A stretch of 41,948 nucleotides of DNA from an uncultured Bacteroidales bacterium (GTDB lineage: Bacteria > Bacteroidota > Bacteroidia > Bacteroidales > UBA932). Location: contig CALVCB010000013.1 of NCBI GenBank assembly GCA_944325965.1, forward strand, positions 1 through 41,948. Reading direction: 5' to 3'. The position numbers were made by a program, and so were the translations under genes. Positions within the stretch are counted from its first letter, which is position 1. Each line of letters opens with the position of its first letter. The notes under the pieces are model-generated. The model did not search any database and was not told the DNA's origin. It saw only the letters and a program-made list of their open reading frames with translations. Below, piece by piece: positions 1 through 41,948 of the stretch.

Positions 1-279
1 CAGAACGTGCTGTTCATCGTATTCCGACTGGCGGGACTATACACACAGGTGGAATACCGGACCTCGCGTGGCCGGATTGACCTTGTGCTCCAGACTGCCG
101 ACTACATCTACGTCATGGAGTTCAAATTAGACGGAAGTGCCGAGGAGGCCATTAAGCAAATCGAGGAGAAACAGTATGCGCTTCCGTTCGCATCCGACCC
201 CCGAAAACTATTCGAGATAGGAGTGAATTTCTCATCGCAGGCACGGAATATTGACAGGTGGATTGTGAAAGAAAGTTAA
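1..279 (+). CDS. DUF1703-type AAA-ATPase/PD-(D/E)XK nuclease, C-terminal fragment (5' cut by window edge)
   Basis: The reading frame is open from base 1 and ends at TAA 277-279, so only the last ~92 residues are visible and the true start lies outside the window. The visible part is the PD-(D/E)XK nuclease-like domain that closes the Bacteroidota 'AAA-ATPase-like plus DUF1703' proteins: GRIDLVL supplies the acidic residue and MEFK the E-x-K pair of the fold, followed by the family signature of a K-x-YA-PF segment and IGVNFS...RNI-W near the end. These proteins occur in many copies in Bacteroidales genomes; their function is unproven and a role in DNA metabolism or element defence is only inferred. 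The next gene begins 11 bp downstream and may be read through from it. Family call is confident; function is not. Confidence 0.8.
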   Translation, partial: QNVLFIVFRLAGLYTQVEYRTSRGRIDLVLQTADYIYVMEFKLDGSAEEAIKQIEEKQYALPFASDPRKLFEIGVNFSSQARNIDRWIVKES

Positions 280-290
280 TTCGATAATTT

Positions 291-1358
291 ATGTACAGGA
301 ACTACAAAATTGTCTGTGTAACGCCTGCTGGACGCAGACGTTATATGCAATATCTTATACCTCAAATCATAACATCTGACATCATTGACAGATACGACAT
401 CTGGATAAATACAGTCAATAAAGAGGACATATACTTCTTCAAAAAACTTTCTGAAAAATATCCCGTAATAAATCTCGTATGGCAGCCAGATGGAGAGGTA
501 AACGGGAACATGACAATCAATGCTTTCTATAAAAAATGCATAGAGGATGACTGCATATACTTCAAACTGGATGATGACATAGTCTGGATGGAACCAGGAC
601 TGATTAAGAAAATGGTTGACTTCAGAATAGACAATCCGGACTATTTCCTTGTCTCGCCATTGGTCATAAACAATGCTTTGTGTACCTACATTCTTGAAGT
701 AAAGGGCCTTATAAAATTACGCGGCTATATGGATGCATCTGCCAGCCACAGCATTTTGTGGAGAAGCGGCACTTTTGCCTCCAGTCTGCATGACTGGTTT
801 ATAAGGCAATGGCTTCTTACAGGAAAATATGCAGACCTACACTGCGGGAAATTCGAGATCGGGATGACACGGTTCTCCATCAACGCCATATTGTGGTTCG
901 GAAGCCAGATGAAAGCCTTCGGAGGAATCATTCCTGATAATCCTGGCGATGACGAAGAATTCCTTTCCTGCATCTACCCGGCAAGCACAGGGAAATGCAA
1001 CTGCGTAAACGGTGATGCCATAGTGTCGCATTTTGCTTTCTTCACACAGAGAAGACAGCTTGACAGGGAGTCTGTACTGGAGCGGTACGGGAAATATCTT
1101 CACATGGTGTGGAATAATGATGATGAACTCAAGTCTGCTGGCAGGTTCATTCAGGAGACCATGATGGAGATTGAAGCAGAACGGGAACGGATTCAGGAAA
1201 TGGATATCCCATATGTGGAAGCCGTCCATGTAAAGCGCAGGAAATCTTTTGTGGAAATACGTGAAAATCTCCTCATGTCAATACTTCCGGCAAAGATCTA
1301 CAACCATAGGCAGGAGTCAAGGGCCGAAAGAAAAAACAGAAAGCTTATAATAATGTGA
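291..1358 (+). CDS. Putative GT-A-type glycosyltransferase with DDD motif
   Basis: This 355-residue protein probably transfers a sugar from a nucleotide donor in the cytoplasm during surface-glycan assembly. The N-terminus (KIVCVTPAGRRRYMQYLIPQI) opens like a GT-A strand-helix, and the segment YFKLDDDIVWME (about residues 90-101) is a typical DXD metal/nucleotide-sugar site. No signal peptide or clear membrane segment is visible, and the last ~50 residues are rich in Arg/Lys (RKSF, RAERKNRK), which could favour contact with the inner membrane. It starts 11 bp after the DUF1703 gene and ends 21 bp before the stop of the convergent DUF4422 gene. I recognise the fold and the metal motif but not a specific family or substrate. 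A/T-rich third positions set it apart from the Stealth and GT92 genes further on. Confidence 0.7.
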   Translation: MYRNYKIVCVTPAGRRRYMQYLIPQIITSDIIDRYDIWINTVNKEDIYFFKKLSEKYPVINLVWQPDGEVNGNMTINAFYKKCIEDDCIYFKLDDDIVWMEPGLIKKMVDFRIDNPDYFLVSPLVINNALCTYILEVKGLIKLRGYMDASASHSILWRSGTFASSLHDWFIRQWLLTGKYADLHCGKFEIGMTRFSINAILWFGSQMKAFGGIIPDNPGDDEEFLSCIYPASTGKCNCVNGDAIVSHFAFFTQRRQLDRESVLERYGKYLHMVWNNDDELKSAGRFIQETMMEIEAERERIQEMDIPYVEAVHVKRRKSFVEIRENLLMSILPAKIYNHRQESRAERKNRKLIIM

Positions 1359-1379
1359 ATCAGATGAATTAATGCATTT

Positions 1380-2141
1380 CTATATCTGGCTCACTACCAT
1401 ACAGATGGGTCTGTACGCTGTTTTCAGCCTGTTGTGATAGCAGTATACATTCAAAAGGCGTTCAGCAAGAAACCCGAAGACCCTCCTCTGGTATGGATCA
1501 TCAGAAATCACCATATTCTGTTCTGCGTGTGACATTATGTTGAATAGCCAATTGCAGTAGTTGTCGAAAATATTCCATCTGGTGATGAACATGTTGCATT
1601 CCGACAGTCTGCATGTATTGTTCATTATATGGTCGAAACTGCGCAAATATTCAGGAAAAAGTTCACTGATGACTTTTCGGGCCACTTCAAGGTCGGCTGA
1701 ACTATGGCAGGATATGTACTGTTCCGCTATGCTCATCGGGAACTGTTCCGGCTGAGCAAGTATGATATCATTATGCTTGAGTATTCTCCTGATTTCCGTA
1801 TCCGTGACTTTGTTGCTGCTCCAGTCCTTTACTTTTACAGTGACTTTCTTTCCAGAAAGACCATGCATATAGTCCACGAATTTGAAACTGAAGAATCTCC
1901 TGTAGTGGTAAAGTCCGATATATTCAGTGTCCTGAAGATTCTTCCAGGCCCAGTACAAGGCTGTAAGCTCGCAGTAGTTCGGGTTCTTCCTGCTAATGTT
2001 GCCACCTGTATCATCGCCCTGCATTCCGAAATCCATACCGGAGACCGCCTTGCCGCAGTGAATCGGCAGCAATATCCCGGATTCCGGTATGTTACACTGT
2101 TTGTGGCAGCAGACCAATATTTTCGTTACAGTCCTATTCAT
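1380..2141 (-). CDS. DUF4422 domain protein (capsule-type glycosyltransferase)
   Basis: This 253-residue protein matches the DUF4422 family of polysaccharide-cluster proteins, which are treated as glycosyltransferases. The family marks are all there: ILVCCHKQC near the start, PIHCGKA, the segment GDDTGGNISRKN, and the block YCELTALYWAWKN followed by GLYHYRRFF. It is a soluble cytoplasmic protein by sequence. The start ATG (2141-2139) overlaps the TGA stop of glf as ATGA, so the two are translationally coupled and should be made together. It is the last gene of the leftward unit RgpF-like - glf - DUF4422 and faces the glycosyltransferase at 291. The pairing with Glf suggests, as an inference only, that it might use a galactofuranose donor. 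Confidence 0.85.
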   Translation of the reverse strand: MNRTVTKILVCCHKQCNIPESGILLPIHCGKAVSGMDFGMQGDDTGGNISRKNPNYCELTALYWAWKNLQDTEYIGLYHYRRFFSFKFVDYMHGLSGKKVTVKVKDWSSNKVTDTEIRRILKHNDIILAQPEQFPMSIAEQYISCHSSADLEVARKVISELFPEYLRSFDHIMNNTCRLSECNMFITRWNIFDNYCNWLFNIMSHAEQNMVISDDPYQRRVFGFLAERLLNVYCYHNRLKTAYRPICMVVSQI

Positions 2142-3265
2142 TGTATGTCCAAATGCAGAACTTTGTTTATTATGTGGTGCATATCATAGTATCTGTACTC
2201 CGCAAGCCTGCCTCCGAATATCGTATAGGGTTCCATATCGGCAAGTTGCTTATACTGTAAGTACAGTCTGCTGTTTTTCCCGTCATTAACCGGGTAATAT
2301 GGCTCCATTCCTGTTTTCCATTCAGTAGAATATTCTCTGGAAATGACTGTGACAGGGATTCTGTCCACATCGTCACCGAAATACTCGAAATGCTTGTGCT
2401 CAATGACCCTCGTATACGGGATGTCACGGCTCGTGAAGTTCACTACGGCATTCCCCTGATAGTTGCTGCATTCATGCAGCTCCTCTTCGAAGCGTACGGT
2501 CCTGTACTCCAGATGCCCGAGCCGGTAGCCGAAATATTCGTCTATCTGCCCTGTGAATACCTTCCGGAGGGCTACGGAATCCCATTGTTCCCTGTTTGAG
2601 AAATAGTCAACACCAGTCTTTACTTCTGTCCCTTCAAGCAGCTTGCCGATCAGTCTGTTGTACCCTCCGACAGGGATTCCCTGGTATTTATCGTTGAAAT
2701 AATTGTTGTCAAATACAAATCTTACAGGCAGTCTTTTGATTATGAAAGCCGGAAGTTCCCTGCAGTCCCGGCCCCATTGCTTTTCCGTATACCCTTTGAT
2801 CAGTGTTTCGTAGATGTCCTTCCCGACAAGCACGAGAGCCTGTTCTTCAAGATTGCGTGGTTCTGCGGCATTTTCATCATGCATCCTTTGAAGTGCTTCC
2901 TGCCTCTGTTGCCCGATCTTTGCTGCTGCTTCAGCCGGTGTTCTTACTCCCCACATCTGGTGGAATGTGTTCATGTTGAAAGGAAGGTTGAACAGTTTTC
3001 CGTTGAAATCTGCTACAGGGGAATTGGTGTACCTGTTGAACTCCACCAGAGAATTCAAAAAATCCCATACATCCTTGTCGGAAGTATGGAAAATATGCGC
3101 TCCGTATTTGTGGACATTGATGCCTTCCGTACAGCTGCAGTAAATGTTACCGCCGGTGTGGGGGCGTTTTTCTATCACAAGGCATCTTTTCCCTTTCATG
3201 CGGGCCCTGTAGGCGAATGTGGCCCCGAACAGTCCGGCCCCTATTATAAGATAATCGTACTTCAT
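2138..3265 (-). CDS. glf: UDP-galactopyranose mutase
   Basis: Glf interconverts UDP-galactopyranose and UDP-galactofuranose with reduced FAD in the cytoplasm, supplying galactofuranose for surface glycans. The 375-residue length is normal for the bacterial enzyme. The N-terminal MKYDYLIIGAGLFGA is the dinucleotide-binding beta-alpha-beta with GxGxxG, followed by the acidic residue of VIEKRPHTGGN; NVHKYGAHIFHT and FNLPFNMNTF are family signatures, and YTEKQWG and RIPVG-type segments line the active site. I chose ATG 3265-3263 because it gives the family N-terminus; a longer in-frame TTG start at 3277 adds four residues without similarity. It overlaps the downstream DUF4422 gene by 4 bp and follows the RgpF-like gene by about 40 bp, consistent with one operon. 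Confidence 0.95.
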   Translation of the reverse strand: MKYDYLIIGAGLFGATFAYRARMKGKRCLVIEKRPHTGGNIYCSCTEGINVHKYGAHIFHTSDKDVWDFLNSLVEFNRYTNSPVADFNGKLFNLPFNMNTFHQMWGVRTPAEAAAKIGQQRQEALQRMHDENAAEPRNLEEQALVLVGKDIYETLIKGYTEKQWGRDCRELPAFIIKRLPVRFVFDNNYFNDKYQGIPVGGYNRLIGKLLEGTEVKTGVDYFSNREQWDSVALRKVFTGQIDEYFGYRLGHLEYRTVRFEEELHECSNYQGNAVVNFTSRDIPYTRVIEHKHFEYFGDDVDRIPVTVISREYSTEWKTGMEPYYPVNDGKNSRLYLQYKQLADMEPYTIFGGRLAEYRYYDMHHIINKVLHLDIQ

Positions 3266-3305
3266 AAGGTGTTCCAAAGGTTAAGTAGTAAATCCGGTCC
3301 GGAAA

Positions 3306-4214
3306 TCAGCCTTTCGGACTGTGTCTTTTATCTGTCTGCATGCCGGACTTTCTTTTCATGCGTCCGGTCAGTCTGATACGGACCCCCAGGACCGTGAGAT
3401 ACTTGTACCTGTTCTCGCCGATTCTTTTTATGGAGAAGAGCCAGTTCATAACAGGCTGGGAGTATTCTTTTATCCTGATATAGCATGAGCGTCTCCTGTC
3501 AGTGACCACTGTCTTCACGGTATAGGAATACTGGCTAGGCACCATTGAAAGTATCCTCTCGTACACATGCGCCATAGAGCCGTCTGACCCGGTCCTTGCC
3601 TCCGTGCTGAAAATATCCTCGGAAATCATGTCTGACTGCAGGAACTTGTAAAGTCCCGCCCGGGCGATGAACATTGTCCCGGCGCAGAAATTCTCGTTGT
3701 TTATCTTGAACCCGAGCCTTTCCAGTTCCGCATCAAGCATTGTCGCGTCTTCAGGCAGGGATTTCGATATCTTCTTGTACATCCAGTCGCTGCACATGAG
3801 CCCGAGCCTGTCGTTTTTCCGGAAAGTGTCCATCAGCCATCTGAAATGTTTCTTGTTCTTGAGCAGGGAGTCGACAAGCTCGTTCCTCCACTGGTATCCC
3901 GACAACTTGACCCCGTTTATCTTTTTATATACGTTCCTCCTGTTCTTGGTATGCAGCTTCACCACCAGGTCATATCTGTCAATGTCCACTGATTTAATGA
4001 CCTTGATGAAGGGCCATATGTCGTATCCGCGGTTGCCTGTCTCTATGTAATGTACCCTGGTGCCGAGTCTGCAGAACACTTTTTCTATTTCGGGGTCATG
4101 CCTGGCCTCGGTGATGAAAAGCTCCCAGTCGCATCCACTGATATTGGACAGTTTATACAGGAAATAGATCATCTGATCATAATAGTATATGTGAAGATGA
4201 ACCAGGACTTTCAT
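3306..4214 (-). CDS. Rhamnan-synthesis F (RgpF)-like protein, copy 1
   Basis: This 302-residue protein belongs to the RgpF family (rhamnan synthesis F), glycosyltransferase-like proteins found in polysaccharide clusters. Visible marks are the opening MKVLVHLHIYYYDQ, the 'LFITEA' strand, the central ETGNRGYDIWPFIKVI segment and the VVKLHTKN motif, then the FCAGTMFIAR segment in the second half. Its C-terminal tail is basic (RMKRKS). It is the first gene of the leftward unit leading to glf and DUF4422. A TAACTTTG -7 element lies upstream at 4260-4253. It is a paralogue of the gene at 4362-5234: the two align end to end with the same motifs, yet this copy has G/C-rich wobble positions while the other is A/T-rich. 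The acceptor sugar is unknown. Confidence 0.85.
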   Translation of the reverse strand: MKVLVHLHIYYYDQMIYFLYKLSNISGCDWELFITEARHDPEIEKVFCRLGTRVHYIETGNRGYDIWPFIKVIKSVDIDRYDLVVKLHTKNRRNVYKKINGVKLSGYQWRNELVDSLLKNKKHFRWLMDTFRKNDRLGLMCSDWMYKKISKSLPEDATMLDAELERLGFKINNENFCAGTMFIARAGLYKFLQSDMISEDIFSTEARTGSDGSMAHVYERILSMVPSQYSYTVKTVVTDRRRSCYIRIKEYSQPVMNWLFSIKRIGENRYKYLTVLGVRIRLTGRMKRKSGMQTDKRHSPKG

Positions 4215-4252
4215 TTCAGTTGACGGATTTGGACTTTTCTGCTCGGACTTGC

Positions 4253-4260
4253 CAAAGTTA
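4253..4260 (-). promoter_or_regulatory. Bacteroidota-type -7 element upstream of RgpF-like copy 1
   Basis: On the minus strand the sequence reads TAACTTTG, a full match to TAnnTTTG. No TTTG lies at the expected 18-20 nt upstream, so only the -7 half is supported. Transcription would begin near 4248, giving a leader of about 35 nt before the ATG at 4214. Confidence 0.45.
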
Positions 4261-4361
4261 AGTTAAATCTATGCAAAAATAGAGATTTTGGACAATCTTA
4301 ACAACAATTCTGCATAAGATGAAAGCCAGTCCGGCAATAAAAAGCTGTCCGGTTTATACAA

Positions 4362-5234
4362 TCACATCTGATTTTCACGAATCTTAATCCTGATTCCTAA
4401 AACCGTAAGATACTTTACCCGGTCTTCCCCTACGCATGATATAGAAAAAAGCCATCTTAATACAGGACCGGTGAAATTTGTAAATCTGATGCATGCCGAC
4501 CTGAACCTGTTTGTCACTATGGTCTTTACAGTGTAGGAGTATTCAAACGGGACCATTGACAGTATCCTTTCATAAACATGGGCCATTGAACTTGATAAGC
4601 CTGATGTCCCTGTCCTCGCCTCCCCCTCAAAAAGAGAGGATGATATTTTGTCCGATTGAAGAAACCTGAACAAGCAGATTCTTGCTATGAACATTGTCCC
4701 TGCACAAAAATAATCTCCAGTATACCTGAATCCAAGCCGTTTTATTTCATTTTGGAGCATAGACAAGTCCTCCCTGTGGTTATTCGACCTCTTTACGTAA
4801 AGCCAGTCGCTGCATACAAGCCCGAGCCTGTTATCAAGTTTGAACATGTTCAGGAGTTTAAAAAAATGTGCCTTGCTGCGTAAAAGAGAATCAACAAGCT
4901 CGTCCCTCCACCGGTGATATTTGAGACTGAATCCGTTGATTCTGGCCTCTGTGTCACGCTTGTTTTTTGTATGTAATTTCATGACCAGGTCATAGTCTTC
5001 TGTATTAACGGATTTGATAACCGCAATAAATGGCCATATGTCATATCCTATATTTCCCGTTTCAAGATAATGGGGTATAATTTCCAAACTGCTGAATGCA
5101 TTCTCTATATCCCTGTTGTGCTGCGCCTCCGTTATGAAAAGATCCCAGTCGACACCGGTTACATTGGCCAGTTTTTCCAGAAAATAGTTAACCTGATCAT
5201 AATAATAGATATGCAAATGTACAAGCAGCCTCAT
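4362..5234 (-). CDS. Rhamnan-synthesis F (RgpF)-like protein, copy 2
   Basis: This 290-residue protein is a second RgpF-family member, colinear with copy 1: MRLLVHLHIYYYDQ, LFITEAQHN, LETGNIGYDIWPFIAVIKSV, VMKLHTKN, YFCAGTMFIAR and a terminal YLTVLGIRIKI. Roughly half of the residues match copy 1 by eye, concentrated in these motifs. It is separated from copy 1 by 147 bp and has its own two-part promoter, so it can be expressed independently. Codons are clearly more A/T-rich than in copy 1, which argues against a recent in-place duplication and for separate acquisition or long divergence. It lacks the basic C-terminal tail of copy 1. The role is inferred to be sugar transfer in glycan assembly; the substrate is unknown. 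Confidence 0.83.
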   Translation of the reverse strand: MRLLVHLHIYYYDQVNYFLEKLANVTGVDWDLFITEAQHNRDIENAFSSLEIIPHYLETGNIGYDIWPFIAVIKSVNTEDYDLVMKLHTKNKRDTEARINGFSLKYHRWRDELVDSLLRSKAHFFKLLNMFKLDNRLGLVCSDWLYVKRSNNHREDLSMLQNEIKRLGFRYTGDYFCAGTMFIARICLFRFLQSDKISSSLFEGEARTGTSGLSSSMAHVYERILSMVPFEYSYTVKTIVTNRFRSACIRFTNFTGPVLRWLFSISCVGEDRVKYLTVLGIRIKIRENQM

Positions 5235-5256
5235 CTTTTGTGAATATAAGCTTTTA

Positions 5257-5286
5257 CAAAGTTAACATTAAATGAAAAAAAGCAAA
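5257..5286 (-). promoter_or_regulatory. Bacteroidota promoter (-33/-7) for RgpF-like copy 2
   Basis: Read on the minus strand, TTTG at 5286-5283 is followed after 18 nt by TAACTTTG at 5264-5257, close to the TTTG-N19-TAnnTTTG consensus of the primary Bacteroidota sigma factor. Predicted transcription start is near 5252, about 18 nt ahead of the ATG at 5234. Confidence 0.7.
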
Positions 5287-5392
5287 TCTGCTTACAGTCA
5301 CATAAATAAAAAAAACAGATTATTCCGGCTTACAGACAAGAAAATATCACGTACAAAAAACGGCCCGGAGCCCGATATTATTGAAAAAGGCT

Positions 5393-5400
5393 TAACTTTG
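5393..5400 (+). promoter_or_regulatory. Candidate -7 element for the Stealth-GT92-DUF5672 unit
   Basis: TAACTTTG matches TAnnTTTG exactly on the plus strand, but no TTTG is found 18-20 nt upstream. If used, it would give a long leader of about 135 nt before the ATG at 5540. Confidence 0.4.
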
Positions 5401-5539
5401 CAATCAAAGGAAGAGCAGTCAAAGCATGAAAATTAAATATCGATTATTCCATATGCCGGATTTTGATAAAATATTTTTCTGAAAAAACGCAAACCAATTA
5501 AGCATGACACGGCTCTATTTATCATGAAATAGCAATCAT

Positions 5540-6532
5540 ATGGATATAGATTTTGTAATCACATGGGTGAATATGGACGACCCCCGGTGGCAGGCTGAGT
5601 TCGCGAAGTACTCCGGCAACAGGGAGAACACGAAGAACGGTGTATCAAAAGCCCGTTTCCGCGACTACGGATTTCTGAAGTACTGGTTCCGCGGAGTGGA
5701 GAAATTCGCCCCGTGGGTACGGAAGATACATTTTGTTACAAGCGGGCAGAAACCGGAATGGCTCGATACGGACAACCCGAAGATCCACCTTGTAGACCAC
5801 AAGGACTATATCCCGGAGCAGTTCCTTCCCACCTACAACTCTGTGGTAATAGAACGCTACATCCATAAGATACCCGGACTGGCGGAACATTTCGTATATT
5901 TTAACGACGACTTCTATATCATACAGCCGGTCGGACAGGAGAGGTTCTTCCGGAACGGCCTGCCCTGCGACATCGCAGCCTTCCAGTACAACCCGGGCTG
6001 GTCGCAATGGTACAGGCGTATCAGGAACAACCTTAAAATCATCAACCGCCATTTCGACAAGAAAGAGGTGATGGCCAAGTTCCACGACAAATGGTTCGAC
6101 AAGAGCTACGGCTCCAGGGCAAGATGGAACTATATCCTGAAGCCATACGGCAAATTCATCACCCTGCGCACCCCGCACAACGCGCAGCCTTACCTGAAAA
6201 CCACTTTCGAAGAGGTCTGGGAAGCCGCAGGCAAAGAGCTGACCGAGACATCGGTCAACCGGTTCCGCGCCCTGGACGATTACACCCCGGAGCTTTTCAG
6301 GACATGGCAGATTTGCCGGGGAAATTTCGAGCCCTACAATACCTACCGGGATACAAAGATGTTCCCTCTCATGGTCCGTCCAAGGCAGGCCGTCAAGGCA
6401 ATCTACGGACAATCATATTCACTGGTCTGCCTCAACGACAATGTGCACATCCGCAATTACGCACGGGTGATGGAGAACATCAGCAGCGCCTTCGGGCATA
6501 TCCTGCCTGAAAAATCCGGCTTTGAACTTTAA
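5540..6532 (+). CDS. Stealth-family hexose-1-phosphate transferase (capsular polysaccharide phosphotransferase)
   Basis: Stealth proteins transfer sugar-1-phosphate units from nucleotide sugars to make phosphodiester-linked glycans such as capsules. This 330-residue protein shows the conserved regions in order: CR1 at the N-terminus (MDIDFVITWVN, then D-P-W), CR2 at about residues 39-130 (RFRDYGFLKYWFRGVEKFAPWVRKI, FVTSGQKPEWL, TYNSVVIE, HFVYFNDDFYI), and later segments with HN-QPY and ND..HIRNY resembling CR3/CR4. The NDD motif of CR2 is intact. It has no signal peptide and should act in the cytoplasm. The GT92-like gene follows after 14 bp and DUF5672 after that, so the three form one unit. 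Third positions are G/C-rich, unlike DUF5672. The donor sugar cannot be read from the sequence. Confidence 0.9.
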   Translation: MDIDFVITWVNMDDPRWQAEFAKYSGNRENTKNGVSKARFRDYGFLKYWFRGVEKFAPWVRKIHFVTSGQKPEWLDTDNPKIHLVDHKDYIPEQFLPTYNSVVIERYIHKIPGLAEHFVYFNDDFYIIQPVGQERFFRNGLPCDIAAFQYNPGWSQWYRRIRNNLKIINRHFDKKEVMAKFHDKWFDKSYGSRARWNYILKPYGKFITLRTPHNAQPYLKTTFEEVWEAAGKELTETSVNRFRALDDYTPELFRTWQICRGNFEPYNTYRDTKMFPLMVRPRQAVKAIYGQSYSLVCLNDNVHIRNYARVMENISSAFGHILPEKSGFEL

Positions 6533-6546
6533 GTTGCATACAGCCT

Positions 6547-7419
6547 ATGAACAAAGTACTTGCAGAAATCATAGCGGGAGTCATCCCTCAAAAGATGGAA
6601 CGTAACAGATGGCGAGGTATCCTGCGCTACGGCCTTTTCAATGCCCTGAAACTGAAGCGCCGCCTTAAGAACGACCATACCCCGCCCCGCTATTATCTGG
6701 CGGTATGTGCAATAGCAAAGAATGAAGGCCCCTACTTCAGTGAATGGATAGAATGGCACCGGTCAAAGGGAGTAGAGAAGTTCTATGTCTACGACAACGG
6801 CAGTACGGACGGAACGAGGGAGATACTCGACCCGTATATAGAATCAGGACTTGTAGACTATACCTGGTTCCCGGGACAGAAACGTCAGCTGGAAGCATAT
6901 GATGATTGTTTCGACCGCCATAGGCTGGAAGCCCGCTGGATCGCCGTAATTGATCTGGACGAATTCATTGTACCTGTCAAGGACAGGACAATCCCTGATT
7001 TTTTGCACCGCATGGAAAAATTCTCATCTATTGAAATCAACTGGCTCATATATGGCAGCAGCGGAGCTAAAACACGTATGCCGGGAAACATAATGGAACG
7101 ATTCCGGAGACATTCTGTCCCTGACCACATCCTGAACCGGCATGTCAAAAGCATTGCCGACCCACGCCGCGTCTGCACCATGACCGGGTGCCATGAAGCA
7201 GCCCGCCTCTCAGGTCTTGCCGCAGACTCTCACGGCATACCTTTGAAAGAAGGGTTCAGAGACAGGGTACCACAGCAGGATGTAATACGGATCAACCACT
7301 ACGCAGTGAAATCATATGAGGAATTCCTTTCCAAGAGATCACGAGGCCGGGCGCGCGTAAACAGCTTGCGGGATATGAGTTACTTCGAACAGTATGATCT
7401 AAATGACATAAAAGAATAA
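6547..7419 (+). CDS. GT92/GT2-like glycosyltransferase
   Basis: This 290-residue protein is a glycosyltransferase of the GT92 (DUF23)/Glyco_tranf_2_4 type. The core reads AVCAIAKNEGPYFSEWIEWHRSKGVEKFYVYDNGSTDGT (about residues 56-96), which is the nucleotide-sugar-binding half, followed by the metal motif WIAVIDLDEFIVP near residues 132-145. HYAVKSYEEFLSKRSRGR near the C-terminus is the usual closing motif of these enzymes. It lies 14 bp after the Stealth gene and 5 bp before DUF5672, so co-transcription is very likely. It has no membrane segment and should act in the cytoplasm on a lipid- or protein-linked glycan. The sugar and acceptor are unknown. Confidence 0.88.
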   Translation: MNKVLAEIIAGVIPQKMERNRWRGILRYGLFNALKLKRRLKNDHTPPRYYLAVCAIAKNEGPYFSEWIEWHRSKGVEKFYVYDNGSTDGTREILDPYIESGLVDYTWFPGQKRQLEAYDDCFDRHRLEARWIAVIDLDEFIVPVKDRTIPDFLHRMEKFSSIEINWLIYGSSGAKTRMPGNIMERFRRHSVPDHILNRHVKSIADPRRVCTMTGCHEAARLSGLAADSHGIPLKEGFRDRVPQQDVIRINHYAVKSYEEFLSKRSRGRARVNSLRDMSYFEQYDLNDIKE

Positions 7420-7424
7420 GCCAA

Positions 7425-8207
7425 ATGAATATGCCTGATAACCTTGTAAAGGTAATTGTTCCTGTTTACAGGAATTCATTGAATACATTTGAGCGGATTT
7501 CATTAACTCAGAACAGACGGACTCTCGGAGCATATCCTTTTGTTTTCATACATCCGGAAGGACTGGATATAAGTCCGCTGATGAATGAATTTCCAGGGTG
7601 CGGAGAAAAAGTTTTTAATGATTCGTATTTCCGCGGCATTTCCGGCTATAATCTCCTTATGTTGTCTTCGGATTTCTACAGGTCTTTTTCCGACACACAA
7701 TATTTGCTGATATGCCAACTGGATGCGTATGTGTTCAGGGATGAGCTTGTTTACTGGTGTAAAAAAGGATACGACTACATTGGTGCGCCGTGGCCTGTTT
7801 CAGAATTTTACCGGTTACCGTTTTTCAAGCAGTGGCGCAAGACTTTTCACAGCAAATGGCGTACGGAAAAAGATTTCAAAGTGGGAAACGGCGGATTTTC
7901 TTTACGTAAAGTGTCAAGCCATCTAAAAGTTACTGAGCGACTTCGGGATGCAATTGACACCCATCTTTCAAAAAAGGGATTCTCTTCCAACGAAGACCTT
8001 TTCTTTGCCCTTGAGGTCAACAAGCTTGGTATGGATTTTTCCTACCCTTCCTATAAGGAAGCCCTACAATTCAGCTTTGACAAATATCCTGCCCTCTGTT
8101 ATAAGGAGAACGGATATTGCCTGCCTTTCGGCTGCCATGCATGGTATAAAGAAAAGGCAAAGAAATTCTGGTTCCCAATCATATGTCCATCTCTAATTTC
8201 CGTCTGA
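7425..8207 (+). CDS. DUF5672 domain protein (putative glycosyltransferase)
   Basis: This 260-residue protein matches DUF5672, a family found in glycan clusters of Bacteroidota and Proteobacteria and thought to hold glycosyltransferases. Visible marks are VKVIVPVYRN, the central YLLICQLDAYVFRDEL (a D-x-D-like acidic pair), YDYIGAPWP and KVGNGGFSLRK, then SSNEDLFFAL. It starts 5 bp after the GT92-like gene; a second ATG two codons in could also be used. Its 3' end overlaps the 3' end of the opposing gene at 8179-8961 by 29 bp, tail to tail. Its codons are more A/T-rich than those of the two upstream genes of the same unit, which suggests that this operon was put together from pieces of different origin. 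Confidence 0.85.
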   Translation: MNMPDNLVKVIVPVYRNSLNTFERISLTQNRRTLGAYPFVFIHPEGLDISPLMNEFPGCGEKVFNDSYFRGISGYNLLMLSSDFYRSFSDTQYLLICQLDAYVFRDELVYWCKKGYDYIGAPWPVSEFYRLPFFKQWRKTFHSKWRTEKDFKVGNGGFSLRKVSSHLKVTERLRDAIDTHLSKKGFSSNEDLFFALEVNKLGMDFSYPSYKEALQFSFDKYPALCYKENGYCLPFGCHAWYKEKAKKFWFPIICPSLISV

Positions 8208-8961
8208 TGGCCGGATAATATTCCAATGCCTTATCCAACGCCTTGCGGTTGAGGTCATTGTTCAATTCCAGATTTACGGTCTTGAGAGAAAGTTCCTCAG
8301 GTTTGCCGATTTCTGCGGCATGTCTCCTGCCGTTCGGCAAAGGGACGATATACGTTCCCTTGGATACGGCTGCCAGCCAGAACCATATATCATCATTTGT
8401 CGGAGCCATAGACATGAACAATGCCGGATCAAGCATAGTTTCATCCAGAGAATGCGGGGGATACAGCACTCCTCCAACCCCTGTCTGCATAGACAGCCGA
8501 CTGAGATAATACCGTTTAAAAATAAAATCGTACCACTTGTATTTCCGCCAGTCTTTATAAGGGGCATCAAGCCGTACCTTTCTTGCCCTGTGCGCGACAA
8601 TGGCATCCGGATGACTCCTGTGCATATTGACCAGGTCCCGCAGCATGTTTCGATGATAAAAAATATCATCATCAATGGTAACAATGATGTCATCAGGAAA
8701 ATCCCTCAAAGCCGGAATCAGTTTTTTGTACGAGCGTATCTCGGCCGGATCAAACCGTACTTCGAAGACAGGGCTTTCGGATTTGAGTTTTTCAAGTTCC
8801 TGAGGCAATACCCCGTCAGGAAATTTCTGAGTGTCAAGGTACAGTACAATCCTGTCGGGAAGCAACGAGCCATTCAGGACCGACCGGATTGCTGTTGCGG
8901 CATACGGGACCGCTGCAGGAAAGGATGTAAGTGAAACTATTATTCTTGGCCTGTCATTCAT
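8179..8961 (-). CDS. Putative glycosyltransferase, paralogue A of tandem pair
   Basis: This 260-residue protein is probably a GT-A glycosyltransferase. It opens RPRIIVSLTSFPAAVPYAATAIRSVL, has IRSYKKLIPALRDFPDDIIVTIDDDIFYH around residues 77-105 with the DDD metal motif, then AHRARKV, QTGVGGVLYPPHSL and APTNDDIWFWLAA, the last probably a catalytic acidic pair. Family members sit in capsule or O-antigen clusters; I know no defined substrate. It starts inside the stop of its paralogue (ATGA overlap at 8958-8961), so translation is coupled. The final 29 bp overlap the end of the convergent DUF5672 gene, so the two C-termini are encoded on opposite strands of the same DNA. Confidence 0.8.
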   Translation of the reverse strand: MNDRPRIIVSLTSFPAAVPYAATAIRSVLNGSLLPDRIVLYLDTQKFPDGVLPQELEKLKSESPVFEVRFDPAEIRSYKKLIPALRDFPDDIIVTIDDDIFYHRNMLRDLVNMHRSHPDAIVAHRARKVRLDAPYKDWRKYKWYDFIFKRYYLSRLSMQTGVGGVLYPPHSLDETMLDPALFMSMAPTNDDIWFWLAAVSKGTYIVPLPNGRRHAAEIGKPEELSLKTVNLELNNDLNRKALDKALEYYPAIRRKLEMDI

Positions 8962-9758
8962 ATTATTCTGTTGCTATAACCTATTTTCACGCCGATTTCC
9001 GGATATTCATTGAGAATGGCCTCCAGCGCTGCAGCATTCCTGTCTGTCCCTGACTTGAAGTTGGATGTCTTGAGCGACAGCTCCTTCGGCTTCCCTACAC
9101 CCTTGGGCTTGTTGTGCCCGAAAGGCACCGGAACAACAGGTGTACCGGCAGCTACCGCGGCCGCCCAGAACCAGATGTCGTCCGTCGTGGGGGCTATCTT
9201 TGTGAACAGTTCCTCGTCAAGCATGTCCTCCTTCAAGGAATGCGGAGGGTAAAGGACACCGCCCACACCGGTCTGGATGTTCACGAAACCGGAATGTATC
9301 CTTTTCAGTACAAAGTCATACCACCTGTATTTTTTCCATGAACGGTACGGACTGCCGGGTTTCATACGTTTTGCACGGTGTGCAAGAACGGCTCCCGGAA
9401 TCTTTTCATGAAGGAGAAGGAGGTCTTTCAGCATGTTCCTGTGGTAGGCCACATCATCATCGACCGTCACTATTACTGAATCCGGAAAATCCCTCAGCGC
9501 AGGTATAAGTTTCCTGTACGAACGGATATCCCTTCCATAGTCCCTTATTTCAAAGACAGGATTGCGTCTTGCCAGCTCCAGAAGCCCCTCAGGAATACCT
9601 TTCTGCCCGAATTGTGAGAAAGTAAGGTAAAGCACCAGCTTGTCCGGAAGGACAGATCCGCCAAGAATGGACCGGACAGCCTGTACGGCATACGGTATGG
9701 CAGCCGGAAAGGAAGTCATGGACACGATGACAGGCTGTTTGGATATTTCAGGGCTCAT
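8958..9758 (-). CDS. Putative glycosyltransferase, paralogue B of tandem pair
   Basis: This 266-residue protein is the upstream member of the pair. It aligns with paralogue A along its whole length: PVIVSMTSFPAAIPYAVQAVRSIL, IRSYRKLIPALRDFPDSVIVTVDDDVAYH, AHRAKRM, QTGVGGVLYPPHSL and APTTDDIWFWAAA are nearly the same, whereas the stretch between the first and second motifs and the last 50 residues differ. This fits two transferases with a shared core and changed donor or acceptor preference. It is the first gene of its unit and is driven by the promoter at 9785-9815. It is separated by 146 bp from the divergent acyltransferase gene. Confidence 0.8.
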   Translation of the reverse strand: MSPEISKQPVIVSMTSFPAAIPYAVQAVRSILGGSVLPDKLVLYLTFSQFGQKGIPEGLLELARRNPVFEIRDYGRDIRSYRKLIPALRDFPDSVIVTVDDDVAYHRNMLKDLLLLHEKIPGAVLAHRAKRMKPGSPYRSWKKYRWYDFVLKRIHSGFVNIQTGVGGVLYPPHSLKEDMLDEELFTKIAPTTDDIWFWAAAVAAGTPVVPVPFGHNKPKGVGKPKELSLKTSNFKSGTDRNAAALEAILNEYPEIGVKIGYSNRII

Positions 9759-9784
9759 GTTCCTAATTGTTCATTCTTCGGAGA

Positions 9785-9815
9785 CAAAATTACAACTACT
9801 TTTTATTCCAGCAAT
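9785..9815 (-). promoter_or_regulatory. Bacteroidota promoter for the paralogous glycosyltransferase pair
   Basis: On the minus strand ATTG (9815-9812) is followed after 19 nt by TAATTTTG (9792-9785), a full -7 match with a three-of-four -33 match and ideal spacing. Predicted start is near 9780, leaving a leader of about 22 nt before the ATG at 9758. Confidence 0.65.
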
Positions 9816-9869
9816 CTTTTCTTTGCAAGTTTTCCCGCTGCCCGAAGTAATCTTGCAGATATTCTTTTG

Positions 9870-9877
9870 TAAATTTG
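9870..9877 (+). promoter_or_regulatory. Candidate -7 element for the LpxL-type acyltransferase gene
   Basis: TAAATTTG matches TAnnTTTG on the plus strand, 28 nt ahead of the ATG at 9905. No convincing TTTG is present at the -33 position, so support rests on the -7 element and its placement. Confidence 0.5.
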
Positions 9878-9904
9878 CGGAATACTGTTCAGAAAAATAG
9901 ACAA

Positions 9905-10795
9905 ATGATAAAATACAGGATACTGATAAACCTTCTTACGGCTCTGGCTCATCTCCCGCTGAAAGTGCTTTATGCGTTCAGCGACATTGCATATTTCTTC
10001 ATATACCATGTGATACGGTACCGCCGCAAGACCGTGAGGCACAACCTTGAGATGGTTTTCGGGACTGCTGACAGGGAAAGGATCATAGCCATAGAGAAGA
10101 AGTTCTACCGGCATCTGTGCGACTGCATAGCGGAAACCGTAAAGCTGCTCCATATCTCGGATGAGGAGGTCGACCGGAGGGTGGACGTCACCAACGGGGA
10201 ATATATCGACAGCATCATCCGTTCGGGGCATTCAGTGGTCCTGTTCCTCGGGCATTACGGCAACTGGGAATGGGTCCAGGCCATAATCCACCATTTCAGA
10301 GAGCCCCTTGTCGGAGGGCAGATATACAGGCCTCTGCACAACGAGACCATGGACAGAATCATGCTGAAAATCCGCTCGAGATTCGGTCTGGAATGCATTC
10401 CGCAGAAGAAGGCGGTCCGAAGGCTTCTGGCCATAGAACAGGGAGGACAGAAATTCGTTATAGGCTTCATTTCCGACCAGCGCCCGCTGGGTGCTGTCCT
10501 GCACCACTGGACAAGTTTCCTCGGCCGGGACACCCCTTACATGGTCGGAGGGGAGACCATAGGACACCATGTGGAGGCGAAGTTCGTATATCTGGATGTC
10601 GAAAAGACCGGGAGGGGGCACTATCGTCTCACCTTCTGTCCGATAGTGCCCGCCCCTGAAGACAACGGTCCCGACCCGTATACCAGGGAATTCCTGAAGA
10701 TGCTTGAAAAGACCATCGGCCGGGAACCGGCCTACTGGCTGTGGTCGCACAAGCGCTGGAAACGGCACAGGGACCGGCTTTCATCACAGGACTGA
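9905..10795 (+). CDS. Lipid A biosynthesis acyltransferase (LpxL/HtrB family)
   Basis: This 296-residue protein adds a secondary acyl chain to lipid A at the inner face of the cytoplasmic membrane. It has an N-terminal hydrophobic anchor (ILINLLTALAHLPLKVLYAF...IAYFFIYHVI) followed by the basic YRRKTVRHNLEM stretch common to the family. The catalytic HX4E motif is present as H117-YGNW-E122 within LFLGHYGNWEW. GFISDQRP and FLGRDTPYMVGGE are further family blocks. I chose ATG 9905; an in-frame TTG at 9875 would add ten residues but lies inside the -7 promoter element. Bacteroidota often carry one or two such enzymes and the exact acyl position cannot be set from sequence. It converges with the porin gene, with only 29 bp between the stops. 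Confidence 0.92.
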   Translation: MIKYRILINLLTALAHLPLKVLYAFSDIAYFFIYHVIRYRRKTVRHNLEMVFGTADRERIIAIEKKFYRHLCDCIAETVKLLHISDEEVDRRVDVTNGEYIDSIIRSGHSVVLFLGHYGNWEWVQAIIHHFREPLVGGQIYRPLHNETMDRIMLKIRSRFGLECIPQKKAVRRLLAIEQGGQKFVIGFISDQRPLGAVLHHWTSFLGRDTPYMVGGETIGHHVEAKFVYLDVEKTGRGHYRLTFCPIVPAPEDNGPDPYTREFLKMLEKTIGREPAYWLWSHKRWKRHRDRLSSQD

Positions 10796-10824
10796 CGGGA
10801 GGCCCTTTCCTCGGCATCCACCGC

Positions 10825-12099
10825 CTACAGTCCAAGCTCCACCTGAAAACGGATTCCCCACCGGTCATACCCGGCCATTGCAGGGATGATGTCGCTCATG
10901 TGGTTGTAAGAGACATCGAGCTGTATCTTCAGGCTGTGCCCTATGATGTACCGCGTAACTCCCAAAGTGCTCTGGTTCCATCTGCCGTATCCCTCGAAAG
11001 ACCTGATCTCCCTGTCCGGGAACATGGTGGAATTCCTCACCGCGACCTCCCACTTCCTGCCGAACAGATAGCTGGTCTGCACATTCAGTCCCGAACCGGT
11101 GTAGATATGCTGCCCGTCAGAGAGCAGGGCGGACTGCGGAGTATAGCGACCGAGATAGTCGGCGGCAAAAGCGAACCCCCTGTATTTCATCACTATGTCG
11201 GCATAGTAGGAACATATGTCCCGTGTCTCTCCCCCGGTGAATACCGACCCTTTCCATCCCTGGGTGCGCTGGGCCTTGTTGTTGAACGTGTATCCCAAGC
11301 CTATCATGAGTTTCGGGGTCTCCTCCCAGTCGTTGTCCCCCTCAATGTACTCCCCTTTCCCGTGCAGACGGCCGAGAGGGTACAGCTCGAGCCTGCCGGT
11401 ATAGGCAAAGCCACCCACGGATGAAGTGTTCCAGTTCCGGCCTTCACCGAGAGTCACGGACGCCTTGGCGGCCAGGGCGAAAGAGTCATAGTCCCCGTAG
11501 TAGTACTCTCCGAAGAAGCCCATGTCCCTGTCCCCGCCGAATTCGCTGTTCACGATGCTCCTGTCCACGAACTGAAGGGCGCTTGACGAGTTGATCCTGG
11601 CCCTGTTGGTCTTGACCTTCGTCTGCCCGAAGCCGATATTCCACGATGGATTCGGCATATAGTACACGATGGCGTCACGGATAAGGTTCATGTTCCCGTT
11701 TGGAATCATTTCCGTATCATAGCTCGAGAAGCCGAGCTGGATGGAGTATATGAATTTCGGGGAGAATATATATCCGTCGAACCTCAGCCTCAGCCGCTTT
11801 ATCTGCGCCTCGGCTTCAGTCAGGGAAAAATCCTTCCCGAAAGAGAGCCCTACCATATTCTGCATCCTGAAACGCAGGGTCATTTCGTAGCTGTCGTTTT
11901 TCGGGCGAAAGGTTACCCCTTTCCCTATTTCAATATTCGGCAGGTTCCTGAGTGTCTGTAGAATCTCTTCTCGGTTGTCAAGCGAGTCGGCGATAAAGGA
12001 TTCGACTTCATCAAGAGTCCGGTGGCCGTTTCCGCTCTTCTGGGCGAAAAGCACCGAAGGCAAGACCAATGCGACAATCAGTAAGGCAAGGTGTTTCAT
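10825..12099 (-). CDS. Phosphate-selective porin O/P-like outer-membrane protein
   Basis: This 424-residue protein is predicted to be a beta-barrel channel of the OprO/OprP family in the outer membrane. It begins with a signal peptide (MKHLALLIVALVLPSVLFAQ), a short periplasmic stretch, and then a long series of alternating-residue strands with aromatic girdles (for example MTLRFRMQNMVGL, FDGYIFSPKFIYSIQLGF, WNIGFGQTKVKTNRARINSS). The last residue block ends GIRFQVELGL, a typical barrel closing strand. IRDAIVYYMPNPSWNIGFGQ and KxxxNRAR are family signatures. I chose ATG 12099 over an in-frame TTG at 12111. In Bacteroidota these proteins are general anion or nutrient porins as often as phosphate-specific ones, and nothing nearby points to phosphate control. 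Confidence 0.87.
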   Translation of the reverse strand: MKHLALLIVALVLPSVLFAQKSGNGHRTLDEVESFIADSLDNREEILQTLRNLPNIEIGKGVTFRPKNDSYEMTLRFRMQNMVGLSFGKDFSLTEAEAQIKRLRLRFDGYIFSPKFIYSIQLGFSSYDTEMIPNGNMNLIRDAIVYYMPNPSWNIGFGQTKVKTNRARINSSSALQFVDRSIVNSEFGGDRDMGFFGEYYYGDYDSFALAAKASVTLGEGRNWNTSSVGGFAYTGRLELYPLGRLHGKGEYIEGDNDWEETPKLMIGLGYTFNNKAQRTQGWKGSVFTGGETRDICSYYADIVMKYRGFAFAADYLGRYTPQSALLSDGQHIYTGSGLNVQTSYLFGRKWEVAVRNSTMFPDREIRSFEGYGRWNQSTLGVTRYIIGHSLKIQLDVSYNHMSDIIPAMAGYDRWGIRFQVELGL

Positions 12100-12188
12100 T
12101 TTGAAAGTCAATCTAAATGTCAGTTCAATCTAATATGCCACAAATATCCGGAAACTTTTTGAATTGAAACTGAAATATTCATAATTTT

Positions 12189-12686
12189 TCATTTTACCCT
12201 TTCATATACCGCAAATTCGAAACTGAGTCCTGATTCAGGATCCGTCTTCTTTTCTGACGTGGATATCTTTTCCCAATGTTCCGGCAGGATTTCAGGGAAA
12301 AATGTGTCAGCATCGGGAATGCACGTGTGCACACGGGTGATATACAGCCTGTCAGCATGCTGTATGGCCTGCCTGTATATTTCACCTCCCCCTATGACGA
12401 AACATGGCCGTCCCTCCTTCTCTGCCAGCCTGAAGGCATCCTCAACGGAACCGGCTGCAGCAACACCTTCCGGCAGGCCGGAGCCGTCCCCGCGGGTAAT
12501 GACAATGTTCTTTCGGCCGGGCAGAGGGCGTCCGATCGAAAGGAATGTCTTCCTGCCCATGATGACAGTGCCCCCGGTGGTTATGCGTTTGAAATATTTC
12601 AGGTCTTCGGATATGTGCCAGGGCATCAGGTTTCCCCTGCCTATGGCCCGGTTGTCGGAAACCGCCGCAATCATGTTCTTTTCCAT
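12189..12686 (-). CDS. folA: Dihydrofolate reductase
   Basis: Dihydrofolate reductase reduces dihydrofolate to tetrahydrofolate with NADPH, feeding thymidylate and purine synthesis. The 165-residue length is standard. NMIAAVSDNRAIGRGNLMPWHISEDLKYFKRIT carries the Met20-loop, the substrate-binding acidic residue (E in SEDLKYFK) and Trp; VIMGRKTFLSIGRPLPGRKNIVITR binds NADPH; FVIGGGEIYRQAI is the second cofactor loop. Two starts are possible: ATG 12686 (MEKNMIAA) or ATG 12674 (MIAAVS, closer to the classical N-terminus). A TATCTTTG -7 element ends only 5 nt before the first ATG, so transcription would begin at or just ahead of it. The gene has no partner such as thymidylate synthase next to it; ComM lies 69 bp upstream on the same strand. 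Confidence 0.95.
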   Translation of the reverse strand: MEKNMIAAVSDNRAIGRGNLMPWHISEDLKYFKRITTGGTVIMGRKTFLSIGRPLPGRKNIVITRGDGSGLPEGVAAAGSVEDAFRLAEKEGRPCFVIGGGEIYRQAIQHADRLYITRVHTCIPDADTFFPEILPEHWEKISTSEKKTDPESGLSFEFAVYERVK

Positions 12687-12690
12687 GTTG

Positions 12691-12698
12691 CAAAGATA
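12691..12698 (-). promoter_or_regulatory. -7 element giving a near-leaderless folA transcript
   Basis: The minus strand reads TATCTTTG (12698-12691), an exact and common form of the Bacteroidota -7 element. It sits 4 nt ahead of the ATG at 12686, so the transcript start and first start codon nearly coincide. If ATG 12674 is used instead, the leader is about 13 nt. No clear -33 element was found. Confidence 0.5.
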
Positions 12699-12755
12699 GG
12701 GATTTATCCGGATTCCGGTCGCTGTCAGGCTCCGTTTGAATGCAGACCAGCTTTT

Positions 12756-14324
12756 TCAGATAATCCCGGTGTCCCGTCTGTCAAGGATCCTGTATCTCGT
12801 GGCCTCCATAAGATATTCCAGCCTTATCCCTTCCGCGCCGTCAAGATCGGCTATCGTCCTCGCGAGCTTCAGTATACGGTGATAGGCCCTGGCGGAAAGG
12901 CCGAGGCTTTCCACTGTCCTTTCCATGAAGTCCCTGCACGAAGAAGAAAGCGGGCAGAACTCGGAGACCATTCTTCCTGACATCTCCGCATTTGTGAATA
13001 TCCCCGTACCACTGAACCTTTCCTTCTGGATGCTCCTTGCCGCCGCAACCCTGTCCGCCACGGCACTGCTCGGCTCCGCACGGCAGGCACCGATGAGCTT
13101 ACCTGTTTCCACCGGTCTTATCCACAGATGTATATCAATCCTGTCCATTACGGGTCCGGACAGCCTGGATATATATGACGCCCTGCGGGCCGGAGTGCAT
13201 GTACACCTGTCCCCTTCTCCATAATATCCGCATGGGCACGGGTTTGTGGCCGCCACCAGCATGAAAGAAGCAGGGAAGCTTATCCTGGTCTTCAGGCGGG
13301 AGATCGTGACCTTCCTGTCCTCGAGAGGCCCGCGCAGTGACTCAAGTATCCGTTTGGGAATCTCGCAGAACTCATCGAGAAACAGCACCCCGTTGTGTGC
13401 CAGTGAAATTTCTCCCGGGATAATGCTGTCAGACCCGCCTCCAGTCAGGGATGCCGCGGAAATATTGTGGTACGGTGAACGGAACGGGCGCCGCCTTATG
13501 ATCTGAGGCCATGCCTGGTATTTGCCCGCTACCGAGTATATCTTGCTTGTCTGCAGGGACTCCTCAATGCCCATAGGGGGAAGTATCCCCGCGATGGATT
13601 TGGCCAGTGTGCTCTTCCCTGCACCTGGCGGTCCTATCATCAGTACATTGTGCCCTCCGGCAGCGGCTATTTCAAGCCCTCTCTTAGCTCCTTCCTGCCC
13701 ATGTATGGATGAAAAGTCGGGAATGTCGTCAGAGACAGGGGGGATGACATTCCCCGTATGGCCACCTCCGTCCGGAACCGCCTCACGGCCTGTCATCTCC
13801 AGTGCCCTGCAGCCGTCTTTGCCTTCAAGTATTGAGAGCACATCCGTCAGGGACTTCACCCCGTAGACTTTCGTCAACGCATACCCGAGGGTCTCGCAGG
13901 CGGATCCGTATGGGAGGATGCACCCTCTGAAGCCGTTGTCCCTCGCCATCTCCGTTATGGGCAGGGCACCGGGTACAGGCCTGACGGACCCGTCCAGGCC
14001 GAGCTCCCCCATTATGATATATTTCCCGATTCCAGGCAGGTCCTTCTGCCCGGACGCCGCAAGGATACCCACCGCAATGGGCAGGTCGTACCCGCTCCCC
14101 TTCTTGTGCAGGTCGGCAGGGGCAAGGTTTATCACTATCTTCTTCCCCGGTATCCTGAACCCGAGGCTCTGCAGTGCGGTCACGGTCCTGAGCAGACTCT
14201 CCTTTACGGCTGCATCGGCCAGACCCACAAGATGGATACCCAATCCGGAAGTTATGTCCACTTCCACTGTCACCGGGACAGCGTCTATCCCGATACATTT
14301 AGCGCTGAAAATATTTATAAGCAT
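12756..14324 (-). CDS. comM: ComM/YifB-family Mg-chelatase-like AAA+ ATPase
   Basis: ComM is a hexameric AAA+ helicase that promotes branch migration during uptake and integration of DNA; many non-competent bacteria also keep it. This 522-residue copy has the full domain order: an N-terminal Lon-protease-like ChlI domain (GIDAVPVTVEVDITSGLG...LVGLADAAVKES), the AAA+ core with Walker A GPPGAGKST and Walker B LFLDEFCEIP, the arginine-containing LRGPLEDRKVTISR segment, a four-cysteine zinc-binding cluster in NPCPCGYYGEGDRCTC, and the C-terminal Mg-chelatase region ending with SARAYHRILKLARTIADL. The length is typical. It is divergent from mlaE with 118 bp between them. No other competence gene is visible here. 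Confidence 0.94.
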   Translation of the reverse strand: MLINIFSAKCIGIDAVPVTVEVDITSGLGIHLVGLADAAVKESLLRTVTALQSLGFRIPGKKIVINLAPADLHKKGSGYDLPIAVGILAASGQKDLPGIGKYIIMGELGLDGSVRPVPGALPITEMARDNGFRGCILPYGSACETLGYALTKVYGVKSLTDVLSILEGKDGCRALEMTGREAVPDGGGHTGNVIPPVSDDIPDFSSIHGQEGAKRGLEIAAAGGHNVLMIGPPGAGKSTLAKSIAGILPPMGIEESLQTSKIYSVAGKYQAWPQIIRRRPFRSPYHNISAASLTGGGSDSIIPGEISLAHNGVLFLDEFCEIPKRILESLRGPLEDRKVTISRLKTRISFPASFMLVAATNPCPCGYYGEGDRCTCTPARRASYISRLSGPVMDRIDIHLWIRPVETGKLIGACRAEPSSAVADRVAAARSIQKERFSGTGIFTNAEMSGRMVSEFCPLSSSCRDFMERTVESLGLSARAYHRILKLARTIADLDGAEGIRLEYLMEATRYRILDRRDTGII

Positions 14325-14386
14325 AAAAACGTTTTTGCCGCAAATGTCGGCCAGTGGAAAAGAAAAGGCTTAAAGAAAAAGAAAAA

Positions 14387-14419
14387 TGTGGCGGGCAACG
14401 CGAAGATTTTCTATTTTTG
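14387..14419 (+). promoter_or_regulatory. Promoter for mlaE-mlaF
   Basis: TATTTTTG at 14412-14419 is a full -7 match. TGTG at 14387-14390 is a three-of-four match to the -33 TTTG element, 21 nt upstream. Predicted start is near 14424, about 20 nt before the ATG at 14443. Confidence 0.55.
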
Positions 14420-14442
14420 TATGTTCTGAACAGGGAATCAGC

Positions 14443-15189
14443 ATGATAAAAGAGTTCATAGAATCAGTGGGCCGGTACTGCCTTTTTCTGAAAATGGTAT
14501 TCAGAAAGCCGGAGAAATGGAGGATATTCTGGAGGCAGCTCCTCGTGGAGTCCGAAAAGCTGATACTCTCATCCGTCCTTCTGGTATGCGTCATCTCTCT
14601 GTTCATTGGAGGCGTCCTGGTAATCCAGATAGCGTCCAACATCGAGAACCCATTCATCGACAGGATGAATGTCGGGTATATGCTCCGGGAGATACTCATA
14701 CTGGAATTCTGCTCCACGATTGTCGCCCTGATACTTGCCGGAAAGATGGGCTCGAACATCTCCTCCGAGATAGGCAGCATGAGGATAACCGACCAGATAG
14801 ACGCGATGGATATGATGGGTGTGAATTCGGCCGGCTTCCTGGTGCTTCCGAAGATAGTCTCTGCCACACTCCTCAGCCCGCTTCTGATGCTGCTCAGCCT
14901 TGCTTTCGGACTTTTAGGGGGATGGGTAGTGGTGTCGCTGACCGGGATTATCGGCCCGAACCAGTACATCGAAGGCATAAAATACTGCTACAACGGATTC
15001 TATGTAATATACAGCGGATTCAAGATGGCGCTGTTCTGCTTCCTCATATCCTCCATAGCATCGTTCAAGGGCTACTATGCCAAGGGAGGCTCGCTCGGTG
15101 TCGGGACCGCGAGCACCCAGGCCATAGTCACCATAAGCATACTGATCCTGCTCTTCGATCTGATAGTTACCCAGCTCATGCTGTATTGA
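14443..15189 (+). CDS. mlaE: MlaE-family ABC transporter permease
   Basis: This 248-residue inner-membrane protein is the permease of an Mla-type transporter that moves phospholipids between the inner and outer membranes. It shows the MlaE pattern: a basic, amphipathic start, then hydrophobic segments (LILSSVLLVCVISLFIGGVLV, ILEFCSTIVALILAGKMG, two at 130-165, and a C-terminal ILILLFDLIVTQLMLY). The block GSNISSEIGSMRITDQIDAMDMMGVNSAGFLVLPKI is the family's conserved coupling region. I chose ATG 14443; an upstream in-frame ATG at 14386 would add 19 residues but overlaps the promoter. mlaF follows after 19 bp. The MCE-domain partner MlaD is not here, which is common in Bacteroidota, where it is often encoded at another locus. 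Confidence 0.92.
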   Translation: MIKEFIESVGRYCLFLKMVFRKPEKWRIFWRQLLVESEKLILSSVLLVCVISLFIGGVLVIQIASNIENPFIDRMNVGYMLREILILEFCSTIVALILAGKMGSNISSEIGSMRITDQIDAMDMMGVNSAGFLVLPKIVSATLLSPLLMLLSLAFGLLGGWVVVSLTGIIGPNQYIEGIKYCYNGFYVIYSGFKMALFCFLISSIASFKGYYAKGGSLGVGTASTQAIVTISILILLFDLIVTQLMLY

Positions 15190-15208
15190 CATTCAATAAC
15201 CGGAATCC

Positions 15209-15931
15209 ATGATCAAAGTAGAACATCTATATAAAAGTTTCGGCAATACGCCCATTCTCCAGGATATCTCGATAGAGTACCTTCCCGGAAAATGCAACAT
15301 GGTCATCGGAGCCAGCGGGAGCGGCAAGACCGTCCTCCTGAAGACGCTGATAGGCCTGTATGAACCGGACTCGGGAAGCATCTGGTACGGGACGGAAGAC
15401 CTCGCCTCCATGACATACGACCAGAAAAAGAAGCTGCGCCAGCGCATAGGAATGCTTTTCCAGGCCAGCGCACTGTTCGACTTCGCCACAGTGATAGATA
15501 ACATCATGTTCCCGATGGACTTCTGCACTTCCTGGAGCCGCAGGCAGAAGATAGAAAGGGCCCGCTTCTGCCTTGACAGGGTAAACGTAAGGGATTCCGA
15601 CCACAAGTACCCCAACGAGCTGAGCGGAGGTATGCAGAAAAGGGTCGGTATCGCCCGTGCGATAGCCCTGAACCCGGAATTCCTGTTCTGCGACGAGCCC
15701 AACTCCGGCCTCGACCCCTACACGTCCTCACTGATAGACGAGCTGATCTCTGAAATCACAAAGGAGTACAACATGACCACAGTCATCAATACCCACGACA
15801 TGAATTCCATAAGGACAATTGGGGACAATATCGGATTCATCTGCAACGGCCGCCTGCTCTGGCAGGGGGACAGTGGCGGTATTTCCTCGGCGGAATGCCC
15901 CGAACTGAGGAAATTCCTGAGGATACAATAA
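15209..15931 (+). CDS. mlaF: MlaF-family ABC transporter ATP-binding protein
   Basis: This 240-residue ATPase powers the MlaE permease at the cytoplasmic face. It has a Walker A (GASGSGKT, near residue 33-40), a Q-loop (GMLFQASALFD), the ABC signature LSGGMQKRVGIARAIAL, a Walker B FLFCDEPNSGLDP and an H-loop (INTHDMNS). The signature reads GGMQKR, as in Mla/Ttg2A ATPases. It ends with a conserved RKFLRIQ tail. The gene is followed at once by a perfect hairpin terminator shared with the convergent mutarotase gene, so this is a two-gene unit with no room for mlaD. Confidence 0.94.
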   Translation: MIKVEHLYKSFGNTPILQDISIEYLPGKCNMVIGASGSGKTVLLKTLIGLYEPDSGSIWYGTEDLASMTYDQKKKLRQRIGMLFQASALFDFATVIDNIMFPMDFCTSWSRRQKIERARFCLDRVNVRDSDHKYPNELSGGMQKRVGIARAIALNPEFLFCDEPNSGLDPYTSSLIDELISEITKEYNMTTVINTHDMNSIRTIGDNIGFICNGRLLWQGDSGGISSAECPELRKFLRIQ

Positions 15932-15960
15932 AAAAAACAGGACCGCAGTCCTGTTTTTTT
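15931..15960. terminator. Bidirectional rho-independent terminator between mlaF and galM
   Basis: Two perfectly complementary 13-nt arms (15931-15943 and 15948-15960) enclose the loop CGCA. The outer seven pairs are A/T and the inner six spell CAGGAC/GTCCTG. Because the arms begin with an A run and end with a T run, the hairpin can end transcription from both sides. It overlaps the last base of the mlaF stop and lies 4 bp past the galM stop. Confidence 0.93.
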
Positions 15961-15964
15961 ATTG

Positions 15965-17014
15965 TCATCTCACTTTGAATGCGAATATTATCGCTTCCTC
16001 GAAAGTCTCTCCGGGACGGAGGACGGCGGAAGGATAGTCAGGATGGTTCGGCGAGTCAGGGAAATGCTGGCACTCGATGGCAACACCGTCATAGTCGTTG
16101 TAACTGCGTCCGCATTTGCCCTCCGGGCAGCCTGCAAGCCAGTTCCCTGTATATACCTGCACCCCTGGCTGGGTGGTGGTGACTTCGAGGAGACGGCCGC
16201 TCTCCGGGGCATAGAGTTCGGCAGCGGTCTGGAGCTGTCCCGGCTCCGCCCCGTCTATCACCCAGCAGTTGTCATACCCCTTCCCGTATTTGAGGGCCGG
16301 GAAGTCTTCTTTTATATCACGGCCGAGAGGCTTGGCCGTAACGAAATCCATAGGGGTACCGGCTACAGGCTCGCTCTCCCCTTCCGGTATAAGTGTATCA
16401 TCAGTAGGAAGGTACTCGGAGGCATTCAGCTTCAGCTCATGTCCCAGGACACTGCCGCTCCCCTCCCCGTTCAGGTTGAAATACGCATGGTTGGTAAGGT
16501 TCACCACAGTAGGGGCGTCCGTCTCGGCAGTAAGGGTCAGGCGAAGTTCATTCTCTTCGCTCCACTCGTATCTTGCAACGGCCTTCAGCGCTCCGGGATA
16601 ACCCATCTCACCGTCTTCCGAATAATACATGAATTCTACTCCGTCCTCATGTATCCGGCTGTCCCACACCTGGTTCTGGAAACCTTTCGGACCACCGTGC
16701 AGGTGGTTGGGGCCATTGTTGACAGGAAGGGTGTATTCCTTGCCGTCCAGGGTGAAGCGCCCTTTGGCTATCCTGTTGGCATACCTGCCCGGGATTTTTC
16801 CGGCGCAAGGCCCGTCATCGAAATAGCTGAGCGGAGAACCGTATCCCAGCACTACATCGGCCAGTTTCCCGTCCCTGTCCGGGACAACCGCCGCAACGAT
16901 TCCGGCACCTACACTGGAAAGCTGTACATAGGCTCCGCTGCTGTTCTTAAGGGTATAGCGGTAAATATCCTTACCGCAAGGGGACTTGCCCCAGAGTTCT
17001 TTTTCTATATTCAT
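15965..17014 (-). CDS. galM: Aldose 1-epimerase (galactose mutarotase)
   Basis: GalM interconverts the alpha and beta anomers of galactose so that galactokinase receives alpha-D-galactose. This 349-residue protein shows the family residues: GRYANRIAKG (Asn80-Arg81), NNGPNHLHGG (His104), NLTNHAYFNL (His176, the catalytic acid) and VAIECQHFPDSPNHPDYPS (Glu314, the catalytic base). No signal peptide is present, so it should be cytoplasmic; many Bacteroidota also have secreted forms. I chose ATG 17014 over a TTG three codons upstream. The matching galactokinase is in this window at 23519-24661 but not in the same operon. An intergenic palindromic element lies upstream at 17053-17100. Confidence 0.94.
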   Translation of the reverse strand: MNIEKELWGKSPCGKDIYRYTLKNSSGAYVQLSSVGAGIVAAVVPDRDGKLADVVLGYGSPLSYFDDGPCAGKIPGRYANRIAKGRFTLDGKEYTLPVNNGPNHLHGGPKGFQNQVWDSRIHEDGVEFMYYSEDGEMGYPGALKAVARYEWSEENELRLTLTAETDAPTVVNLTNHAYFNLNGEGSGSVLGHELKLNASEYLPTDDTLIPEGESEPVAGTPMDFVTAKPLGRDIKEDFPALKYGKGYDNCWVIDGAEPGQLQTAAELYAPESGRLLEVTTTQPGVQVYTGNWLAGCPEGKCGRSYNDYDGVAIECQHFPDSPNHPDYPSAVLRPGETFEEAIIFAFKVR

Positions 17015-17052
17015 GGTTATCAAGAATTAATGTTTACAGTTTCGTTTTTTGA

Positions 17053-17100
17053 TGTCAGCAGATTCCCCAGCTTCGGCAGGAGCCTCCGCCCGAAATGACA
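17053..17100. repeat. 48-bp TGTCA/TGACA-bounded palindromic intergenic element (REP-like)
   Basis: The element begins TGTCA (17053-17057) and ends TGACA (17096-17100). Inside is a stem-like core with TTCGG facing CCGAA and the near-palindrome GGCAGGAG/CCTCCGCC. The ends CAGATTCCCC and CGAAATGACA resemble the short dispersed 'GATTCC...GGAATGACA' hairpins that are frequent between genes in Bacteroidota. It lies between galM and the DUF5106 gene. Only one copy is seen in this window, so repeat status is inferred. Confidence 0.5.
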
Positions 17101-17175
17101 GCAAACAAGGGAGTAAATATAGCGATTTTCCGGCATATTGTCCATCCGGAACCCGGCCACGACAGGAAAAATCCT

Positions 17176-18156
17176 CTACTGCCCGTCACCTATCCGGTGG
17201 AGGGCGGCGAACACCCTGTCCTCCGGGGCGTCCTTCAGCAGGACCTTCTTGTCCCGGTCGAGAAGGTAGAGGGAGGGGATTGCCCTGACATTGTACAGGA
17301 GGTCGGTACGGATGATGAAATCCGGGTCATAGCCGTTGTACCAGCTGTCCGGATAAATGTCCTGGTAGCCGTACCATGCCTCTATGTCCTCATCTATGTA
17401 TATATTGGCGACCGCCAGCCTCCCGGAGGACACCATGGAGCCTAGGGCAGTGTCCGATTCAAGGGCGTCGATTATGTATTTGCATGCTTCGCACCCCGGA
17501 TTGCTGAAAAACAGCAGGGTATATTCCGCATCTATGCCATACAGCGTGTGGCTGCGTCCGGCTTTGTCCATGAACCGGAAGTCCGCCGCCGGTGAACCTG
17601 TCCTGTTGAGGGAACACATTTTCGCGTCATATTCATACACGGCCCTTTTCTCCGGAGGAACCAGAGGGCTGGAGGACATCGCGGAGGCGAACGGAAGATA
17701 AAGGTCCTCGCTGCGAAGCGGGGAATTGGGGTCGTACAGATACTTCTCCGCGAGGGACGATACGGTCTCGAACACATTGGTGGAAGTGTCCCTCCTTTCA
17801 AAGGCAGCTATCCTCCTGAACATCGCTGACACAGCCTCCCGGGCATCGTCCGGAGTCCCGGACCGGAGATAGCCGGCCCAGTCCGCAAAAGCCTGTTCCA
17901 CATCATCCGTATGGACACCGTTAACTGTAGAAGAATCACATACGTATGTTTCCGATGTATCGGTAAAATCATCCCAGAAATGGGTCGCAAGATAGGTTAT
18001 CGCCTCATTTCCCGAGCCTATCATAGATGGTACTTCAGGAACAGGGAAAGGACGGGGAGCGGACTTCTCCGCAGCCGGACCGCCGCATCCCTGCAGGATA
18101 GCGCACATCAGTGCAAAAACGGCTGTCAGGAGCCTTATATCATTGTCTACTGCCAT
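17176..18156 (-). CDS. DUF5106-type thioredoxin-like lipoprotein
   Basis: This 326-residue protein is predicted to be a periplasmic or outer-membrane-anchored lipoprotein with a thioredoxin fold. Its N-terminus has a hydrophobic signal and a lipobox LQGC with Cys24 as the lipid site. Residues ~45-170 form the helical DUF5106 region (NEAITYLATHFWDDF...). The C-terminal half has a thioredoxin-like core: LLFFSNPGCEACKYIID with the active-site C222-x-x-C225, then the cis-proline segment VRAIPSLYLLDRDKKVLL. Known Bacteroidota members of this type act in thiol-disulfide or redox chemistry at the envelope; the partner is unknown. I chose ATG 18156 because it gives a proper lipoprotein signal; the open frame extends further but without one. 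It is divergent from the large outer-membrane protein gene. Confidence 0.85.
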   Translation of the reverse strand: MAVDNDIRLLTAVFALMCAILQGCGGPAAEKSAPRPFPVPEVPSMIGSGNEAITYLATHFWDDFTDTSETYVCDSSTVNGVHTDDVEQAFADWAGYLRSGTPDDAREAVSAMFRRIAAFERRDTSTNVFETVSSLAEKYLYDPNSPLRSEDLYLPFASAMSSSPLVPPEKRAVYEYDAKMCSLNRTGSPAADFRFMDKAGRSHTLYGIDAEYTLLFFSNPGCEACKYIIDALESDTALGSMVSSGRLAVANIYIDEDIEAWYGYQDIYPDSWYNGYDPDFIIRTDLLYNVRAIPSLYLLDRDKKVLLKDAPEDRVFAALHRIGDGQ

Positions 18157-18201
18157 ATTATATATTATTTCAAGCCATCTGTCGATTATGCACCGGCACA
18201 G

Positions 18202-18233
18202 TTTGGGCAAAATTATAAAAATAATTAGATTTG
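18202..18233 (+). promoter_or_regulatory. Bacteroidota promoter for the 992-residue outer-membrane protein
   Basis: TTTG (18202-18205), a 20-nt spacer and TAGATTTG (18226-18233) match the -33/-7 consensus well. Predicted start is near 18238, about 20 nt before the ATG at 18258. On the minus strand of the same gap, TAATTTTG (18215-18208) could serve the divergent DUF5106 gene, but without a -33 partner. Confidence 0.7.
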
Positions 18234-18257
18234 CCGCCGTTATTTTCCCAACCGGCA

Positions 18258-21236
18258 ATGAGATTCCTTTTGACTTTAATACTGATAGCAGCGGCTTCCT
18301 TCTGGGCGAATGCCCAGTTCTACACTACAGGAGATGAGCCGGGATCTATCAAATGGTACAGAATCCGGACGGGACATTACAGCATAATCTATCCCGAAGG
18401 GATGGACTCCCTCGCAAGGGTCTACGCGCTGAATCTGGAAAAATACCGTATCCCGGTCGGAAGGACGGCAGGATACCTGCCCGGGGAGCTTTCCCGGGGA
18501 AGGATGCCTGTGATACTGCATGCGCACAATGCCAATTCAAACGGTATCGTAGTCTGGGCACCGAAACGTATGGAGCTGTATACCAGCCCATCAGCCTATT
18601 CCCCTGAACCAATGCCATGGGAAACCAACCTTGTAATACACGAATCCAGGCATGTGGCACAGATGCAGCAGGGCCTCAGCCATGTGTTCAGGCCTTTCAA
18701 CTGGATATTCGGACAGATGTGGACCGGGGCGATAGCCGGGATTTACCCGAGCGGATGGCTGCTCGAAGGGGATGCTGTAATCGCAGAGACAGCCCTGTCC
18801 AGGTCAGGAAGGGGAAGGACGGCGGACCTGCTCAACTGGTACATGATCGCAGCCGACAACGGGGACGTAAGAAGCTCCAGACAGTGGAAATACGGCTCAT
18901 ACCGTTACTATACCCCGAATGAATACTCGCTCGGATATCTGTATATCGGAGGAATGAGATACCTGTATGATTGCCCCGATTTTACTTCGAGGTATCTTCA
19001 TTATGCGGCACGGAGGCCGTACGACCTGTTTTTCGAGAACACTGTAGCCAGGCAGATAAGCGGGAAGAACAAGAAAGAGACGTTCAAAGAGGTGATGGAT
19101 TTCTACGCACAGATGTGGAAAGAGGACAGGGAAAGGCGTGCACCGTTCATGGAGACGGTCCGGGTCCCGAAGGACAGGACAAGGAGATATACCGAATACA
19201 ATGGGACTGTGGCGGCTCCGGATGCCCTGTATACTGTAAGGAGCGGCATGCACCGGAGCAGCGCACTGATGGAATACAGCTACGGATCCGGCAATGGGAA
19301 ACGTTTGAGGGCATTCGCGGGCACTGTGAGCAAGCTGGAATATTCCGCCTCCGCAGACAGGCTCTACTGGAGCGAATCTGTCCCCGGAGCGAGATGGGGG
19401 CACAGGATAAATTCAAAGATAAGATATTACGATATTGAAAACGGAAAGGTAAGGAGCATAACCCGCCGGGGAAAGCTCTTCAACCCGGCTGTCTCCGACA
19501 GTCTCGCCCTGATAGCGGCTACCGGCTATCCTGCAGAAGGGGGAAGCGGAATATCCATCATGGACCTCGACGGCAGGCCGGTATCGGAGGTCCGCGCCCC
19601 GGATTCTCTCCAGATAGTGGAATCTGTATGGGCAGGGGAGAGCCTGTTCGTATCCGGCATATCGGAGGCAGGAATGGGAATCTACCGCACGTCAGGGGCA
19701 GACGGGGGAGAGGGCCCGCTCTTTTCAGCAGTGCTTGACCCTGTACCCGTAAAAATCACCGGGCTGCGGAACATGGACGGAAAGATAGCCTTTACAAGCG
19801 ACAGGACCGGAGTCAACGAGATGTACGTAATGGACCCGCATACACGCGAAATATACAGGGTGACTTCAACACCATACGGTGCGAAGGATTTCCAGGCGTC
19901 CCCGGACAGGAAGTCGCTGTATTTCTCGGAAGCGACACATGACGGGGCCATACTCAGCAGGACAGGAATGGATTCCCTGATGGCCGTCAAGGTGGATTTC
20001 AATGAAAGATACACATATAAAGTGGCTGAAAAGCTCTCCGAGCAGGAAAGGCAGGCGGCGGCCGGCTGTCCGGAGCAGTCCGGAGAAGTGGAATTACAGG
20101 AGCCTGAACGCTACAGGAAATTCCCTCACCTTTTCAATATCCACTCCTGGGCGCCTGTATATTTCGATTTCGACAATATCAGCAACCTGAGCTATGACTA
20201 CTATTATGACCTCGTCTCACTCGGTACGGCGGCCGCCATGCAGAACAGCCTGGGAACATTTACCGCAAATTTCGGATACTCTGCGCACAAGGACCCATAC
20301 GACAGAAGCTTCTGGAGGCATTCCGGACATGCAAAAATCACATATTCCGGGCTTTATCCCGTATTTGAAGCATCCATTGACGTGAATGACCGCGCCGCAC
20401 GTATCAACAACCTTTCAATCAGTATGCCCGAACCTGACCGCTACCTGTTGTCCCTGGTGTCCGAAGCTTCCGGTATCCCGTCTGTCAGGGGACGGATAGC
20501 GGCCTATATCCCTTTCAACTTTTCTTCCGGCGGATGGTACCGCGGGCTCATCCCGCAGATTGCCTGGTCGGCCAGCAACGACCTGTATATAGGAAAGCTG
20601 GACCAGAAGCTCACGGCTTCCGTGAGGGCCTATACAATGCTCGGGACAGCCACTTCCGAGATATACCCTGACTGGGGTATAGGCATAGAAGGAGGGATCT
20701 CCGGTTACCTCGGGCTTTCCGACTATTTCTCCCCAGCGGCATACGGGTACGTGTACGGGTACATTCCGGGATTTTTCACCACACACGGATTCAGGTTCAC
20801 TGCCACCGGGCAGTGGCAGACAAGACGGGACGCACTGTTCTCTTCGAGTATCATCAACACACTTCCGCGAGGATTGAGCTCAGATTCAATGATTTCCTCA
20901 TATATGGCCGGACGCCGCTCCAGCTACAAGCTCACAGCGGAATATGCCATGCCGGTATATCTCGGGGACTTCAATATCACGTCCGGGTTCTATGTGAAAA
21001 GGGCGATAATAACACCTCATTTCGACTTCACCTTCTTCCAGGGAGGCAGCCTGTATTCCGCAGGAGTTTCGGCCGCCGTGGAATTCGGCCGTTTCTTCTG
21101 GGTGGGCACTCCGATAAGGATCGGTGTGACATATTCATACAACGGAGGAAGGTCCTTCAATACCCTCCGCTCTGCAGGAGCCATGACCGGACACCACTAT
21201 GTAGGGCCTGTATTCAATATAAGCCTGCCGCAATAG
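18258..21236 (+). CDS. Outer-membrane protein with gluzincin-like HExxH domain, TolB-like propeller and C-terminal barrel
   Basis: This 992-residue protein has a signal peptide (MRFLLTLILIAAASFWANAQ). Residues ~30-300 look like a gluzincin-type metallopeptidase: NLVIHESRHVAQ holds H128-E129-x-x-H132, and WLLEGDAVIAE 38 residues on supplies a likely third zinc ligand, E170. Residues ~310-620 repeat short strands of the kind seen in TolB/WD40-like propellers (for example IAFTSDRTGVNEMYVMD and YGAKDFQASPDRKSLYFSEATHDGAIL). From ~650 on, amphipathic strands rich in Tyr and Gly continue to the end, which closes with HHYVGPVFNISLPQ, as in surface-antigen/TamA-type barrels. So the protein probably sits in the outer membrane with its enzyme-like part in the periplasm. 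Proteolytic activity is inferred only from the zinc motif. It stands alone, ending 40 bp from the convergent yeiH gene. Confidence 0.75.
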   Translation: MRFLLTLILIAAASFWANAQFYTTGDEPGSIKWYRIRTGHYSIIYPEGMDSLARVYALNLEKYRIPVGRTAGYLPGELSRGRMPVILHAHNANSNGIVVWAPKRMELYTSPSAYSPEPMPWETNLVIHESRHVAQMQQGLSHVFRPFNWIFGQMWTGAIAGIYPSGWLLEGDAVIAETALSRSGRGRTADLLNWYMIAADNGDVRSSRQWKYGSYRYYTPNEYSLGYLYIGGMRYLYDCPDFTSRYLHYAARRPYDLFFENTVARQISGKNKKETFKEVMDFYAQMWKEDRERRAPFMETVRVPKDRTRRYTEYNGTVAAPDALYTVRSGMHRSSALMEYSYGSGNGKRLRAFAGTVSKLEYSASADRLYWSESVPGARWGHRINSKIRYYDIENGKVRSITRRGKLFNPAVSDSLALIAATGYPAEGGSGISIMDLDGRPVSEVRAPDSLQIVESVWAGESLFVSGISEAGMGIYRTSGADGGEGPLFSAVLDPVPVKITGLRNMDGKIAFTSDRTGVNEMYVMDPHTREIYRVTSTPYGAKDFQASPDRKSLYFSEATHDGAILSRTGMDSLMAVKVDFNERYTYKVAEKLSEQERQAAAGCPEQSGEVELQEPERYRKFPHLFNIHSWAPVYFDFDNISNLSYDYYYDLVSLGTAAAMQNSLGTFTANFGYSAHKDPYDRSFWRHSGHAKITYSGLYPVFEASIDVNDRAARINNLSISMPEPDRYLLSLVSEASGIPSVRGRIAAYIPFNFSSGGWYRGLIPQIAWSASNDLYIGKLDQKLTASVRAYTMLGTATSEIYPDWGIGIEGGISGYLGLSDYFSPAAYGYVYGYIPGFFTTHGFRFTATGQWQTRRDALFSSSIINTLPRGLSSDSMISSYMAGRRSSYKLTAEYAMPVYLGDFNITSGFYVKRAIITPHFDFTFFQGGSLYSAGVSAAVEFGRFFWVGTPIRIGVTYSYNGGRSFNTLRSAGAMTGHHYVGPVFNISLPQ

Positions 21237-21276
21237 CGGACAGGCCTATATGAAGACTTGCATGTCGCGGGAAACG

Positions 21277-22515
21277 CTACCCCAGCATAGGCTTTATTAT
21301 CCCGAATATTACCCAGGCCACTGCAAGAGTGACTACAATATTGAATGTCTGGGCAACGAGGAACACCTTCAGGGGTGTCCTGTTCTCTTTGCTGAATATG
21401 TCCTTGAACCTCGTCTCGAGGCCGATGCACACGAAAGCCACACTGAACAGTGTATTCTGGAAACCCTTGGTAACTGTCCCGACCTCTTTTGCAGTTGCAG
21501 TGTCCATACAGAAGCTGAACACCAGGGAAGCAAGGACAAACCCTACGACAAATTTCGGGAAACGCTCCCATATTACCCCTGCGGTAGGCTTTTCCGCGTG
21601 ATTCTTGCCCTGGTATGACCACATGAGTGAAATGACGAATGCAGCCACGCCCAGGAGGACATTCTGCGATGATTTGACGATTACGGCCGTCTTTGCCGCA
21701 GTCTCACCGACAAGGGTGCCGGATGCGGCCACTGCGCCCGTTGTATCTATCGTGCCCCCGAGCCATGCTCCGGCGACTTCTTCGCTGAGCCCCATCAGGC
21801 CGGCGAGCCACGGCAGCAGGTACATCATCGGTATGGCTATTATCAGCACGAGGGAAATCACGTATGAGAGTTTCTTGTTGTCACCCTTGATGACACCGCA
21901 TGTAGCGATGGCGGCCGACACCCCGCATATTGACACCGCACTTGAAATCATGGTGCCCATCTCCGGGTCTATCCTCATCCTTCTTCCGAACCAGAAGGCG
22001 AAGTACCATACCGTGAAAACCACCACGAGAGACTGCGCGAGGCCGTATGCCCCCGATTTCATCACTTCCCCGAAAAGAAGTGTGGACCCGAGGCAGATAA
22101 TCCCTATCTTTATATAGAACTCGCTCTGTACAGCGGATTTCAGCCAGTCAGGGACCCTGAAAACGTTGCTGATCAGCAGTCCGAGAATCACTGCAAAGAA
22201 GACAGGTTCAAAGCCGAGCTCCTTCACCGCAGGTATCGAGGAGATAAGCTGGGCTGCAAGCGTAAGCGAGAATATCACCAGAAGCGAGGGGAATATCCAT
22301 TTAATGGACCTGCCCATCAGTGCAGAAGTGACAAATGTCAGAAGCAGGACGAAAAGGAACATATACCCGGCAGAAAGCCAGTCGGACCCTGTCTTCAAAG
22401 ACTTGGGCATCTCCGGCATCACATCCGGGAAAATACAAGCCAAGGCAAGGGTCACCGCCCCGGCAAAAACTATTATCCAGTCCTCAGAAGCAAACTGTTT
22501 CAACCATTTTTTCAT
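21277..22515 (-). CDS. yeiH: YeiH/UPF0324-family putative sulfate exporter
   Basis: This 412-residue inner-membrane protein belongs to the YeiH (UPF0324, Cons_hypoth698) family; some members are annotated as putative sulfate exporters, but the substrate is not firmly known. About ten hydrophobic segments are visible, including WIIVFAGAVTLALACIF, FLFVLLLTFVTSALMG, LLVIFSLTLAAQLIS, LVVVFTVWYFAFWFG and the C-terminal VVTLAVAWVIFGIIKPML. The family signature segments ICLGSTLLFGEVMKSGA, SSAVSICGVSAAIATCGVI and AGAWLGGTIDTTGAVAASG are intact. It is monocistronic: it converges with the outer-membrane protein gene and has a TATCTTTG -7 element upstream. Bacteroidota versions are longer than the E. 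coli protein, as here. Confidence 0.88.
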   Translation of the reverse strand: MKKWLKQFASEDWIIVFAGAVTLALACIFPDVMPEMPKSLKTGSDWLSAGYMFLFVLLLTFVTSALMGRSIKWIFPSLLVIFSLTLAAQLISSIPAVKELGFEPVFFAVILGLLISNVFRVPDWLKSAVQSEFYIKIGIICLGSTLLFGEVMKSGAYGLAQSLVVVFTVWYFAFWFGRRMRIDPEMGTMISSAVSICGVSAAIATCGVIKGDNKKLSYVISLVLIIAIPMMYLLPWLAGLMGLSEEVAGAWLGGTIDTTGAVAASGTLVGETAAKTAVIVKSSQNVLLGVAAFVISLMWSYQGKNHAEKPTAGVIWERFPKFVVGFVLASLVFSFCMDTATAKEVGTVTKGFQNTLFSVAFVCIGLETRFKDIFSKENRTPLKVFLVAQTFNIVVTLAVAWVIFGIIKPMLG

Positions 22516-22541
22516 TTGCAGCTTTTTTTCATGAAAAGTTG

Positions 22542-22549
22542 CAAAGATA
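22542..22549 (-). promoter_or_regulatory. -7 element upstream of yeiH
   Basis: The minus strand reads TATCTTTG (22549-22542), about 27 nt ahead of the yeiH ATG. The -33 position lacks TTTG. The remaining ~190 bp of the gap toward the CpXC gene is A/T-rich and shows nothing else I can name except the CpXC -7 element. Confidence 0.5.
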
Positions 22550-22727
22550 AAAAACTGTTTTGAAATTTAATGACATAAATTTTATAAGGTATTTCCGGGA
22601 AGATTTTTTCTGTATTCTGAAAAGGGCAACCTGGCTATCTGCCTGAAAGAATTCAGGAAAATTCAAAACAGTTTCCAAGTCATTTTGGAAAAATTCCAAG
22701 CCGCAGCCATATATACCCGTTTTTTAC

Positions 22728-22735
22728 TATTTTTG
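22728..22735 (+). promoter_or_regulatory. -7 element upstream of the CpXC gene
   Basis: TATTTTTG matches TAnnTTTG exactly, 20 nt before the ATG at 22756. No -33 TTTG is found at the right distance. Confidence 0.5.
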
Positions 22736-22755
22736 ACATTCAAAACAGAAAAGAC

Positions 22756-23418
22756 ATGTCCATAAAAACTGAAAGCATCGCCACTTGCAGCCGTTGCGGA
22801 AACCGCACGGGCCTGACAATATACAAAAGCATAAACACATCAGAAGACCCTTCCTTGAAGGAAAAGGTAAAAGACGGGTCGCTGTTTCTCTGGAAATGCC
22901 CCTCATGCGGACAGGCCAATCTTGCAAAATATGATACTCTGTACCATGACCCTGAAAAAAAACTCATGATCTGGCTCCTTACAGATGAAAACATCCAGGA
23001 GACGCAGATGCATTCCATATTGCTCCATACGAAAGCCATCGGCAACTATACCCTCCGAAGGGTTACCGATACGGGATCTCTTATGGAAAAAGTGATTCTA
23101 TTCGACTACGGACTGGATGATGTTACCGTGGAACTGTGCAAATACGTGCTCAGGATGGAGCTTGCATCCAAGGCTACCGATAAGGAAGCTGCCGGAAAAA
23201 TCATGGGGATGCACCTGAGTTTTTTCCGCATGGACGGCACCGGGGATTCAAAATCGATGAACTTTATATATCCTGAAGACGGACAGATGAAGAACATAAG
23301 CATAGGCTTCAATGTCTATGAGGACTGCTGCGGCATACTCCAGCGCAATCCTGGGATAAAGCCGTCAGATGGCTTCGAAAAGGTGGATTCCGAATGGCTT
23401 TCAGGCTTTTTCAGATAG
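22756..23418 (+). CDS. CpXC domain protein
   Basis: This 220-residue protein begins with the CpXC domain, a presumed zinc-binding module of unknown function: Cys11-x-x-Cys14 (ATCSRCGN) and Cys48-x-x-Cys51 (KCPSCGQANLAKYDTLYHDPE) would bind one zinc ion. The rest (~70-220) has no recognisable domain; it contains LFDYGLDDVTVELCKYVLRMEL, the typical continuation of CpXC proteins, and a mixed strand pattern. No signal peptide is seen, so it is probably cytoplasmic. It is a single-gene unit between yeiH (divergent) and galK (convergent). The family is scattered among bacteria and is often accessory. Domain call is firm; role unknown. Confidence 0.85.
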   Translation: MSIKTESIATCSRCGNRTGLTIYKSINTSEDPSLKEKVKDGSLFLWKCPSCGQANLAKYDTLYHDPEKKLMIWLLTDENIQETQMHSILLHTKAIGNYTLRRVTDTGSLMEKVILFDYGLDDVTVELCKYVLRMELASKATDKEAAGKIMGMHLSFFRMDGTGDSKSMNFIYPEDGQMKNISIGFNVYEDCCGILQRNPGIKPSDGFEKVDSEWLSGFFR

Positions 23419-23437
23419 TCCAGGAAACGTAAACATA

Positions 23438-23477
23438 TAAAAAGAAGTCATGGCAGAATGCGATAGCCTGCCATGAC
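23438..23477 (-). terminator. Second hairpin terminator downstream of galK
   Basis: GTCATGGCAG (23447-23456) pairs perfectly with CTGCCATGAC (23468-23477) around an 11-nt loop. Read on the minus strand, the hairpin is followed by TTCTTTTTAT, a usable T-run, so it acts for galK. On the plus strand no T-run follows, so it would be weak for the CpXC gene. Confidence 0.65.
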
Positions 23478-23498
23478 CGTGAATTAAGTGTGTGTAGT

Positions 23499-23521
23499 GA
23501 AAAATAGTGCAGAACGCACTA
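23499..23521 (-). terminator. First terminator of galK, overlapping its stop codon
   Basis: On the minus strand TAGTGC (23521-23516) and GCACTA (23510-23505) form a 6-bp stem around a 5-nt loop, followed by TTTTT. The TAG stop of galK is itself part of the stem. A second, longer hairpin lies ~40 bp further on, giving two stop signals in series. Confidence 0.6.
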
Positions 23522-24661
23522 CAATTTCCGTGCCCCATCGCTTATTACGACATCATAAACTTTCGGTTCATATCCGAATTTGTCCTTGAACAAAGCCTTG
23601 GCTTTCTCAATGAAGGCATCGTAAAGTTCATTTTTAACAAGGTTTATCGTACATCCTCCGAAACCCCCGCCCATGACGCGTGATCCGGTGACTCCGCACT
23701 CCCTTGCCACATTATTCAGAAAATCAAGTTCTTCACAGCTTACTTCATAAAGTTTGCTCATCCCGTAATGGGTCTCATACATTTTCTCTCCGACAGTCTC
23801 GTAATCATCCCTTTCAAGTGCATCGCATACATCAAGCACCCTGGCTACCTCATCAATTACATACTCTGCTCTCATATAGTCCTCTTCAGAGATCACTCCC
23901 TTGACCTCGTCAAGCCACTCCCTGTTCGCATCCCTGAGGAACTCCACCTCCGGATGCCTTTCCCTGATGGCAGCAGCAGCACGCTCGCATGACTCCCTTC
24001 TCTTGTTATATGCGGAAGAAGCAAGTTCATGCTTCACAACAGAATCCAGAAGCACAAGCTTGTATCCTGCAGGATGAAAAGGATAATATTTGTATTCCAT
24101 GGTCTTGCAGTCAAGTCTCATAAGCTGTCCCGCCTTGCCGAATACTGAAGCGAACTGATCCATAATTCCACACTTCACCCCACAGTAGTTATGCTCGGTA
24201 GCCTGGCCTATACGGGCAAGCTCGAACTTGTCAATACCAAGATTGAACAGTTCGTTCAAAGCAAAGGCAAAAGTACTTTCAAGAGCTGCAGAAGAGGACA
24301 TTCCGGCCCCGAGGGGCACATCCCCGGCAAAGACAGTATTGAATCCTGAAATCACACCCCCTCTCTTGATTATTTCCCGGCAGACTCCGAAAATATACCG
24401 TGACCAGCTCTGTACAGGAGCATCCTCCTCATTCAGGCCGAACTCCACATACTCATCCAGGTCCAGTGAATAGGCACAGACTTTATTGGAGCCGTTCAGC
24501 TTTATTTCAGCCATTATCCCTTTATCCACTGCACCTGGAAAAACGAATCCTCCGTTATAGTCTGTATGCTCTCCGATGAGGTTGATTCTTCCTGCAGAGG
24601 CAAAGAACTCCCCACTGCAGCCGAAAAGAGTGGAGAACTTTTCAGAAATTCTTGTTTGCAT
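23519..24661 (-). CDS. galK: Galactokinase
   Basis: Galactokinase phosphorylates alpha-D-galactose at C1 with ATP, the first committed step of the Leloir pathway. The 380-residue length is typical. The GHMP-kinase motifs are intact: GRINLIGEHTDYNGG (residues 24-38, the galactokinase signature that binds sugar), PLGAGMSSSAA (116-126, the ATP-binding loop), CGIMDQFAS with the catalytic Asp168, and MGGGFGGCTINLV near the C-terminus. It is cytoplasmic. A strong two-part promoter lies directly upstream and two hairpins downstream, so it is transcribed alone. galT and galE are not in the window; the mutarotase galM is 6.5 kb away on the same strand. Its product can feed UDP-galactose to Glf in the glycan island. 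Confidence 0.96.
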   Translation of the reverse strand: MQTRISEKFSTLFGCSGEFFASAGRINLIGEHTDYNGGFVFPGAVDKGIMAEIKLNGSNKVCAYSLDLDEYVEFGLNEEDAPVQSWSRYIFGVCREIIKRGGVISGFNTVFAGDVPLGAGMSSSAALESTFAFALNELFNLGIDKFELARIGQATEHNYCGVKCGIMDQFASVFGKAGQLMRLDCKTMEYKYYPFHPAGYKLVLLDSVVKHELASSAYNKRRESCERAAAAIRERHPEVEFLRDANREWLDEVKGVISEEDYMRAEYVIDEVARVLDVCDALERDDYETVGEKMYETHYGMSKLYEVSCEELDFLNNVARECGVTGSRVMGGGFGGCTINLVKNELYDAFIEKAKALFKDKFGYEPKVYDVVISDGARKL

Positions 24662-24699
24662 TGCTTTAGTGTTTATTGTTTATTCTGTTTTACAGCTTT

Positions 24700-24730
24700 C
24701 AAAGATAATCAGTTTATTTTTACAGACAAA
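24700..24730 (-). promoter_or_regulatory. Strong Bacteroidota promoter for galK
   Basis: On the minus strand TTTG (24730-24727), exactly 19 nt, then TATCTTTG (24707-24700) is a perfect match to the Bacteroidota consensus. Predicted start is near 24696, giving a leader of about 35 nt before the ATG at 24661. Confidence 0.8.
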
Positions 24731-24734
24731 GGTT

Positions 24735-25721
24735 TTATTGCCTTAAATTATCATTTTCAGCAGTTCGCGGGAAAAATGCAATGACAGGAAGATGGTCGCT
24801 CACACCTCCGTTATACCTCGGCCCAGAATATGTCCTGAACGGTTTTTTCCCGGGTGAAGCACTGTCCTCCACCAGAAGGAAAGGGACCGCACATATATCC
24901 ATCCTGCATATGCTGTCCAGGTTTCCTGATACCAGCACACGGTCTATCAGCTCCCATTTCCCCTTATATCTGATAGTGCCTTTCCCTGCCCTGAAAAGAT
25001 CAAGCGAAATGTCATGCAGCACACCGTCCATAAGCTCCGATACCCGGCCGTCAGGTGTATCGTTGAAATCACCTACGGCGACAATGTTGCCATGCCCCTG
25101 CCCAATGAGCGAATCGGCAATGTGCACAAGACATCTCATGGCGGCCATCCGTCCCGGCAAAGACTCTTTTTCCCCGCCGTATTTTGAAGGATGGTGGTTG
25201 ACAAGGACCACTACCTCAAACGGGTCTCCGGATACAGACCGCAGGGTCACTTCCAGTATGTCCCTTGTCATAATCCTGCCGCCGTCCGGACCGTATATCC
25301 TGTGCGGGACAGAGCCTGCACACCTGAAACGGTCTTTCCTGTAAAGGAGCGCCACATCAATACCCCTCGTATCCTCCGACTCATAATGGACAGTACCGTA
25401 TCCATACTTCCTCAAGGCCGTGGAATTCGCTATCATGCCGACTACAAAGCCGTTCTCCACTTCAGAAAGCCCAATGGCATCCGGCATGCCTCCATAACTG
25501 CTGCCCATCCATAATATGGCTTTGGCAACCGCATCGCACTTCGAATAGAACCTTCCTCTGGTCCATCTCCTCTCCCCGAAGGAAGAAAACTCACTGTCGG
25601 AATCAGAATACCCTGAATCCTTCCAGTCGAAAAAATTCTCAAGATTCCAGAACATCACAGAAAAACTGTCACTGTCCAAAGGACCTGACAGAAGTGCAGA
25701 TATCAATATTGCAAGCATCAT
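24735..25721 (-). CDS. Secreted endonuclease/exonuclease/phosphatase-family protein
   Basis: This 328-residue protein has the EEP fold (exonuclease III/DNase I/sphingomyelinase superfamily). A short hydrophobic N-terminus (MMLAILISALLSGPLDS) looks like a signal peptide, so it is probably periplasmic or surface-exposed. The catalytic motifs are in order: VMFWNLENFFD (Asn26 and Glu28 for metal), IGLSEVENG (Glu), VVLVNHHPSKYGG (the His-containing block), AVGDFNDTPDG (Asp/Asn pair) and SDHLPVIAFF (Asp-His at the C-terminus). Bacteroidota have many such proteins; they cleave phosphodiesters or phosphomonoesters of nucleic acids, lipids or sugars, and the substrate here is open. It is monocistronic: galK's promoter lies just beyond its stop, and ychF is divergent upstream. 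Confidence 0.88.
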   Translation of the reverse strand: MMLAILISALLSGPLDSDSFSVMFWNLENFFDWKDSGYSDSDSEFSSFGERRWTRGRFYSKCDAVAKAILWMGSSYGGMPDAIGLSEVENGFVVGMIANSTALRKYGYGTVHYESEDTRGIDVALLYRKDRFRCAGSVPHRIYGPDGGRIMTRDILEVTLRSVSGDPFEVVVLVNHHPSKYGGEKESLPGRMAAMRCLVHIADSLIGQGHGNIVAVGDFNDTPDGRVSELMDGVLHDISLDLFRAGKGTIRYKGKWELIDRVLVSGNLDSICRMDICAVPFLLVEDSASPGKKPFRTYSGPRYNGGVSDHLPVIAFFPRTAENDNLRQ

Positions 25722-25844
25722 CGCTTCCTCAGTTTTTCAGCTGCAAATATGGCATATCCAAGGACAAAGGACTTTTAAAAAAAGAAAAAACGGCATATAA
25801 AAACAGAAAAGAAATTAAAATTCAGAAAATTCTGCACATTGTGC

Positions 25845-25852
25845 TATCTTTG
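25845..25852 (+). promoter_or_regulatory. -7 element upstream of ychF
   Basis: TATCTTTG is an exact TAnnTTTG match 25 nt before the ATG at 25878. The -33 region has no TTTG at the usual spacing. Confidence 0.5.
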
Positions 25853-25877
25853 CAGGCTGATTCAAAAACGGTTTGCC

Positions 25878-26981
25878 ATGTCATTGAAATGCGGTATAGT
25901 AGGACTCCCGAATGTAGGGAAATCCACTTTGTTCAATTGTATAAGCTCGGGGAAAGCACAGAGTGCAAACTTCCCCTTCTGCACCATAGAACCTAACATA
26001 GGCTCTACAATAGTGCCCGACAGGAGGCTTGAAGTGCTTGAAGGGCTCTGTCACCCAAAGAGGGTCGTGCCCGCAACTGTGGAGATAGTGGACATAGCAG
26101 GGCTTGTAAAAGGTGCGAGCAAAGGTGAAGGACTGGGTAACCAGTTCCTTGCAAACATACGCGAAACAGATGCCATACTCCATGTGCTCAGATGCTTTGA
26201 GGACCCTAACATTGTCCATGTTGACGGAAGCGTAGACCCTGTGAGGGACAAGGAAGTCATTGATATGGAACTTCAGATGAAGGACCTTGAAACTGTCGAA
26301 AACAGGCTGGCGAAAGTACAGAAGCAGGCTCAGGCAGGAGGGGACAAGAGTGCGAAAAAACTTTATGAGATACTTCTCAGATACAAGGAAGTCCTTCTCG
26401 AAGGCAGGTCCTGCAGGACTGTCAAGTTCGATTCCCCTGAAGAACAGCAGCTTGCAAAAGAGCTTTTCCTCCTCACCAACAAGCCGGTAATGTATGTGTG
26501 CAATGTGGACGAGGCTTCAGCCCGGGACGGGAACGGCTATGTGGATATGGTACGGGAGGCCGTAAAAGACGAAGATGCCGAAATACTGGTGATTGCCGCC
26601 AAAATAGAGTCAGATATTGCAGAACTTGAAAATTACGAGGAGCGTCAGATGTTCCTTGGAGAGATGGGACTTGAAGAGTCTGGAGTAGTACGGCTTATCC
26701 AGAGTGCATATTCCCTTCTCAATCTCCAGACATTCTTTACAGCAGGGGCGGACGAATGCCGCGCATGGACCATAAACAAGGGAGACAAGGCCCCTAAAGC
26801 AGCAGGGGTCATCCATACCGATTTCGAAAAAGGCTTCATAAGGGCTGAGGTAATCAAATATGAAGACTTCGTACAGCTCAAGTCCGAAGCGGCATGCAGG
26901 GCAGCAGGAAAACTCGGAATAGAAGGAAAAGACTATGTCGTCCAGGACGGGGACATCATGCACTTCCTTTTCAACGTCTGA
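25878..26981 (+). CDS. ychF: Redox-regulated ATPase/GTPase YchF (Obg family)
   Basis: YchF is a ribosome-associated P-loop NTPase of the Obg/OLA1 group, which prefers ATP over GTP and is tied to stress and translation control. This 367-residue protein has G1 GLPNVGKS (9-16), the switch/G3 region VDIAGLVKGASKGEGLGN (from residue 71), and in place of the GTP-specific NKxD the sequence NVDE (209-212), the change linked to ATP use in this family. A TGS domain with FTAGADECRAWTINKGDKAPKAAGVIHTDFEKGFIRAEV and the closing DYVVQDGDIMHFLFNV completes it. I chose ATG 25878; a longer open frame from 25839 includes the promoter. It ends at a strong bidirectional terminator facing ppiD. Confidence 0.97.
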   Translation: MSLKCGIVGLPNVGKSTLFNCISSGKAQSANFPFCTIEPNIGSTIVPDRRLEVLEGLCHPKRVVPATVEIVDIAGLVKGASKGEGLGNQFLANIRETDAILHVLRCFEDPNIVHVDGSVDPVRDKEVIDMELQMKDLETVENRLAKVQKQAQAGGDKSAKKLYEILLRYKEVLLEGRSCRTVKFDSPEEQQLAKELFLLTNKPVMYVCNVDEASARDGNGYVDMVREAVKDEDAEILVIAAKIESDIAELENYEERQMFLGEMGLEESGVVRLIQSAYSLLNLQTFFTAGADECRAWTINKGDKAPKAAGVIHTDFEKGFIRAEVIKYEDFVQLKSEAACRAAGKLGIEGKDYVVQDGDIMHFLFNV

Positions 26982-27020
26982 TTCCTCCATCACTCTGCTT
27001 GGCGGTCAAGGCATTACAGT

Positions 27021-27065
27021 AAAATGAAACAGGGTAGTCCGGAATGGACTACCCTGTTTCATTTT
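27021..27065. terminator. Bidirectional terminator between ychF and ppiD
   Basis: Two perfectly complementary 20-nt arms (27021-27040 and 27046-27065) enclose the 5-nt loop GGAAT. The stem core is CAGGGTAGTCC with A/T-rich outer pairs (AAAATG.../...CATTTT) that give a T-run on both strands. It lies 39 bp after the ychF stop and 20 bp past the ppiD stop. Confidence 0.93.
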
Positions 27066-27084
27066 ATCGTTGCTTTGCCGCCTT

Positions 27085-29178
27085 TTAATAGAAACGTGCC
27101 CTGTTGTCAGTGACATCGGCATCCTGAATCATTACAGGAAGCAGCATCTGAAGGCTGTACTGGGACATCTGGGCATCCCTGGCCTTTGCATCATCCTCTG
27201 TAAAAAATGCTCCTGTATCATGAGCGGTGACCTTATATACATAGACTCCTATATTGCCAGCCAGAGGTCCTGAAATCTTGCCAGGCTCAGCTACTGAAAC
27301 CGCACCTATGAACTTCGGGTCAAGCCCCTGGGATGTCATTGAGGCAAAGGTAATCCCGTCTTTCGTACTTACTGTAGTCTCAAGAGCGGAAGCTATCGCA
27401 TCCATACTTCCAAGTCCCTTGATCTTCTCTGCAACTTCAGAAGCGACCTTCTCCCCACGCTTCTCTGCATAAAGTATGGACCTGATGCCTGAGGCAACAT
27501 CAGAAACCTTTGAATACCCTTCCTTGTGTACACCTGTAACTGCTACGACAAAGAAATAGTTGTTGTTCACAGTTATGATATTTGATACCTTTCCAGGTTT
27601 CTTCTGCTCGAAAGCCCATCTTGTAACTTCCTTGGTTCCGTCTATGGCACCAAGCCTGTCCGAACTTTCAAGCATCCTGTTCATAGGATGGGCATAGAGA
27701 CCTTCAGCTTCTGCAGCCTTTCGGAAATTCTCGTATTTGCCTTCAGAATTTGTTGCAACAGCATTGGCTTTTGCATAATATTCATTGAATGTATCCTTAC
27801 TTGCAAGGGCCTCTCTTTCAAGAATTGCAACCTGCTTCTTCTCTACAGGAGCAGTCTTTTCCGTAACCTCCACGATATGCTTTCCATACTGAGTGTCAAT
27901 GGTAAACACTTTATTGAGGTCTGCAGTCATCACGCTCTCGAATCCCGGTATCATGTATGTCTGGGTCATCCAGCCTATATCTCCTCTCTCCGGAACAGCG
28001 GTATTCTGGTCAGCCGAGTAAAGGGATGCTACGTTGGCAAAGCTCTCCTTTCCGCTCTTAAGTACATTCACAAGGCTGTCAGCCAAAGATTCCTGCTCTC
28101 CCTGAAGAAGAATATGCCTTACATATACTGAATCAGGAATCATCTTAGTATCCATCACCCTTGCCACATAGAACGTATTATCCTTTGTGAAGACTTTTGA
28201 AGCGCCTTTCCCGTCGTTGAATACGAAATCATTTATGTCAGCAGATATGGTGTTAAGCTCCCCTCTTTTATAATAGTAAGTTGAAAGAGGCCTGTCAGAA
28301 TTTTTCAGGAGAAAATTCTTCATGTTATCCGTAGTGGCAAACTCGTCATACACATCTGTTATCATCTTGTTTGCAGCTGCGATATCCTCATCCGAAGGCT
28401 TCACCTCGACAACCACATATTCTATATCCCTGCTGGCCTGCTGCCTGTAGAATTTCTTGTGGGCATCGTAATAAGCCTTTATCTCACTGTCTGAAACCAC
28501 AATGGTGGAATCAGTCTGGAAACCGTAAGGAACCATTACAAACTCCACGTCAGTAGTGTTGTTGTTATCCTCAACCTCACGTGCAAGCATAAGAGGATTT
28601 GTAAAGTCACTCTGCGTAAAAAGTGAACCGTACTTCGCATAATACTGCTGTGTATAGATCGAGTTCTGGATGAAATCCCAATATGATTTGAGAGAACCGC
28701 TCTGGTCAGCACTTGTCTGCTGTACGAATCTCACAAGGGCATCTTTTGAGAAGTTGCCGGACTCGTCCATGAATGCCGGGTTCTGTGATATGACAGGGGA
28801 GACCATGTCACCTGTAGTAAGCGCCAGCATCTCTGCGTCGCTCACCGTGATTCCGGCTGCCTTTGCATTCTTAAGGAAGAGGAACTTGTTTATAAGCTCC
28901 TGCCAAGCCTGGTTCCTGATGGCAATCTGCTGCTGCTCCGTACTTGCAGACGAGCCTGTCATCATTTCATTGATTGAAGTATAATACTCCACATCTTTCT
29001 GGAACTCGTTATAAGAAACTGATTTACCGTTGATCTCACCTACATCGTATTTTGAAGACATCGTAGATGAAACGGACTGAAGTGTGCTCGGGTCGATAAT
29101 GAATGACAGGAGGGCCAATGCTATGACCACTGTTATGAAAACACCGAGCTTAACGCGAATTTTTTCAAGAACCGCCAT
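27085..29178 (-). CDS. ppiD: PpiD/SurA-type periplasmic peptidyl-prolyl isomerase
   Basis: This 697-residue protein is a membrane-anchored periplasmic folding factor like PpiD, which helps exported proteins fold after the Sec channel. Its N-terminus MAVLEKIRVKLGVFITVVIALALLSFII is a single membrane anchor with the basic start facing the cytoplasm. A SurA_N-like chaperone region follows (VGEINGKSVSYNEFQKDVEYY, QELINKFLFLKNAKAAGITVSDAEM). A parvulin domain near residues 340-450 shows YVRHILLQG, then DIGWMTQTYMIPGFE and QYGKHIVEV. A second, more degenerate isomerase-like domain lies toward the C-terminus. The length suits Bacteroidota PpiD homologues. It is the last gene of the leftward block from mfd or coaX, with 78 bp between lptC's stop and its start, so it might also have its own promoter. 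Confidence 0.9.
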   Translation of the reverse strand: MAVLEKIRVKLGVFITVVIALALLSFIIDPSTLQSVSSTMSSKYDVGEINGKSVSYNEFQKDVEYYTSINEMMTGSSASTEQQQIAIRNQAWQELINKFLFLKNAKAAGITVSDAEMLALTTGDMVSPVISQNPAFMDESGNFSKDALVRFVQQTSADQSGSLKSYWDFIQNSIYTQQYYAKYGSLFTQSDFTNPLMLAREVEDNNNTTDVEFVMVPYGFQTDSTIVVSDSEIKAYYDAHKKFYRQQASRDIEYVVVEVKPSDEDIAAANKMITDVYDEFATTDNMKNFLLKNSDRPLSTYYYKRGELNTISADINDFVFNDGKGASKVFTKDNTFYVARVMDTKMIPDSVYVRHILLQGEQESLADSLVNVLKSGKESFANVASLYSADQNTAVPERGDIGWMTQTYMIPGFESVMTADLNKVFTIDTQYGKHIVEVTEKTAPVEKKQVAILEREALASKDTFNEYYAKANAVATNSEGKYENFRKAAEAEGLYAHPMNRMLESSDRLGAIDGTKEVTRWAFEQKKPGKVSNIITVNNNYFFVVAVTGVHKEGYSKVSDVASGIRSILYAEKRGEKVASEVAEKIKGLGSMDAIASALETTVSTKDGITFASMTSQGLDPKFIGAVSVAEPGKISGPLAGNIGVYVYKVTAHDTGAFFTEDDAKARDAQMSQYSLQMLLPVMIQDADVTDNRARFY

Positions 29179-29256
29179 TTTTATTGTATTTTTTTTAATT
29201 ATTATCAGTTATTTCATTGCGGGCTGCGAAGTTAGCAATTTTCCTTTAATTTTTCA

Positions 29257-29886
29257 CTATTTTTCAGGAAACGGACCAATAAAATTGGCAGAATCAACGG
29301 CAACCTTGGTACTGTCCTGGATGACTATTCCATAACTGTCAAACGGATTGAATATCGTCGAATTCCTTGCTCTCTGGTCTGACTCCATGCCATATCCCTG
29401 CATAAAACCGTCAGGAGAATACATCCTGACATAACAGTCAGTGTATATTTTTTCGTTTTTCCTGTCCCAATAGAGGGTGTCAGTCTCCATTCTCTCCCGG
29501 TTTATGACATTCTTGACAACTACATTCCCGAATGCGGCCCAGGTCTCAAGACCTCCTTTTTTAAATTTCTCATGTCTCGCATTGTCTGATGTGATCTCTG
29601 TCTCCAAAAGCCCTTCCTCGTTATATCCATATACGGAAAAACCCTCGGGAAAAAGCTCGTAGGAGATGCTGTCGTTCTCATACCGTTCCATAAGGTCAGC
29701 CTCCATTCTCATCTGCAGGAGGCTGTTTTCCGTCTGCACCACAAACATGTCGCGGACAGTCTGCACCGGTACGGCACTCAGGTCGACATCATCCGACTGC
29801 TGTATTTTCCCTTTGCATGAATAAACGACGAAAGCAACCGCAGAAGCGGTTGCAATCATCTTCAGGATATGTCTGATACTGTCCAA
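29257..29886 (-). CDS. lptC: LptC, LPS export periplasmic protein
   Basis: LptC links the inner-membrane LptBFG pump to the LptA bridge and passes lipopolysaccharide across the periplasm. This 209-residue protein has an N-terminal hydrophobic stretch (MIATASAVAFVVYSC) and a beta-rich body of the OstA-like fold; MRMEADLMERYENDSISYELFPEGFSVYGYNEEGLLETEITSDNARH is typical of Bacteroidota LptC, as are YTDCYVRMYSPDG and GYGMESDQ. Start choice is uncertain: TTG 29886 follows the TPR gene's stop without any gap and gives a basic N-terminus (RHILK) ahead of the hydrophobic core, while ATG 29859 gives no positive charge before it. VYSC could serve as a lipobox. It is in a block with other envelope genes, which supports the call. 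Confidence 0.85.
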   Translation of the reverse strand: MDSIRHILKMIATASAVAFVVYSCKGKIQQSDDVDLSAVPVQTVRDMFVVQTENSLLQMRMEADLMERYENDSISYELFPEGFSVYGYNEEGLLETEITSDNARHEKFKKGGLETWAAFGNVVVKNVINRERMETDTLYWDRKNEKIYTDCYVRMYSPDGFMQGYGMESDQRARNSTIFNPFDSYGIVIQDSTKVAVDSANFIGPFPEK

Positions 29887-31200
29887 TTAATCCTGCGTTC
29901 TTACTGTAGTGACAGCCCTCATTCCGCCACAGGATACAGTATATGAATCACCTTTGTTATAGTTGTACATGAACGCCTCCGCAGTCTGAGGATAGTACTG
30001 GCTATACTGCGCAATAAGCTTGTCAGCTTCCTCTGCGAGGGTAGGGTCAGCATTCTTTGCCTTGACAAGGTAGTCTACCGCAACCCAGTACGGGGCCCTC
30101 TTCTCAATCTCGTTTCCAGGGCATACCTGCGATCCCCAGATAGACCCTATAAGCATATAGCTCTTTCCTGCCAGTGAAGAATCCAGCTCCGCAGCCTTTA
30201 TCGCACATTCAAAGGCTTTTGAGTTATTGCTGTTCTTATAGCAGAAAGTTGCGAGTTCAAAATAATACTGGGCATCCTGGGAAGCATCTGTATCTTCTGC
30301 GGATATTGCCTCCTCCATGTATTTCACTGCATTGTCAACATCATTCCTTCCGGCATACAGCTTATAGACGAAATATGCCGATGAAGATGAAGGGTCAAGT
30401 TCATGCATCTTGTTGGCTGCATTGAAGAAAAGCTCGTTGTCTGTACATCCTTCAGTAGAGCCGAGGAGCTTCACAATATTGGTGACAAGCGCGAGATCAT
30501 CAGGTGTGGCTTCAAAACGAGGCTGGAACAGGGTGATAAGGTTGTCACAACTTGCAACATTGCTGGTGGCAAGAAGGTTCTCGATATCGGTCTTGATCTT
30601 GTCATTGGTCTCGTTTTCAGGCATTTTGTCCATATATGACATGGCTACACTGAAATCGTTGAGTACTTCCTCCGAGGTAAGCACGCCGCTCTCGTACAGG
30701 CTGCATGCCGCATTGAACAGGAAAAGGAAGAACTGAGGCCTTGATTTCTCCTTGTTTTCGGATATGATGGACTTCAGTCCGTCGTAGATTACCTTCGGCT
30801 CGTCCTGAAGATAGTTTATCATATCAAGCCCCTTGTTGTTCATGGCAGTCTCGGCATATTTCGGGAAGTTCTGCGCCCTGAGGTCATGGATTGTCATGAG
30901 CGTATCGACAAGAGCATCCTTGTAGACAGAATTGGCCCTGTTCTTTGATATGAGCTGGCGTATCAGGGTAGTACCGTCTATCAGCATTGTCTGGTTTGCT
31001 GATGGAGGACACAACTTGAACGCTTTCCTCCAGTTAGGAAGTGCATCATCATAGTTCTTCTGCTTGTAGTACTCCTTGTAGTAAGAAAGATATTTGATAC
31101 ATTCAGCACTGTCCGCTCCATACTTTCCTTGCCCAAAGAGTGAAACGCTGCCGATGGTCATCATCACAGCTGTCAAAAACAATAGAGTTAACTTTTTCAT
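29887..31200 (-). CDS. Secreted tetratricopeptide-repeat protein
   Basis: This 437-residue protein has a signal peptide (MKKLTLLFLTAVMMTIGSVSLFGQ) and is otherwise helical with TPR-like pairs: CIKYLSYYKEYYKQKNYDDALPNWRKAFKLCP near the start, and later YFVYKLYAGRNDVDNAVKYMEEAISAED and FELATFCYKNSNNSKAFECAIKAAELD. TPR arrays bind other proteins, so it is probably a periplasmic assembly or scaffold factor. Its stop directly abuts the first possible lptC start, and it follows the outer-membrane protein gene by 18 bp, so it belongs to the coaX-lptC operon. In Bacteroidales this gene is a usual neighbour of lptC, but I know of no defined function. Confidence 0.82.
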   Translation of the reverse strand: MKKLTLLFLTAVMMTIGSVSLFGQGKYGADSAECIKYLSYYKEYYKQKNYDDALPNWRKAFKLCPPSANQTMLIDGTTLIRQLISKNRANSVYKDALVDTLMTIHDLRAQNFPKYAETAMNNKGLDMINYLQDEPKVIYDGLKSIISENKEKSRPQFFLFLFNAACSLYESGVLTSEEVLNDFSVAMSYMDKMPENETNDKIKTDIENLLATSNVASCDNLITLFQPRFEATPDDLALVTNIVKLLGSTEGCTDNELFFNAANKMHELDPSSSSAYFVYKLYAGRNDVDNAVKYMEEAISAEDTDASQDAQYYFELATFCYKNSNNSKAFECAIKAAELDSSLAGKSYMLIGSIWGSQVCPGNEIEKRAPYWVAVDYLVKAKNADPTLAEEADKLIAQYSQYYPQTAEAFMYNYNKGDSYTVSCGGMRAVTTVRTQD

Positions 31201-31218
31201 TTTATATTCAATTTAGCG

Positions 31219-32526
31219 TTATTCATACTGTGTTTTCCTGAACCATATGTCATGAAGGTTGAAACCTATGACAAACATTGCGTAGCGCTCGCGTATCATA
31301 TTGTATCTCAACGAGCCTTTCTGTCCTATATCTATACCTACCGTTATACCGTTGAAAAACCTCGGGACAGGGAGAGTCACCCCGAAAGTAACACCTACCG
31401 AACTCACCTTGTTGCCGTCCAGCCTGTAATAGGACTCGTCGTAATATGCCCCGGCCCTGTAAGCCATTCTCTTGCGGTAATACCTTATGTCGTTCCTGTT
31501 GGGCACTATCTCAAAACCGGCCCTGACAGAATTCGTTGCTACTCCGGAAAAGTTCACATCGGACTCCACTGCAAAGCCAGGAGTGCTTTCCATCCCGGAC
31601 CTGTTCCATCCAGACCTGAGGTAGTTCACCTCTACACTCCAGCGGTCTCCTTTCTTTAGGGACAGTCCCAGTCCGAGTTCATCTGCAATACTTATACCTG
31701 AATTGTTGGAATAGCTGTAGCTCAGTGTATCTGATGCCGTTCCCAGAATCTCGTAATTTTCAGATTCTCCGTTTATACCGGCCCTGAAACGGTATGTGGC
31801 ACCGAATATCATGGACATATCTTCACCTACTCTCTGCTCATACTGCAGACCGAGCTTTGCTGTGGTAGACCTTATCAGTAGGTTGCTTACCCCCTGGGCA
31901 CTGTTGTACGAAGCGTCAGTGAAACTCTGGCTAAACTGCTTGTCAAGGGTACCGAAATAATATATTACTTCCGCCCCAACTGAAAATTTCTTCCAGAAAG
32001 TGGCCGCCCCACCGGCAAACAACTGGTAGACGCTCCCGTTCCCGGAGGCATTGTAGGATATGACATTGGTATTTCCTATTATTTCAGAGTCAGTGACTTT
32101 TGTGGAAAAACTGTATCCCACGTCACTGAAAGGTGTAAGTCCTATGATAAAGGCTGAAGACCTGTAGATAGGGAAACTTATTATGAAGTCATACATGTTG
32201 AATGTATTGTTCCCCGACTTGATATTTCCCTGCCTGTAGAGAGTGTTCTTCTGCGAAAGACCTATATCGGCCATGAAGGACAGGGAATCCCTGGCTGTCA
32301 CAGAAGCAGGATTGAGGTAATTTATGAATCTCTTGTTTCTTGTAGCTATTCCAACTCCGCCCATACTGCTGTTGAAGGCTGTACCCTCCCTGCGGATCTC
32401 TCCTATTCCGAAAATGGAATACGGAGTATATGCCCCGTATGCACCGTTCTGGGCATCAAGGGCTACAGGCAACAAAAACAAAAGACACAGCAAAAGCGGC
32501 CTAGCGGGTATTTTTAACATATTCAT
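31219..32526 (-). CDS. Outer-membrane beta-barrel protein (FadL-like fold) in the lptC operon
   Basis: This 435-residue protein has a signal peptide (MNMLKIPARPLLLCLLFLLPVALDAQ) followed by alternating-pattern strands and many Gly/Tyr/Ser residues, as expected for an outer-membrane barrel. The opening GAYTPYSIFGIGEIRREGTAFNSSMGGVGIATRN...NYLNPASVT is characteristic of the Bacteroidota FadL/PorV-like group, where an N-terminal segment folds into the barrel. Repeated strand endings such as SVGVTFGVTLPVPRFFNGITVGIDIGQKG lead to a final IGFNLHDIWFRKTQYE. It begins 26 bp inside the 3' end of coaX (a second ATG lies two codons later), so translation is coupled. The cargo or role is unknown; its place next to lptC suggests a link to envelope assembly or transport. 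Confidence 0.82.
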   Translation of the reverse strand: MNMLKIPARPLLLCLLFLLPVALDAQNGAYGAYTPYSIFGIGEIRREGTAFNSSMGGVGIATRNKRFINYLNPASVTARDSLSFMADIGLSQKNTLYRQGNIKSGNNTFNMYDFIISFPIYRSSAFIIGLTPFSDVGYSFSTKVTDSEIIGNTNVISYNASGNGSVYQLFAGGAATFWKKFSVGAEVIYYFGTLDKQFSQSFTDASYNSAQGVSNLLIRSTTAKLGLQYEQRVGEDMSMIFGATYRFRAGINGESENYEILGTASDTLSYSYSNNSGISIADELGLGLSLKKGDRWSVEVNYLRSGWNRSGMESTPGFAVESDVNFSGVATNSVRAGFEIVPNRNDIRYYRKRMAYRAGAYYDESYYRLDGNKVSSVGVTFGVTLPVPRFFNGITVGIDIGQKGSLRYNMIRERYAMFVIGFNLHDIWFRKTQYE

Positions 32527-33226
32527 CAGCTATTAAAGCTAATCCCATCAATACTAAGTTACAAACTACAAAGATGGAGTTTTTCATTCTTTTTGCAAAA
32601 TAAATTGCATCCCCACCCGTAAAAACAACTATATTTTCTTGAAATCTGTCAATATATCCCTGTATTTCAAACAGTAATCCGGTAACTATACCAGACTCTG
32701 CAGATGTCTGAAGGGAAGTCCCCAGCTCCTGGACAGTATCAGGAGTGTCATATAAAGGATATGACCTTGAATACCTGTTCAGTGCCTTGAATCTGGTACG
32801 GCATCCCGGCGACACGTTGCCTCCTGAGTATCTGCCAGTGCTGTCCACAAAGTCAACGGACATTACAGTCCCGAAATCAAAGATAGTGCAGCCCTTACCC
32901 TTAAAAAGATGTCTCGAGGCTATGACAGATGCCACCCTGTCAGGAGGAAGGTAGGGGAATATCCCGTGTGCAAGTGTCTCCTCAGTGTGTCCCTTGTCCA
33001 TCAGGACAAGCTTTCCGCATCTTCCTCCGAGGAAAGCGATGTCATTTTCCGGTAAATCCTTTACAGTTGAAATGACCATCACTGCAGGCCTCTCCTTTTC
33101 AACAAGGCCAGAAATGAATCCTGTTATCCTTTCTCCCTGGTACCTGAAAGTCTTTCCTATGGTTATCCCGTCAGACCAGGCTGCCTTCACGGCAGTATTG
33201 CCTATGTCTATGACCAGATTCGGCAT
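32501..33226 (-). CDS. coaX: Type III pantothenate kinase
   Basis: CoaX phosphorylates pantothenate, the first step of coenzyme A synthesis; type III enzymes are not feedback-inhibited by CoA and need a monovalent cation. This 241-residue protein has the ASKHA-fold motifs: LVIDIGNTAVKAAW at the start (phosphate-binding loop), PPDRVASVIASRHLF, the central CTIFDFGTVMSVDFVD and the GGNVSPGCRTRFKALNRYS segment, then VVFTGGDAIYF near the C-terminus. The usual 'D-G-T-A' motif reads D-F-G-T-V here, a mild variation. I chose ATG 33226; the open frame runs 12 codons further upstream, into the end of mfd. It follows mfd by 14 bp and overlaps the outer-membrane protein gene, so it links mfd to the envelope block. 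Confidence 0.92.
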   Translation of the reverse strand: MPNLVIDIGNTAVKAAWSDGITIGKTFRYQGERITGFISGLVEKERPAVMVISTVKDLPENDIAFLGGRCGKLVLMDKGHTEETLAHGIFPYLPPDRVASVIASRHLFKGKGCTIFDFGTVMSVDFVDSTGRYSGGNVSPGCRTRFKALNRYSRSYPLYDTPDTVQELGTSLQTSAESGIVTGLLFEIQGYIDRFQENIVVFTGGDAIYFAKRMKNSIFVVCNLVLMGLALIADEYVKNTR

Positions 33227-33240
33227 AATACAATCTCCCG

Positions 33241-36200
33241 TCAGTTCTTTTTCAGTCTGCACAAAGCGGAATACGCCTTTTTCAGGTCAGGGATATTCCT
33301 CGAAAATATCCTGAGCCTGTCATCAGACTGCTTGAGTTCAAATATAGTATTGTTTTCGTTTATGTTGTCAAGCACCGAAACGAATTTCTTCGAATGGTAA
33401 TACTGTGACATGGGGTTGGAAATGAAGAAGGCTATCATGACACCGTTCTTTATTATCACCTTCTCGAACCCGAGGTTCCCCGCAAGGTTCCTTATCCTCA
33501 CTATATAGAAAAGCCTGTCAAGCTCGTCCGGTATCCTGCCGAACCTGTCCTCCAGCCTCGATTTCATGGTGTCAAGCACCTTTTCATCCTTAATGGAGTC
33601 CAGTTCCTTGTATATCCTTATCTTCTCTGCCGTCACATTTATATAGCTGTCCGGTATCAGTGCAGTCTGGTCGGTCTCTATGGTACAGTCGGACACTGCT
33701 GCCGAAGAGATGCCGTTCACGGGGCCTATGCCGGATTCCACACCGAGCTCCTCCATGGCCTCGGAGAGTATCTTCTGATAGGTCTCGAGCCCCATATCGG
33801 ATATGAATCCGCTCTGTTCGGCCCCGAGCAGGTTGCCGGCCCCCCTTATATCGAGGTCCTGCATGGCTATGTTGAATCCGCTGCCGAGATCGGAGAAAGC
33901 CTCGATGGCCTTGATCCTGCGCTTTGCATCATCGGTTATGGATACAAGCGGAGGCACTATGAGGTAGCAGAATGCCTTCTTGTTCGACCTCCCCACACGC
34001 CCGCGGAGTTGGTGCAGGTCGCTAAGGCCTATGTTCTGGGCCTGGTTGATGATTATAGTATTTGCGTTCGGGATGTCAAGCCCGTTCTCTATGATTGTAG
34101 TGCACAGGAGCATGTCATAGTCACCCGACATGAATTCAAGTATCTTGTTTTCAAGAGTCTTGGACTCCATCTGTCCGTGCGCCACGCATATCCTCATGTC
34201 AGGGACGAGCCTGTGCAGTATGTCATACACCGACTGGAGTTCCTCCACCCTGTTGTGTACAAAGAAAATCTGCCCGCCCCTGTCCAGTTCATAGTTAATT
34301 ATATTCCTTATCTCATCTGAATCGAAAAGCATTATCTCCGTCTGTACAGGTATCCTGTTGGGAGGGGGAGTGCTGATGATGGAGAGGTCCCTTGCCCCCA
34401 GGAGAGAGAACTGGAGTGTCCTCGGAATAGGTGTAGCGGTCAGGGTGAGAGTATCCACGGAAAGCTTCATCTGACGGAGTTTCTCCTTGGCCGTCACTCC
34501 GAATTTCTGCTCCTCATCTATGACGAGCAGGCCGAGGTCCTTGAATTCAAACCCTTTGCCGAGCAGCTTGTGGGTACCTATCACTATATCGAGGGTGCCG
34601 TTCTTCAGCCTCGCCTGTATATCCGAGATCTCCTTCGGGGTACGGAGCCTGCTTACAAAGTCAATGTTGCACGGGAAATCCTTGAGCCTATTCCTGAATG
34701 TATTGTAGTGCTGGAGGGAAAGTATGGTGGTAGGCACGAGAACAGCCACCTGCTTGCTGTCAGCCACAGCCTTGAAAGCCGCCCTAACAGCCACCTCGGT
34801 CTTGCCGAACCCTACATCTCCGCACACGAGCCTGTCCATAGGGCAGTCATCCTCCATGTCCGCCTTGACGGCACGCACAGCCTTCTCCTGGTCCGGAGTG
34901 TCCTCATACATGAAAGACGATTCAAGCTCCTGCTGCATATAAGTATCTGGAGAGAATGCAAAACCCTTGGCACTCTTTCTCTTGGCATAAAGCTGTATGA
35001 GGTCCTTGGCTATGTCCTTGACCTTGGCCTTGGTACTGTTCTTCAGGTTCTGCCATGTCTTCGACCCGAGCTTGTTGATTTTCGGAGGCTCTCCTTCCTT
35101 CGACCTGTAACGCGATATCTTATGGAGAGAATGCACGGATACGAACACAACATCATTGTCCTTGTATGTGATCTTTACTACTTCATGTATCCGGCCCTTG
35201 TCATCCTTCATCCTCACAAGCCCGCCGAATATCCCTACACCATGATCTATATGTACCACATAATCACCTATATTGAAAGAAGTGAGGTCATTGATAGTAA
35301 GCTGTTCGCTTTTCTCTACCGTCCTCCTTATGGCAACCCTGTGGTACCTGTCGAATATCTCGTGGTCGGAATAGCAGCAGACCTTATCGTCATTGTCGAT
35401 GAACCCGTTGTGAATGTCCTTGCCAGGACAGAATTTCGGGATCAGCCCGTCATTCCGGGACAGTATCGACCTCAGCCTGTCGAGCTGGGATTCCTTGTCA
35501 CCGAATATGAAGACTTTGTAGCCGGTCTCTATCCTGGTCCTTATGTCCTCGGTTAGCAGGTCGAAATTCTTGTTGAATGAAGGCTGTGGAGCTATGTTGA
35601 ACCTGACAGGGTCGCAGTCCCGGACGGAAAGGGGCACTTCTAGGTACACCCTGCGGAATCCCTCTATGCCGCTGTAGAAGCCGGCGTCACTGTACATGTC
35701 GGACGAATCGAGCCAGAATACGGAATTCCCTGGGAGCAGGGAAGTAAGGAAGACACCTTCTCCTGACCCGCCGTCACCGGCGGCAAGGTCAGGATATATG
35801 TCCACGGAGGACACTTTTTCTTTTGAGAGCTGGGTATTGCAGTCGAATATGTTGATACCGTCTATCTCGTCACCGAAGAACGATATCCTGTACGGGTTGT
35901 TGAAGGAATAGGAGAATATGTCTATGATTCCTCCCCTTACGGCGAACTGGCCGGGGGAGGATACGAAATCCACCCTTTCGAATTTTTCTTCAAGAAGGAC
36001 CCCTGTAATCTCATCATGGCTTATGGTCTGCCCCTCCCGCAGGCTGAGCACCGGCCCGGCTATCCGGTCCCCGGCGGGAATCTTCTCCTCAAGGGCAGCC
36101 GGGTATGTCACCACTACAAGGAGCCCGTCGCCGACGTACCGGGTTATCTCGCTGACTGCCGAGGTCCTCTGCACGCTGACGGTTGACTTGTAGTTGCTCC

Positions 36201-36444
36201 TCTGGAGGCTCTTGCCTGTGTCAGGCAGGAAGAACACCCTGTCCCCCTCTATGAATGTATAGAGGTCGGATACGCAATACTCGGCAGCCTCCCTGGTAGG
36301 CAGCACAATCACATGGAGCCCCTCTGAAGCCACGGATGAAAAGACGGACCACCTCGCGGAGAGGAACAGCCCGCTGCAGTATACAGGGCCGCATCCGGAC
36401 AGTCTTGAAGCAAGTTCCCTTGCTGATTTTGTACTTATCAACAT
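33241..36444 (-). CDS. mfd: Transcription-repair coupling factor
   Basis: Mfd removes RNA polymerase stalled at DNA damage and recruits UvrA. This 1067-residue protein has the full order: an N-terminal UvrB-like region, a middle linker, the RNA-polymerase-interacting CarD-like domain at ~390-450 (NIGDYVVHIDHGVGIFGGLVRM), and the RecG-like translocase with Walker A GDVGFGKTE (542-550), DEEQ (643-646), and motifs TATPIPRTLQFSL and HQLRGRVGRSNKKAF. A C-terminal TRCF domain ends it. It is somewhat shorter than E. coli Mfd (1148). It is the most upstream gene of the leftward block. Its ATG (36444-36442) overlaps a TTATCAACA box, and it faces ruvB across the 286-bp A/T-rich gap. No clear -7 element was found for it. 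Confidence 0.97.
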   Translation of the reverse strand: MLISTKSARELASRLSGCGPVYCSGLFLSARWSVFSSVASEGLHVIVLPTREAAEYCVSDLYTFIEGDRVFFLPDTGKSLQRSNYKSTVSVQRTSAVSEITRYVGDGLLVVVTYPAALEEKIPAGDRIAGPVLSLREGQTISHDEITGVLLEEKFERVDFVSSPGQFAVRGGIIDIFSYSFNNPYRISFFGDEIDGINIFDCNTQLSKEKVSSVDIYPDLAAGDGGSGEGVFLTSLLPGNSVFWLDSSDMYSDAGFYSGIEGFRRVYLEVPLSVRDCDPVRFNIAPQPSFNKNFDLLTEDIRTRIETGYKVFIFGDKESQLDRLRSILSRNDGLIPKFCPGKDIHNGFIDNDDKVCCYSDHEIFDRYHRVAIRRTVEKSEQLTINDLTSFNIGDYVVHIDHGVGIFGGLVRMKDDKGRIHEVVKITYKDNDVVFVSVHSLHKISRYRSKEGEPPKINKLGSKTWQNLKNSTKAKVKDIAKDLIQLYAKRKSAKGFAFSPDTYMQQELESSFMYEDTPDQEKAVRAVKADMEDDCPMDRLVCGDVGFGKTEVAVRAAFKAVADSKQVAVLVPTTILSLQHYNTFRNRLKDFPCNIDFVSRLRTPKEISDIQARLKNGTLDIVIGTHKLLGKGFEFKDLGLLVIDEEQKFGVTAKEKLRQMKLSVDTLTLTATPIPRTLQFSLLGARDLSIISTPPPNRIPVQTEIMLFDSDEIRNIINYELDRGGQIFFVHNRVEELQSVYDILHRLVPDMRICVAHGQMESKTLENKILEFMSGDYDMLLCTTIIENGLDIPNANTIIINQAQNIGLSDLHQLRGRVGRSNKKAFCYLIVPPLVSITDDAKRRIKAIEAFSDLGSGFNIAMQDLDIRGAGNLLGAEQSGFISDMGLETYQKILSEAMEELGVESGIGPVNGISSAAVSDCTIETDQTALIPDSYINVTAEKIRIYKELDSIKDEKVLDTMKSRLEDRFGRIPDELDRLFYIVRIRNLAGNLGFEKVIIKNGVMIAFFISNPMSQYYHSKKFVSVLDNINENNTIFELKQSDDRLRIFSRNIPDLKKAYSALCRLKKN

Positions 36445-36730
36445 TTACCTATGTTTTCCTGTTGAAAAGGTGTTGAAAACCCTGTTGATACTTTATGAAA
36501 AGTTTATTTTGCAATGCCCATGAAAAATTGCAGGCCGTGTCAATAAACTATTTCAAAATATTTTTTTCATTTTTTTTCAAATGGATAAAATACGGTTTAT
36601 CAACCATCTTTCTTTAGACCAAATACCTGTATGACAGGACATAGCATAAAGTTTTCAACTTTTCAACATCAATATAAACAACAGCTTTAATAAAAAATAA
36701 ACCTATATTTGTATATAATTTTCATTCCAG
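36435..36730. other. oriC: Candidate replication origin: A/T-rich mfd-ruvB gap with seven DnaA-box-like 9-mers
   Basis: Between the divergent genes mfd and ruvB are seven 9-mers related to the DnaA box TTATCCACA: TTATCAACA 36435-36443 (+), TGTTGAAAA 36460-36468 and 36471-36479 (-), TGTTGATAC 36483-36491 (-), TTATCAACC 36597-36605 (+), TTTTCAACT 36652-36660 (+) and TTTTCAACA 36660-36668 (+). The three minus-strand sites are spaced 11 and 12 bp apart, about one helical turn. Between the two groups lies a very A/T-rich stretch with long T-runs (36541-36600), suited to unwinding. Genes leave the gap in both directions: six leftward (27085-36444) and four rightward (36731-41855), as around an origin. 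I infer oriC. Alternatives are a regulator's binding array or chance in A/T-rich DNA; dnaA is not in the window, and the consensus box itself is absent. Confidence 0.45.
36704..36711 (+). promoter_or_regulatory. -7 element upstream of ruvB
   Basis: TATATTTG matches TAnnTTTG exactly. It ends 19 nt before the ruvB ATG at 36731, giving a leader of about 15 nt. The -33 element is not convincing. Confidence 0.5.
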
Positions 36731-37756
36731 ATGGCAAACGGCAGCTTCGACCCGCATGACGTCAGCGACGGCAAAGATAAAGAATTAGACGGAATAATAA
36801 GGCCGCAGGACCTTAAAGAATTCACAGGCCAGGACAAAATCATCTCGAACCTCAAGGTTTTCGTCAAGGCGGCGAAAATGAGGGGGGAGTCCCTTGACCA
36901 TGTGCTGTTCCACGGCCCTCCGGGACTCGGCAAGACGACCCTTGCCCACATCATAGCGAACGAGCTCGGGGTGAGCATGAAAGTGACCTCGGGGCCGATA
37001 CTCGACAAGCCTGGCGACCTGGCCGGGCTTCTCACATCCCTCGAGGAGGGAGATGTCCTTTTCATAGACGAGATACACCGGCTCTCTCCTGTGGTGGAGG
37101 AGTACCTGTATTCCGCCATGGAGGATTTCGTTATAGACATAATGATCGACAAGGGCCCGGGTGCAAGGTCGGTGAGGATATCGCTCAACCCTTTCACCCT
37201 CGTCGGGGCGACCACAAGGAGCGGGCTCCTCACATCACCACTGCGCGCGAGGTTCGGAATCACCTGCGCACTTGAATACTATGACACCGCCGACCTCGAG
37301 CATATAGTGAAGAGGAGCGCATCAATTCTGAATATAGGTATAGATGATGATGCGGCATACGAGATAGCCCTCCGGAGCCGCGGCACTCCGCGTATAGCTA
37401 ATTCCCTCCTCAGGAGGGTAAGGGACTTCGCCCAGGTGATGGGGAGCGGGAAGATAGACCTCAAGATAGCCAGGTATGCCCTCGATGCGCTGAATATAGA
37501 CAAGAGGGGGCTCGACTCTGTGGACAACAAGATACTTCGTACCATCATAACCAAGTTCAACGGAGGCCCGGTAGGGGCCAATACGATAGCTACCGCTGTC
37601 GGGGAGGACCAGGGGACCCTCGAGGAGGTCTATGAGCCTTTCCTTATAAAGGAAGGCTTCATAATAAGGACTCCTCGAGGCCGGGAGGCCACAGAGCTTG
37701 CATACAGGCACCTTGGGTATGACAGGGGGATTCCGGAGGAGAACCTTCTTTTTTGA
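36731..37756 (+). CDS. ruvB: Holliday junction branch-migration ATPase RuvB
   Basis: RuvB is the hexameric motor that, with RuvA, drives branch migration of Holliday junctions in recombination and repair. The 341-residue length is standard. Motifs: [15 protein letters not shown] at the N-terminus, Walker A GPPGLGKT (62-69), Walker B/DEIH (113-116), sensor 1 GATTRSG (159-165), the arginine finger in LRARFG (171-176), and the closing [20 protein letters not shown] and winged-helix domain ([38 protein letters not shown]). ruvA and ruvC are not adjacent, which is common in Bacteroidota. It is the first rightward gene after the A/T-rich gap; the Ntn-hydrolase gene follows after 45 bp. Confidence 0.98.
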
Positions 37757-37801
37757 CAGGCTTGTCTGCAATGATGCAGGCCATTATCCATATCAATATC
37801 A

Positions 37802-39091
37802 ATGAAAAGATTTGTTATCCTTGCCCTGCTTCTTGTCCTGCTTCCTTCAGGAAGGGCGGAGGCATGCACTGCCGCCGTTATCTCCGGCAGGGCCACACCT
37901 GACGGCCGGCCACTTCTGTGGAAGCACAGGGATACCGGAGTGCTTGACAACGCCCTTGTGCATTTCCGCGGGGAGCGTTTCAGTTTCACGGGCCTTGTGA
38001 ATGCCGGAGGCAATATCGCTCCAAGTGCCTCCCCGTCCGACAGGGAAGTCTGGATAGGGGCCAACACTGCCGGATTCGCACTCATGAACACGGCGTCCTA
38101 TAACATAAAGGACGATGATGTGCCGTCAAACATGATGGACAGGGAGGGAATCATCATCTTCAGGGCATTGGGTGTATGCAGGGACATATCTGATTTCGAG
38201 CATTTCCTTGATACGCTCTCCCGTCCGGCAGGGGTGGAGGCCAATTTCGGGGCTGTGGACGCGTACGGCGGGGCAGCCATGTATGAGGTGAACAACAGCA
38301 CCTGCGTCAAATATGACATAAACGACCCTTCAGTCGCACCTGGCGGCTATATGGTGTTCACCAACTTTTCTTTTTCAGGCAGGGAAGAGGATTACAAGGG
38401 ATACGAACGCTATCTTACTGCTTCGGCAATATTCCGTGAAGCTGATTCTTCCGGTACGGCGTTTACTCCGGATTTCATATTCAGTTCTCTATCCCGTTCT
38501 TTCAGGAACGATTTTGCCGGCGTGGATTTCGGAAGGGACATTGATTCCATTGTTGATGGAGGATACGGCAACGGCATTGTCCCCGACATGGATTTCATAC
38601 CGAGGAGGGGCACATCGGCTTCTGTAGTGGTGCAGGGAGCGGCTTCCGGGGAGGACCCTCTGCATACCGTGCTCTGGACAGTGCTCGGCTATCCTCCGTG
38701 CGGAACTGCCGTACCTGTCCCTGTGTCGGAGGATGACATTGTGCCTGCCTATATGAAGCTCTCCCCGTCTTCCGGGCATTCCATTATGTGCGATACCGCA
38801 CTCGGAATCAAGGAAAAGTACGTCTTCCGGTTCGGTGTCAGCAACGGGAAGGAATATCTTGACCTCATGCCTGTTGTGTCAGGAAGGCTTCCGGAGCGTT
38901 CCCTTGTCGGATGCTGCAGGGAATCAGACAGGAGGATAAGGGAGGCCTTCTCACTTTTATATGAAGGATATGCTGACGGGAACATGTCCGGAAAGGAATT
39001 CAGGGACAGATACATTGACATTTCACCATTATTCATGGAGATATATTTAGATGAGTTCAAATATTTTGCTCATTTGCTTAAAAATCACTAA
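37802..39091 (+). CDS. Secreted C45/choloylglycine-type Ntn hydrolase
   Basis: This 429-residue protein resembles the C45 (acyl-CoA:6-APA acyltransferase-like)/choloylglycine hydrolase group of N-terminal-nucleophile hydrolases, which cut linear amide bonds. It has a signal peptide ([21 protein letters not shown]) that ends right before Cys22, and [23 protein letters not shown] fits the family's nucleophile block with the following Arg/Asp. Cutting by signal peptidase would thus expose Cys22 as the free N-terminal nucleophile with no separate self-processing. Further family blocks are [32 protein letters not shown] and VFTNFSF. AEAC is a poor lipobox, so lipidation is less likely. The substrate (bile salt, N-acyl amino acid, penicillin or other) cannot be told. 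It lies between ruvB and frdA, and its 3' end holds the frdA promoter. Confidence 0.83.
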
Positions 39092-39096
39092 ACTTG
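39065..39096 (+). promoter_or_regulatory. Promoter for frdA-frdB inside the end of the Ntn-hydrolase gene
   Basis: TTTG (39065-39068), a 20-nt spacer and TAAACTTG (39089-39096, one mismatch to TAnnTTTG) precede frdA. The -7 element includes the TAA stop of the upstream gene. Predicted start is near 39101, with a leader of about 23 nt to the ATG at 39124. A separate promoter fits the strong codon bias of frdAB. Confidence 0.55.
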
Positions 39097-39123
39097 CGCA
39101 GAAATTTCATTAAACATCATAAA

Positions 39124-41070
39124 ATGGCCGAAAAATTAATTTCTAAGATTCCTGAGGGTCCTTTGTCTGAGAAATGGACAAAGCATAAGTCTCAGATCCG
39201 TGTTGTCAACCCTGGCAACAAGAGGAAACTCGAAATCATTGTCGTCGGAACCGGACTCGGAGGAGCGTCAGCAGCTGCTACGCTCGGTCAGCTCGGTTAT
39301 AATGTAAAGGTTTTCTGCATCAGCGACTCGCCTCGTCGTGCGCATTCCATAGCGGCGCAGGGCGGTATCAATGCAGCAAAGAACTACCAGAATGACAATG
39401 ACTCCGTCTACCGTCTTTTCTACGAGACCATCAAGGGTGGGGACTACCGCAGCCGTGAGGCGAATGTATACCGTCTTGCCGAAGTGAGCAATAACATCAT
39501 CGACCAGTGTGTCGCTCAGGGCGTTCCTTTCGCAAGGGAGTACGGCGGACTTCTCGCCAACAGGTCTTTCGGCGGCGCGCAGGTTAGCCGTACATTCTAT
39601 GCCAGGGGCCAGACCGGACAACAGCTTCTTCTGGGTGCTTATGCAGCGATGAACCGTCAGATAGCGCTCGGTACCGTGAAGAGCTACCCGCGCCACGAGA
39701 TGCTTGATGTGGTACTCATCAACGGAGAGGCAAAGGGAATCATCGCAAGGAATCTTGTTACAGGTGAAATTGAAAGATTCGGCGCACATGCTGTAGTGCT
39801 TGCTACAGGAGGATACGGAAATACATATTTCCTCTCCACCAACGCTATGAACAGCAACGGTTCGGCAGCATGGCAGTGCTACAAGAAGGGTGCTTTCTTC
39901 GCCAACCCTTGCTTTGCACAGATCCATCCTACATGTATCCCTGTACACGGCGACCAGCAGTCAAAGCTGACCCTTATGTCGGAGTCACTGCGTAACGACG
40001 GACGTATCTGGGTGCCTAAGAAGAAGGAGGATGTGGAGAAACTCCGCAAGAAACAGATAAAGCCTTCACAGATTGCAGAGGAGGACAGGGACTATTATCT
40101 CGAGCGCCGTTACCCTGCTTTCGGTAACCTCGTGCCTCGTGACGTTGCCTCACGTGCTGCGAAGGAGAGGTGCGACGCCGGTTTCGGAGTGAACGAGACA
40201 GGCCTTGCCGTGTTCCTCGACTTTGCTACCGCGATAGAAAGGCTGGGTGTGGACAAAATCCGCGAAAGGTACGGTAACCTCTTCCAGATGTACCAGAAGA
40301 TTACCGATACCGATCCTTACAAGGAGCCTATGATGATATATCCGGCTATCCACTATACAATGGGTGGTCTCTGGGTTGACTACAACCTCCAGACTACCAT
40401 CCCTGGCCTTTATGCTATTGGTGAGGCCAATTTCAGCGACCACGGCGGAAACCGTCTCGGCGCATCGGCCCTGATGCAGGGACTTGCCGACGGATATTTC
40501 ATCCTTCCGTATACGATAGGTGATTATCTTGCCACCCAGTTCAAGAACCCTAAGACGGATACCAACGCCCCTGAGTTCGAGGCTGCGGAGAAGGCTGTAA
40601 AGGCAAAGATCGACAAGCTCCTTTCCATAAAGGGAAAACATACTGTCGACGAGATCCACAAGAAACTCGGCCACATCATGTGGGAGTATGTCGGCATGGC
40701 ACGAAACGAAGCCGGCCTGAAGAAGGCCATCGAGCTTATCCAGGCTCTCCGCAAGGAATTCTGGTCAGATGTATATGTTGCAGGTGACAAGGACAATTTC
40801 AACCAGGAGCTTGAGAAGGCCCTCCGTCTGGCTGATTTCCTTGAAATAGGTGAGCTTATGGCACGTGACGCCCTCCACCGCCGCGAGTCCTGCGGAGGAC
40901 ATTTCCGCGAGGAGATGCAGACCGAGGACGGCGAGACCAAGCGTGACGATGAGAACTTCATGTATGTCGGCGCATGGGAGTATAAGGGTGAAAACGTCGA
41001 GCCGGAGCTTCACAAAGAGCCTCTGGTATATGAGAATATCAAGATAGCTACCAGAAACTATAAAGACTAA
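39124..41070 (+). CDS. frdA: Fumarate reductase/succinate dehydrogenase flavoprotein subunit
   Basis: FrdA is the FAD-containing catalytic subunit that interconverts fumarate and succinate at the cytoplasmic side of the inner membrane; in gut Bacteroidales it is mainly used to reduce fumarate. This 648-residue protein has the dinucleotide-binding GTGLGG (42-47), then [17 protein letters not shown] with His74, the expected covalent FAD attachment site, [21 protein letters not shown] with the catalytic arginine region, and [19 protein letters not shown]. The family is the non-classical (Bacillus/Wolinella-like) type B. I chose ATG 39124; the open frame reaches 39094 but that would add ten unlike residues. 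Arg codons are mostly CGT/CGC/CGY, pointing to high expression. frdB follows after 5 bp. The membrane cytochrome b subunit is not upstream, where Bacteroidales usually have it. Confidence 0.96.
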
Positions 41071-41075
41071 TTGAA

Positions 41076-41855
41076 ATGGATTTAACTTTGAAGGTATGGC
41101 GCCAGAAAAACGCCAAGACAAAAGGACATTTTGAGACCTACCAGGTCAAGAATATATCTCCTGACAGCTCCTTTCTCGAGATGCTCGACATCCTTAACGA
41201 GCAGCTCATCCATGAAGGTATGGATCCGGTAGCTGTCGAGAGGGGGTGCCAGAGCAGCGGCCCTGTCTCTTTCGACCATGACTGCCGTGAGGGTATATGC
41301 GGTGCATGTTCGCTCTATATCAACGGAAGGGCACATGGACCTGATGACGAGGTGACCACCTGCCAGCTGCACATGCGCAAGTTCAAGGACGGTGACACCA
41401 TCACTATCGAGCCGTGGAGAAGCAATGTATTCCCTGTTATCAAGGACCTCGTGGTAGACCGCAAGGCATTCGACAAGATCATGCAGGCCGGCGGCTTCAT
41501 CTCGGTGAATACCGGCGGAGTCCCTGACGGAAATGTGATTCCTATCTCCCATGAGATTGCTGAAGAGAGCATGGACGGTGCTGCATGTATCGGCTGCGGT
41601 GCCTGTGTAGCTACCTGCAAGAACGGTTCTGCTATGCTTTTCGTTGCCGCACGTGTAAGCTCCCTCGCACTTCTTCCTCAGGGCAAGGTCGAGACTGCCA
41701 AGAGGGCCAAGGCGATGATTGCCAAGATGGACGAACTCGGTTTCGGTGCCTGCACCAACACCCGTGCCTGCGAGATGGAATGTCCTAAGCATGTGACGAT
41801 CTCCCATATCGCACGTCTTAACAGGGAGTTCCTCAAGGCGAAGTTCAAGGATTAA
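41076..41855 (+). CDS. frdB: Fumarate reductase/succinate dehydrogenase iron-sulfur subunit
   Basis: FrdB carries electrons between the flavin subunit and the membrane quinone site. This 259-residue protein has a plant-type [2Fe-2S] ferredoxin domain with Cys70, Cys75, Cys78 ([11 protein letters not shown]) and Cys96, then the helical half with [11 protein letters not shown] (Cys171, 174, 177, 181) and [14 protein letters not shown] (Cys226, 232, 236) for the [4Fe-4S] and [3Fe-4S] clusters. The spacing is that of the type-B enzymes. It starts 5 bp after frdA and ends before a terminator, closing a two-gene unit. Codon use is as biased as in frdA. With no membrane anchor gene near, the cytochrome b subunit must come from elsewhere in the genome if the complex is standard. 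Confidence 0.96.
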
Positions 41856-41870
41856 TTTTCATTTTTATAT

Positions 41871-41904
41871 GGAAAAGCCGGCTTTCCATGCCGGCTTTTC
41901 TTTT
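41871..41904 (+). terminator. Rho-independent terminator after frdB
   Basis: GAAAAGCCGGC (41872-41882) and GCCGGCTTTTC (41890-41900) form an 11-bp perfect stem with a 7-nt loop, followed by TTTT. It lies 16 bp after the frdB stop. Confidence 0.93.
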
Positions 41905-41909
41905 ATCCT

Positions 41910-41948
41910 ATGAAGAAAAAAAACAGGAATCTTTTTATCTTTATGCTT
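41910..41948 (+). CDS. Start of a possible further gene (cut by window end)
   Basis: An ATG at 41910 opens a frame without stop to the window end: MKKKNRNLFIFML, 13 codons. The basic start followed by a hydrophobic run looks like the beginning of a signal peptide or membrane anchor. It sits just after the frdB terminator, and no -7 element is seen ahead of it. Nothing more can be said. Confidence 0.35.
   Translation, partial: MKKKNRNLFIFML

Follow-up and report, generated by a model that had tools for sequence, protein, structure and literature searches.

A probable chromosomal replication origin in the gap between mfd and ruvB of an uncultured Bacteroidales bacterium

The mfd-ruvB gap and its boxes

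The window, by which we mean the whole stretch of 41,948 nucleotides analysed here, is contig C13 of a 2.06-Mb assembly of 109 contigs that is 78% complete. In it, a 286-bp gap separates mfd, the left neighbour, which encodes the transcription-repair coupling factor (33241..36444, minus strand; TIGR00580 above cut-off), from ruvB, the right neighbour, which encodes the Holliday junction helicase (36731..37756, plus strand; NF000868 above cut-off). The RuvB of the window shared 96% identity with its counterpart in Candidatus Cryptobacteroides excrementipullorum and clustered with two Ca. Cryptobacteroides MAGs in a RuvB tree, which indicates that the window organism is an uncultured Bacteroidales. 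Cryptobacteroides-type bacteria are common uncultured gut members of this order.

Genes on both sides point away from the gap, as a preliminary description of this DNA had stated: six open reading frames between 27085 and 36444 run leftward, and four between 36731 and 41855 run rightward. The leftward genes encode Mfd, a type III pantothenate kinase, a BamG-family protein, LptC, and two weakly matched proteins; one leftward gene had a weak TPR match, and another had sub-cut-off matches to peptidylprolyl isomerases. The first open reading frame beyond these six (25839-26981), encoding a YchF-type GTPase, is rightward. To the right of the gap, ruvB is followed by an open reading frame of 429 amino acids and two succinate dehydrogenase/fumarate reductase subunits. 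The 429-amino-acid frame, at 37802-39091 between ruvB and the succinate dehydrogenase genes, had no Pfam or NCBIfam match.

The same description had reported seven DnaA-box-like 9-mers in about 235 bp, and a motif scan recovered seven within one mismatch of TTWTCAACA, spanning 36435-36668 (234 bp). They form a left (36435-36491) and a right (36597-36668) group around an A/T-rich, little conserved middle with T-runs (36492..36596), a candidate spacer or unwinding region, in agreement with the arrangement first described. In the left group, box 1 (TTATCAACA, 36435..36443, plus strand) overlaps the mfd start codon, where coding constraint may help preserve it. Boxes 2 and 3 (both TTTTCAACA, minus strand, 36460..36468 and 36471..36479) and box 4 (GTATCAACA, minus strand, one mismatch, 36483..36491) are the three consecutive boxes of equal orientation noted before, with starts 11 and 12 bp apart. 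In the right group, box 5 (TTATCAACC, one mismatch, 36597..36605) is followed by box 6 (TTTTCAACT, one mismatch, 36652..36660), which shares one base with box 7 (TTTTCAACA, 36660..36668), all on the plus strand. Boxes 1, 2, 3, and 7 were also seen in the alignment of gaps described below, in which box 4 has its counterpart in a third TGTT repeat in many rows, and boxes 6 and 7 theirs in the pair TTWTCAACAtwTCAACA.

An easily melted A/T-rich segment is present at the boxes, where the duplex is the weakest of the whole window: by nearest-neighbour energies, the least stable segments of 60, 100, and 150 bp start at 36667, 36622, and 36569, respectively. The first of these (36667..36726) is a candidate unwinding element and overlaps TATATTTG (36704..36711, plus strand), a sequence well conserved in the gap alignment that resembles the Bacteroidota -7 promoter element and would serve ruvB.

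The box cluster is well above chance. A stricter rendering of the patterns first described gave six matches in the gap, whereas first- and second-order Markov models built on the gap sequence averaged 0.06 and 0.13, respectively, and six were reached in 0 of 20,000 simulations with each model. Exact TTWTCAACA occurred 53 times in the assembly compared with 28 times for the reversed control; four of the 53 lie in the gap, the densest group, and the other places listed hold at most two within 300 bp. The tandem pattern TGTTGAWAAN{1,20}TGTTGAWA had two overlapping matches in the assembly, both in the gap, and none in its control, while TTATCAACA alone showed no genome-wide enrichment (16 versus 14 in the control). 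The suggestion that the density might be equalled in other gaps was not borne out, as no second dense cluster was listed in the assembly; given that the assembly is fragmented and ~22% incomplete, a second cluster could lie in the missing DNA. Such an array might instead regulate mfd and ruvB, or titrate DnaA in the manner of datA, with the origin elsewhere. The box positions would suit these roles, as one box overlaps the mfd start codon and others closely precede the promoter-like TATATTTG ahead of ruvB, while the absence of another dense cluster among those listed in the assembly argues against them.

Conservation of the array and its linkage to ruvB

Relatives were drawn from a scan of genome contigs, from which the best 80 named ruvB loci were listed; 47 of these have mfd divergent within 800 bp, and 33 are arranged otherwise. 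All 47 listed divergent mfd-ruvB gaps have kept the 9-mers, the conservation on which the first reading had been made to depend. Counted within one mismatch, boxes numbered at least 2 (L033) with a median of 7 per gap, compared with a shuffled mean of 0.34 (n = 47), and one gap (L048) held zero exact copies. Across 36 aligned gaps (16 + 20, named and unnamed), the boxes were similar in place and orientation, with conservation of a left TGTTGAWAA tandem, a right TTWTCAACAtwTCAACA pair, and TATATTTGTA before ruvB; the middle showed little further conservation.

The array goes with ruvB, as indicated by its presence upstream of ruvB where mfd is not beside it and by matches found near ruvB without regard to genes. 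In four MAGs that form one clade in the RuvB tree (L057, L060, L062, and L064), mfd lies on the opposite side of ruvB and the array is still found upstream of ruvB, with 4-6 boxes per 300 bp, and three further loci (L061, L069, and L074) had box scores of 7-9 within 450 bp upstream of ruvB. A gene-blind search with the pair motif TWTCAACAWWTCAACA gave 43 matches in 34 of 119 genomes of the window organism's family, compared with 6 matches in 5 genomes for its reversed control in the same 119. Among 30 of the 43 matches that were examined, ruvB was found at 20, starting within ~130 bp in 19 cases and ~1 kb away in one, and several of these ruvB loci had no mfd hit. The strict pair was absent from 85 of the 119 family genomes, the window genome among them, and the Alistipes-type loci, the Muribaculaceae loci, and L108-L119, which are order-level ruvB loci, had upstream box scores near the shuffled range.

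Several other arrangements were observed. In three Prevotellaceae MAGs (L066, at 8797-8860, L059, and L058), a cluster of boxes precedes ruvB by 1.2-1.6 kb, and the skew minimum of L066 lies 1546 bp upstream of ruvB. Four family genomes (G380, G390, G341, and G324) have two to five copies of TWTCAACAWWTCAACA each, on different contigs, which may be additional sites of DnaA binding or chance occurrences. A tandem pattern applied across the order was dropped as too loose for A/T-rich genomes, given that 184 of 295 genomes matched and the reversed control did so in many.

Strand composition, parS, and the place of the origin

Skew was examined on 14 same-genus contigs or contig parts; the contiguous parts used were 400 kb of G016:C1 and 180 kb of G013:C1, and the sample left out G005, G014, and G015 (contigs below 40 kb), two broken ruvB pieces of G020, and G021 (ruvB at a contig end). 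The preliminary description had named a GC-skew minimum at the gap as a check, and this was borne out in part: the cumulative minimum fell within 200 bp of the gap on four contigs and elsewhere on ten. The four, namely the window, G013, G017 (258 kb), and G018 (105 kb), with lengths of 42-258 kb, have their minima 102-176 bp from the gap centre; in the window, the minimum falls a little way into ruvB, at 36753. Sampling along the 577-kb contig of G013 gave negative skew for 12 of 13 stretches before the gap and positive skew for all 7 after it, and in the contiguous part the minimum (418065) lies beside the ruvB start (418039). Over the 14 contigs, the gap had a mean rank of 0.49, so that plain skew gives no average signal. 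Among the 35 of the 47 listed divergent loci with enough flank (~10 kb), the minimum was within 1 kb of the gap in only 15, and skew was higher on the right than on the left in 21. Plain GC skew was rejected as a sole criterion because of this unevenness, with the minimum at the gap on only four of 14 contigs and a mean rank of 0.49. Leading-strand gene bias was clear to the right of the gap on G017 and in several G013 stretches; as an origin criterion it was rejected as well, being unclear on G016 and G023.

To correct for gene direction, third-position skews were regressed on two terms, the direction of the gene and its side relative to the gap, for 11 of the 14 contigs, with G000, G010, and G011 omitted for too few genes on one side. 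The effect of gene direction on GC3 was negative on all 11, with coefficients of -0.06 to -0.31, and this opposite-sign effect probably hides the switch on the ten contigs where plain skew misses the gap. After correction, the side term at the gap had the sign expected of an origin (positive) on 10 of 11 contigs for GC3 and 11 of 11 for TA3, with t up to 18.7; this value belongs to TA3 on G013, where the best break is at the gap. Only 4 (GC3) and 2 (TA3) of the 11 contigs placed the gap among their top 5% of break positions, and we therefore regard the corrected skew as support rather than proof.

The partition site parS was searched with the strict motif TGTTNCACGTGNAACA. Reversed controls gave zero in 11 genomes, of which seven had the motif. 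The count took in loci no shorter than 19 kb, namely 34 of the 47 listed divergent and 20 of the 33 other ruvB loci. Strict parS lay within ~11 kb in 14 of 34 divergent loci, compared with 1 of 20 others; it was on the ruvB side in 12 of the 14 and on the mfd side in 2, and was absent from 20 of the 34. At L033 (1065) and L040 (2069 and 2406), parS is on the mfd side, a placement expected from an inversion about the origin. The six full-length loci among the 20 others that bear the array directly upstream of ruvB had no parS (0/6), and neither had L066, with its cluster 1.2 kb upstream. On same-genus contigs, parS was found on 6 of 13, at 7.8 to 31.5 kb from ruvB, and was lacking on 7, including those of G013 and G018 with sharp skew. 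An origin-proximal parS is thus found in some relatives, while the window genome has its two sites on a separate 5-kb contig that carries mnmG and hflX and for this reason probably belongs to the mfd-ruvB neighbourhood: all 8 contigs tested had mnmG on the ruvB side, 6-30 kb from ruvB, and on the four where both mnmG and parS could be placed (G016, G017, G019, and G023), parS lay inside mnmG or no more than 2 kb from it. In 6 of 6 genomes, parB was on other contigs.

These data bear on two other readings. An array that regulates mfd and ruvB or titrates DnaA is favoured by the 10 of 14 contigs on which skew does not mark the gap, but the skew minima at the gap on four contigs and the nearby parS in 14 of 34 listed loci are at odds with it, and we consider this reading highly unlikely. 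The origin could also be near the gap but outside it, for example around mnmG and parS, 6-32 kb away on the ruvB side, given that mnmG (gidA) adjoins origins in many bacteria. On two contigs the measured positions would allow this, with plain skew minima 23 kb (G016) and 31 kb (G023) from the gap and best corrected GC3 breaks 55 kb and 13 kb off, respectively. However, the best corrected TA3 breaks on the same contigs lie 4.0 kb (G016) and 3.4 kb (G023) from the gap, the plain minimum of G023 is on the mfd side, away from mnmG, and the four contigs with a clear switch have it at most 200 bp from the gap, with mnmG 6-30 kb off on 8 of 8 contigs. A displaced origin of this kind is accordingly very improbable.

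DnaA, the box motif, and a model for initiation

The origin had been proposed to lie away from dnaA, and dnaA and ruvB are indeed on different contigs in G000, G013, G016, and G017; judged by where ruvB sits on its contig, the two genes are at least ~159 kb apart in G013 and 202 kb in G016. A scan around dnaA in 24 genomes gave no box cluster: ~2-3.5 kb around the gene held at most 2 boxes per 300 bp with TTWTCCACA counted as well, and no cluster was seen in 12 kb around dnaA in G000 either. Given the array above chance, the conserved boxes, the skew switch on some contigs, the proximity of parS, and the lack of a cluster at dnaA, we conclude that the mfd-ruvB gap is very probably the chromosomal replication origin (oriC); the first reading thus gained support from box conservation and density, corrected skew signs, parS proximity, and the clusterless dnaA.

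The boxes depart from the classical TTWTNCACA at position 6, where they have A rather than C. Among 64 unique gaps, there were 169 exact TTWTCAACA and 16 TTWTNCACA, with four of the classical form in the L029 gap and zero in the window gap. Of 421 sites with at most one mismatch, 402 had A at position 6, all 421 having been selected for likeness to TTWTCAACA. Given that boxes vary between distant species, according to the available text of PMC5043019, the absent classical form makes an E. coli-type box less likely but not an oriC. The departure at position 6, together with the role of both mfd and ruvB in DNA repair, would also fit an operator array for a regulator of repair genes, LexA-like or of another type, that has no relation to DnaA, the array being kept through co-regulation of the two genes. 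Against such an operator stand a box one base from TTATCCACA, classical boxes in some gaps (the 16 sites beside 169, and the four of L029), boxes in both orientations around an A/T core, and an array that stays with ruvB where mfd is not adjacent; the skew and parS evidence would not be predicted by it either, and we hold it to be highly improbable.

Returning to the oriC reading, DnaA itself may have changed along with its box. The motif KDHATV was found in 18 of 19 DnaA sequences, with KNHATV in one from another family; automatic reading recovered this stretch of DnaA at 19 of 24 loci, with 5 missed. KDHATV occurs in two other families as well (L124 and L125) and is therefore not specific to the window organism's family. 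Residues 432-435 of E. coli DnaA are presumably R-D-H-T, and the solved DnaA structure 8btg has RDHTTV where window-family genomes have KDHATV. In the available part of PMC5043019, residues 432-435 of the E. coli protein are described as contacting bases. Judged from these sequences, a co-change of box and protein is plausible.

In the model that we propose, DnaA, encoded elsewhere, would bind the left array (three tandem boxes and the mfd-start box) and the right boxes by ruvB, so that DnaA-bound arrays would sit on either side of an A/T-rich stretch. An ATP-DnaA oligomer would then open A/T-rich DNA, either the T-rich middle or the unstable segment at 36667-36726; the choice between the middle and the stretch beside ruvB is a guess. 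Helicase would be loaded and two forks would depart, leftward through mfd and rightward through ruvB, while parS, in or near mnmG and some kb off, mostly on the ruvB side, would mark the same region for segregation. DnaA binding, the place of unwinding, helicase loading, and fork start are steps that we infer from the origin reading. DnaA may also dampen both genes, since its boxes reach the start codon of mfd and closely precede the promoter-like motif of ruvB. It is possible, although on balance we doubt it, that the ruvB promoter region serves as the anchor of oriC in the window organism's family as well as in some neighbouring lineages of Bacteroidales, outlasting the loss of mfd, that the initiator was re-tuned, the box going from CCACA to CAACA while the base-reading helix of DnaA domain IV took on R-to-K and T-to-A changes, and that initiation is coupled to ruvB and mfd expression via the same DnaA array.

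Classical DnaA-dependent origins, as in E. coli and B. subtilis, combine an array of 9-mer boxes with A/T-rich DNA. The mfd-ruvB gap resembles them in both features and in the skew minimum on some contigs, and differs in that its array is not beside dnaA and its boxes have A rather than C at position 6. An oriC far from dnaA is a known kind in Bacteroidetes, where it is described as common in the available text of PMC4755523, with the first chromosome of Prevotella intermedia as a predicted case. Like that prediction, the present one has multiple DnaA boxes at a GC-skew transition and not near dnaA; unlike here, where the consensus is TTWTCAACA, boxes were sought there by the E. coli motif with one mismatch (PMC4755523). 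The same text, as available, does not name ruvB or give the neighbour genes of the P. intermedia oriC. In Epsilonproteobacteria, too, the box core and the DNA-contact residues of DnaA are both off the E. coli type, but the core there is TTCAC and oriC is typically with ruvC-dnaA-dnaN, whereas here it is CAACA beside ruvB (PMC5043019, in the part available). Probably new are the place of the origin in the window organism's family, its anchoring to ruvB rather than mfd, and the A for C at box position 6: neither an oriC at mfd-ruvB nor such a box motif in this family was found among the literature matches listed, which cover few of the subscription journals and not DoriC, and no literature was found on Cryptobacteroides together with oriC. 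A known origin and box motif would allow growth rate to be estimated from metagenomic coverage and draft genomes to be oriented, and would provide a testable DnaA/box pair unlike the textbook one; the mfd-ruvB origin would go unnoticed in an exact search with TTATCCACA.

Beyond the family, a Prolixibacteraceae MAG (L085) showed a strong skew switch, from -0.157 on the left to +0.076 on the right, with its minimum 665 bp upstream of ruvB (region 9000-9600, ruvB at 10001), a parS at 3126, ~7 kb away, and a box score that did not exceed the shuffled maximum. Judging from this locus, a ruvB-linked oriC may predate the window organism's family.
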